40,531 bases of DNA from Acidobacteria bacterium 13_1_40CM_65_14. Its GTDB lineage: Bacteria > Acidobacteriota > Vicinamibacteria > Vicinamibacterales > CAVVIG01. Under the pieces are notes generated by a model. That model was not told the origin of the DNA, ran no database searches, and saw only the letters and a program-made list of their open reading frames with translations. Numbering within the stretch: position 1 is the stretch's first letter; each line of letters begins with the position of its first letter. Location of the stretch: the NCBI GenBank assembly GCA_001917905.1, contig MNEX01000024.1, positions 1 through 40,531 of the forward strand. The letters are read 5' to 3'. Positions 1 through 40,531 of the stretch are shown piece by piece. The position numbers and the translations under genes were made by a program.

Positions 1-72
1 CCAACAGGTTCAACCTGGTCGAGAACACCTCGCTGGCCAACAGGTTCAACCTGGTCGAGAACACCTCGCTGG
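1..72. repeat. Perfect 36-bp tandem duplication (2 copies)
   Basis: Bases 1-36 and 37-72 are identical. The unit is a multiple of three and is read in frame, so the peptide NRFNLVENTSL occurs twice. Its position at the very edge of the sequence makes a contig-end assembly artefact as likely as a real duplication. Confidence 0.85.
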
Positions 73-653
73 GGATGTTCGTGGGCTTTGGCAGCGGGTT
101 CGACCCGGTGCCCGACAATCAACCCTGCGCGTCGGCCCCCACCGTCAACTGCGGCGAGGACGGAAGCGAGGATATCAACGCCTTTGCCGACTTCATGCGG
201 GCGACCAAGGCGCCGCCGCGTGACACCGCGCTCGCCGCGACGGCCGACGCCCAGGCCGGTGCTGCCCGCTTCAACGCGATTGGATGCAACATCTGTCACA
301 CGCCCGCGATCACGACCGCCCCGGCGGGGACGATCATCAACGGAGGGGCACTCGTGGTGCCGGCCGCGCTCGGCAACAAGATCATCCGTCCGTTCGGCGA
401 CTTCCTGCTGCACGACATCGGCACCGGCGACGGCATCGTCCAGAACGGCGGGCAGTCGACGCGCAACAAGCTGCGGACGCGGCCGCTCTGGGGCGCCCGG
501 AGCAACGCCCGGCACATGCACGACGGCACATCGTTGACGTTCAACGAGTCGATCCTGCGTCACGGCGGCGAAGCCACTGGCGTGATCAACAGCTACCGTG
601 CGCTGACCTCGACGCAGCAGAATCAGCTCATCACCTTCCTGAAGTCGCTCTGA
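1..653 (+). CDS. Di-haem oxidoreductase / cytochrome c peroxidase-like protein, C-terminal part (5' end outside window)
   Basis: The frame is open from base 3 to the TGA at 651-653, so the true start lies before the window; the in-frame ATG at 75 is probably internal. A c-type haem motif CNICH follows the residues IG, and the end carries PLWGARSNARHMHDGTS and FNESILRHGGEA, typical of the DUF1111/DHOR di-haem oxidoreductase family (periplasmic, formerly called thiol oxidoreductase). Only one CxxCH is visible in this part; the other haem site should lie upstream. The segment before the ATG is a perfect 36-bp duplication read in frame. I am fairly sure of the family; substrate and physiological role cannot be told from this fragment. 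A terminator-like hairpin follows 6 bases after the stop. Confidence 0.8.
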   Translation, partial: NRFNLVENTSLANRFNLVENTSLGMFVGFGSGFDPVPDNQPCASAPTVNCGEDGSEDINAFADFMRATKAPPRDTALAATADAQAGAARFNAIGCNICHTPAITTAPAGTIINGGALVVPAALGNKIIRPFGDFLLHDIGTGDGIVQNGGQSTRNKLRTRPLWGARSNARHMHDGTSLTFNESILRHGGEATGVINSYRALTSTQQNQLITFLKSL

Positions 654-659
654 TCGATC

Positions 660-693
660 GCGTGGGCGCTGCACGAGCGTGCGGCGCCCACGC
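660..693 (+). terminator. Hairpin 3' of the di-haem oxidoreductase
   Basis: GCGTGGGCGC (660-669) is perfectly complementary to GCGCCCACGC (684-693), with a 14-base loop, starting six bases after the stop codon. The T-run CCTTTTT lies only at 717-723, so this is terminator-like but not a classic intrinsic terminator. Confidence 0.55.
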
Positions 694-715
694 AGTCTCG
701 ACTCGCGCGTCTACG

Positions 716-800
716 GCCTTTTTCTCGTCGGCCGCGTGCTCGATCCGCTACGTTGATCGTTGGTTCAGCGCCGCTTCACCGAATCGAAAACCGCTCTAGA
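716..800. repeat. Convergent-end repeat, copy 1
   Basis: A segment running from GCCTTTTTCTCGTCG through GATCCGCTACG to CCGAATCGAAAACCGCTCTAG recurs at 35800-35914. Both copies lie between a plus-strand gene end and a minus-strand gene end, and in both the minus gene takes its TAG stop from the terminal CTCTAG. It may act as a two-way transcription end, but that is inference. Confidence 0.7.
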
Positions 801-1791
801 GACTCTGAACGAACGCCCACACGGATGGATCCACCGGAATCCCGTCCGCGAGATTCTGTCGCCGTGTCTCCAGCGTCCGCTCGCCCGGATACCTGACGCG
901 CTCGCCGTCGCGCGAGGCGGGCTGCAGATGCTCGACGATCGCGTTGACAATGGAGTCCGCATCGCCCGCACCTGGGAGCGACGCGAGATCGATCGCGATG
1001 AACACCTGCGACAGCGCCGTCTCCGCCTCGGGACCCGCGGGCACCTCGTGAGTCGCGCGGCCGCCCGACAGGACCGCCGCGATCATGTCGAGCACGATCG
1101 ACAAGGCGGATCCCTTCCAGAACCCAATCGGCAGCGGTCTCTTCGACGCCTCGATTTCCGCGGGATCGCGCGTCAGCGCTCCGTGCGTGTCGAAGCCGCC
1201 CGGCACGGGCAACTGCTCACCGCGAGTGCGGTACGCCGCGAGCGCGCCGTACGAAAACTGCGACAGGGCCATGTCGAGCACGACGTGGCCGCTGGTTCGC
1301 GGGACCGCGATGACGATCGGGTTGTTCCCGACGCGCGGATCGGCGGCGCCCCAGGGCGGAAGATTCGGCAGCGTGTTGGTCCAGCAGATGCCGATCACGC
1401 CGGCGTCCGCCGCCTGCCAGCCGTACGTCCCGCCGCGCATCCAGTGATTCGTGTTCGCCAGCGCGACGCACCCGAGGCCATGCTCTCGCGCGAGCGCGAT
1501 CGCGGCCGCCATGCTGTGATGCGCGTTCAGGTTGCCGACGCCGCGCCGGCCGTCCCATCGCTCGACGGCGCCGCTGGCGGCGATCCGTTCGGGCACGGCA
1601 CTCACGTCCACAGTGCCGGCCCGAATCATCCGCATCAGCCGCGGAAACAGATTCAGGCCGTGCGAATGCACGCCGTCGCGGCTCGCGTCGGCAATCAGTC
1701 GCGCGCTCAGGTCGGCGCGCTCGGGGGCCAGCCCGGTCGTTTCGAGCGCGCGGCGCAAGGCGTCATGAAGCTCCGGATAGGGAACGCGCAT
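796..1791 (-). CDS. Ldh/YiaK-family NAD(P)H-dependent dehydrogenase (malate/L-lactate/2,3-diketo-L-gulonate type)
   Basis: 331 aa, the usual size for the malate/L-lactate dehydrogenase-2 fold. The N-terminus MRVPYPELHDALRRALE and the segment DGVHSHGLNLFPR match this family; His44 of that motif is where the catalytic histidine lies in E. coli YiaK. GNNPIVIAVPR and FWKGSALSIVLDM are further family blocks. Such enzymes reduce 2-keto acids or diketo-sugar acids in the cytoplasm; the exact substrate is not readable. I chose ATG 1791 because the family alignment begins there; an ATG at 1833 would overlap the divergent gene. No Shine-Dalgarno precedes ATG 1791, but a TATTAT box ends seven bases upstream, suggesting a leaderless message. 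The stop codon is supplied by the convergent-end repeat. Confidence 0.85.
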   Translation of the reverse strand: MRVPYPELHDALRRALETTGLAPERADLSARLIADASRDGVHSHGLNLFPRLMRMIRAGTVDVSAVPERIAASGAVERWDGRRGVGNLNAHHSMAAAIALAREHGLGCVALANTNHWMRGGTYGWQAADAGVIGICWTNTLPNLPPWGAADPRVGNNPIVIAVPRTSGHVVLDMALSQFSYGALAAYRTRGEQLPVPGGFDTHGALTRDPAEIEASKRPLPIGFWKGSALSIVLDMIAAVLSGGRATHEVPAGPEAETALSQVFIAIDLASLPGAGDADSIVNAIVEHLQPASRDGERVRYPGERTLETRRQNLADGIPVDPSVWAFVQSL

Positions 1792-1797
1792 GCCGAT

Positions 1798-1804
1798 GAT
1801 AATA
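1798..1804. promoter_or_regulatory. Putative two-way -10 box between divergent genes
   Basis: GATAATA reads as GATAAT (1798-1803) on the plus strand and TATTAT (1804-1799) on the minus strand, each five of six to the TATAAT consensus. The distances to TTG 1813 (plus) and ATG 1791 (minus) are those expected for transcription starting at or near the start codons. No clear -35 boxes were found. Confidence 0.35.
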
Positions 1805-1812
1805 TCCGCGCC

Positions 1813-2457
1813 TTGGAGATTCACGCGCCGCATCGCCCGATCCACACCTACAAGGAGATGGCCGTCCACCTGGCGCTCATCACGGTGGGCGTCCTCATCG
1901 CGTTGTCGTTCGAGGGCGTCGCGAGCTGGCGTGAGCACCGGGCGCTGGTGCGTGAGGCCCGCCTGAATCTCACCAATGAGCTCCGGGACAACGTCAAGGA
2001 GCTGAGCAACCGGCTCCAGAAGCTGCCTGAAGAAAAACAGAACCTCGAACACGCCCTCGACGTCGCGCAGCGGCTCGCCGATCGCAAGAACTTCGAGCAG
2101 CTCAAAGGTTCGATGTCCGTGCAGCTGGGATTCACGACCGCGGATCTTCGAAGCGCCAGCCGTACGACGGCCGAAGTGACCGGGGCGTTCGGGCTGATGG
2201 ACTACGACGAGGTGAAGAAATACGCGACGGTGTATGGGCATCAGGATCTCTACATGCGATTCTCGAGCGACGCGATGCAGAACCTCAGTCGGACCCTCGC
2301 GACGGTCGGCATCTTCGAGCATCCCGAGAGCGCGAGCGCTCGCGAGTTCGAGGACTGCAAAGCGCAAATACGTCTCGCCCTCGCCGGGCTGATCACCGAG
2401 GAACAGCTCGGGCAGTCGTTGTTGAAGGAGTACCAGAGCGTCTTGCAGGAGCACTAG
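1813..2457 (+). CDS. Single-span membrane-anchored protein of unknown function
   Basis: 214 aa from a TTG start, read as (M)EIHAPHRPIHTYKE and then a hydrophobic helix HLALITVGVLIALSFEGV. The rest is a charged, helical domain (EARLNLTNELRDNVKELSNR and onward), probably periplasmic. I prefer TTG 1813 over ATG 1858 because AAGGAG directly abuts the ATG, too close to serve as a ribosome site, and ATG 1858 would begin just before the hydrophobic helix and lose the short polar leader. From memory, similar short leaders of the form M-[ED]-[IV]-H-x-P-H occur in small unnamed proteins of this type, but I cannot name a Pfam family. It is divergent from the YiaK-like gene with 21 bp between starts. Function unknown. 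Confidence 0.65.
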   Translation: MEIHAPHRPIHTYKEMAVHLALITVGVLIALSFEGVASWREHRALVREARLNLTNELRDNVKELSNRLQKLPEEKQNLEHALDVAQRLADRKNFEQLKGSMSVQLGFTTADLRSASRTTAEVTGAFGLMDYDEVKKYATVYGHQDLYMRFSSDAMQNLSRTLATVGIFEHPESASAREFEDCKAQIRLALAGLITEEQLGQSLLKEYQSVLQEH

Positions 2458-2474
2458 AGACCGCATGCAATATC

Positions 2475-2680
2475 AGGGGCGGCCCCTCGTAGCGCAGGCC
2501 TTAATCTTAAGAGGATGTGAAGAAATCACGTGAACGCAAAGGCCGCTAAGACCGCAAAGAAGAATCTTTTCGAAAAAGATGCTTTGCGCGCTTTGCGATC
2601 TTTGCGTTCAACGTGATTCTTTCACAAGCTCTTAAGGCCTGCCAACGGCCGCCGGGGCAGCCCTAAAGGGCTGCGCTACA
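2475..2680. repeat. Nested inverted-repeat element
   Basis: This gene-free stretch (2458-2752) is a set of nested palindromes. The outer arms are GTAGCGCAG (2489-2497) and CTGCGCTAC (2671-2679). The middle arms are CAGGCCTTAA (2495-2504) and TTAAGGCCTG (2632-2641). The inner arms run from about 2522-2541 to 2600-2619, built on a repeated CTTTGCG motif (GCGCGCTTTGCGATCTTTGCG). A small hairpin CAGCCCTAAAGGGCTG sits at 2658-2673. It looks like a REP/MITE-like non-coding element. Confidence 0.75.
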
Positions 2681-2752
2681 TCGAATTTCGCAACACGCTC
2701 TGACTATCAGCGCCGGACGCACCAGCCAAAGTCCGATTGGTCCGGTATCGCG

Positions 2753-3478
2753 GTGTCGCGGACGCGTACAACGGTCAGCGTGCAGCAGCCGCTCGCGGAG
2801 TCCGGATATGCCTTCGTGCACGCGCCGGCGATGCGCGAGGCGCTCGAGTCGGTCGGCTCGCTGTCGGACTGGCCCGCCTTTGCGGCGAGCTGGGACGATC
2901 TCGAGGTCGATCAGTACCTCGCCGAACGCGACCGCTATCGACGACGACGGTTCGCGGTGTTCGCGATCGGTTCGGACGGCGCGATCGAACGGCAACCGCA
3001 CCAGCCGCATTATCAACACCAGGACTACAACCGTCTCTTCGGCGGCGTCGAGCGGTGGTTCGCGCCGATCGAGCCGCGCGTCGGCGAGTCGCAAAGCATG
3101 CTGACGATCCTGCGCTTCTGCGATCGGCTGTTCCGCGAACTCGCGCCCTCGGTGACCACATGGCACGTCGAAGCGCATCAGTTCCGGATCGAGGCGCGAT
3201 CCGACGCGCCAGGCCATCCGACGCCGGAAGGCGTTCACCGCGACGGCGTCGACTTCGTGCTGGTGCTCCTGGCCAACCGCGACAACATCGTCAGCGGCAC
3301 GACGACGGTCTACGATCTCGCCGGCACGGCGCTCGGCAGCTTTACGCTGACCGATCCACTCGATGCCGCGCTCGTCGACGACAACCGCGTGGCGCACGGC
3401 GTGACGCCGGTCGCGCCGCTCGATTCCGTCTGGCCTGGTCATCGCGATGTGCTCGTCGTCACGTTTCGGAAGACATAG
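2753..3478 (+). CDS. 2-oxoglutarate/Fe(II) dioxygenase family protein
   Basis: 241 aa from GTG 2753. The C-terminal half has the family signature GVHRDGVDFV (iron ligands His162 and Asp164), VDDNRVAHGVTPV (third ligand His215) and HRDVLVVTFRK (Arg231 for 2-oxoglutarate). This is the 2OG-Fe dioxygenase family (PF10014) that includes amino-acid hydroxylases such as bacterial L-isoleucine 4-hydroxylase, so a free amino acid or similar small molecule is a plausible substrate; that is inference. No signal peptide, so cytoplasmic. The GTG at 2780 is an alternative start. It stands alone between two palindromic elements. Confidence 0.8.
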   Translation: MSRTRTTVSVQQPLAESGYAFVHAPAMREALESVGSLSDWPAFAASWDDLEVDQYLAERDRYRRRRFAVFAIGSDGAIERQPHQPHYQHQDYNRLFGGVERWFAPIEPRVGESQSMLTILRFCDRLFRELAPSVTTWHVEAHQFRIEARSDAPGHPTPEGVHRDGVDFVLVLLANRDNIVSGTTTVYDLAGTALGSFTLTDPLDAALVDDNRVAHGVTPVAPLDSVWPGHRDVLVVTFRKT

Positions 3479-3494
3479 CCTCTGCCGCCACGGC

Positions 3495-3590
3495 GCATCA
3501 CGAAGTCACGATGAGCACGAACGACACGAAGAGGCGTTGTACAGAACCATCTTCGTGCGCTTCGTGGGCCTTCGTGTCTTCGTGACAAGC
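3495..3590. repeat. CTTCGTG-type imperfect palindrome
   Basis: The left half carries CACGAAG/CACGATG/CACGAAC words and the right half repeated CTTCGTG words (ATCTTCGTGCGCTTCGTGGG and onward), so the strand can fold back on itself. The same CTTCGTGTCCTTTGTG wording returns at about 35857-35877. Confidence 0.65.
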
Positions 3591-3614
3591 CGCGGCCGCT
3601 TATATGATGAGTGA

Positions 3615-4250
3615 ATGGCGGCGAGTCGTCGACGGGAGTACATCTGGCTGACGACCGTCGGCGCGGTGCTCATCGCGGCGATCGTGCTCGTTCGGACCCA
3701 TGAGGACTCGATCAAGACCTTCATCGATCAGAACCCGTTCCTCGGCGTCGTCCTCTACATCGTTCTGAACATCCTCGATGCGGTGCTCGCGCCGGGCGCC
3801 ACCCTGCCGCTGATTCCGGTTGCCGCGCACGCCTGGGGTCCCGTGCCGGCCGCGATCGTCACGACGATCGGATGGACGGCGGGCTCGCTGATTGCGTTTC
3901 TCATCGCCAGGCGATGGGGTTATCCGATCGTGAAGAAGCTCACGTCGGTGGAACGCCTGCGCCGGATGAAGAAATACATTCCCGAAGATCTGTTCTGGAG
4001 CATCGTCCTGCTGCGGCTCGTCCTCCCGATGGACGTCATGAGTTACGTGCTGGGATTGTTCACCGATATCAGCTGGCCGCGGTACGTCGCCGCGACGGCT
4101 TTGGGCGTCGCGCCGTCGGCGTTCGTGCTCGCGTACGTGGGGAAGCTTCCGAACGCGTACGACTTCATCACGTTCGGCGTCGGAGCCGGAGTGGTCATCG
4201 CCTATGTCATCGTCGCGCGGCGGCGGCACCGCCGCCGCGCGGCGGCATAG
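3615..4250 (+). CDS. VTT/DedA-like (TVP38/TMEM64) membrane protein
   Basis: 211 aa with an N-terminal helix (about 10-27) and further helices across the protein. The VTT core shows as VLAPGATLPLIPVAAHAWG, then GWTAGSLIAFLIARRWG, followed by LRLVLPMDVMSYVLGLF and a C-terminal helix ending in an Arg/His-rich tail RRRHRRRAAA. The ARRWG and RLVLP-G pattern is the core of the SNARE-associated/VTT family, inner-membrane proteins now linked to lipid transport across the bilayer. The exact cargo here is unknown. ATG 3615 has no strong ribosome site nearby. It is convergent with the PLP enzyme gene across a heptamer hairpin. Confidence 0.8.
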   Translation: MAASRRREYIWLTTVGAVLIAAIVLVRTHEDSIKTFIDQNPFLGVVLYIVLNILDAVLAPGATLPLIPVAAHAWGPVPAAIVTTIGWTAGSLIAFLIARRWGYPIVKKLTSVERLRRMKKYIPEDLFWSIVLLRLVLPMDVMSYVLGLFTDISWPRYVAATALGVAPSAFVLAYVGKLPNAYDFITFGVGAGVVIAYVIVARRRHRRRAAA

Positions 4251-4255
4251 GTCTT

Positions 4256-4391
4256 CTGAAATTTCAGATTTCAGATTGCAGATTTCAGATTGAATGTTGA
4301 TTGCTGATTGCTGATTGCTGATTGCTGATTGCGTTTGAATCTGCAATCTACAAATCAATCTGCAATCTGAAATCTGAAATCTGCAATCTCA
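4256..4391. repeat. Heptamer inverted array (ATTTCAG / GATTGCT type)
   Basis: The left arm (about 4258-4291) is built of ATTTCAG/ATTGCAG units, the centre (about 4298-4332) of four to five GATTGCT units, and the right arm (about 4347-4389) of AATCTGA/AATCTGC units complementary to the left arm. All three parts have a 7-bp period. It fills the whole space between two convergent genes and would fold into a long stem. Confidence 0.85.
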
Positions 4392-4397
4392 GGATCG

Positions 4398-5636
4398 CTA
4401 CTGCGAGTGGCCGCGCGCCGAGATCGGCCACACCACCTCGACGCGATCCTTGCGGGTGCCGTACATCTGGTCGTACTCGTTCACCGCCGGATCGCAGTGC
4501 GGCACGATCAGCTCGAGCTTGTCGCCGACGTCGTACTGCTTGCTCGACGTCTCGTACTGAATCGCGCCGAATTCGTCCGACCCCGCGTTGTAGCGGAACC
4601 CTTTCTCACCGATGACGATCGCGTCGGGCTTGTTCAGCGTCAGCGCCTTCGCGCCCGCGTCGGTCGTGAGCCGGTTCGGGAAGTACGTGTTCAACACGGT
4701 CGTGATCACGGTCAGCGACGGCGCAAAATCGGTGTACAGCTCCTCGTTGCCCTCGCCGCCGATCTCGAGATACTGCGCGTCCATGAAGATGTAGCTGCCG
4801 ACCTGGACGTCGGTCACGCCCGGGACCTTCGGCATGATGTTGTAGGTGCCCGTTCCGCCGCCGCTGAAGATCTCGGTGTTGAGGCCGGACCGCTTCATCG
4901 CCTCGAAGGTGCCGAGCGACGGCTCGAATCGCTTCAGCGTCTCCTCGTTCCTCTTCGTGAACCCTTTGATGTGCTGCGCGCCGCCGTCGTAGCTGATCAG
5001 GCCGCGGAGTTTCAGGTTCGGCAGCTTATCGACGAGCTGCGCGATCGCGAGCGCCCGATCGTCTGCCGGGACGCCGGAGCGCGTGCCGATGGCGACGTCG
5101 ACGACGACGTTCGCCACGATGCCGGCGTGCTTCGCCGCGTCGGAGAGATCCTGCGCATTGCGCGGATGATCGACCGCCTGGATGAACGATCCGTTCGCCT
5201 TGCTGATCGCCATCGCGCGGCGAATCTTGTTCGGCGTCACGTTGCTCGTCGTCATCAGGATCTTCTCGATGCCGCCCGCGAAGAGCGCCTCGGCCTCGCT
5301 GACCTTCGCCGTGCAGACGCCGATGGAACCGGATGCGAGCTGCAGCTTCGCAATCGCCGGACACTTGTGCGTCTTGGCGTGCGGGCGGCTGGCGACGCGG
5401 GTTTCGGCGAGCTTCTTCCGCATCGTCGCGAGGTTCTGTTCCAGCTTGTCGAGATCGACGCAGAGCACTGGCGTGTCGAGCTCCCACTTCGATACGCCGA
5501 CGAGCGAGGCCTCGGCATCTTTCACGCGCATCTCAGCCGACGTGTACCCCCTGGCGTTGGTCGGAATCCACATGGTGATGCCGCCTGCTCCGGCGGTTTT
5601 CAGGAAACCACGCCGCGAAAGTGGTGTGACATTCAT
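4398..5636 (-). CDS. Tat-exported D-threonine aldolase / D-serine dehydratase-like PLP enzyme
   Basis: 412 aa. The N-terminus SRRGFLKTAG with a following hydrophobic stretch is a twin-arginine signal. The mature part is the alanine-racemase-fold PLP family: DTPVLCVDLDKLEQN, then RPHAKTHK with the likely PLP lysine at Lys88, FSGGGTGTYN for phosphate binding, and a C-terminal metal site PHCDPAVNEYD near residues 379-389. The H-C-D spacing gives His-x-Asp, as in D-threonine aldolase, rather than His-x-Cys as in eukaryotic-type D-serine dehydratase, so aldol cleavage of D-beta-hydroxy amino acids is the better guess. AAGGAGG lies six bases before ATG 5636. Export of a PLP enzyme is unusual. It is divergent from the sugar dehydrogenase gene. 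Confidence 0.82.
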   Translation of the reverse strand: MNVTPLSRRGFLKTAGAGGITMWIPTNARGYTSAEMRVKDAEASLVGVSKWELDTPVLCVDLDKLEQNLATMRKKLAETRVASRPHAKTHKCPAIAKLQLASGSIGVCTAKVSEAEALFAGGIEKILMTTSNVTPNKIRRAMAISKANGSFIQAVDHPRNAQDLSDAAKHAGIVANVVVDVAIGTRSGVPADDRALAIAQLVDKLPNLKLRGLISYDGGAQHIKGFTKRNEETLKRFEPSLGTFEAMKRSGLNTEIFSGGGTGTYNIMPKVPGVTDVQVGSYIFMDAQYLEIGGEGNEELYTDFAPSLTVITTVLNTYFPNRLTTDAGAKALTLNKPDAIVIGEKGFRYNAGSDEFGAIQYETSSKQYDVGDKLELIVPHCDPAVNEYDQMYGTRKDRVEVVWPISARGHSQ

Positions 5637-5684
5637 CGCAGCCTCCTTGGCTGGAGTAGTCTAGACCGGTCTTCGGAGGATGTG

Positions 5685-6935
5685 ATGCGAATAATGCTGG
5701 CAGCTGTGATGGTCGCCGCGGCGGCTCTTGGCGATCAATCGGCCTTCTCCGACTTTCGCCGTGAACGGCCGGGTGTCGTGCACAAGATCACGGTAGCCGA
5801 TCTGCCGGCGCCGGGCGCGACCCGCGCCGTCCAGAATCCGCCGACGGTCGTCACCCGTCCGGCGACCGCCAAACCCGAAACGCTTCCAGGCTACACGGTC
5901 ACGCTGTATGCCGACGGATTCAACAATCCGCGGATCATCCGGACCGCGCCGAACGGCGACCTCTTCGTCGCCCAAAGCCAGCCGGGCACGGTGAAAGCGA
6001 TTCGCGGCGGCGCGAAAGCGCAGGACGTGGAGACCTTCGCGACCGGACTCAATCGTCCGTTCGGCATCGCGTTCTATCCGCCTGGCCCCGATCCGACGCA
6101 CGTGTACGTCGGGAACACGAATTCAGTCGTTCGCTTTCCGTATCGTGCCGGCGATCTGAAGGCGCGCGGTCCGCAGGAAGTCATCGTGGCCGCGCTCCCG
6201 AGCGGCGGCGCGCCGGACGCCGAGCACTGGACGCGCGACATCGCCTTCTCGCGCGACGGCCGGAAGATGTTCGTGTCGGTCGGATCGGCGTCGAATGTCG
6301 ACGAAGAAAACAATCCTCTCGAACGCGAGCGCGCGGTCATCTACGAGTTCAATCCGGACGGCAGCGGTCGCCGCATCTATGCGTCCGGCATTCGCAACGC
6401 CGTCGGTCTCGCCATTCATCCGCAGACCGGCCAGCTCTGGGCGTCGGTGAACGAACGCGACGGTCTCGGCGACAATCTCGTGCCCGACTATGTCACGCAC
6501 GTGGAAGAGGGCGCGTTCTACGGATGGCCGTGGTTCTACATGGGCGGCCATCAGGATCCGCGGCACGAAGGCAAACACGCCGAGCTGAAATCCAAGGTGA
6601 AGACGCCCGACGTCCTGGTGCAGCCGCACAGCGCGTCGCTCGCCATGACGTTCTACAACGGCTCGCAGTTTCCCGCCGAGCACCGCGACAGCATCTTCGT
6701 CGCGCAGCACGGCTCGTGGAACAAGTCGATGCGCACCGGCTACAAGGTGATCCGCGTGCCGCTCAAAGGCGGCGCACCGACGGGCGAGTATCAGGATTTC
6801 CTGACGGGCTTCGTGACCGAGGACGCTGAAGTCTGGGGACGGCCGGTCGGCGTCGCCGTCGCCTCCGACGGCGCGCTGCTCGTTACCGACGATGCGTCGA
6901 ACGCGATCTGGCGCGTGAGCTACGGCGGCCGGTAG
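5685..6935 (+). CDS. Secreted PQQ-type sugar/sorbosone dehydrogenase-like beta-propeller
   Basis: 416 aa. MRIMLAAVMVAAAALG is a signal peptide. The mature protein has the soluble glucose/sorbosone dehydrogenase pattern: LPGYTVTLYADGFNNPR, GLNRPFGIAFYPPG, YASGIRNAVGLAIHPQTG, WASVNERDGLGDNLVPDY, AFYGWPWFYMGGHQDP and GRPVGVAVASDGALLVTDD. Such enzymes oxidise sugars or related alcohols in the periplasm with PQQ, passing electrons to a carrier; the substrate is not readable here. The start at ATG 5685 is supported by GGAGGA at 5675-5680; a second ATG at 5694 is possible. It ends one base before the convergent HbpS-like gene. Confidence 0.85.
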   Translation: MRIMLAAVMVAAAALGDQSAFSDFRRERPGVVHKITVADLPAPGATRAVQNPPTVVTRPATAKPETLPGYTVTLYADGFNNPRIIRTAPNGDLFVAQSQPGTVKAIRGGAKAQDVETFATGLNRPFGIAFYPPGPDPTHVYVGNTNSVVRFPYRAGDLKARGPQEVIVAALPSGGAPDAEHWTRDIAFSRDGRKMFVSVGSASNVDEENNPLERERAVIYEFNPDGSGRRIYASGIRNAVGLAIHPQTGQLWASVNERDGLGDNLVPDYVTHVEEGAFYGWPWFYMGGHQDPRHEGKHAELKSKVKTPDVLVQPHSASLAMTFYNGSQFPAEHRDSIFVAQHGSWNKSMRTGYKVIRVPLKGGAPTGEYQDFLTGFVTEDAEVWGRPVGVAVASDGALLVTDDASNAIWRVSYGGR

Positions 6936-6936
6936 A

Positions 6937-7443
6937 TTATTTCAGGGCGCTCGCACCGGCCTGCGCGCATTGGCCGTCCTGCGGGCTGGTGCCGCCCGAC
7001 AAGCCGATCGCGCCGACGATTTTGCCGTCCATCACGAGCGGGATGCCGCCTTCGACCGGGACCGCGTTCTCCAATCCGAGAATGCGAAGGCCGTCACCGC
7101 CTGTCGCAAGCGTGTCCTGAAAGGCCTTGGTCGGACGCTTGAAGAGCGCTGCGGAACGCGCCTTGGCGATCGCCACGTTCACGCTGCCCGTCTGCGTCCC
7201 GTCCATCTTCTCGAAGTACACGAGGTCGCCGCCCGAATCGACGATGGCGACCGCCATCGTCCAGTTGTTCTTGCGCGCTTCGGCGAGCGCGGGCGCGGCC
7301 GCCTTCTTGGCGTTGTCCAGCGCGATGGCGAGACCGTACGGATTTGGCAGCATTTGCGCCTCGAGCGGAGAAGCGAACGCGTCGAACGCCGCGAACGCGA
7401 GCAGCATTGTAACAAGGGAACGGGGCACGAACCGTGGTGACAT
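6937..7443 (-). CDS. HbpS/GlcG-family secreted protein (haem-binding-like)
   Basis: 168 aa with a signal peptide ending near ASPLEAQ. The mature domain matches the GlcG/HbpS family (DUF336): WTMAVAIVDSGGDLVYFEKMDG, AIAKARSAALFKRPT, LENAVPVEGGIPLVMDGKIVGAIGLSGG. Members bind haem or support glycolate/diol metabolism; many, as here, are single-domain periplasmic proteins of unclear role. The ribosome site GGAGAGGAGA precedes ATG 7443. Its stop codon sits one base from the stop of the sugar dehydrogenase, so the two transcripts must terminate inside each other. Confidence 0.85.
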   Translation of the reverse strand: MSPRFVPRSLVTMLLAFAAFDAFASPLEAQMLPNPYGLAIALDNAKKAAAPALAEARKNNWTMAVAIVDSGGDLVYFEKMDGTQTGSVNVAIAKARSAALFKRPTKAFQDTLATGGDGLRILGLENAVPVEGGIPLVMDGKIVGAIGLSGGTSPQDGQCAQAGASALK

Positions 7444-7502
7444 GATGTCTCCTCTCCACTAGCCGTTCGCGATTACTCTATCCCCTGACGGGGTCACGAG
7501 CT

Positions 7503-7802
7503 ATGCAGACGATCGGGCACGACATCCGGTATGGACTGCGCGGGCTGCGCAAGCAGCCGTCGTTCACCGTCCTGGCGGTGTTGACGCTCGCGATCGGCAT
7601 CGGCGCCGCCACCACCATCTTCAGCGTCATCCAGAACGTGTTGCTCGATCCGTTTCCGTATACGGACGCGCATCGCGTCGCGATGATTCAAATCCACGAC
7701 GTCAGCACCAGCCGGCCCGGTGGGCGCTCGTTCTTTCAGGTACCGGAGTTTCTCGACTATCAGGATCAGAACCACGTCTTTGACGAGGTCATCGGTGGTT
7801 GA
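7503..7802 (+). pseudogene. N-terminal fossil of an ADOP/MacB-like ABC permease
   Basis: 99 codons. IGHDIRYGLRGLRKQPSFTV and LAIGIGAATTIFSVIQNVLL are the unmistakable start of the roughly 800-residue acidobacterial ADOP/MacB-like permeases, followed by PEFLDYQDQNHVFDEVIGG and then a TGA. Everything after the first periplasmic residues is missing, so only the cytoplasmic start and the first membrane helix remain. The stop lies 13 bases before the asparaginase start, so a deletion probably fused the permease promoter and start region to the asparaginase gene. Confidence 0.85.
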
Positions 7803-7815
7803 AAGAGGTTTCGAT

Positions 7816-8862
7816 ATGTCGATGCATCGTTGTCAGGTCGTGCTCCTCATGATCGTGGTAGGGATCGCCGATCCAGCGCCTGCACAAGAAAAGACGGCGT
7901 TGCCCAAAGTGCGCGTCGTCGCCACCGGCGGCACCATCGCGGGCGAGCAGCGGGATCCGGGGACGCTTGGCGGATACGAGATCAAGAAGAGCGTGAACGA
8001 GATCGTCGCGCTGATTCCGAACGTCCAGCGGTACGCGCAGGTCGAGACCGAGCAGTTCTCGAACGTGGGGAGCCCGAACATCACCCCCGATCACTGGTTG
8101 CGATTGGCGCAGCGGATCAACGCGCTGTTCAAGGAACGGCCCGACCTGTCGGGCGTTGTCGTCACCCACGGGACGGCCAGGCTCGAGGAGACCGCGTTCT
8201 TCCTCTACCTGACGATCAAATCCGATCGGCCCGTCGTCGTCGTCGGCGCGCAACGTCCGCCGACCGGCATCAGCCCGGACGGCCCGATCAATCTGCTGTC
8301 GGCCATTCGGGTGGCGGCCGCGCCCGAGTCACGCGGAAAAGGCGTGACGGCGGTGATGGACGACCGGATCATGTCCGCGCGCGATGTGACGAAGATCTAC
8401 GCGCGGGGTGGAGGCTTCGACGGCGCCGAGATGGGCACGCTCGGAACCGTGGCGACAGGTGGCGTCGAGTTCTTCTACCAGCCGGTGAAGAAGCACACCG
8501 CTTCGTCGGACTTCGATGTGTCAGCGCTCAAGGTGCTTCCGCGCGTCGGCATCAGCTACTCGTACTCCGGTGCCGAGGGTGTCTCCGATCCCGACGCGAA
8601 AGCCGTCATCGTGGCAACGACGGGCTTTGCGCCCGAAGAAAGCAAGTACTACGACGGCGTTCGCAAGAAAGGCGTGATCGTGGCGACGACGTTTCCGTCG
8701 GGAGAGCAAGTGGACACCGCACCACCGGCCGCTCAATCGGCGCTGCCGCCGGTCGTCGCCGTCAAGCACCTGATGCCGACCAAGGCGCGCATCCTCATGA
8801 TGCTCGCGCTGACCAAAACGCAGAACCCGTCCGAGATTCAGAAGATCTTTGATTCGTACTAA
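7816..8862 (+). CDS. Secreted type II L-asparaginase-like amidohydrolase with altered catalytic triad
   Basis: 348 aa with a signal peptide ending near PAPAQE. VVATGGTIAG carries the nucleophile Thr40; Ser86 (FSNVGSPN) and Lys193 (ARDVTKIY) match the known substrate and catalytic positions. The second block reads VVTHGTARLEET where the family has THGTD-x-x-EET, so the catalytic/binding aspartate next to Thr120 is Ala121. The DNA GGGACGGCCAGG confirms this. In E. coli AnsB this Asp is needed for substrate binding, so activity may be weak or the substrate different. ATG 7816 is preceded by AAAGAGGT; a second ATG is at 7822. GH88 follows after 5 bp. Confidence 0.85.
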   Translation: MSMHRCQVVLLMIVVGIADPAPAQEKTALPKVRVVATGGTIAGEQRDPGTLGGYEIKKSVNEIVALIPNVQRYAQVETEQFSNVGSPNITPDHWLRLAQRINALFKERPDLSGVVVTHGTARLEETAFFLYLTIKSDRPVVVVGAQRPPTGISPDGPINLLSAIRVAAAPESRGKGVTAVMDDRIMSARDVTKIYARGGGFDGAEMGTLGTVATGGVEFFYQPVKKHTASSDFDVSALKVLPRVGISYSYSGAEGVSDPDAKAVIVATTGFAPEESKYYDGVRKKGVIVATTFPSGEQVDTAPPAAQSALPPVVAVKHLMPTKARILMMLALTKTQNPSEIQKIFDSY

Positions 8863-8867
8863 AGTCG

Positions 8868-10226
8868 ATGATCCACATCGATCGGCACCGATCGCCGCGC
8901 GATCTGCTGCCGAAAATCGATCATCTGTTCGCGTTGTCGGCGGGGAAGATCCGATCCATCGAGGAGAGCTGGCGGCCGGACGCCGGCGCGCCGGTCTTCA
9001 CGGTGCAAGGGCGGTATCAGGCGCGCGGCTGGACCGAATGGACGCAAGGGTTCCAGTTCGGCTCCGCGATTCTGCAGTTCGATGCCACAGACGACGCGTC
9101 GTTTCTCGAGCTCGGACGCTCGCGCACGGTGGAGCGGATGTCGCCGCACCTGACGCACGCCGGCGTCCACGATCACGGCTTCAACAACGTCAGCACGTAC
9201 GGGAATCTGTGGCGGCTCACGCGCGAACAGCGCATCGCGACGTGTGAGTGGGAGGTCCGCTTCTACGAGCTCGCATTGAAAGTCAGCGGCGCGGTGCAGG
9301 CACGGCGGTGGACGCGGCTCGCGGACGGCGGCTTCATCCACTCCTTCAACGGCGCGCACTCGCTCTTCGTCGACACGATGCGTTCGCTTCGCGCGCTGGC
9401 GCTCGGTCATGTGCTCGGGCAGCCGTTGATGGAAGAGCAGGACGAGAAGATCAGTCTCTTCGATCGGCTCGTCCAGCATGCGCGGGCGACCGCGCGCTAC
9501 AACGTCTACTACGGCAAGGATCGCGATCGCTTTGACGTACGCGGACGCGTGGCGCACGAAAGCCTGTTCAACGTCGCCAACGGCACCTATCGCGGTCCGA
9601 GCACGCAGCAAGGGTACTCGCCGTTCAGCACGTGGACGCGCGGTCTGGCGTGGGCGATGCTCGGGTTTTCCGAGCAGCTCGAGTTCTTGAACACGGTGCC
9701 CGACGATGCGTTCGAACGATGCGGCGGGCAAGACGAGGTCGTGGCGACGATGCGCGAGGCCGCGCGCGCGACCTGCGACCACTACCTCGACATCGCCGCC
9801 GCCGACGGCGTGCCGTACTGGGACGCGGGCGCCCCCGGCCTCGCGTCACTCGATGGCTGGGGCGATCGGCCCGCCGATCCGTTCAACGATCGCGAACCGG
9901 TCGACAGCTCGGCTGCGGCGATCGCGGCGCAGGGACTGCTGCGCCTCGCGCGGGTGCTGAAGGACGATCGCTACGAGCAGGCCGGACTGCGCGTGCTCGA
10001 CACGATCTTCGACGAGCCCTATCTGAGCACCGACGCGAATCATCACGGTCTGCTGCTGCATTCGGTCTATCACTGGCCGAACGGATGGGACTACGTTCCG
10101 CCGGGCGCGCGCACGCCGCGCGGCGAATCGAGTCAATGGGGTGACTATCACGCGCGCGAAGCGGCGCTCTACGTGAAGCGCCTGGCCGGCAATGCGCCGT
10201 ACCTCGCGTTTTTCGGACCAGCATGA
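8868..10226 (+). CDS. Glycoside hydrolase family 88-like unsaturated glucuronyl hydrolase
   Basis: 452 aa, no signal peptide. GH88 features are the HDHGF block with Asp102 and SLFVDTMRSL with Asp169 (the two catalytic aspartates of the Bacillus enzyme lie in such HDLGF and DTMMN blocks), then NGTYRGPSTQQGYSPFSTWT, TRGLAWAMLGF and DSSAAAIAAQGLLRLA. These enzymes hydrate and open the unsaturated uronic acid left by polysaccharide lyases. The protein is somewhat longer than bacterial UGLs (about 380 aa). The stop overlaps the SDR start by ATGA, so the two are translationally coupled and probably act on the same keto-uronate product; that link is inference. Confidence 0.82.
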   Translation: MIHIDRHRSPRDLLPKIDHLFALSAGKIRSIEESWRPDAGAPVFTVQGRYQARGWTEWTQGFQFGSAILQFDATDDASFLELGRSRTVERMSPHLTHAGVHDHGFNNVSTYGNLWRLTREQRIATCEWEVRFYELALKVSGAVQARRWTRLADGGFIHSFNGAHSLFVDTMRSLRALALGHVLGQPLMEEQDEKISLFDRLVQHARATARYNVYYGKDRDRFDVRGRVAHESLFNVANGTYRGPSTQQGYSPFSTWTRGLAWAMLGFSEQLEFLNTVPDDAFERCGGQDEVVATMREAARATCDHYLDIAAADGVPYWDAGAPGLASLDGWGDRPADPFNDREPVDSSAAAIAAQGLLRLARVLKDDRYEQAGLRVLDTIFDEPYLSTDANHHGLLLHSVYHWPNGWDYVPPGARTPRGESSQWGDYHAREAALYVKRLAGNAPYLAFFGPA

Positions 10227-10999
10227 AGCAACCGCGGACTGCGCTCGTCACCGGCGGCACGCGCGGCATCGGCCTCGGTATCGCGCGCGCGCTCGCGGGC
10301 GAGGGCTGGCAGCTCGCGATCTGCGGCGTTCGTGCCGAAGCAGACGTGAAGCGCGTGCTCGACGAATTGCGCCAACGTGGAACGACCGTCCACTACACGT
10401 CGGCGGATCTCGCGCGCGTCGACGATCGCGTGCGGCTGGTCGCGGACGTGCGGGCGCGGTTCGGCGCCGTCAACGTGCTCGTCAACAACGCCGGCCGCGC
10501 CCCGCGCGTGCGAGCCGATCTGCTCGAGGCGACCGAAGACGATTTCGAGGATCTGCTCCGCACGAATCTCCAGGGTCCCTATTTCCTCACGCAGGCGATC
10601 GCGTGCGATCAACTCGCTCGCCGGCGCGCCGAGCCGGGCTTCGCGGCTTCCATCATCTTCATTACTTCGGTGTCGGCCGAGATGGCGTCGGTCAACCGCG
10701 GCGAGTACTGCGTCAGCAAAGCGGGCCTGTCGATGGCGGCGCGACTCTATGCGGCGCGGCTCGCCGCCGACGGCATTCCCGTCTTCGAGGTGCGGCCCGG
10801 GATCATCGCGACCGACATGACGGCCGCCGTCCGCGACACTTACGACCAGTGGATCGCCGGCGGCCTCGTGCCGGCGCGGCGTTGGGGCCAGCCCGACGAT
10901 GTGGGCCGCGTCGTCGCGGCGCTGGCGCGCGGCGACCTGCCGTACGCGACCGGCAGCGTCATCCACGTGGATGGGGGGATGTCGGTCCCTCGTCTGTGA
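10223..10999 (+). CDS. Short-chain dehydrogenase/reductase (3-ketoacyl-ACP reductase-like)
   Basis: 258 aa classical SDR: nucleotide-binding TGGTRGIG at 10-17, NNAG at 88-91, Asn115 in RTNLQGPYF, Ser149, and Tyr162-x3-Lys166 (EYCVSKAG). The C-terminus ATGSVIHVDGGMSVPRL is the usual end of these enzymes. Cytoplasmic NAD(P)H-dependent reduction of a ketone or oxidation of an alcohol is certain as a class; the substrate is not. Overlap of ATGA with the GH88 gene suggests a role in processing the keto-deoxy-uronate released by GH88, comparable to KduD, but this is inferred from context only. Confidence 0.88.
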   Translation: MKQPRTALVTGGTRGIGLGIARALAGEGWQLAICGVRAEADVKRVLDELRQRGTTVHYTSADLARVDDRVRLVADVRARFGAVNVLVNNAGRAPRVRADLLEATEDDFEDLLRTNLQGPYFLTQAIACDQLARRRAEPGFAASIIFITSVSAEMASVNRGEYCVSKAGLSMAARLYAARLAADGIPVFEVRPGIIATDMTAAVRDTYDQWIAGGLVPARRWGQPDDVGRVVAALARGDLPYATGSVIHVDGGMSVPRL

Positions 11000-11031
11000 T
11001 CGAAGGCGCGTGTTAACATCCGGGCCGTTCG

Positions 11032-11439
11032 ATGCTTCATAATCCGGATCGCCTGCTCGCCCGCGCGCGCTCGCGGCTCACGCGTCTGGATCCTCAGGAG
11101 GCGTGGGACGCAATCCAACACGGCGCCATCCTCGTCGACACGCGACCCGAATTTCAGCGCCGCGCCGACGGCGAGATTCCTGGCGCCATCGTCGTCGAGC
11201 GCAACCACCTCGAGTGGCGGCTGCATCCCGAGAGCGACGGCCGGATCGCCGAGGCCGTGGACGCCGACGTTCGCTGGATCGTCATGTGCGACTCGGGCTA
11301 CGCCTCCTCGCTCGCTGCGGCGACGCTCCAGATGATGGGGCTGCACCGCGCCACCGATCTGGTCGGCGGATTCAAGGCCTGGCGCGACGCGAAGCTTCCG
11401 GTCACGTCGCCAGGCACGCCGACGATGCCGAGGATGTAG
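11032..11439 (+). CDS. Single-domain rhodanese-like protein
   Basis: 135 aa. LDPQEAWDAIQHGAILVDTR, GEIPGAIVVERNHLEWRL, the active-site loop CDSGYASS with Cys86, and DLVGGFKAWRDAKLPV define a rhodanese domain, which carries a sulfane sulfur on the cysteine. The loop has Ser where thiosulfate sulfurtransferases often have Arg. No signal peptide, so cytoplasmic. A TTAACAT sequence about 20 bases upstream could be a -10 box. The 3' end abuts a hydrolase fossil. Confidence 0.85.
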   Translation: MLHNPDRLLARARSRLTRLDPQEAWDAIQHGAILVDTRPEFQRRADGEIPGAIVVERNHLEWRLHPESDGRIAEAVDADVRWIVMCDSGYASSLAAATLQMMGLHRATDLVGGFKAWRDAKLPVTSPGTPTMPRM

Positions 11440-11668
11440 CTCGTGGTTCCCGATGTTCGATCGCAATCCCCAGACCTTCGTCGACATCTACCACGCGAAG
11501 GGCACTGACTATCAATCGGCGACGCACAAGGTGTTCCGATCCGCGTCGCTGCCGTCATTCCTCACGCTGCCGGTCCGCGATCAAGAACACGGTAGCGATC
11601 GATCGTCCGCTCCACGAGCACCCACGCCGGGGACTGGTCAGCTGTCGCTGTCCAACTCAGTCGGTTGA
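11438..11668 (+). pseudogene. C-terminal fossil of a CocE/NonD-type hydrolase
   Basis: From 11438 the frame reads SSWFPMFDRNPQTFVDIYHA, then TDYQSATHKVFRSASLPSFL, resembling the very end of CocE/NonD (X-Pro dipeptidyl-peptidase S15-like) hydrolases. All of the catalytic part is missing, and after about 50 codons the frame runs into unrelated sequence antisense to the kinase end. The ATG at 11453 is internal to this remnant, so I do not call it a gene. Confidence 0.6.
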
Positions 11669-13929
11669 AGCAGCTCGCGCACTTTGGCCGTCAGCGCATC
11701 CATCGAGAACGGCTTGCGAAGGTAGGACGAGCTCGCCGTCTGAATCCCGTGGCGCGCCACCTGGTCATCCGAGTATCCCGACATGAACAGGACGCGGGTC
11801 TCGGATCGGAGCGACAGCACGCGGTCCGACAGCACGCGGCCGTTCATGCCCGGCATCACGACGTCCGCAAGCAGGAGATGGATGGGCGTGGCGCGCGCGC
11901 GCGCGATTTGGAGCGCCTCTTCGCCGTCGGATCCTTCGAGCACCGTGTAGCCGGCGTTGCGCAGCGTGCTGCTGATGAGCGTTCGCAGCCGCCGATCGTC
12001 TTCGGCCAGCAGCACGGTCTCGGAGGCTTTCGTCGCCGCGACCGTCGCTGCCTCGCCGTTGGCCGTGATCGCGTCGGCCGGTTTCTCCTCGACGATCTCC
12101 GGCAGGTAGACCTGGAAGACGGTGCCGCGGCCGATCTTGGTCTCCACGTCGATCATCCCGCCCGCGTCCTGCACGATGCCGTACGTAATCGCGAGGCCGA
12201 GGCCCGTTCCGCGTCCCGCCTCCTTCGTCGTGTAGAACGGCTCGAAGATGCGCGCGGCCGTCTCCGCGTCCATGCCCGACCCGGTGTCGGCGACCGAGAG
12301 GCAGACATACCGCTGTGGCACCGCCGAGTGCACGACGTCGTGAAGCGGCGCACCGACGGCGACGCTGGCGACCGAAATCCGCAGCTTGCCGCCCGTTGGC
12401 ATCGCGTCGCGCGCGTTGATGACGAGATTCAGCAGCACCTGTTCCATCTGGCTCCGATCGATGCGCACCTTGCCGAGATCCTGGCCGATCGACGTCAGGA
12501 GCTGGATGTCTTCGCCGATCACGCGGCGGAGCATGTGCTCGGTGCCGATGACGAGTTGATCCACGGCGAGCGGGCCCGGCGGGATCACCTGACGCCGGCT
12601 GAACGCGAGGAGCTGGTGCGTGAGGTCCGCGGCGCGATCGGCCGCAGCGAGAATCTCCTTCAATTCGCTGCGCGCCTCTTCCCGCTGCTCGCGCAGCAGC
12701 GCGAGCTCGCCGTAGCCTCTGATCGTCGTCAACAGATTGTTGAAGTCGTGCGCGATCCCGCCGGCCAGGCGCCCGATCGCTTCCACCTTCTGCGTCTGGC
12801 GGAGCTCGTCGTCGCGACGCTTCGCCTCTTCGTACCAGTGACGCAGACTGGCCGTCATCGCGTTGAAGGCGCCGGCCATCGCCGTCGCTTCGGCGCTGCC
12901 GCGCAGGGGCACACGGCGCGTCCAGTTCCCGGCCGCGATGTCGCCGGCCGCCGACGCAATGTCCTGCAGCGGACGGCTGACGCGCCACGCGAACACCAAT
13001 CCACCGGCGAGCGCCAGCAGGAAGATCGCCGCACCCGCGCCGAACAGCTGACGCCGCAGCTGCGCGAGGTCGCGATTGGTCGGCGCCCAGTCCTTCAGCA
13101 GGACGAGCCGGCCCGTGCCGGCGAGCTCGCCTTTCGGCGAGAGCGGAAAGGCGCCGGCGAAGTACTCGCTGCCGGCGAGCCGATGCGTCCGTGCCGGATC
13201 GGCCGGCGACAGCGATCCCTCGGAGGCGACGACACTAGCAAACGCTGTGCGCGCATCGCCCGTCAGACTGCTCGCAGCGAGGTGCCGCCCGAGCACGATG
13301 TTCACCTCGCTGTGCGTGACCTGAGCGAGCTGCTGTGCCACCTGATCGTCGAGCCCGTAGCCGACGGTCAAGGTGCCAAGCGTTTCTTCGGCGAACCGCG
13401 CCGGTTCGGAGACGATGAGGAACAAGCGATTGCCGATCTCCGCGACGCCGCGGCCCGAATGCCCGGTGGCCGACGCGGCGATGATCTGGCGGATCGACGC
13501 CGGCGGCTCGACAATGCGCGACCATCCCGAGCTGGCAATCCAGACGCCGTCGCGACCGGTGACGATGCAGAAGGCCGACTTGAGCTGCCGGCGGTACTCG
13601 TCAACCATGACCTGCATCGTGGCGACGTCGCTCGCCACGCGCGAGTCGTTCATGTACGCGCGAAACATCGGACCTGTCGTCACGAGTGCGGCCTGCGCCG
13701 CCGCGAACTCGGCGCGATCGTCTTCGAGCCGGTAAAAGGCGGAACGGGCGGCCGCCAGATCACTCGACGCGCGATCGAGCGAGTCGGCAGTGACGACGCG
13801 TGTCGCGATCATCAGAGCGGCCGTGACCGCAAAGGCGACGACCATCGTGACGGCGACCGCCACCTGAAAATCCAGGCGCGTATGGAAGCCGGCCCCGTCG
13901 TGATTCGAGTCGAGATCGCTCGTGCTCAT
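11638..13929 (-). CDS. Membrane hybrid sensor histidine kinase with C-terminal receiver
   Basis: 763 aa. Order: first membrane helix about 22-44, a periplasmic CACHE-like sensor region about 45-295, second helix about 296-316, HAMP about 317-370, HisKA with phospho-His394 in GGIAHDFNNLLT, HATPase with NLVINARDAM, VADTGSGM and GRGTGLGLAITYGIVQ, and a receiver with Asp689 (LLLADVVMPGMNG) and Lys739 (YLRKPF). It therefore autophosphorylates and passes phosphate within itself; no DNA-binding output is present. It overlaps the barrel gene upstream by ATGA and is the last of three coupled genes, so I infer that the periplasmic domain senses a state of the cupredoxin or barrel. The ligand is unknown. 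Confidence 0.9.
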   Translation of the reverse strand: MSTSDLDSNHDGAGFHTRLDFQVAVAVTMVVAFAVTAALMIATRVVTADSLDRASSDLAAARSAFYRLEDDRAEFAAAQAALVTTGPMFRAYMNDSRVASDVATMQVMVDEYRRQLKSAFCIVTGRDGVWIASSGWSRIVEPPASIRQIIAASATGHSGRGVAEIGNRLFLIVSEPARFAEETLGTLTVGYGLDDQVAQQLAQVTHSEVNIVLGRHLAASSLTGDARTAFASVVASEGSLSPADPARTHRLAGSEYFAGAFPLSPKGELAGTGRLVLLKDWAPTNRDLAQLRRQLFGAGAAIFLLALAGGLVFAWRVSRPLQDIASAAGDIAAGNWTRRVPLRGSAEATAMAGAFNAMTASLRHWYEEAKRRDDELRQTQKVEAIGRLAGGIAHDFNNLLTTIRGYGELALLREQREEARSELKEILAAADRAADLTHQLLAFSRRQVIPPGPLAVDQLVIGTEHMLRRVIGEDIQLLTSIGQDLGKVRIDRSQMEQVLLNLVINARDAMPTGGKLRISVASVAVGAPLHDVVHSAVPQRYVCLSVADTGSGMDAETAARIFEPFYTTKEAGRGTGLGLAITYGIVQDAGGMIDVETKIGRGTVFQVYLPEIVEEKPADAITANGEAATVAATKASETVLLAEDDRRLRTLISSTLRNAGYTVLEGSDGEEALQIARARATPIHLLLADVVMPGMNGRVLSDRVLSLRSETRVLFMSGYSDDQVARHGIQTASSSYLRKPFSMDALTAKVRELLQPTELDSDS

Positions 13930-14933
13930 TGTTTGCGAACCGACCAGGTCACGGCCACGTCGAGCGCGCGCGGCAAGTACTCTTTGTCGCCGCTCTGATG
14001 CAGCGCATTGACCTGCAGTGCAAGGCCGCCGCCGAGGCGCACGCGCGCCCCGACCGTCTGGCGGCTCAGATAATCGTCCGGAGCCTGACGGAGATCCCCA
14101 AACACCAGCCGCTCGACGCGAACCACTGCCGTCACGGGTCCCATGCCCGTCCGATGAATCAAGGCGTCGGCGTACCAGCCGGTCGTCGTGCTTCTGCCGA
14201 ATGGCTGCCCCGTGATCCATTCACCGCGAAGTTGCACGCCGGCGTGCGTCCAGCGGAGATCGACGCCGGTCACGTGACTGCGTCCCCCAGTGACGAACGC
14301 CGTCTTTGACGGCGGCGTCCGCATATGACTGGCGCCCGCGATGAACGGCCCGTAATAGCCCTGCACGCGAACGATGACATCCAGTCCTGAATGCCGCCTC
14401 ACTTCGCCCACGTCGCCCGGCGCGCCGACCGCAGCCTCGACCATCAGACGCGGCACGCCGGCCACGAGGTCCGCCCCGTGTTCGAGCAAATTGTTCGACA
14501 GCGGGGAGTACTCCTCGTACCGAACGAGCGGGGCGCGGAGGAAGCCGGAGTACGCGTGATCGCTCGCGTTGTAGATGCCGAACGGCGTGCGAAATCGTCC
14601 CGCGCGGATGCCGACGAGCCCCTCGTGCGGCCGAAACATGCGCTCGCCGTAGGCTTCGATGATCTGCACGCGATTGGTGTACGGATACGCCGCGTCGAAG
14701 CTGTCGCTCTCGTGGTGCGGGTCCGACAACGAGCGTCCGGCCCACGCGGCCTCACCGAAAAATCGGACGCCGCCCGTCACATCACCGAACAGGCGAACCT
14801 GTGCGGCGGCGGCCGTCACGTCGTCGGTCGAGTAGCCGCCCGTGATGGCCGCTTCGGCCGTGACCGGCTGTCCATGCGCGAGTCGCGGCTCGATGAGGCA
14901 CGCGGCGTATGCCATCAGGACGGCGAATCTCAT
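13926..14933 (-). CDS. Outer-membrane beta-barrel (porin-like) protein
   Basis: 335 aa with a signal peptide ending near EPRLAHGQ. The mature part alternates polar and hydrophobic residues with aromatic girdle residues (RFRTPFGIYNASDHAYSGF, VIVRVQGYYGPFIAGASH, VTGVDLRWTHAGVQLRGEW) and ends in DVAVTWSVRKQ, typical of barrels in which each strand ends at a turn. It resembles phosphate-selective or DcaP-type porins in GRFRTPFGIYN, but I cannot assign a substrate. ATG 14933 overlaps the stop of the cupredoxin gene, and its own stop overlaps the kinase start, so the three are coupled. Confidence 0.8.
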   Translation of the reverse strand: MRFAVLMAYAACLIEPRLAHGQPVTAEAAITGGYSTDDVTAAAAQVRLFGDVTGGVRFFGEAAWAGRSLSDPHHESDSFDAAYPYTNRVQIIEAYGERMFRPHEGLVGIRAGRFRTPFGIYNASDHAYSGFLRAPLVRYEEYSPLSNNLLEHGADLVAGVPRLMVEAAVGAPGDVGEVRRHSGLDVIVRVQGYYGPFIAGASHMRTPPSKTAFVTGGRSHVTGVDLRWTHAGVQLRGEWITGQPFGRSTTTGWYADALIHRTGMGPVTAVVRVERLVFGDLRQAPDDYLSRQTVGARVRLGGGLALQVNALHQSGDKEYLPRALDVAVTWSVRKQ

Positions 14934-15544
14934 GGCCACACGACCTGCAAGGGACCGTCGCCTGCGCTCCACGTACCGGTCAACTCGGCGGTCGCGCCGG
15001 GACGCCAGGCGTGATACGTGTAAGTCCCTGCAGGTACGCCGGCGATCGTGAACGCGCCCGTTTCGTCCGTCCGCGCGAAGTACGGCGAGTTGACGGTCAT
15101 CACGTACGCCGCCATGTTTGGATGGATGTTGCAGAAGATGCGGCTGAGTCCCGGTTGGTCGAACAGCACGCGGCGCATCGCGCCGACGGGATACACCCCC
15201 AGGTCGAAGCGTATCCCGTCGCGAAACGAGAAGACGTTGTGAAACACGCGATCGTTGTTGGGAAAGTCGACCGTCGTCCCGACGCGGACGACGAGAACGT
15301 GCGGGCTGAAGCTCAGATTTCGTTGATCGAGGACGACCCGTGCGGTGTCGGTGCGCGGCGAGAGAGGCGCATTCGGCGCATCGAGCCAGACGACGGTATC
15401 TCGAACCGGCGTGTTGCCCGCGCGTGCAATTCCGTGCAACTCTACGGCGGACTGCCCGAAAGTGGCGAGTACGAGCGACCCGGGCAGCGACAGCGAGAGC
15501 AGGGCTCCGAGAAGTCGGAGGACACCGCTCGCTCTTGGACGGAT
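14930..15544 (-). CDS. Periplasmic cupredoxin-like protein with carboxypeptidase-regulatory-like C-terminus
   Basis: 204 aa if started at ATC 15544; only 169 aa from the first ordinary start, TTG 15439. The region between encodes a good signal peptide (RPRASGVLRLLGALLSLSL and ATFGQSA), with AGGGGG at 15549-15554 four bases before the ATC, so I favour the rare AUC start or a sequence error. A type 1 copper site is suggested by His in RVFHNVFSF and the FCNIHPNM block (Cys, His, Met). FARTDETGAFTIAGVPAGTY is a CarboxypepD_reg-like strand pair. Similar proteins are annotated as methylamine-utilisation-like cupredoxins. It is first in the three-gene operon, so it may be the sensed or electron-carrying partner of the kinase. 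Confidence 0.75.
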   Translation of the reverse strand: MRPRASGVLRLLGALLSLSLPGSLVLATFGQSAVELHGIARAGNTPVRDTVVWLDAPNAPLSPRTDTARVVLDQRNLSFSPHVLVVRVGTTVDFPNNDRVFHNVFSFRDGIRFDLGVYPVGAMRRVLFDQPGLSRIFCNIHPNMAAYVMTVNSPYFARTDETGAFTIAGVPAGTYTYHAWRPGATAELTGTWSAGDGPLQVVWP

Positions 15545-15580
15545 AGAACCCCCTGTTACGCAATAACGCTGGCGAATCGG

Positions 15581-15614
15581 TGTCGGACAGAATCGGACAG
15601 GATTCTATCCTGTC
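15581..15614. promoter_or_regulatory. Direct and inverted repeat in a divergent intergenic region
   Basis: CGGACAG occurs twice ten bases apart (15584-15590 and 15594-15600). The second copy starts an inverted repeat GACAGGA (15596-15602) - TTCTA - TCCTGTC (15608-15614). One helical turn of spacing and the position between the cupredoxin operon and the propeller gene suggest an operator, possibly for a response regulator. No regulator gene is adjacent. Confidence 0.45.
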
Positions 15615-15667
15615 ATGGGTCCGGCTCTTCCGTAAAAAGACCAAGGAGACCGAAGGAGGGTGTCGAA

Positions 15668-16699
15668 ATGACGAATCGATGGTCAATGTTGAGCGCGGCG
15701 ATGGTGTTGGCGGCGGCGCCGATGTGGGCGGCCGACCCGACCTATCAAAAGGTGGGGGAGATTCACATCGGCGGCTCCGGAGCGTTCGACTACCTCGCCG
15801 TCGACCCCGCTGCCAAGCGGCTGTACGTCACGCACGGCACCGAGATCGTCGTCATCGATACGGCGACGGACAAGATCGTCGGCAGGATCGCCGACACGCC
15901 GCGCGTGCACGGCATCGCGTTCGCGCCGGGTGGTAAGGGTTTCACGAGCAACGGCGGCGAAAACAAAGTCAGCATCGTCGATCTCAAGACGCTGCAGACG
16001 CTGAGCAAGGTGGAGACCGGCGCCAACCCTGACGCGATTCTCTACGAGCCGAAGCAGAAGGAGATTTATGCGCTCAATCACAGCGGCAAGTCGGCGACGG
16101 TGATCGACGCCGACAAAGGTACCGTCAACGCGACGATACCGCTCGGCGGACAGGCGGAAACGGGGCAGACCGATCCCAGTCTCGGCCGCGTGTTCGTCAA
16201 CATCGAGGACAAGGACGCCGTCGACGTCATCGACATCGCGTCGCACAAGGTCGTCGCGACCTGGCCGGTCGCGCCGGCCGAGAGCCCCACGGGCATGGCG
16301 ATCGACACGTCAAACCATCGTCTGTTCGTCGGCGGCGGCAAGGCGATGGTGATGATCGACGCGAAGACCGGGAAGGTCATCGCCAGCGCGCCGATCTGCA
16401 ACGGGACCGACGCGACGTTCTACGATGCCGACAAGAAGACGGCATTCAGCTCGTGCGGCGACGGCCACATCACGGCGGTGAAAGTCGACGGCGACAAGCT
16501 GACCGTCGTCCAGACGATTCCGACGACGCGCGGCGCGCGGACGATGACGCTCGATCCCGCCACGCACAAGATCTACACGGCGGCGCAGAATTTTCAGCCG
16601 CCCGACCCGAACGCGCCGCCACCGGCGGCCGGCGCGCGCGGCCGCGGTCCGGCGCCGGTGCCCGACTCGTTCCACGTGCTGATCTTTAACCTGAAGTAA
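15668..16699 (+). CDS. YncE-like secreted seven-bladed propeller protein
   Basis: 343 aa with a signal peptide ending MWAADPTYQ. The repeats are of the YVTN/YncE kind: YLAVDPAAKRLYVTHGTEIV, VIDTATDKIVGRI, HGIAFAPGGKGFTSNGGENK, VIDADKGTVNATIPLG, MAIDTSNHRLFVGGGKAM and TLDPATHKIYTAAQNF. A proline/alanine-rich segment near the C-terminus (PPDPNAPPPAAGARGRGPAP) precedes the last strand. Such propellers are periplasmic and mostly of unknown ligand. The start ATG 15668 has GGAGG seven to eight bases upstream. It is transcribed away from the cupredoxin operon across a possible operator. Confidence 0.85.
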   Translation: MTNRWSMLSAAMVLAAAPMWAADPTYQKVGEIHIGGSGAFDYLAVDPAAKRLYVTHGTEIVVIDTATDKIVGRIADTPRVHGIAFAPGGKGFTSNGGENKVSIVDLKTLQTLSKVETGANPDAILYEPKQKEIYALNHSGKSATVIDADKGTVNATIPLGGQAETGQTDPSLGRVFVNIEDKDAVDVIDIASHKVVATWPVAPAESPTGMAIDTSNHRLFVGGGKAMVMIDAKTGKVIASAPICNGTDATFYDADKKTAFSSCGDGHITAVKVDGDKLTVVQTIPTTRGARTMTLDPATHKIYTAAQNFQPPDPNAPPPAAGARGRGPAPVPDSFHVLIFNLK

Positions 16700-16710
16700 A
16701 CGTCCGCAAA

Positions 16711-17050
16711 CACGTAAGCCGACAGGTCATCCCTTCACGTGCAGTTCAGCGATGCGGTGACCTCGACGGGAACGCCGGCGATGCGTGTCGACTCGACGAG
16801 CTCGGCCGAGATCGTGCTGCAGGATGGATCGGGCGGTGCGGCGCCGCTCGGCTGGGGATGGGCGGACAACGGGTGGGGCGTCGCTGGAGCGAACATCTTC
16901 TTCGAGACGACCGGCACGCCAATGAAGTTATCTGATTCGATACAGGTGGCTATCCAAACGGATATAAGCGCTGATGTGCAACTCGCTCCCTTAACGCGCG
17001 TTGCAGAATTACAACTCGCCACCACGGAGGACACGGGGGACAGCACGTAA
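16711..17050 (+). pseudogene. C-terminal fossil of a carbohydrate-binding-like domain
   Basis: After a TAA the frame reads SSLHVQFSDAVTSTGTPAMR, SSAEIVLQDGSGG and APLGWGWADNGWGVAGANIF, resembling the last strands of the sugar-binding-like domain found at the C-terminus of secreted hydrolases and propellers in soil bacteria. The usual last strands are missing: after TTGTP the sequence turns AT-rich and unrelated. A GTG at 16739 opens a 103-codon frame, but no ribosome site or family start supports a real gene. Confidence 0.45.
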
Positions 17051-17143
17051 TGCGGATTGAGGATTGCGGAATGCGGGATTCAATCGAACGATAAATCCGC
17101 AATCCTCAATCCTCAATCCGCAATGAGGTGTCCTCTGTGGTGG
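17019..17143. repeat. Nested palindrome: CCACCACGG arms around an ATTGCGG heptamer hairpin
   Basis: The outer arms are CCACCACGGAGGACAC (17019-17034) and GTGTCCTCTGTGGTGG (17128-17143), complementary apart from one position. Between them sits a second inverted pair of 7-bp units (GGATTGA, GGATTGC at 17052-17080; CAATCCT, CAATCCG at 17093-17124). One repeat type appears to have landed inside the other. Confidence 0.85.
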
Positions 17144-17189
17144 AGAGGTTGCGGCGGTAATTTTCGCAACCAGCTCTCAGAGCGCAGCT

Positions 17190-17217
17190 CCGGGCACCGG
17201 CCGCGGCTGGTGCCCGG
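17190..17217. terminator. GC hairpin 3' of the CHRD gene
   Basis: CCGGGCACC (17190-17198) pairs perfectly with GGTGCCCGG (17209-17217). It lies 23 bases downstream of the CHRD stop on the minus strand. There is no T-run on either side, so factor-independent termination is uncertain. Confidence 0.45.
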
Positions 17218-17240
17218 ATCTTACGCTGTACCGACCAGGG

Positions 17241-17780
17241 TTAGTTGTCGTCGTCGCCGCGGGCCTTGATCTGCCCGCGGATCTCGCCGCCCGGCCGCCC
17301 CGTGCTATGGACATTGGCGTAGGCGAACCCAGCGCGCATCGCGCGGACAAGCTCCTCGAATTCCCCGGGCGCGATGCCTTGGGCTGTCGGCCCGATGACG
17401 TCGGCCGGACGGATCGTCCCGGTCACGGTTCCGCCGGCAGGCGGGCAGGTCGGCTTGCCGCCGCCGCCGCAGAGAAACGCGGACACACCGCCGGAAGTGG
17501 CGCGCTGGCCGAGGTGAATGTGCGCCGCGATCGCCGTCCCGCCCTCGAGATCCTCGAAACTCAGTTCGTAATCAATTGCCATCCCCATCGCGTCGCTGAC
17601 GAGTTCGGCCTTGAACTTTCCCGTCCCGGCCGTCGAGAGCGTCGACGGCGTTTCCTGGTAGCCACTCAGTGTGGCCCTGAAGTGATTTGGCCCGCGCCTC
17701 TCGTCGTCCGAGGCCACGGCATACGCCGCAACGGCGACGACCGCGATCACCAGTCCTGTGCCGATCAGATGCTTGTTCAT
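17241..17780 (-). CDS. Secreted CHRD-domain protein
   Basis: 179 aa with a hydrophobic signal peptide (LIGTGLVIAVVAVAAYAVAS). The CHRD domain is seen in FRATLSGYQETPSTLSTAGT, IAAHIHLGQRATSGGVSAFLC, FEELVRAMRAGFAYANVHS and GRPGGEIRGQI. CHRD domains are extracellular beta-sandwiches first found in chordin; the bacterial role is unknown. A two-Cys segment (FLCGGGGKPTCPP) could form a disulphide. AAGGAAGG precedes ATG 17780. The start lies 15 bp after the stop of the kelch gene, so both are probably one operon. Confidence 0.88.
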   Translation of the reverse strand: MNKHLIGTGLVIAVVAVAAYAVASDDERRGPNHFRATLSGYQETPSTLSTAGTGKFKAELVSDAMGMAIDYELSFEDLEGGTAIAAHIHLGQRATSGGVSAFLCGGGGKPTCPPAGGTVTGTIRPADVIGPTAQGIAPGEFEELVRAMRAGFAYANVHSTGRPGGEIRGQIKARGDDDN

Positions 17781-17795
17781 ATGGCCTTCCTTTCG

Positions 17796-20237
17796 TTATT
17801 TGAACTCGAGGCTCGGTCCCCTGGTTTCCGGCTTGAGCACGACCTTCTTGCCCACGCTCGGCACGCCGTTCCGGTCGACGACGAAGAGCATGTAGATGCC
17901 TGGAACGGCCTGCGCAGGTAACTTCGGCGCGACGACCCGCAGCTCGCTCTCGTCGTCCCTGTCTCGCTTGTCGCCCTTGTCACCGCGTTCTCCTCTGCCT
18001 CCGTGATCCTTCTCGCGGAAGGCAAGCTTCACGTACCGGTCGCCGGTCGTGAGACTGTGCGTGTTGTGGTCGCTCCGGAGGAGCACCACAGATCCGATCT
18101 GATCCGCGCGGCCGGCGATCTCGATATCGAAGTGGCCGCGGAAGGAGATCTCTTCAGGGGCCTCCGTGATGACCGGCCGCCTCGCCGAGCCGCCGCCTGC
18201 CGTGAAGAGATACGGCGGAGAGAACACCTGGCCCACAGGTACTCCTTGATCGGGATCGCCGCGCGGCAGCAGCCCGGCGTACGAGCTCATGAGGGGGAAC
18301 GACGGGTCGTCGGGTCGAACCAGCGCTTCGCGGTTCTCGCCCGCGAAGAACACCGTGGCATTCGGCAGCAACGTCGCCGTCCCGTGTAGGCCTCGCGAGA
18401 CCGTCGTTTTGGCCAGTTTTTTGACCGCGCCGGTCGAGGGGTCGAACATCTGGAACGCGTGACCTTCTCGTTCCTCGAAGGTGCACGGTCGGCCGTCAAC
18501 GGTGCAATTCGCCGCGCGGTTCACTCCCTGCCCGATGAGCACCTTACCGTCGGGCAGCAGCACGGCCTTGGTCGTGGCGAGCGGCTGCAGGATGTTGCCC
18601 ACCTTCTCCCATCGCGGGCTCGCATCGGCGAAGTCGATGCGCTCGACGGTCCCGGTCTGACCGCTGGCGTCCGTGCCTGAGATCATGAACCACTGGTGCG
18701 AGACCGTGCGTCCGTTGCCGTCGATCTCGATCTGGCTCGCGGTCGGGCAGCAGTAGGGCCGGACTTCGGAGGCGGTGTCGACAAGCGTCCAGTGGTTCCG
18801 CGCAGGCATGTTGCGGTTGGGATCCTTCAACGCCCCCAGCACGTCCAGGCACCAGGTCGTCCCCTTGGTAAAGTTCGGCGTGCCTCCACCGACGCCGAAT
18901 CTGGCGCCGCCTAGAGTGCGAACGCCTTGAGCATTGCGATAGCCCGGGGTGGCCGGAGTGTCCTCAGCGGTCTCCGCGCCATAATCGATTTCGCCGTTCA
19001 TCGTGCAGACTTTCCAGTCATCCCGTCCCGGCCCCGTCTGCACGGACTCCATCTGCGGGTAGAGCGGGAAGGCCATCCGGGCGTTCTCGAGTGCGATGTT
19101 CCGATCGGTCTTCGGGTCGTAGACTTCCGGCACCACGATATTGACGCGGGAGGCCGTGAACGCCGTATCGCTCTGAGACTGGTTCGCCCTCCCCTTAGTC
19201 GCTCGGGCCGGATCGGGCGCGACGGTGTTGTCCTGGTCGAACCCGCCGAGGACGAGCACCATGTCGTTCGGCAGCGGAGCCGCCGATGGGTACCAGCGCG
19301 CGTACTTCTGATCGGATGGTTCCGAGGGCTGCGTGCTCTGCTGGTTCCGCGGGTCGCAGTTGTCGAAGAACTGGGCGTTCGGGTCCCGGGCGAACAACTC
19401 CCGGCCGAAGGGGTCCCTCTTCCAGTTCGCCAGGTCGCAGGGCTCCCGTCGTTTTCGCCAGGTTTCCGTCTCCGGGTCGAACACCTGCACCTTGTACAGC
19501 CCGTTGTCGCTCTGCATGTCGTGGCCGCCGAAGACGTAGACGCGTCCATCGGCCAGCGTCACGCGCGCATTGCAATACGTGTTGTAGAACATGTTCTTCG
19601 AGTACCCGTTCTCCGCGAACGCCGCGCGGTTCATGGCGAAGTCGGCCTCGTCCAGCAGGGCCGTATGGAACTTGCCGTTCTGCGGCTCCGTGTTCTTGAA
19701 CGCGTCTGGGTGGCTGATGTCGAACAGCAGTTGCCGTTCCATCGTGCGATTTGCCTTGATGCGTGTGGGCACGCTCATACTCAGACCCTGCCGCATCAGG
19801 TACCCGCCGTAAGTGAGCCTCTGGAACGAGTCTTCGGCCGACCGCGCTTGTCCAAGACCGAGGAAAGGATCGAAGCCGTGAAGGACATCTCTCAACGAGC
19901 TGTTGAACTGGTTTCCGGCGGTCGTGAAGGCGCCCCGCGCGATTGCCCGGTCGACGAGCGCGGGATCCGACATGTCGTTGGGGATGTACTGCGGGAACCT
20001 CGCATGGAACAGGATCTTTGGCTTCTCGGAGTCCTTCTTCCACACGAGGCCCATGTGTACCGCTTCCGCGCTTTGCATCGGAATGAACGGCGATACCCGA
20101 CCGCACTCAGCTGGCGGGCAGTTGGCGTTGGGATCCGGGAATGAGGATTGCGCAGAGGCACCTGACCAGAGACCGAGAGCGAGCCACGACAGCGCGCAGA
20201 TGCCGCCTGCCGCAAACGTGACGATCTGTCTTTTCAT
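17796..20237 (-). CDS. Secreted galactose-oxidase-like kelch protein with C-terminal DUF1929-type domain
   Basis: 813 aa, signal peptide ending GASAQ. Kelch-type propeller strands (ADGRVYVFGGHD, NDMVLVLGGFDQ, DGKVLIGQGVN) are followed by a DUF1929-like Ig domain (GSVVLLRSDHNTHSLTTGDR). Relative to galactose oxidase, ARWYPS gives a candidate equatorial Tyr and RGLHGTATLLPN plus HNTHS give two histidines, but the residue before the first His, normally the axial Tyr of a YHS motif, is Leu. So copper binding may persist with altered chemistry, or the protein may only bind. An Arg/Asp-rich insert (RGERGDKGDKRDRDDE) splits the last domain. CAGGAGGT lies six bases before ATG 20237. It is in an operon with CHRD. 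Confidence 0.8.
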   Translation of the reverse strand: MKRQIVTFAAGGICALSWLALGLWSGASAQSSFPDPNANCPPAECGRVSPFIPMQSAEAVHMGLVWKKDSEKPKILFHARFPQYIPNDMSDPALVDRAIARGAFTTAGNQFNSSLRDVLHGFDPFLGLGQARSAEDSFQRLTYGGYLMRQGLSMSVPTRIKANRTMERQLLFDISHPDAFKNTEPQNGKFHTALLDEADFAMNRAAFAENGYSKNMFYNTYCNARVTLADGRVYVFGGHDMQSDNGLYKVQVFDPETETWRKRREPCDLANWKRDPFGRELFARDPNAQFFDNCDPRNQQSTQPSEPSDQKYARWYPSAAPLPNDMVLVLGGFDQDNTVAPDPARATKGRANQSQSDTAFTASRVNIVVPEVYDPKTDRNIALENARMAFPLYPQMESVQTGPGRDDWKVCTMNGEIDYGAETAEDTPATPGYRNAQGVRTLGGARFGVGGGTPNFTKGTTWCLDVLGALKDPNRNMPARNHWTLVDTASEVRPYCCPTASQIEIDGNGRTVSHQWFMISGTDASGQTGTVERIDFADASPRWEKVGNILQPLATTKAVLLPDGKVLIGQGVNRAANCTVDGRPCTFEEREGHAFQMFDPSTGAVKKLAKTTVSRGLHGTATLLPNATVFFAGENREALVRPDDPSFPLMSSYAGLLPRGDPDQGVPVGQVFSPPYLFTAGGGSARRPVITEAPEEISFRGHFDIEIAGRADQIGSVVLLRSDHNTHSLTTGDRYVKLAFREKDHGGRGERGDKGDKRDRDDESELRVVAPKLPAQAVPGIYMLFVVDRNGVPSVGKKVVLKPETRGPSLEFK

Positions 20238-20706
20238 CGCTGGACCTCCTGTTGCGAGCGTTCGTCGCGGTTCGCAGACGTGCGGACAGGCTCGGCGAAC
20301 GCCCTGGGACCGGCAACTTCGTTTCGCGAACGCCTCCTTTCTTCAGAAACCGGTCTTCAGAAACCGGGATCTGCAGAACGCTCGCTGGCGACTCCCGCGA
20401 GCGACTGGCTGTGCGCCTTCATGACGCGCAGCCGATGAGCCTCTTGATGAATGGCGCGCGGCCCTGAGCGGGGAATCCTTGAAGACGACGTGCGCGATGG
20501 CAAGCCGCGTGCCCGACCGATCCCGCGCTTAGGACGAATGCCTTAGGATCACAACATCAGCACTGTAAGAGAGATCAGCCGGCGTGATCATCGACACTGC
20601 GGATGGCAGCGTTACCGAGGCCGTAAAGATTTTCAGGGCAAGTAATCGGGGCGGTCGCGTGTGCGCCGCGATTGGCAGCGCGCTCGCCGGCGTCCACGTG
20701 TCGGGA
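20238..20706. other. Gene-free stretch with a small tandem repeat
   Basis: No supportable gene in either strand. It holds a perfect 14-bp tandem duplication TCTTCAGAAACCGG at 20340-20367, and CTTAGGAC/CTTAGGAT twice near 20529-20550. Presumably the kelch promoter lies here, but no clear -35/-10 pair was found. Confidence 0.5.
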
Positions 20707-20925
20707 TCAGCGCGGGGTTTCGAGCGGGGCAGCGTTCAAGAGTGGCGGGAGCCGCATGGCGTTGGATCCGCGTGCCTCAAGGTCCGACCCCGACATCACG
20801 CTGCCGCGGCCGTTTCCCGCTCCGGCCTCGTCGTTGAGGTTCAGTCCGCCAGAGGGAACGCCAGCTTCCAGTGCTACGCGCATGGCACGGCCCTGACACA
20901 GGTAAATGTCATTGAGCGGCGCATC
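20707..20925 (-). other. Open 72-codon stretch after the PQQ-like gene, unrecognised
   Basis: Directly after the TAA of the PQQ-like gene, in the same frame, the minus strand reads DAPLNDIYLCQGRAMRVALE, then AGVPSGGLNLNDEAGAGNG, and ends AAPLETPR before TGA (20707-20709). Composition looks coding, but there is no start codon with a ribosome site and I recognise no family. It may be the tail of a lost gene. Confidence 0.25.
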
Positions 20926-22215
20926 TTATCGTCGGGCACTGATGCGGTACAAATGACTATCGCTGCGGATGAAGATCGATCCGCCCGACACCGCCATCGA
21001 CGCCAGCGTGTCGCCCTCGAGCGTGTTCGTCGCGAGGCGCTGGAATTCTTTGCCGGGCGCGATGACCGTCGAGACGCCGCCCTCGCTCAAGAAATAGATT
21101 CGGCCGTCGGCGAACAGCGGCGATGCGGAGTAATCGCCGCCGAGTCTCTGAATCCACCGCGCCTCTCCGGTCTTCGCATCGAGACACTGCGCGATGCCGC
21201 CGTCGTTGAGGACGTAGAGCTCGTCGCCGACGAGCAGGGGCGACGGCGTGAGCGGCGCGCCGCGCCGCAGCGTCCAGGCGACATGCGTTTTCGTGACGTC
21301 GCCCGCACCGTCCACGCGCACCGCCAGCAGTGAGGGCTGCTGGAATCCGGTGGCGATGTAGACCAGCCCGTGGCCGTACACGGGACGCGGCACGTTGGAG
21401 AAGCCGTCGGCGTAGCTCACGCGCCAGATCTCCTTGCCGTTCTGCGGATCGTAGGCGGCTGCGCGATAGGCGCCGACGCTGACGACCTCGTCGCGCTCGC
21501 CGGCGCGGATGACGAGCGGCGTCGAATACGCCTGGTCGAATGGTTGACGGCGTCCGGTTCGCCACCGCGTCTTGCCTGTCCGTTTGTCGAGCGCCGCGAC
21601 GAACGCATCGTCGCTTCCGTCACAGCTCACGATCAGGAGATCGCCGTACAGCACCGGCGATCCGCCGTTGCCGTGCTGTGACTCGTAGGGAAGTCGCGTC
21701 TTCCAGACGATTTTTACTCCGGGGGCCCCTGCCCCCCGGACACGCTCCGCGGGGACCCCTTCGCCCCGCTCCGCCGCCGTGATGCCGAGCGCGGCGGTGC
21801 CCAGGGCGCCGAAGTGCACGTAGACGCGGTCGCCCTCGACGATCGGCGTCGGCGATGCGTGACTGTTCTTGGCGTTGGTGAGATCGCCGTTCCGGATATG
21901 GAAGACCTCGACGTTGACGATTTCGCGTCCGGTCTCGACGTCGTAGGCGAGCGCGCGGAGCGACGCACCTTTTTCCTTGATTGCTGTCGTGAGCCACACG
22001 CGGCCGTCGGCGACGACCGGAGACGACCACCCTCGTCCCGGTACGGGCGTCTTCCACGCGACGTTGCGCGATTCGCTCCATTCGAGTGGAAGGCCGTGTT
22101 CGGCGGAGTGTCCTTGACCAGTCGGTCCGCGGAACTGCGGCCAGTCCTCGGCTCGCAGTCCGGCCGCAGTGAGCGCCAGCATCGCGCAGAGTGTGATGCG
22201 GCTTATCATCACCAT
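20926..22215 (-). CDS. Secreted PQQ-like beta-propeller repeat protein
   Basis: 429 aa with a signal peptide ending GLRAEDWPQFRG; EDWPQFRGPTGQG is the classic mature start of the PQQ_2-like propellers common in Acidobacteria and Planctomycetes. Blades are visible as WSSPVVADGRVWLTT, GNGGSPVLYGDLLIVSCDG, YDPQNGKEIWRVSY, CLDAKTGEARWIQRLGG and SASPLFADGRIYFLSEGG. True PQQ ligands are not evident, so a binding or structural role is as likely as an enzyme. A GC-rich 56-bp stretch (21721-21776) encodes an odd insertion ERGEGVPAERVRGAGAPG between two blades. ATG 22215 has only a weak ribosome site; two further Met codons follow. A sulfatase fossil is directly upstream. Confidence 0.85.
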   Translation of the reverse strand: MVMISRITLCAMLALTAAGLRAEDWPQFRGPTGQGHSAEHGLPLEWSESRNVAWKTPVPGRGWSSPVVADGRVWLTTAIKEKGASLRALAYDVETGREIVNVEVFHIRNGDLTNAKNSHASPTPIVEGDRVYVHFGALGTAALGITAAERGEGVPAERVRGAGAPGVKIVWKTRLPYESQHGNGGSPVLYGDLLIVSCDGSDDAFVAALDKRTGKTRWRTGRRQPFDQAYSTPLVIRAGERDEVVSVGAYRAAAYDPQNGKEIWRVSYADGFSNVPRPVYGHGLVYIATGFQQPSLLAVRVDGAGDVTKTHVAWTLRRGAPLTPSPLLVGDELYVLNDGGIAQCLDAKTGEARWIQRLGGDYSASPLFADGRIYFLSEGGVSTVIAPGKEFQRLATNTLEGDTLASMAVSGGSIFIRSDSHLYRISARR

Positions 22216-22240
22216 TCAGCGCCACTCGATAGTTGCTGCA

Positions 22241-22648
22241 GAAATTTAAACCCGCCGCGATGAAGAACGGTCGATCGCGATATTTCTCGATCAGCTGGAT
22301 CGTTTCTGCAGCCACCATGCCGTCGGTATGCCGATCGTCGGACGCCGGCGAGGCATACCACGCGAGCGCGCTGCCCAGGCCTCGATCGGGCGTGTGGTTG
22401 GTGAGCACCGGCTCCTCGTCCCTGTCGATCCCGCGTGGGTTGACGACGGCGTCCCAGGAGGGCGGGTCGTCCAGTCCGTCCGTGCCGATGTCGCTGGGAT
22501 TGCCGTAGTGGTAAATCTTGCCGACTCGCGCGGCGACGTATCCATTGGCCTTGAACATTTGCGGCAGCGTCACGACATCGGGCAGGTTTTTGCGGAAATG
22601 CGTCTGCAGGTCGTAGACATGCGTGGTGTCGGGCCGTCGGGATCGCAC
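22241..22648 (-). pseudogene. Internal fragment of an iduronate-2-sulfatase-like sulfatase
   Basis: 136 codons matching the middle of a sulfatase: RRPDTTHVYDLQTHFRK, PQMFKANGYVAARVGKIYHYG, GLDDPPSWDAVVNPRG and ETIQLIEKYRDRPFFIAAG. The N-terminal part with the C-x-P-S-R motif that is turned into formylglycine is missing, and the protein stops being sulfatase-like right after FFIAAG, where the PQQ-like gene begins. No catalytic function can remain. Confidence 0.8.
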
Positions 22649-22762
22649 GCGTCCTTCATGTTCACGAGCCGTTCCATGCCGCTGGCGGCCGCGGATGCGG
22701 CGCTCGCGGAGATCCGCGCGTCACAACGGCCGCGGCAAGAAACGCTGAGACACCACAATCAT
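22649..22762 (-). pseudogene. Decayed 5' end of another secreted-protein gene fused to the sulfatase fossil
   Basis: AAAGGAG (22769-22775) lies six bases before an ATG at 22762, but that frame stops after 13 codons. Neighbouring frames carry a leader-like stretch (GVSAFLAAAVV) and then ASAAASGMERLVNMKDACDPD, which breaks off where the sulfatase fragment starts. I read this as a frameshifted start of an unidentified gene joined to the sulfatase remnant. Confidence 0.4.
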
Positions 22763-22919
22763 ATCGATCTCCTTTGAGACACGCCCACGACCGAGCGGAC
22801 CTCCAGTGTCGCCTTTGCGCGGCGGTCCTCCCGCCAGCGTCGTGTCGCTCGCGTGGGCGTGAACTTCGGTGGGCTACCTATACACGCGGAGACGATCAGG
22901 GAACAATTGTGTTCATCCG

Positions 22920-24281
22920 CTACGGTTTGCCGCGTTCCTCCGCACGCGCGCCGCGCAGGATCCCGGTCATGGCGTAGTTGGCCTCGTGACACGCATACTC
23001 GAAGATGCGATCGTCGCTCTTCGTCATTCCGATCGCTGTCGACCAGGGCTTCGTGAACGCCGTCGGGTTGTCGATCGTGAATTCGTACAGCAAAGTGCCG
23101 GGGCCTGTGCGGGTGAAGCGCTCGACCACATGCAGGTTCCCGTCGGCTCCCCTGAAGTTGGTCTTGTCGGTGAAGTTCGTCGTGTCGACAACGAGCGTGT
23201 CGCCTTCCCATCGCCCGCGCGAATCGCCCAGCCATTTGCGAATCGCCTGAGCGGTGTGCGGACGGCCGTCGAGCGGGACGATCCGCGCGTCGTGGATCAT
23301 CTCGTTGAGGATGATCACGTGGTCGGGGAACTGAAAGATCTGCACGAAGTTGTTGTACGGACCCGGCACGATCGGCGGTCCTGCGCCAAAGAGCAGACAG
23401 CGCGTGGGCAGCCCTTGGTTCTCTGGACCGTCGGTCGGATGATCGCGGCGGTCGGCCGCGCGCACGTCCGCGCGCTGCTTCCCGCTTGGTGTCAGCGCCG
23501 GAATCTTGCCGTCGGCCGGATCGACGATGAGCGAGGTTCGCTTCCTGCCGTTCACAACCGTCAGCACCGAGCCGCGATCGAACCAGGCCTCGTTGTACGC
23601 GCCGCCGACGTCCGCTTCGGGCGACGATTTGTCGCGGCGGTCGCGGTTATTTGCTTCCACGGTGCGCCGTTCGTACGCGGCGGCTTCGTCGGCGGTCAGC
23701 TCCGGTTTGCCGGCGAACTCGGCCGGCCGCTCGAGCGGTGTGATCGTCGCAAAACTCCACACGCCCTCCAGATCCGGCTTGCCCACCGAAGCCGGCGGCG
23801 AGGGTGAGCGCACCGAAGCCGACGGCGAAGGTTGGGCGGCCGCTGCGGCGGCCGGCGTGTCCGCGACCGCCGGCAGCGATCGTCTGCCGTAGTTCGGGCG
23901 GTAGTCCTGATGGCACTGCACGCACGACGTGTAGAGCGCGTCGTTGAGCTCGACGAGCGCGTTGACGTCGCGGCGCTTCGCCGCGTCGGACGCCGCGGCG
24001 CTCGCGTCGATCATCAGCTTCGCGTCGGCCATCCAGCGGGTGCGATCGCGGAAATACATCGGCCCCGCCAGCGCCTTCGCGGCGTCGGCGAGCGCCGACG
24101 TCTTCGCTTCGAGCGCGCGCCAGTCGGCGTCGTTGGCCGGCGTCCGCGTGGAGATGTAGAAGATCGCATCCGACGTCGGGTAAATCGGATCGATCATCAG
24201 CTCGCTCATCGTCTTGGCCTCGTGAGGCGATGGCGATCCCGCCTGAGCGGCGACGAACAGCAGTATGGCGATGATGCGCAT
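22920..24281 (-). CDS. Cytochrome c domain fused to a 'PDLxGxW' family secreted domain
   Basis: 453 aa. After a signal peptide, residues about 25-133 are a helical c-type cytochrome domain with one haem motif CVQCH (Cys120-His124), alignable with the stand-alone cytochrome at 34401-34865. An Ala/Pro/Ser linker (about 138-163) joins it to the paralogous domain shared by four neighbouring genes: GKPDLEGVWSFATITPLERP, HDARIVPLDG, WLGDSRGRWEGDTLVVDTTN, NLHVVERFTRTGPGTLLYEF and FEYACHEANYAMTGILRGAR. The fusion suggests that the unnamed domain works with an electron-transfer protein in the periplasm. It is the last gene of the minus-strand cluster, after a CCACCACGG palindrome. Confidence 0.8.
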   Translation of the reverse strand: MRIIAILLFVAAQAGSPSPHEAKTMSELMIDPIYPTSDAIFYISTRTPANDADWRALEAKTSALADAAKALAGPMYFRDRTRWMADAKLMIDASAAASDAAKRRDVNALVELNDALYTSCVQCHQDYRPNYGRRSLPAVADTPAAAAAAQPSPSASVRSPSPPASVGKPDLEGVWSFATITPLERPAEFAGKPELTADEAAAYERRTVEANNRDRRDKSSPEADVGGAYNEAWFDRGSVLTVVNGRKRTSLIVDPADGKIPALTPSGKQRADVRAADRRDHPTDGPENQGLPTRCLLFGAGPPIVPGPYNNFVQIFQFPDHVIILNEMIHDARIVPLDGRPHTAQAIRKWLGDSRGRWEGDTLVVDTTNFTDKTNFRGADGNLHVVERFTRTGPGTLLYEFTIDNPTAFTKPWSTAIGMTKSDDRIFEYACHEANYAMTGILRGARAEERGKP

Positions 24282-24326
24282 GCGCCGAGTCTACACCCGA
24301 CGGCTACAAGCCAAGAATCAAGCTCT

Positions 24327-24412
24327 CCACCACGGAGGACACTGAGGACGCGGAGGAAGAATCCCGTTTTGAACAGGTTTGAACCTCCGTGTCGTCCGTT
24401 CCCCCGTGGTGG
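24327..24412. repeat. CCACCACGG-type inverted repeat
   Basis: The left arm (24327-24356) starts CCACCACGGAGGACAC and the right arm (24384-24412) ends CCCCGTGGTGG; GGAGGAC/TGAGGAC words repeat every nine bases. The same outer-arm sequence occurs at 17019 and 17128. It occupies most of the 149-bp gap between two genes of the cluster. Confidence 0.8.
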
Positions 24413-24430
24413 CTAGGTATGACGTCGGGC

Positions 24431-25549
24431 TTATCGTGCTCGCGGCACCGGTCTGGCGAACTTCGCCGCGTCAATCGGGACATTCGGCTGGATGTCCGTC
24501 AGCACGACGCGATCGCGCCCGTCCAGCCACGAGAAGGTCCAGCGGAACGGCATCATGACGCCGGCCACCGGGCGATAGTCCGCGTAGTCGGTTTGTGTCG
24601 GAACGCGGCCCATCGCCGAGTTCGCGTAGCGCACCATCCGGTTGAGTAGCCCCGTCTCCTTGTCGAAGTAAAACGTGGCGACCAGACCGCTGGCGCCGCT
24701 CCCCTGGACGACATTGACCTCGCGGCCGTCGATGGTTGTTGGGTGATTGACGCGCCAATTGGTGAGAAATTCCTTGATCCGACCTGGAAACGCCATCCGC
24801 GCGTCCAGCCGGACCCCTTCGAGCTCGCCTCCGGTGAAGTCGTAATCCTTCACCGCGGTCAGCGGCGTCATGATCGAACCGTCGCGGCCGTCGAAGGCCC
24901 TGACAATGTCTCCGTTGGCGGTGTGGACGATCGTGGTGCGCTGATCGGGAGCCTTCGCATAGAATTCCGCGGGGAGCCCGCCTGACACGTACCCCGTACT
25001 GGTTCCCTTCGCGACATAGGCGGTGAGGCTGGCGAGCCGCGCGGCGCCGCCGAGCGCCTGAATATACTTGTCGAAGATCGAATCGGCGGAAGGCATGCCG
25101 GCTGCGGCCGGCAGAATGTCGTCGGGCTCCAACATCGCCTCTCCGTACACCGTATCCAGAGTCGGCGTGACCACGGGACGATCGCGGTTGCGGTGGCAGG
25201 TCCAACAGGTCACGACCTGCCGTCCGTTGAAATTCGTTTTATTGATGGCCTGCACCATCTGCGCCATCTTGCGCGCGGTCCGCTTTCTGGGGGTGTCGAC
25301 CTCCCAATGTTCGTTGTCATGGCACTCACCGCAGCACATGCTCAGAGCGGCCGAAAACAGGCCCATCGTTCCCATGAATTCGTCCACGGGAATCCCGGTG
25401 AGCACCTGCACGTTCTTGAAGACTTCTTGCGACATCTGCGGCTTCAGCGCTGACGCGGGCTGGGGCCCGCTTGCGGCCAACGCGATCCCAATCACACAGA
25501 CGACCGTCATCGCTGCGACAGCAAGGACCAACGGCCTCGACCACATCAT
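24431..25549 (-). CDS. Photosynthetic-reaction-centre-type cytochrome c subunit family protein with LolA-like C-terminal domain
   Basis: 372 aa. A signal/anchor helix (about 6-27) is followed by the reaction-centre cytochrome pattern EVFKNVQVLTGIPVDEFMG, with haem motifs CGECH (73-77) and CWTCH (115-119). Only two of the usual four haem sites are present, as in many non-phototrophic Acidobacteria proteins of this family. From about residue 145 a second domain (DSIFDKYIQALGGAARLASL, VVQGSGASGLVATFYFDKET, TDYADYRPVAGVMMPFRW) resembles LolA/outer-membrane lipoprotein-sorting folds. I start at ATG 25549, where the signal helix begins; an in-frame ATG at 25588, inside heptamer repeats, would add MLNKSAIRNPQSA. 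The repeat abuts the start, leaving no ribosome site. Confidence 0.82.
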   Translation of the reverse strand: MMWSRPLVLAVAAMTVVCVIGIALAASGPQPASALKPQMSQEVFKNVQVLTGIPVDEFMGTMGLFSAALSMCCGECHDNEHWEVDTPRKRTARKMAQMVQAINKTNFNGRQVVTCWTCHRNRDRPVVTPTLDTVYGEAMLEPDDILPAAAGMPSADSIFDKYIQALGGAARLASLTAYVAKGTSTGYVSGGLPAEFYAKAPDQRTTIVHTANGDIVRAFDGRDGSIMTPLTAVKDYDFTGGELEGVRLDARMAFPGRIKEFLTNWRVNHPTTIDGREVNVVQGSGASGLVATFYFDKETGLLNRMVRYANSAMGRVPTQTDYADYRPVAGVMMPFRWTFSWLDGRDRVVLTDIQPNVPIDAAKFARPVPRAR

Positions 25550-25757
25550 TGCGGATTGCGGATTGCGGATTGCGGATTTATTGAGCATGATTTTTGGTTT
25601 GTGGATTGGGCTGGCCATGAATTCGAAGAATCAGCAGCGATCAGCCATCAGCCATGTGCCGTCAGTCATCAGCGATACCGAATAGCGAATAGGGAACAAT
25701 CAAGAATAGGCAATGAACAATCGACAATGAACAATCAACAATAAATCCGCAATCCGC
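25550..25757. repeat. Heptamer array between cytochrome and paralogue A
   Basis: ATTGCGG units run from 25549 to about 25580, then ATTTATTGAGCATGAT. CATCAGC-type units lie around 25637-25675, CAATGAA/CAATCAA units at about 25701-25740, and the opposing arm AATCCGC units at 25742-25757. All have 7-bp spacing. The right arm runs into the coding end of paralogue A. Confidence 0.8.
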
Positions 25758-26745
25758 AATCCGCAATCCCTTCGTGGCACGCGTACTCGTAGATGAGGCC
25801 GTTGGTCGCGGGCCAGGTGTATTCCGCCGTCCACGGCTCGGTCCACGTCGTCGGATCCTCGATCGTGAACTGATAGCGAAGCGTCTTCGGACCCGTGCGC
25901 GTGAAGCGCTCGACGACGTGCAGGCTCTCGCTCGATCCGCGGAAGCGCGTCTTGTCGCTGAAGTTCGTCGTGTCGACGACGAGCGTGTCGCCTTCCCAGC
26001 GCCCGACCGAATCGCCCAGCCACTTCCGTACGCTCGTCGGCGCATGCGGCGCGTTCATGCGGACGACGCGCGCGTCGTGCACCATCTCGGTGAGGATCAT
26101 CACGTGGTCCGGCGTCTGCACGATCTGGTGGAGGTTGTTGTAAAAGTAGGTCGGCAGGATGGGCGGACCTGACGTCGAGCTGAATCCGACCAGACACCGC
26201 TCGGCAAGCGGTCGGATTTCGGGATCGTTATACGCATTCGGCCCTTCGAATCCGGGATCGTCTTCCCGGGCCGCCGCGTCCGAGGTGGGCCTGGCGTTGT
26301 AGTCGGCGCTGCTGCGGCGCTTTTGCGCGTCCGGCGTCAGGGCCGGGACGCGTCCGTCGGCCGGGTCGATGAGCAGCGACGCGCGCCTCTGCCCGTCGAC
26401 CACGGTGTAATGCGATCCGGGATCGAGCCAGAAATTGTTGTAGCCGCCGACGTTGCCGTACGGTCCCGGCGATCCGTCGCCGCCCTTCGGCGGCGCGTCG
26501 CGGTCCGCTTTGATCGGCGCGGCCAAGGCATCGGTTCGCTGCGCGACATCCTTCTCCAGCTTCGCGGCCTGCTCGTCGGTGAGCACGAGCGGCGTGCCGG
26601 CGCGGCGTTCGAGCGGCGTCAGCGTCGCGAGATCGTAAGTGCCCTGCAGATCCGGATGGCCCTCTGCAGTGCGAGGCAATGAGGAAGGTTTGGTCTGTCC
26701 GATGAGGAGGGCCGGTGCGATCCAGACGGCCGCGACAATCGCCAT
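25735..26745 (-). CDS. Secreted 'PDLxGxW' family protein A, C-terminus cut by a repeat
   Basis: 336 aa. The signal peptide MAIVAAVWIAPALLIGQ is followed by EGHPDLQGTYDLATLTPLER, YNNFWLDPGSHYTVVDGQRR, CLVGFSSTSGPPILPTYFYN, MVHDARVVRMN, WLGDSVGRWEGDTLVVDTTN and LIYEYACHEG. Paralogues continue NYA...ILRGAR, but here the last ten residues (IADCGLRIYC) are encoded by ATTGCGG repeats, which also provide the stop, so about 20 native residues are lost. The family is a large set of exported acidobacterial proteins that I cannot match to a named domain. ATG 26745 starts the signal peptide; an upstream in-frame ATG in the repeat (26784) would add MFNKSAVRIPQCA. Confidence 0.72.
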   Translation of the reverse strand: MAIVAAVWIAPALLIGQTKPSSLPRTAEGHPDLQGTYDLATLTPLERRAGTPLVLTDEQAAKLEKDVAQRTDALAAPIKADRDAPPKGGDGSPGPYGNVGGYNNFWLDPGSHYTVVDGQRRASLLIDPADGRVPALTPDAQKRRSSADYNARPTSDAAAREDDPGFEGPNAYNDPEIRPLAERCLVGFSSTSGPPILPTYFYNNLHQIVQTPDHVMILTEMVHDARVVRMNAPHAPTSVRKWLGDSVGRWEGDTLVVDTTNFSDKTRFRGSSESLHVVERFTRTGPKTLRYQFTIEDPTTWTEPWTAEYTWPATNGLIYEYACHEGIADCGLRIYC

Positions 26746-26750
26746 GGCGC

Positions 26751-26832
26751 ATTGAGGAATGCGGACTGCGGATTTATTGAACATGATGGAATCCACAAGA
26801 AATCCGCAATCCGCAATCCTCAATCCGCAATG
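26751..26832. repeat. ATTGCGG heptamer hairpin, copy 1 of the duplicated pair
   Basis: The left arm (about 26751-26779) is ATTGAGGAATGCGGACTGCG and onward; the right arm (about 26800-26832) is AATCCGCAATCCGCAATCCT and onward, with a loop near AACATGATGG. The right arm ends at the stop of the chimeric gene (26833), and the left arm starts five bases before ATG 26745. Confidence 0.85.
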
Positions 26833-27864
26833 TCATTTTGTCTCCTTGAGCCGCGCGCCGCGGAGAATGTTGCCGAGCGCGTAGTTGCCTTCGTGGCACG
26901 CGTACTCGTACAGATGCTCGTCGGTCGCAGGCCACGTGTACTCGCCCGTCCACGGCTTGGTCCACGTCGCGGCATCCTCGATCGTGAAGCGGTAGAGCAG
27001 CGTCTTCGCATCGACGCGGGTGAAGCGCTCGACGACGTGCAGGTTCTCGGTTGCGCCGCGAAATCGCGTCTTGTCCGTGAAGTTGGTCGTGTCGACGACC
27101 AGCGTGTCGCCGTCCCAGCGGCCGACCGAATCGCCCATCCACTTGCGGATCGTGGACGGGAAGTGCGGTGCGTTCATGCGGACGATGCGGGCGTCGTGCA
27201 CCATCTCGTTGAGGATGATCACGTGCTCCGGCGTCTGCACGATCTGATGCAGGTTGTTGTAGAGCTAGGTCGGCAGGATGGGCGGACCTGACGTCGAGCT
27301 GAATCCGACCAGACACCGCTCGGCAAGCGGTCGGATTTCGGGATCGTTATACGCATTCGGCCCTTCGAATCCGGGATCGTCTTCCCGGGCCGCCGCGTCC
27401 GAGGTGGGCCTGGCGTTGTAGTCGGCGCTGCTGCGGCGCTTTTGCGCGTCCGGCGTCAGGGCCGGGACGCGTCCGTCGGCCGGGTCGATGAGCAGCGACG
27501 CGCGCCTCTGCCCGTCGACCACGGTGTAATGCGATCCGGGATCGAGCCAGAAATTGTTGTAGCCGCCGACGTTGCCGTACGGTCCCGGCGATCCGTCGCC
27601 GCCCTTCGGCGGCGCGTCGCGGTCCGCTTTGATCGGCGCGGCCAAGGCATCGGTTCGCTGCGCGACATCCTTCTCCAGCTTCGCGGCCTGCTCGTCGGTG
27701 AGCACGAGCGGCGTGCCGGCGCGGCGTTCGAGCGGCGTCAGCGTCGCGAGATCGTAAGTGCCCTGCAGATCCGGATGGCCCTCTGCAGTGCGAGGCAATG
27801 AGGAAGGTTTGGTCTGTCCGATGAGGAGGGCCGGTGCGATCCAGACGGCCGCGACAATCGCCAT
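26833..27864 (-). pseudogene. Chimeric A/B paralogue created by the duplication, one in-frame amber codon
   Basis: From ATG 27864 the sequence equals paralogue A up to SGPPILPT, then a TAG (27267-27265), then in the same frame LYNNLHQIVQTPEHVIILNE and the rest of paralogue B to NILRGARLKETK. Without the TAG the protein would be a complete 343-residue family member, unlike gene A, which lacks this C-terminus. The stop spans the crossover: ACC-TA comes from A and G-CTC from B. It is either a very recent pseudogene, an amber-suppressed gene or an assembly error. Confidence 0.75.
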
Positions 27865-27869
27865 GGCGC

Positions 27870-27951
27870 ATTGAGGAATGCGGACTGCGGATTTATTGAA
27901 CATGATGGAATCCACAAGAAATCCGCAATCCGCAATCCTCAATCCGCAATG
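27870..27951. repeat. ATTGCGG heptamer hairpin, copy 2 of the duplicated pair
   Basis: Same sequence as 26751-26832 at an offset of 1119. It separates gene B (stop at 27952) from the chimera (start 27864). Confidence 0.85.
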
Positions 27952-28998
27952 TCATTTTGTCTCCTTGAGCCGCGCGCCGCGGAGAATGTTGCCGAGCGCG
28001 TAGTTGCCTTCGTGGCACGCGTACTCGTACAGATGCTCGTCGGTCGCAGGCCACGTGTACTCGCCCGTCCACGGCTTGGTCCACGTCGCGGCATCCTCGA
28101 TCGTGAAGCGGTAGAGCAGCGTCTTCGCATCGACGCGGGTGAAGCGCTCGACGACGTGCAGGTTCTCGGTTGCGCCGCGAAATCGCGTCTTGTCCGTGAA
28201 GTTGGTCGTGTCGACGACCAGCGTGTCGCCGTCCCAGCGGCCGACCGAATCGCCCATCCACTTGCGGATCGTGGACGGGAAGTGCGGTGCGTTCATGCGG
28301 ACGATGCGGGCGTCGTGCACCATCTCGTTGAGGATGATCACGTGCTCCGGCGTCTGCACGATCTGATGCAGGTTGTTGTAGAGCACCGGCAGCGCGGGCG
28401 GACCGGAAGTCGATCCGAATCCGAGTAGACAGCGCTCGCCGAGTGGACGGCGCTCCGGGTCGTCGTAGGCGCCGGGCGTGGGATCGAGGCCCGGGTCGTC
28501 TTCGCGCGCCTGCTCATCGGACGTCGCGCGCGTGACGCGCCCCGTACTTGCCGTCCGCTGCTGCGCCTGCGGCGTCATCGGCGGAATCCGGCCGTCCGGC
28601 GGATCGACGATGACCGACATTCGCTTGCGGCCGTCCACCATGACGTACCGCGTCCCGTTGTCGATCCAGAAATTGTTGTAACCGCCAACGTTGCCCGCGG
28701 CTCCCGGCGATCCGTCACCACCGACCGGCGGCGCGTCGCGGTCGCCTTTGCTCGGCAGCCCCGCGCGGAACTTCCGATCCGCGACCTGCTTCTCGAGCTT
28801 CGCCGCTTCGTCGTCGGTCAACACGAGCGGCTGACCGGCGGCGCGCTCGAGCGGCGTCAGCGTCGCGACGTCGTAGGTACCCTGCAGATCGACGTGGCCG
28901 TCTGGCGTGCGCGCGACCGAAGTTGTCCGCGTTTGGCTCGCGGCGTTTCCCGCCACGAGCCAAACGCCGACGATGAGCGGCAGATAGCGCTGTGTCAT
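27952..28998 (-). CDS. Secreted 'PDLxGxW' family protein B
   Basis: 348 aa, full length. Signal peptide MTQRYLPLIVGVWLVAGNAAS; then GHVDLQGTYDVATLTPLERA, YNNFWIDNGTRYVMVDGRKR, CLLGFGSTSGPPALPVLYNN, WMGDSVGRWDGDTLVVDTTN, ENLHVVERFTRVDAKTLLYR and the conserved end YEYACHEGNYALGNILRGAR. Conserved Asp/Trp/His and a Cys-His pair in YACHE could bind a metal or form a disulphide, but no catalytic motif is known to me. ATG 28998 overlaps the end of the heptamer arm (CCGCAATG), so it has no ribosome site of its own; an in-frame ATG at 29037 would add MLNKSAIRIPQSA. It follows DUF6152 in the cluster. Confidence 0.8.
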   Translation of the reverse strand: MTQRYLPLIVGVWLVAGNAASQTRTTSVARTPDGHVDLQGTYDVATLTPLERAAGQPLVLTDDEAAKLEKQVADRKFRAGLPSKGDRDAPPVGGDGSPGAAGNVGGYNNFWIDNGTRYVMVDGRKRMSVIVDPPDGRIPPMTPQAQQRTASTGRVTRATSDEQAREDDPGLDPTPGAYDDPERRPLGERCLLGFGSTSGPPALPVLYNNLHQIVQTPEHVIILNEMVHDARIVRMNAPHFPSTIRKWMGDSVGRWDGDTLVVDTTNFTDKTRFRGATENLHVVERFTRVDAKTLLYRFTIEDAATWTKPWTGEYTWPATDEHLYEYACHEGNYALGNILRGARLKETK

Positions 28999-29096
28999 TG
29001 CGGATTGAGGAATGCGGATTGCGGATTTATTGAGCATGATTTCACTCGCGAGCTAATCCACAATAAATCCGCAATCCGCAATCCTCAATCCGCAAT
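28997..29096. repeat. ATTGCGG heptamer hairpin with 36-bp arms
   Basis: Arms 28997-29032 and 29061-29096 are complementary at 35 of 36 positions, with a 28-base loop starting AGCATGATTTCACTC. One arm overlaps the ATG of gene B, the other ends two bases before the DUF6152 stop, so the element makes up the entire intergenic space. Confidence 0.92.
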
Positions 29097-29098
29097 TG

Positions 29099-29593
29099 TC
29101 AGAATCCGCCTCGTCCTCGTCCTCGTCCCCGACCAGCGTCCGCCGGATCCGCGCCGTCGGTCGGCGCGCCGGTGCCCGACGATCCGAGGAACAGCTTCCT
29201 GCCGTCGGGGAACGTGACGTTGCGTCCGTTCGCGCGCGACAGCGAGTGATCCCGCGTCTGATAGCCGTCGACGACGATCTCGGTGCCTTTCGCGAGCGAC
29301 TCCTTGGTGATGCCGCGGCGGAGCAGCGTGTTCGGCGTGCCGCCTTCGACCATCCACTCCTCGCACTTCGCGTCAGGCGTGTACTGGCACGGCGTCGTGC
29401 CGTCGGCCTTCGGAATCTCCAGGTGAATCCAGGCGTGGGGGTTCACCCACTCGATGGTGATGATCTTGCCCTTCAGCAGCACCGGCTTGTTCGGGTCGAA
29501 TTCACCGCCGAACGCGTGGTGCGCGATCGCCGGCATGGACGCCGCGGCGGCCAGCCCGATTCCCGCGAGTAATGACGAGAGCTTCGTTCGCAT
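29099..29593 (-). CDS. DUF6152-family secreted protein
   Basis: 164 aa. Signal peptide ends SMPAIAHH; the mature start HHAFGGEFDPNKPVLLKGKI, ITIEWVNPHAWIHLEI, LLRRGITKESLAKGTEIVVD and DGRKLFLGSSGTGAP are the DUF6152 pattern (small periplasmic OB-like beta proteins of unknown role). The N-terminal His-His and the HAW histidine are typical of the family and could bind metal. The tail is RGRGRGRGGF. GGGGAG precedes ATG 29593, and the start is 11 bp after the stop of paralogue C, so the two are an operon. This family is frequently next to the same paralogue type, in my recollection. Confidence 0.82.
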   Translation of the reverse strand: MRTKLSSLLAGIGLAAAASMPAIAHHAFGGEFDPNKPVLLKGKIITIEWVNPHAWIHLEIPKADGTTPCQYTPDAKCEEWMVEGGTPNTLLRRGITKESLAKGTEIVVDGYQTRDHSLSRANGRNVTFPDGRKLFLGSSGTGAPTDGADPADAGRGRGRGRGGF

Positions 29594-29604
29594 CGCATCT
29601 CCCC

Positions 29605-30672
29605 TTATTGCTGTTTTGATTTGGTCTTCGTGTCTTCGGACTCACGCAGCCGCGCGCCGCGGAGGATGTTGCCCATCGCGTAGTTGCCCTCGTGGCAGGC
29701 GTATTCGTACAGATGATCCTGCGTGATCGGCCACGTGTACTCGCCCGTCCACGGCGTGTCCCACGTCTTCGGATCCTCGATCGTGAATCGGTACTTCAGC
29801 GTGTTCGCGTCCGCGCGCGTGAAGCGCTCGGTGACCTTCAGGTTCTCGGTCGCGCCGCGGAAGCGCGTCTTGTCCGTGAAGTTCGTCGTCTCGACGACGA
29901 GCGTGTCGCCCTCCCAGTGACCCACCGAGTCGCCCAGCCACTTGCGGACGTGGGGCGGCGCGTGTTGCGCGTTCAGCCGGATGATGCGCGCGTCGTGCAC
30001 CATCTCGGTGAGGATCATCACCGAGTCCTGCGTCTGCACGATCTGATGGAGGTTGTTGTAGAAGTAGTTCGGCAGAATCGGCGGACCCGAAGTCGATCCG
30101 AATCCCAGGATGCAGCGCTCGCCGAGCGGACGGCGCTCCGGATCGTCGTAGGCGCCGGCGGGCTCGAGGCCCGGATCGGTGCTCTCGGTGGCGTCCGACT
30201 GCAGGCGGGCCAATGCGAAGCGGGACGCTTGCCGCTGCCGCGCGTCCGCCGTCAATGCCGGCACGCGGCCGTCGGGCGGATCGATGACGATCGACGATCG
30301 CTTCTGGCCGTCGACGATGCTGTAGTGCGAGCCGCGGTCGATCCAGAACGAGTTGTAGCCGCCGACGTTGCCCGCGGGGCCGACGGAGCCGTCGCCGCCT
30401 TTGGGCGGCGCCGATCGATCGCCCGCAATCGGCAGGCTGCCGGCCTGCTGCGCGGCGATCGCCTGCTTCTCGAGTTTCGCGGCCTGCTCGTCGGTGAGCA
30501 CCGCAGGCAGTCCGTTGGGCCGCTCGACCGGCGTGAGCATCGCGAGATCGTACATCCCCTGTAGATCCGGTTTGCCGTCGGGCATCCGTGGAATCTTGCT
30601 CGCGGTCTGCGCGTGAGCGATAACCGTCGCCGCACCAACCAGTACGAGCGCAGTCAAAAATCGGCAATGCAT
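29605..30672 (-). CDS. Secreted 'PDLxGxW' family protein C
   Basis: 355 aa, full length. Signal peptide MHCRFLTALVLVGAATVIAHAQ; DGKPDLQGMYDLAMLTPVER, YNSFWIDRGSHYSIVDGQKR, CILGFGSTSGPPILPNYFYN, WLGDSVGHWEGDTLVVETTN, ENLKVTERFTRADANTLKYR and YEYACHEGNYAMGNILRGAR. It is closest in layout to paralogue A but keeps the native C-terminus, which makes it a good reference for what A has lost. The chosen ATG 30672 opens the signal peptide; an in-frame ATG at 30714 is within repeats. Gene D lies upstream across a short heptamer array, and DUF6152 follows immediately. Confidence 0.82.
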   Translation of the reverse strand: MHCRFLTALVLVGAATVIAHAQTASKIPRMPDGKPDLQGMYDLAMLTPVERPNGLPAVLTDEQAAKLEKQAIAAQQAGSLPIAGDRSAPPKGGDGSVGPAGNVGGYNSFWIDRGSHYSIVDGQKRSSIVIDPPDGRVPALTADARQRQASRFALARLQSDATESTDPGLEPAGAYDDPERRPLGERCILGFGSTSGPPILPNYFYNNLHQIVQTQDSVMILTEMVHDARIIRLNAQHAPPHVRKWLGDSVGHWEGDTLVVETTNFTDKTRFRGATENLKVTERFTRADANTLKYRFTIEDPKTWDTPWTGEYTWPITQDHLYEYACHEGNYAMGNILRGARLRESEDTKTKSKQQ

Positions 30673-30689
30673 GAGACTTCTAACACCAA

Positions 30690-30733
30690 TCTTCAATAAA
30701 TCCGCAATCCGCAATCCGCAATCCGCAATACGA
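30690..30733. repeat. Single-arm ATTGCGG-type heptamer array
   Basis: AATAAATCCGCAATCCGCAA and further CAATCCG units end at the stop codon of gene D (30734). The opposite arm is only vestigial, so no long hairpin is expected here. Confidence 0.75.
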
Positions 30734-31606
30734 TTATTGAGTAAGTGGCTTCTTGCGCCACTGGCCGTACATCAATTCCTCGACGAACTCGACACACTTG
30801 AAGTCGAGTAACTGCGCGTTCTTCTCGACGCGGCGGTACAGCGGCATGCTGATCTTCCACGGCCGGGTGAAGGTGTCCGGATCCTCGATCGTCGCCTCGT
30901 ACGAAATGATGTCCGGACTCGTGCGCGTGAAGCGCTCGACGACGTGCAGCTGGTCGCTGTGGAAGTTGCCGGCGCGATCGAACCAGCTCTGATCGTTGAA
31001 CCCTTTCGAATCGACGACGAGCGTGTCGCCTTCCCATTTCGCGACCGACTGGCCCATCCAGGAATCGACGGGCGGTGGTCCTGGATCCTTTAAATAGATG
31101 TTACGGACGGCGCCCGCGTACTGGTAGGCGATGAACAGGGCGCTCGGGCTCTGGAAGATCTGGAACGGCTGGGGCAGGTAGGTTGCGCGCGGCACCCCGG
31201 GCAGGTAGCACTTGATCTCGGGATCGCGCTCCAGCCACTTCTCCTGATTCACTTTTTTCTTCGCGAGCGCCGCCGGCTTGTACGGAATCTCGCCGCCGTC
31301 GACAACGCCGACGCCTGGCGGCACGGACCCGACCGCGCCGAGCGCGAGGACCGGCGCCGCGGGCACCGGACCGTACGGGCCCGCTCGCAGCGACATGGCC
31401 GGACGAGCCATGTGCGTCTCGAGATCGTAGTTGGCTTCGTTGAGCGCCTGCCAGATGCCGTTCAAATCGGGTTTGCCATCGGCCGCGCGCGGCGCGCGAT
31501 ACGCGGCCTGACCTTGACCCGACAACGGCTTGATGGCGTGCAGGAAGATCGTGAGCACGGCGGCCGTCGCGATACCGGCGGCAACGCCCTGAAATCTACG
31601 AGGCAT
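30734..31606 (-). CDS. Divergent secreted member (D) of the 'PDLxGxW' family
   Basis: 290 aa. Signal peptide with GIATAAVLTIFLHAI; then AADGKPDLNGIWQALNEANY, KCYLPGVPRATYLPQPFQIF, YQYAGAVRNIYLKDPG, WMGQSVAKWEGDTLVVDSKG, QLHVVERFTRTSPDIISYEA and EDPDTFTRPWKISMPLYRR. The C-terminus has DFKCVEFVEELMYGQ in place of EYACHEGNYA, so the Cys is kept but the His is not. This is the more widespread subfamily with a CYxPGVPR block. GGGAGG lies eight bases before ATG 31606. It is the first gene of the minus-strand cluster, divergent from the TonB gene. Confidence 0.8.
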   Translation of the reverse strand: MPRRFQGVAAGIATAAVLTIFLHAIKPLSGQGQAAYRAPRAADGKPDLNGIWQALNEANYDLETHMARPAMSLRAGPYGPVPAAPVLALGAVGSVPPGVGVVDGGEIPYKPAALAKKKVNQEKWLERDPEIKCYLPGVPRATYLPQPFQIFQSPSALFIAYQYAGAVRNIYLKDPGPPPVDSWMGQSVAKWEGDTLVVDSKGFNDQSWFDRAGNFHSDQLHVVERFTRTSPDIISYEATIEDPDTFTRPWKISMPLYRRVEKNAQLLDFKCVEFVEELMYGQWRKKPLTQ

Positions 31607-31717
31607 TGGATACACCTCCCGGAAGGAACGGGGGAAATGATAACACCGTTGACATGGCGAGCAGGGCGTCCGAGTATCAGCGCGACTACATCACTGGCGC
31701 CGGGGTCCTAATCTAAC

Positions 31718-31744
31718 TGGCTGATGGTTAATGGCCGATGGGTA
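31718..31744. repeat. Short heptamer run (TGGCTGA type)
   Basis: TGGCTGA, TGGTTAA, TGGCCGA and TGGGTAG follow each other at 7-bp spacing just ahead of the 82-bp repeat at 31758. Confidence 0.55.
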
Positions 31745-31757
31745 GGGCCGACTTCCC

Positions 31758-31839
31758 TGCGGTGACGCTCTGTTCTCGATACGCGCGAGCGCCACGGCGC
31801 GAGCGCGTCAGCGAGCGGGGGTGGGGCCCCGCGAGAAGT
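31758..31839. repeat. 82-bp dispersed repeat, copy 1 (upstream of the TonB gene)
   Basis: It matches 38270-38351 at 70 of 82 positions without gaps, ending in the shared TGGGGCCCCGCGAGAAGT. On the minus strand both copies can encode TSRGAP[PS]PLAD[AT]LAP. Copy 1 lies in the 278-bp gap between gene D and the TonB receptor. Confidence 0.85.
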
Positions 31840-31884
31840 AAAGAAAGTTGGCCCCAGCGCCAGTGCAAAAAAGAAGAGGTGTCC

Positions 31885-34056
31885 ATGCGACACGCGTTGA
31901 TCGTGGCGATTGCGTTGGCGGCGTCCCTAATCCCGTCAGTGGTGACCGCTCAGGAACGCGCGAGCATCGTCGGCCAGGTGGTCGACTCGACTGGCGCGGT
32001 CATGCCTGGCGTCACGGTCGACGCGTCGAGCCCCGCGCTCATCGAGCGCGTGCGCAGCACCGTGAGCGACAGCGCCGGCCGGTACGCCGTCGTCGATCTT
32101 CGGCCCGGCACCTACACCGTGTCGTTCACGTTGCCGGGATTCAAGACCGTCAAGCGCGAAGGCATCGTGCTCGAGGGCGCGTTCGCCGCGACGGTGAATG
32201 CGTCGCTCGAAGTCGGCGCGATCGAAGAGACCGTCACCGTCGCCGGCGCGTCGCCGGTCGTGGATCTTCAGAGCACGCAGAATCAATCGGTCCTGAACCG
32301 GCAGATCCTCGACGTGCTGCCCGCCGCGCGCACGATGCAGGGGGGCGCGAGCCTCGTGCCCGGCGTGAGCTTCTACAGTCAGGGCTTCACGAGCAACATG
32401 ACCATCCACGGATCGCTGCGCGAGGATCAGCACATTTACTTCGACGGCATGAACATCGGGCAGAACCTGACGCAGAACGGGCAGCAGGCCAACGGCGTCA
32501 GCGTCAACGAGCTCGCGCAGGCCGAGTTGGTGTACGACGCCGGATCGCAGTCGGCGGAAGCGGCGGTCGGCGGCGTGCGGATGGATTCGATTCCGCGCGA
32601 GGGCGGCAACACGTACTCGGGCATCGCGCGCGCGTTCGGCTCGAAGGGATCATTCCAGAACGACAACATCACGCCGGAGCTGAAGCCGTTCATCGGCGAA
32701 GGCAACCGGCTCGACTACAACTACGACGTCAACATCGTCTTCGGCGGGCCGATCAAGAAAGACACGCTGTGGTTCCTGCTGGCGCAGCGCGTCTCGCGAA
32801 CCAACAACCTGATCCCGCTGCCGCTGACGTCGTTTCCGCAGGGCGGACTCGCGGAGTCGGGCGGCCAGGTCGCGCCGCACTCCACCGTGCGTCTGACGTG
32901 GCAGGCGACGCCGCGCAACAAGATCGTCTGGGCGTTCTACAAATCGGAAGGCGGCACGCAGCGGTTCGACGTCGGCTGCACGGCGACCAGCTTCAACAGC
33001 GTGTCGTGTATCTCGCCGGAAGCGTCGTACTGGCTGCCGACGCCGCTCCAGTACGGATCGCAAATCAAGTGGACCTCGCCGATCTCGAGCCGGCTGCTCC
33101 TCGAAGTGGGGCAGTCGCTCGCCGTGCCGACCTACGCGTTCCGCTATCAGCCCGAGGCGAACGGGCCGTTCGACATCCAGCATTTCAACTCGTCGACGAG
33201 CGTGCGGACGGTGGCGTCCGCCACCGCGCCGCAGGAATATTTCAATCAGGTGTGGAACACGGTCGCGAACCTCTCCTACGTCACCGGCTCGCACAACTAC
33301 AAGTTCGGCGTGAACCAGAACTGGGGATACCAAACGACGCGCGTCGAGCGCCACGGTGACATCTCGGTGCTCACTTTCGTGAACGTGGCCGGCGTCCCGA
33401 CGGCGAGCACGGTCACGCTGACGAATTCTCCGTTCACGCGGCGGGAAGACCTGAACGCCAACCTGGGCCTGTTCGCGCAGGACAAGTGGACGCTGCCGCG
33501 CCTGACGGTGACCTACGGTGGACGCTTCGACTACTTCAACGCCTCGACGCCTGAACAATCGGCAAGCGGCGGGCGTTTCATGTCGCCGGCGGCGCAGGCG
33601 GCGCGATCGACGATCAAGGCGGTGTCGTGTCTGCCGTGCTGGAAGGACTGGTCGGTGCGCCTGGGCGCGTCGTACGATCTGTTTGGAAACGGCAAGACGG
33701 CGCTCAAGACGTCGATCGGCACGTTCCTCGGACAGCAGGCGCTCGGGCTCGCGTCATCGGTGAACCCCTCGGGCGGCCAGACCGACGCGCGCACGTGGAC
33801 CGACTTCGATCGCAACGGCACGATCTACGATGCGAGCGGGAACCTGCAGGCCAACGAAATCACCGGGCCGACACGGAACGTCAACTTCGGGCTGCCTGGA
33901 ATCGGCACGACGCAGTTCGATACGAGACTCCCGCGGCCGATCAACTGGGAGGAGACCATCTCGGTCCAGCACGAGCTGTTCCCGCGCGTGTCGGTGACGG
34001 GCGGGTACTATCACCGGTCGTTCTACGGTTTGCCCGCGAGCTCGCCGTCGAGCTGA
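31885..34056 (+). CDS. TonB-dependent receptor with carboxypeptidase-regulatory domain, C-terminally truncated
   Basis: 723 aa. Signal peptide ends VVTAQ; residues about 24-110 are the CarboxypepD_reg domain (ERASIVGQVVDSTGAVMPGV, GRYAVVDLRPGTYTVSFTLP); the plug follows with VETVTVAGASPVVDLQ-like IEETVTVAGASPVVDLQSTQ and IPREGGNTYSG; then barrel strands (LNANLGLFAQDKWTLPRLTV, TYGGRFDYFNAS, VRLGASYDLFGNGKTALKTS). The reading frame ends just after VTGGYYHRSFY, where these acidobacterial receptors normally continue for several more strands and a terminal aromatic. The last residues GLPASSPSS come from an opposing gene fragment. So it is probably non-functional as a transporter. GAGG lies before ATG 31885. 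Confidence 0.82.
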   Translation: MRHALIVAIALAASLIPSVVTAQERASIVGQVVDSTGAVMPGVTVDASSPALIERVRSTVSDSAGRYAVVDLRPGTYTVSFTLPGFKTVKREGIVLEGAFAATVNASLEVGAIEETVTVAGASPVVDLQSTQNQSVLNRQILDVLPAARTMQGGASLVPGVSFYSQGFTSNMTIHGSLREDQHIYFDGMNIGQNLTQNGQQANGVSVNELAQAELVYDAGSQSAEAAVGGVRMDSIPREGGNTYSGIARAFGSKGSFQNDNITPELKPFIGEGNRLDYNYDVNIVFGGPIKKDTLWFLLAQRVSRTNNLIPLPLTSFPQGGLAESGGQVAPHSTVRLTWQATPRNKIVWAFYKSEGGTQRFDVGCTATSFNSVSCISPEASYWLPTPLQYGSQIKWTSPISSRLLLEVGQSLAVPTYAFRYQPEANGPFDIQHFNSSTSVRTVASATAPQEYFNQVWNTVANLSYVTGSHNYKFGVNQNWGYQTTRVERHGDISVLTFVNVAGVPTASTVTLTNSPFTRREDLNANLGLFAQDKWTLPRLTVTYGGRFDYFNASTPEQSASGGRFMSPAAQAARSTIKAVSCLPCWKDWSVRLGASYDLFGNGKTALKTSIGTFLGQQALGLASSVNPSGGQTDARTWTDFDRNGTIYDASGNLQANEITGPTRNVNFGLPGIGTTQFDTRLPRPINWEETISVQHELFPRVSVTGGYYHRSFYGLPASSPSS

Positions 34057-34225
34057 CCGGCGACGAAGTTCGACGTCGGCCGGCGAAATAGTCGATCGTC
34101 CATTCGACCTGGTGCTGCGGCGGGCTCTCTCGTCGCTGGCGCTGTCGCGGCGGCTCGGTTTGCGCCGCCGGTCGCGCGAGCGCGATGACGAGCACCGACA
34201 GACCCATCGCGAACAGCGGACGCAT
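34023..34225 (-). pseudogene. 5' fragment of an exported protein, frameshifted and truncated
   Basis: AGGAGG precedes ATG 34225; the frame begins MRPLFAMGLSVLVIALARPA (signal peptide) and reaches VEWTIDYFAGR. A one-base shift near 34100 then continues in the next frame as SNFVAGQLDGELAGK, after which the sequence is the TonB gene. Two oppositely oriented genes were thus cut and joined. I do not recognise the family. Confidence 0.55.
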
Positions 34226-34231
34226 ATCTCC

Positions 34232-34378
34232 TCCTGATGGTCTTTAGTCTTTGGTCTTTGGTCGTTCGTCGGACCAATGACCAATGACCAACGACCAACG
34301 ACCAACGACCAACGACCAACGACCAATGACCAATGACCAACGACCAATGACCAACGACCAATGACCAATGACTACGCG
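34232..34378. repeat. ACCAACG/ACCAATG heptamer array
   Basis: The left part has TGGTCTT, TAGTCTT, TGGTCTT, TGGTCGT units; from about 34274 there are roughly fifteen ACCAACG or ACCAATG units, partly complementary to the left part. Everything is at 7-bp spacing. It fills the space between the truncated genes and the cytochrome gene; the 34057-34400 stretch holds no other intact gene. Confidence 0.88.
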
Positions 34379-34400
34379 GTGCATTCTATAATTACAAGCC

Positions 34401-34865
34401 ATGCGCACCATCGTGATGCTTCTGGCGCTCGGCGCCATTGTCTCGTTCGGATGCGGCGGCGGACCGCAGCCGCCGCCGTTCAAACCGGTCGCCGACGTCA
34501 AACAATTGATGCAGGGCGCGATCGATCCCAGTGCCGACGTGATCTGGGAAGCGACCGGTACGATCATCTCGAAGGATGGAGTCCTGGAACGCCGGCCCAA
34601 GAATCAGGCGGAGTGGGACACCGTGCGGAACGCCGCCATCATGCTGACCGAGTCAGGCAACCTCCTGATGATGTCACCGCGCGCGAAAGACGGCGACGTG
34701 TGGATGAAGCGCTCGCAGGAAATGATCGATACCGGCGTTGCGGCCTGGAAGGCGGCCGAGGCGAAAAACGTCGATCAGCTCTTCACGATCGGCGGCGACG
34801 TCTACGAGGCCTGCTCCCACTGCCACCAGGAGTACATGGACGCGATCAAGAATGCCAATAAATGA
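34401..34865 (+). CDS. Small exported c-type cytochrome (c'-like helical)
   Basis: 154 aa. A signal peptide ends near IVSFGCGGG; Cys18 could be lipidated, although the lipobox is not canonical. The haem motif CSHCH (138-142) lies at the C-terminus of a helical domain, as in cytochrome c'. IDPSADVIWEATGTII, EWDTVRNAAIMLTESGNLLM and WMKRSQEMIDTGVAAWKAAE align with the N-terminal domain of the fusion protein at 22920-24281, so the two are paralogues. A periplasmic electron-transfer or gas-binding role is inferred. No strong ribosome site; the heptamer array ends about 22 bases upstream. A 13-bp perfect hairpin follows the stop. Confidence 0.82.
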   Translation: MRTIVMLLALGAIVSFGCGGGPQPPPFKPVADVKQLMQGAIDPSADVIWEATGTIISKDGVLERRPKNQAEWDTVRNAAIMLTESGNLLMMSPRAKDGDVWMKRSQEMIDTGVAAWKAAEAKNVDQLFTIGGDVYEACSHCHQEYMDAIKNANK

Positions 34866-34877
34866 ATCAGCGATGGG

Positions 34878-34915
34878 GCGATCGGGTGATGGGCGATCGG
34901 CGATCACCCGATCGC
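34878..34915 (+). terminator. 13-bp perfect hairpin after the cytochrome gene
   Basis: GCGATCGGGTGAT (34878-34890) is fully complementary to ATCACCCGATCGC (34903-34915), starting 12 bases after the stop. No T-run follows, so terminator function is possible but unproven; it may be a GATCGGG-type repeat instead. Confidence 0.5.
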
Positions 34916-35009
34916 ATCAGTCGGCGCTGGGGCGGTGGGAGATGACGCTCGGTGCGCCCGCGGCTCCGCTGCGTCCGTACGTCCGCGAGGTGATCGCAGG
35001 AGGACACAC

Positions 35010-35798
35010 ATGACTGAGGACATCCGTCCCAATATTTTTCCCGCCCTTCGCTACAACAACGCCCGCGCAGCGATCGACTGGCTGACCAGCGTGTTCGGCT
35101 TCGAGAAGGACGGCGAGCACGCGGCGCCCGACGGCAGCATCGCACACGCGCAACTCCATTTCGGCGCCGGCGTGGTCGGGCTGAGCTCGGCGCAGAACAC
35201 GCCGTCCGACCATCCGTGGTCGAAGGTCCGGCAGGGCATCTACGTCCGCGTCGACGAGGTCGATGCGCATCACGATCGGGCGAAGCGCGCGGGCGCCGAT
35301 ATCGTCATGCCGCTGAAAGACATGGACTACGGATCGCGTGAGTACGCAGTGCGCGATCCCGAAGGACACCTGTGGGGCTTCGGCACATACGACATGGCGG
35401 GGCCGCACACCGGCGAGCCGAACATCTTCGTCGGCCTGCACTACCGCGACTCGCGCGCGGCGCTCGCGTGGCTCGCGTGTGCGTTCGGGTTCGAGAAGAC
35501 GCTGGAAATCCTCGGTCCCGACGGAAACGTGATGCACGCGGAGATGCGGCTCGGTCCCGGCATCATCATGCTCGGCTCCGGTCCCAAGGACACCACGACC
35601 TGGGGCGCGAACACGCAAGGGCTCTACGTCTATCTCCCCGATCCCGATGCCCACTTCGCGCGAGCGAAGAAGGCCGGCGCGAAGATCATCCAGCAGCCTG
35701 AGACCACCAGCTACGGCGCGCGCGGCTACTTCGCGCACGATCCGGAAGGATTTTTGTGGGGGTTCAGTACATATCGACCTCAGCCCGCGACCGTCTAG
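35010..35798 (+). CDS. Tandem two-domain VOC (glyoxalase/bleomycin-resistance-like) protein
   Basis: 262 aa built of two similar halves: IFPALRYNNARAAIDWLTSV ... YAVRDPEGHLWGFGTY and IFVGLHYRDSRAALAWLACA ... YFAHDPEGFLWGFSTY. Each half has the VOC beta-alpha-beta-beta-beta module and the RDPEGHLW-like block with the C-terminal Glu. The usual N-terminal metal His is Ala or Gly (PALRY, VGLHY), so metal binding is doubtful; such PhnB/YycE-like proteins often have unknown roles. AGGAGG lies six bases before ATG 35010. No operon partner is evident. Its stop is followed two bases later by the convergent-end repeat. Confidence 0.85.
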   Translation: MTEDIRPNIFPALRYNNARAAIDWLTSVFGFEKDGEHAAPDGSIAHAQLHFGAGVVGLSSAQNTPSDHPWSKVRQGIYVRVDEVDAHHDRAKRAGADIVMPLKDMDYGSREYAVRDPEGHLWGFGTYDMAGPHTGEPNIFVGLHYRDSRAALAWLACAFGFEKTLEILGPDGNVMHAEMRLGPGIIMLGSGPKDTTTWGANTQGLYVYLPDPDAHFARAKKAGAKIIQQPETTSYGARGYFAHDPEGFLWGFSTYRPQPATV

Positions 35799-35799
35799 C

Positions 35800-35914
35800 G
35801 CCTTTTTCTCGTCGTCGAAGTGCTTGATCCGCTACGCTGATCAAACTTGTCTTAGTGTCCTTCGTGTCCTTTGTGTTGATTCAGTGCCGCTACACCGAAT
35901 CCAAAACCGCTCTA
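35800..35914. repeat. Convergent-end repeat, copy 2
   Basis: Related to 716-800: GCCTTTTTCTCGTCG, GATCCGCTACG-TGATC, and CACCGAATCCAAAACCGCTC are shared. This copy carries an extra insert of CTTCGTGTCCTTTGTG words. Its end CTAG supplies the stop of the beta-helix gene on the minus strand. Confidence 0.75.
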
Positions 35915-37522
35915 GCGCACGCACCACGAACAGTCGAATGGCACTGACACGCACGGCAACACCGGACAGCCGTCGAGACACGGCAGGACGGCCGGAGACA
36001 TGACCAGCGGCAACTCGCCTCGGTCCGCGTCGAAGCCGATGAACTCCATCGGATGGACGAGGCACTGGAGTAGTTGCGCGCCCGTGTAGTCGGCACCGGC
36101 CTGCAGCGACATCCCGATTGGTGAAGGCGTGACGAGACCGCCCGACGAAGTGGCCGCGGAATCTCTGAGGCCGAGGCCGACGAACTCCGCCTCCTTCAGC
36201 GAGATCGAATCGAACTCCGCCGTGGCGACGCTGATGCTGGCGTTGAAGCCACCCAGAACATCGAATCCGGCGCGCGCGATCGTCGTGCCGCCAATCGTGC
36301 CGTATCGATAGTGCGCCTGCGCGCCGCTCGAGACGAGCAGCCCGACGAAGTTGTTGTTCCTGAGGTTTGTGAACTCGGCCAGCAGCAGCGCACCGCGCTC
36401 CGCCTCGATGGCGGCGCCAAGCCCGCCCACCTCGTTGGCGACCGACATGAAGAATAGATTGGCGTTGTTGTCGTTCACCGTGGATTGGGAAACGTACACG
36501 CGCGTGCGGAACCCTTCCACCGACAGCCCGCCGGATCCGTTGTCGTGCAGAAACAGGCGACCCAGCACGCCCTGCACGTCGTCCACCAGGCGGATGCCGC
36601 CGCCGGCGTGCCGCTCATCGGCGAGCGCCTGCGTATTCGCGACCGTCACGCGCGACGCGCGGAACGAACCGCCGCGTTGGAAAATCCCGTTCCGCGTCGC
36701 GGTGCTGATCTTGACGTCGGTGATCTCGGTCGACGAAGGACAAGCGCCGTCGACGACGATGGCGCCCGGATCGGGACTGCGGACGAGATGAAGTGCGGAG
36801 ACGCTCAAATCGTGGCTGTCGCGATCGAGGATCGAGCCGGCGATGAACGTGGCGCCGGAGCCTGCACCGATGATGCGGGTCGCCCGCGTGAGCACGATGC
36901 TCTCGGTGTACCGGCCAGCGGCGAGGGCAATCTCGACGCCGCAGGCTTTGTCGCCGGCCGCGCGCGCCAGCGCATCACTGATGCGCCGGTACGGTCTCGC
37001 GGTGCTGCCATCGGGTTTGCCGCCGAGCAGGTTGCGCGCCGATGCGTCGACGTGGAGGACGAGGAACGTGCAGGGCGTCTTCTCCACGCATGGCTGCGGC
37101 GGCGTTTGGACGCCCGGCAGCTTGAGCGTCGCACCGATGCCGGCGATCGCGCCCGCGGCGGTATTGAGCAGCGTCGTCCCGCTCTTGTCGTCGATGACGC
37201 CATTGGCGACAAGCGATTCCGCTTCCTTTGAGAAGATCTCCAAGCGCGTGATCGTCGCCTCGGCCTTGCCGTTCCGCAGAGACGCGCGCGCTCGATTCAG
37301 CTTGGTGCTGAGACTGCGGTGCTGGCCCTTGTTCAACTGCTGATTCTTGGCGAGCAGATCGATCTGATTTCCAAGCGCGGCGATCAGTTGATGCGGCGCC
37401 GGCGTGGCCGGCGGCGGATTCACTGGGTCCTGCGCGGAGAATGCGTGGTGAGGGACGACAAAACTGTAACCAACGACAAACAAAGCGATCGACAGTCTGC
37501 GGACCGGGATCCGGAGCAGCAT
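35912..37522 (-). CDS. Secreted right-handed beta-helix protein with FIMAH-like helical domain
   Basis: 536 aa. Signal peptide ends PHHAFSAQ. Residues about 42-115 (LIAALGNQIDLLAKNQQLNK, LSTKLNRARASLRNGKAEAT, ITRLEIFSKEAESLVANGVI) match the FIMAH-type helical bundle. After a two-Cys segment (PCVEKTPC) comes a pectin-lyase-like helix: NLLGGKPDGSTARPYRRISD, YTESIVLTRATRIIGAGSGA, and many turns such as VSQSTVNDNNANLFF and AEFTNLRNNNFVGLLVSSGA. The C-terminus is cysteine-rich (LPCLDGCPVLPCVSVPFDCS). It probably binds or acts on polysaccharide, but no catalytic triad can be picked out. AGGAGG is four bases before ATG 37522. Confidence 0.82.
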   Translation of the reverse strand: MLLRIPVRRLSIALFVVGYSFVVPHHAFSAQDPVNPPPATPAPHQLIAALGNQIDLLAKNQQLNKGQHRSLSTKLNRARASLRNGKAEATITRLEIFSKEAESLVANGVIDDKSGTTLLNTAAGAIAGIGATLKLPGVQTPPQPCVEKTPCTFLVLHVDASARNLLGGKPDGSTARPYRRISDALARAAGDKACGVEIALAAGRYTESIVLTRATRIIGAGSGATFIAGSILDRDSHDLSVSALHLVRSPDPGAIVVDGACPSSTEITDVKISTATRNGIFQRGGSFRASRVTVANTQALADERHAGGGIRLVDDVQGVLGRLFLHDNGSGGLSVEGFRTRVYVSQSTVNDNNANLFFMSVANEVGGLGAAIEAERGALLLAEFTNLRNNNFVGLLVSSGAQAHYRYGTIGGTTIARAGFDVLGGFNASISVATAEFDSISLKEAEFVGLGLRDSAATSSGGLVTPSPIGMSLQAGADYTGAQLLQCLVHPMEFIGFDADRGELPLVMSPAVLPCLDGCPVLPCVSVPFDCSWCVR

Positions 37523-37614
37523 CAGTCCTCCTGTGCGTGTTGAACGGGGGACGCTGAGCATACTCCAACGGATAAAAAGATCTATGGCACCAAGGATCTA
37601 TTGGGTCCGGGTTC

Positions 37615-38238
37615 TCAGATCTTCACACGCGAGAGCCATTCGCGCGCGGCGCTGACGTCGCCTTGCGTGAGCTCGTGACCGGCGGGCTGCCACACGAGCG
37701 TGACGTCGGCGCCTGTCTCGCGAAAGAGTTTCGCGAGCCGCTCGCTTTCGTCCGCCGACACGATCGGATCCAGCGTGCCGTTCGACACCAGCACACGCGT
37801 GCGCGGCAGCGACGGCAGCGGATCCGGCACGAGCGGCACCATCGCACGGATCAGGATCCCGGCGGTCAGCGCGTCGGGCCGAAGCAGCAGCATGCTCGCC
37901 GCGATGTTGGCGCCGTTGGAGAAGCCGACCGCAACGAGCCGGCCGACATCGAAGCCATAGTGTGTGGCGGCCGCGAGCACGAAGTCGGCGAGCTCACCGG
38001 TGCGGAACTTCAGATCCTCGACGTCGAAGACACCCTCCGCCAGTCGCCGGAAGAACCGCGGCATCCCGCGCTCGAGCACCTTGCCGCGCGGACTGAGCAC
38101 GCCGGCGTCCGGCGCGAGGATCTCGGCGAGCGACAGCAAATCCTGCTCGTTGCCGCCGGTGCCGTGCAGCAGCAGGAGGATCGGCGCGTTCTGATCTGTC
38201 GGCGGTTCGAAGACGTGAACGAAATCGAGAGGTGCCAT
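37615..38238 (-). CDS. MhqD-like alpha/beta hydrolase (carboxylesterase/phospholipase family)
   Basis: 207 aa cytoplasmic serine hydrolase. LLLLHGTGGNEQDLL gives the oxyanion loop; GFSNGANIA carries nucleophile Ser107, NGTLDPIVS has Asp157 and PAGHELTQ has His188. The size and the HGTGGNE...GVLSPRG pattern match the Bacillus MhqD type. The gene lies after an MhqO-like ring-cleavage dioxygenase on the same strand; in Bacillus subtilis mhqD and mhqO both belong to the quinone-stress regulon, so a role in handling quinones or phenolics is likely. No ribosome site precedes ATG 38238; a palindrome lies ten bases upstream. Confidence 0.82.
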   Translation of the reverse strand: MAPLDFVHVFEPPTDQNAPILLLLHGTGGNEQDLLSLAEILAPDAGVLSPRGKVLERGMPRFFRRLAEGVFDVEDLKFRTGELADFVLAAATHYGFDVGRLVAVGFSNGANIAASMLLLRPDALTAGILIRAMVPLVPDPLPSLPRTRVLVSNGTLDPIVSADESERLAKLFRETGADVTLVWQPAGHELTQGDVSAAREWLSRVKI

Positions 38239-38247
38239 GGTTGCCGC

Positions 38248-38269
38248 GGGCGGCCAGAAACGGCCGCCC
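38248..38269. repeat. GGGCGGCC palindrome
   Basis: GGGCGGCC (38248-38255) and GGCCGCCC (38262-38269) flank AGAAAC. A GGGGCGGCCCCTCGTAGCGC sequence near 2476 is similar in style. Directly next to the 82-bp repeat. Confidence 0.7.
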
Positions 38270-38351
38270 TACTGTGACGTTCTGTTCCGGATACACGCGA
38301 GCACTACGGTGCGAGCGTGTCTGCGAGCGGGGATGGGGCCCCGCGAGAAGT
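38270..38351. repeat. 82-bp dispersed repeat, copy 2 (inside the MhqO-like gene end)
   Basis: 70 of 82 positions equal copy 1 at 31758-31839. Bases 38304-38351 encode the last 15 residues (TSRGAPSPLADTLAP) and the TAG of the dioxygenase on the minus strand, so the repeat has replaced or extended the native end. Confidence 0.88.
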
Positions 38352-39275
38352 CTGTAAAGCCGGCAGCTGATTCTGAATCTGCGCGCGGTACGGCTCGAGC
38401 CACGGCGGCAGGACGAGCGTTTCGCCGAGATGCGCCGGATCCTCGTCGGTGGCGAAGCCCGGACCTTCGGTCGCAATCTCCAACAGCACGCCGCCCGGCT
38501 CCTTGAAGTACACCGACTTGAACCAGAAGCGATCGATCACCTCGGTGGCGTGACCGCCGGCGGTGACGACCTGTTTGCGAACAGCATGCTGATGCTCGTC
38601 ATCGTCCACGCGCCAGGCGAGATGATGCACGCTGCCGACGCCCCACGCGCCCCGCGCGCCGATCGGCACTTCGCGGATGTCGACGATGCCCGCGGCGTGC
38701 GGGAAGCCGTAGCGCGTCCAGCCATGCTCGTCGCCCAGTCGCGTGAAGCCGAGGGCGCCGGTGAGGAACGCGACCGTCGTCTCGACGTCGCGCTCCCAGA
38801 GTTGCGCGCCATACAGTCCGCGAATCTGGCGCTCCGGCGGGATCGGGCTGCCATCCCACGGCGTGAATTCCCTCGGCGGCGAGCTCTCGACGAGCGCGAC
38901 CTTCAATCCATGCGGATCGACGAGGGGCAGCACCGGATCGCCGAATCGCGTTTCGATCGGCTGCAGTGACGTCCCGTACTTCTGCAGCCGCGAGCGCCAG
39001 TAATCGAGATTTCCCGGCGGCACTTCGAGCGCGACCTCGGTCGCAAGGCCGTGGCCCAGGCGCGACGGCGCGAGATGCGCCCACGGAAAAAATGTGAGGT
39101 CGGTACCCGGATGACCTTCGGCGTCGGCGTAGAAGAGATGGTACGTGCCCGGGTCGTCCTGGTTCACGCTCTTCTTGACGAGCCGCATGCCGAGGACGCC
39201 GGCGTAGAAGTCGAGATTCTCCTGCGCGGGTCCCGCGATCGCGGTGATGTGATGCAGTCCGTTGACGATTCGCAC
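38304..39275 (-). CDS. MhqO-like ring-cleaving extradiol dioxygenase (VOC fold)
   Basis: 323 aa from GTG 39275, with GAGGGA six bases upstream. VNGLHHITAIAGPAQENLDF has the first metal His (His9), SVHHLAWRVD the second His, and GGVLLEIATEGPGFATDE the Glu, giving the 2-His-1-Glu site for Fe(II) or Mn(II). LVKKSVNQDDPGTYHLFYAD and HPGTDLTFFPW are the typical MhqO/YkcA blocks. These enzymes open hydroquinone-type rings. The natural end is probably near QNQLPALQ; the last 15 residues come from a dispersed repeat. It probably works with the MhqD-like hydrolase next to it. Confidence 0.87.
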   Translation of the reverse strand: MRIVNGLHHITAIAGPAQENLDFYAGVLGMRLVKKSVNQDDPGTYHLFYADAEGHPGTDLTFFPWAHLAPSRLGHGLATEVALEVPPGNLDYWRSRLQKYGTSLQPIETRFGDPVLPLVDPHGLKVALVESSPPREFTPWDGSPIPPERQIRGLYGAQLWERDVETTVAFLTGALGFTRLGDEHGWTRYGFPHAAGIVDIREVPIGARGAWGVGSVHHLAWRVDDDEHQHAVRKQVVTAGGHATEVIDRFWFKSVYFKEPGGVLLEIATEGPGFATDEDPAHLGETLVLPPWLEPYRAQIQNQLPALQTSRGAPSPLADTLAP

Positions 39276-39339
39276 GGTTCGCTCCCTCTGAACGATGACG
39301 CGATCGTGACAGAGTCCGCGGCTGTGGTCCAATACCCGG

Positions 39340-40422
39340 ATGCCGGGTCGTCGTCGCACGCTGGTCGAGTACGTGGTCGAGCACTCACTCCTGTTGGCCG
39401 TCGGTTCGGCGATCGCGCTCGTGTGGGCCAACACACCGGATGCCGAGCGGTACTATCGGGTCGCCGCGCGGCTCGAATTTCTCGTCAACGACGTCGGCAT
39501 GGTGTTCTTCTTTGCGCTGGCGGCAAAGGAAATCGTCGAGGCGACGTCGCCCGGCGGCGCGTTGCACACGTGGCGCCGCGCCGCGCTGCCGGCGGTGGCC
39601 GCTTGGGCCGTTCCGTGCGCGACCGACATCGCCTTCAGCTATCTCGTGGCGAGGTCGATCTACCGCCAGCAGCATCCCGCCGTTCCTTTTCTGCTGCTGC
39701 TCGCGATTGCAGACGACGCGCTCGGACTGGTGATCCTTGCCATCTTCTATCCGGCCCGCGAGTTGCATCTGCTGGTCGGATCGCTCTTGATGGCCGCCGC
39801 GCTCATCATGGCGTTCGGGCTTCGCCGCGCGGGTGTGAAGAGCTTCTGGCCGTACGTGATCCTCAGCGGCACGCTGTCGTGGGACGCGCTCTTCTATGGC
39901 GGATTGCATCCCGCGCTCGCGCTCGTCCCGATTATTCCGTTCCTGCCGCATGCGCCGCGCGATCCGGGTCTCTTCGTCGAGGCGCCCGCGGGTGCGCGCG
40001 ATGCCCTGAGCCAGTTCGAGCGCTGGTTCAAGCATCCGGTGCAGGTTGTGCTGTTCTTGTTCGGACTGGTCAACGCCGGCGTTCGAGTCGGCGCCGTCGG
40101 TGCCGGCACGTGGGCCGTGCTGATCGCGATCGTGACCGGTAAACCGATCGGCATCGGCCTGTCGGTCGCGCTGTCCGTTGCCGCCGGCCTTCGTCTGCCT
40201 GCACAGCTCCGCTGGAACGACGTCCTCGTCGTCGGCATTGCGGCAGGCATTGGCTTCACCGTCGCGCTGTTTTTCGCGGTCGCGGCATTTCCGCCCGGTC
40301 CGATTCTCGAGCAGCTGAAACTGGGGGCGTTGTTGAGTGTGGGGAGCGCCGCGCTCGCGTTCGGCGCGGCGGCGATCGTCCGGGCCGGGCGGTTCAGGGT
40401 TTCGCCGGCGGGACGTCCTTGA
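39340..40422 (+). CDS. nhaA: NhaA-type Na+/H+ antiporter
   Basis: 360 aa with about eleven membrane helices. LVNDVGMVFFFALAAKEIVE, then CATDIAF with Asp96 (the E. coli Asp133 site) and LAIADDALGL with Asp125-Asp126 (the ion-binding Asp163-Asp164 pair), GLVNAGV and VTGKPIGIGL with the late-helix Lys define NhaA. It exchanges external protons for internal sodium across the inner membrane. The N-terminus is short and lacks the long beta-hairpin region expected between the first two helices, as in other short soil-bacterial members. ATG 39340 has only weak ribosome-site support. The 3' end overlaps the FtsB-like gene tail by 29 bp, tail to tail. Confidence 0.88.
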   Translation: MPGRRRTLVEYVVEHSLLLAVGSAIALVWANTPDAERYYRVAARLEFLVNDVGMVFFFALAAKEIVEATSPGGALHTWRRAALPAVAAWAVPCATDIAFSYLVARSIYRQQHPAVPFLLLLAIADDALGLVILAIFYPARELHLLVGSLLMAAALIMAFGLRRAGVKSFWPYVILSGTLSWDALFYGGLHPALALVPIIPFLPHAPRDPGLFVEAPAGARDALSQFERWFKHPVQVVLFLFGLVNAGVRVGAVGAGTWAVLIAIVTGKPIGIGLSVALSVAAGLRLPAQLRWNDVLVVGIAAGIGFTVALFFAVAAFPPGPILEQLKLGALLSVGSAALAFGAAAIVRAGRFRVSPAGRP

Positions 40423-40531
40423 TGATGAACACCTTTTCGCCGGGCTTGATCAGACCCAGCTCGCGACGGGCGACTTCCTCGATGGTGTTCGGATCGTCGC
40501 GCAGGCGCTGCGCTTCCTCCCGCAGACGCGC
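40394..40531 (-). CDS. FtsB/DivIC-like septum formation initiator, C-terminal part (start outside window)
   Basis: 46 codons, running off the window. The reading ARLREEAQRLRDDPNTIEE and VARRELGLIKPGEKVFIIKD is the coiled-coil end and the conserved ARxxLGxxxPGE block of FtsB/DivIC, a single-span divisome protein that works with FtsL and FtsQ. The tail is VPPAKP. Its last codons overlap the end of nhaA on the opposite strand. Confidence 0.85.
   Translation of the reverse strand, partial: ARLREEAQRLRDDPNTIEEVARRELGLIKPGEKVFIIKDVPPAKP

Follow-up and report, generated by a model that had tools for sequence, protein, structure and literature searches.

A minus-strand run of secreted-protein and cytochrome genes in a 6.3-Mb acidobacterial genome has hairpin-forming repeats in most of its intergenic gaps, raising the question of whether these hairpins punctuate the cluster's mRNA or are copies of dispersed palindromes that came to lie there. 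Bacterial genomes commonly carry short palindromes near the ends of genes. We analysed a window of 40,531 nt (contig MNEX01000024.1, positions 1–40,531, forward strand), to which all coordinates refer. The run comprises gene D, encoding a related secreted protein (30734–31615), the secreted-protein paralogue C (29605–30714), which belongs to no Pfam or NCBIfam family, a DUF6152 protein (29099–29593; PF19649, 4.4e-28), the paralogue B (27952–29037), a chimeric paralogue (26836–27903), the paralogue A (25735–26823), a CytoC_RC-domain cytochrome, hereafter RC cytochrome (24431–25618; PF02276, 2e-12), and a fusion cytochrome that joins a cytochrome c'-like N-terminus to the paralogue domain (22920–24281).

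Hairpins are found in five of the seven gaps, each taking up most of its own gap, in agreement with an earlier note on this DNA that described the gaps as almost wholly palindromic repeat. The same note held that only the C to DUF6152 gap lacks a hairpin, which proved wrong: that gap contains neither hairpin nor arm, and the D to C gap contains a single heptamer arm of AATCCGC units (30699–30729, 4 nt past the D stop), a half-element with no partner arm and no stable fold (−7.1 kcal/mol, z +0.6). The heptamer hairpin between the DUF6152 gene and B (28997–29096) begins 2 nt past the DUF6152 stop, and its 36-nt arms (28997–29032 and 29061–29096) are, as previously stated and now recomputed, identical at 35 of 36 positions. 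Between B and the chimera, a heptamer hairpin 1 nt past the B stop (27870–27950) is an identical copy of the one between the chimera and A (26751–26831). A long heptamer hairpin, with a loop largely made of additional, degenerate 7-bp units, lies between A and the RC cytochrome (25548–25767), and a hairpin of the CCACCACGG type, built from nonamers and belonging to a second genome-wide family, separates the two cytochromes (24327–24412). Placement only a few bases behind the preceding stop, as the note described it, holds for several gaps, but the element between A and the RC cytochrome lies where the conserved 3' end of gene A is missing. Predicted RNA folds of the cluster hairpins are far more stable than those of dinucleotide shuffles (−66.6 kcal/mol, z −10.8; −51.1, z −8.3; −85.9, z −5.2; −53.6, z −6.4).

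These hairpins are not special to the cluster, since elements of the same families occur throughout the genome. The heptamer family has a 36-nt arm, ATTGCGGATTGAGGATTGCGGATTGCGGATTTATTG, made of 7-bp units and with a consensus common to both arms; a full element (~75–220 bp) consists of two such arms, inverted with respect to each other and flanking a variable loop. The heptamer pattern has 297 matches in the genome compared with 1 in the control, and a 1.04-Mb sample of the genome contains 85 arms (2 in the control), arranged as 33 inward pairs and 1 outward pair. We estimate about 97 dispersed elements sharing the ordered arm, including its GAGG second unit and its ATTTATTG inner end; the outer flank tends to (T)GAC, not GTAG. 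The nonamer family, with 9-bp units (CCACCACGGAGGACACGG...), is dispersed in the same way, with 23 inward and 0 outward pairs in the sample, and has 410 matches here, 102 in the congener G001, 0 in the genome G010 and 3 in G011. The window itself is enriched, holding 7 elements where ~0.62 are expected and 37 matches to ATTGCGGATTGCGGATT (≤3 mismatches) compared with an expected 0.14. At 17019–17143, a heptamer hairpin is nested in the loop of a nonamer hairpin, which we count in support of a mobile-element reading.

The elements have a strong positional preference, measured in the 1.04-Mb sample against genes called by a home-made program, for which stops are exact and starts approximate; part of this sample was picked for containing elements, which alters their density but not the test of position within gaps. 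Heptamer arms are intergenic in 79 of 85 cases, with intergenic DNA making up 15% of the total. Among 46 gap-resident elements, 28 lie ≤8 nt from a stop codon, compared with 1.8 expected and a maximum of 8 in 1,000 placements, and divergent gaps hold 2 elements where 10 are expected. The earlier note had named among its grounds for refutation an equal frequency of hairpins at random sites in non-coding DNA. This is not what we find: they gather around stop codons and are sparse in divergent gaps. The 1–4 nt stop spacing, too tight to be put down to tolerance alone, may reflect a selected function and so counts against the mobile reading.

Related genomes largely lack the elements. Across 16 homologous loci, only 2 of 36 cluster gaps hold a hairpin. 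For the 22-nt inner arm motif we count 115 matches in this genome, 2 in G001 and no more than 29 in relatives chosen from the family or order; of 297 genomes drawn from the whole phylum, 13 contain it at all, a comparison of counts, the nearest genome being too diverged for an empty-site comparison at the nucleotide level. No copy of the heptamer 22-mer was found in viral contigs, the plasmid search returned no match, and none of the open-access papers searched gave the sequence of the heptamer arm. We conclude, with a probability of roughly 0.8, that the hairpins belong to two dispersed, species-specific, REPIN- or MITE-like families of palindromic DNA that were recently amplified, and that they are not conserved punctuation of the cluster. 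A shared consensus, the number of copies and their near absence from relatives show that each family was amplified recently from a master sequence in this lineage, with heptamer elements inserting or surviving mainly 1–8 nt past stop codons and seldom in divergent gaps. Several copies reached the cluster once its gene order was already set, relatives having the genes without them.

Local spread then followed, provided the assembly is right. An exact 1,119-bp tandem duplication (first copy 26147–27265, second copy 27266–28384) between paralogues B and A accounts for the chimera, whose N-terminal portion is the same as that of A and whose C-terminal portion is the same as that of B, with an in-frame TAG (27265–27267) at the duplication junction. 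This duplication copied one hairpin, which explains the identity of the B-chimera and chimera-A hairpins and leaves four independent hairpins in the run; coming from a fragmented draft genome, it may be an artefact of assembly. One subfamily motif, GGATTTATTGARCATGATK, is private to the cluster, which holds all four of its copies genome-wide. Both observations support the earlier suggestion that the hairpins mark how the paralogues were copied.

Gene ends have been altered as well. In gene A, the last ~20 residues are replaced by hairpin-encoded ones (CHEG followed by IADCGLRIYC and the stop), and the conserved C-terminal tail is kept in 53 of 54 homologues, gene A being the sole exception, with the loss starting exactly at the hairpin arm; gene A looks to have been cut short by the element. 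An ATG start for gene B is partly made of the last two bases (AT) of the 28997–29096 hairpin, and its real start (MTQRYLP...) is likely at about 28998, the hairpin edge. Such elements call for caution in annotation, since they give rise to spurious extensions of the N-terminus (MLNKSAIRNPQSAM...) and to changed C-termini.

As for the mechanism, movement in trans by a RAYT-type Y1 transposase would be our leading guess, and a narrower form of the mobile reading, not exclusive of it, sees them as REPINs moved by the genome's own RAYT; this we regard as possible, though well short of probable. The genome has a RAYT-like gene (C103:59–697; NF047646, 70.7 bits, below the cut-off of 80), which belongs to a clade of 7 rows that includes 6 heptamer-rich genomes. 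A Y1_Tnp gene is present in 17/17 genomes with ≥20 heptamer matches compared with 26/43 others (Fisher p 0.0013), and, when the family alone is considered, in 12/12 compared with 6/15 (p 0.0011). Also, we saw no excess of 2–12 bp direct repeats flanking the elements (32 pairs), and this lack of target-site duplication is as expected for Y1 transposition; inverted flanks were likewise not found beyond chance, apart from single cases, namely the nested pair at 17019–17143 and an element that lies inside a terminator-like palindrome (locus L126, 4717–4794). However, no heptamer arrays of the arm kind were found near ~70 Y1 loci of the genome and its relatives (locus L119 and 69 more), a search in which the 5' flank of the genome's own RAYT gene ends at a contig edge. 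The heptamer-rich genomes do not fall in one RAYT clade (18 changes on the Y1 tree compared with 22.6 when shuffled), and the arms consist of heptads in tandem where REP units would be tagged imperfect palindromes. RAYT presence correlates with element abundance, without linkage.

A function at the RNA level, in which the hairpins end, process or protect the mRNA of each cistron and tune the genes separately in the way of E. coli REPs near stop codons, seems to us unlikely. The very stable predicted folds, the concentration behind stops and the scarcity in divergent gaps described above speak for it, and for E. coli REPs ≤15 nt from stops both ribosome stalling and reduced translation are reported (Liang et al. 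2015, as cited in PMC12306157), the citing source adding that REPs can protect mRNA. However, the hairpins are not conserved in homologous clusters, the same elements stand at dozens of unrelated genes, one occupies the place of a conserved C-terminus, and the D to C gap has only an unpaired arm. Changes between arms are 151 one-sided and 12 two-sided (4 of these identical); no compensatory change was seen among them, and arm identity within elements is not above that between elements. With Rfam covariance models, no family reached its gathering score, the best match being MIR6151 (25 bits compared with a gathering score of 71). An intrinsic (Rho-independent) terminator was rejected, with no U-tract (T-run) past the arms and 4 terminator-like sites compared with 7 expected in shuffles. 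The processing or per-gene tuning put forward in the earlier note is accordingly not supported as a property of this cluster. By analogy with E. coli REPs beside stop codons, a side effect on mRNA is possible, and 3' protection, ribosome stalling at the stop or weak translation of a gene with its start at a hairpin would probably be by-products.

An origin without transposition, in which slippage during replication multiplied the 7-bp units and fold-back copying built the arrays on the spot, is very improbable. In its favour, 7-bp periodicity is general, with differing 7-bp units in the window and in relatives, lag-7 matching is raised in intergenic DNA, and heptamers are reported to be the commonest long simple repeats in bacteria, for which polymerase slippage has been proposed (PMC4679880). 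Against it, independent events would not give one ordered 36-nt arm in ~97 dispersed elements, and arm pairs are nearly all inward (33:1); the shared ordered consensus refutes slippage as the sole mechanism. Slippage may still shape loops and unit numbers.

The reading as mobile palindromes can also be set against known systems. REPINs are REP doublets that form hairpins (Bertels and Rainey 2011, PMC3116915), and the present elements resemble them in being inverted pairs with a variable spacer, extragenic, of high copy number, predicted to fold as hairpins and divided into genome-specific families, with doublets outnumbering singlets. They differ in that a REP unit is itself a small imperfect palindrome, tagged at one end by a tetranucleotide (GTAG or CGTC), and the arms here are 36-nt tandem heptads, in that no RAYT gene adjoins them, and in showing no compensatory arm changes. 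With MITEs they share inverted 36-nt ends, the absence of coding capacity, small size and high copy number, but heptamer elements lack the target-site duplication, which counts against the mobile reading. As for ends shared with an autonomous transposon, no arm pair in the 1.04-Mb sample was seen to enclose a transposase. TIR families and TIRtrons of RAYT-like genes, known in Acidobacteria such as Koribacter (PMC3733652), likewise consist of long inverted repeats, occur in the same phylum at moderate abundance and lack GTAG REPs; on a comparison by description only, they differ in flanking a tyrosine transposase gene, which no element was found to do here. The E. coli REPs cited in PMC12306157 also place a strong hairpin right behind a stop codon, but differ in sequence and have a shorter stem than the elements here. 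In the trnL intron of Nostoc, the P6b loop carries heptad-repeat hairpins (Class I motif TDNGATT; PMC4476775) that have a stem of 7-nt units with a GATT core and are swapped for others as whole stem-loops, but they occupy one locus in a group I intron and are not dispersed at stop codons. The repeated TAACTGA heptamers found in Beggiatoaceae and cyanobacteria (PMC4679880) are dispersed intergenic 7-bp arrays, patchy among genomes, but are direct repeats upstream of start codons, not inverted arm pairs behind stops. It is conceivable, though unlikely, that palindromes whose arms repeat 7-bp or 9-bp units in tandem form a distinct and widespread class of bacterial mobile DNA, placed behind stops by an unrecognised mechanism and including the cyanobacterial trnL hairpins.

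The family is large and clean, was amplified recently and combines an exact consensus for its arms with a strong stop-codon preference, which makes the question of selfish element or regulator testable; also useful are its near absence in sister genomes and the coincidence of one insertion with a damaged gene. Additionally, the window contains another period-7 hairpin (4268–4387), with ATTTCAG, ATTGCAG and ATTGCTG units, between convergent genes.

The minus-strand run of D, C, DUF6152, B, chimera, A, RC cytochrome (CytoC_RC domain) and fusion cytochrome (a cytochrome c'-like N-terminus with the paralogue domain) is borne out by gene calls and domain search. The earlier note had placed a hairpin in most of its gaps, leaving only C→DUF6152 without one. 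Five gaps do contain one: heptamer hairpins, built of two inverted 36-nt arms of 7-bp units around a loop, occupy DUF6152→B (28997-29096), B→chimera (27870-27950), chimera→A (26751-26831) and A→RC (25548-25767), and a nonamer hairpin of 9-bp units (CCACCACGG) occupies RC→fusion cytochrome (24327-24412). Their predicted RNA folds lie well under those of shuffles (z -5 to -11). C→DUF6152 is indeed bare, but D→C holds a lone, non-folding arm. Genes behind several hairpins have their start codons at the hairpin edge, and the ATG of B, if the start is as called, takes in the element's two final bases. In the A→RC hairpin, the loop (25584-25743) consists mostly of 7-bp units that drift from one to the next (TTGTTGA, TTGTTCA, CTATTCG, TGATGGC), as though copying had gradually altered them.

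These hairpins are not specific to the cluster. The 19-mer AATCCGCAATCCGCAATCC, with at most two mismatches, has 297 matches in the source genome (6.33 Mb, 342 contigs, 87% completeness) compared with 1 for the reversed control, and arms of the CCACCACGG family have 410. In a 1.04-Mb sample of this one draft genome, chosen in part because it bears elements and annotated with a home-made, self-trained gene caller, we found 85 heptamer arms (2 in the control), of which 79 are intergenic, against 15% of the sample. They form 33 inward pairs and 1 outward neighbour pair, and the two arms share one and the same 36-nt consensus, ATTGCGGATTGAGGATTGCGGATTGCGGATTTATTG; the sample also has 23 inward nonamer pairs, the CCACCACGG hairpin among them, and 0 outward. 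Extrapolation gives ~97 heptamer elements genome-wide, so that the 7 in the window, where ~0.62 would be expected (Poisson 4e-6; 5e-5 without the duplicate), represent a real local enrichment.

Nor are the hairpins equally frequent at random non-coding sites, since stops are favoured and divergent gaps are poor in them. Among 46 heptamer elements in gaps, 28 are no more than 8 nt from a stop codon, compared with 1.8 under random gap placement (maximum 8 in 1,000 runs), usually with the edges TGAC|ATTGCGG, TAGAC|ATTGCGG or TAACAC|ATTGCGG, and divergent gaps hold 2 where 10 are expected. Nonamer elements adjoin stops more loosely (16/23 within 40 nt; 3.8 expected). E. coli REPs likewise adjoin stop codons, and ribosome stalling has been reported for those within 15 nt (cited in PMC12306157); with such REP-like placement, an effect of the hairpins on expression is plausible by analogy. 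A stem under selection should show changes in one arm matched in the other. Arm identity is 30.3/36 within one element and 30.6/36 between elements, with 151 one-sided changes and 12 two-sided, 4 of them identical, which argues against a maintained RNA structure, though recent copies limit the power of this comparison. No U-tract follows the arms, a terminator scan gave no terminator excess, and an Rfam search found no family.

A RAYT (REP-associated tyrosine transposase) is a candidate mobiliser of the heptamer elements. The one Y1_Tnp gene detected in the genome encodes a RAYT-like product (NF047646, 70.7 bits, under the 80-bit cut-off), and among 60 genomes this domain is present in 17/17 with at least 20 heptamer matches compared with 26/43 others (p 0.0013). 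About 70 Y1 loci had no nearby heptamer arrays of the own-genome kind, and no single clade of the Y1 tree fits the heptamer-rich genomes. Like REPINs and MITEs, the elements have inverted ends, are extragenic and are amplified species-specifically; however, they fail the REP-unit and RAYT-adjacency tests for the former and, no target-site duplication having been found, that for the latter, and we therefore do not claim membership of either class. In build they come nearest to the heptad hairpins found in the P6b loop of Nostoc trnL (TDNGATT, PMC4476775) and to the TAACTGA arrays of Beggiatoaceae (PMC4679880).

Homologous gaps in relatives contain a hairpin in 2/36 cases and a period-7 array, frequently built of a different unit, in 5/36; at DUF6152→B, one relative (G011) has a heptamer hairpin and the congener G001 a repeat unrelated to it. 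The 22-mer ATTGCGGATTGCGGATTTATTG has 115 matches in the own genome, 2 in G001, 29 in G010 (mostly a variant ending ATTGATTG) and 0-13 in each other chosen relative, and is matched in 13/297 genomes sampled phylum-wide. Judged by these distributions, the families have species-specific sequences and patchy numbers. Of 54 homologue C-termini, only that of gene A lacks the tail beyond the YACHE motif, its sequence running into the hairpin arm (CHEG|IADCGLRIYC*), and at 17019-17143 a nonamer hairpin encloses a heptamer hairpin. At locus L126 (4717-4794), a pre-existing terminator-like palindrome (AGCGGAATAG...CTATTCCGCT) encloses a heptamer element. In the congener (L096), a ~28-bp repeat, CTGACGCT..AAGGTGCTTCG, occurs in the DUF6152→B gap (1825-1999) and again downstream in opposite orientation (3620-3780).

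The suggestion that the hairpins mark how the paralogues were copied gains support within the cluster. The B→chimera and chimera→A hairpins are a single hairpin present twice through an exact tandem duplication of 1,119 bp (26147-28384). In the chimera, the N-terminal part comes from A and the C-terminal part from B, fused in register with a TAG exactly at the junction; the duplication that created it is either a very recent product of unequal crossing-over or an artefact of assembly. Additionally, the inner motif GGATTTATTGARCATGATK has 4 copies genome-wide, all within the cluster, preceding B, chimera, A and the RC gene. Because the RC gene is not paralogous to the others, copying was not by gene duplication alone, which implies that elements moved locally or underwent conversion with one another.

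The secreted domain common to D, C, B, A and the fusion has no Pfam or NCBIfam model. This unnamed family (C-terminus YACHEGNY..ILRGAR) is large: gene B has 36 matches in the own genome, and relatives have as many as 80. The cluster's named relatives are mostly Acidobacteria MAGs, gp6 and Luteitalea bins among them, and relatives keep the gene order TonB receptor, D, C or B, DUF6152. Elsewhere in the window, a ~140-bp stretch (34235-34378) bearing an array of another heptamer (ACCAACG/ACCAATG) lies immediately 5' of an ORF starting at 34361/34401, and a hairpin that separates two convergent genes (4253-4394; units ATTTCAG/ATTGCAG/ATTGCTG) belongs to a heptamer sister family with further copies at loci L165 (166-263) and L147 (3301-3393).
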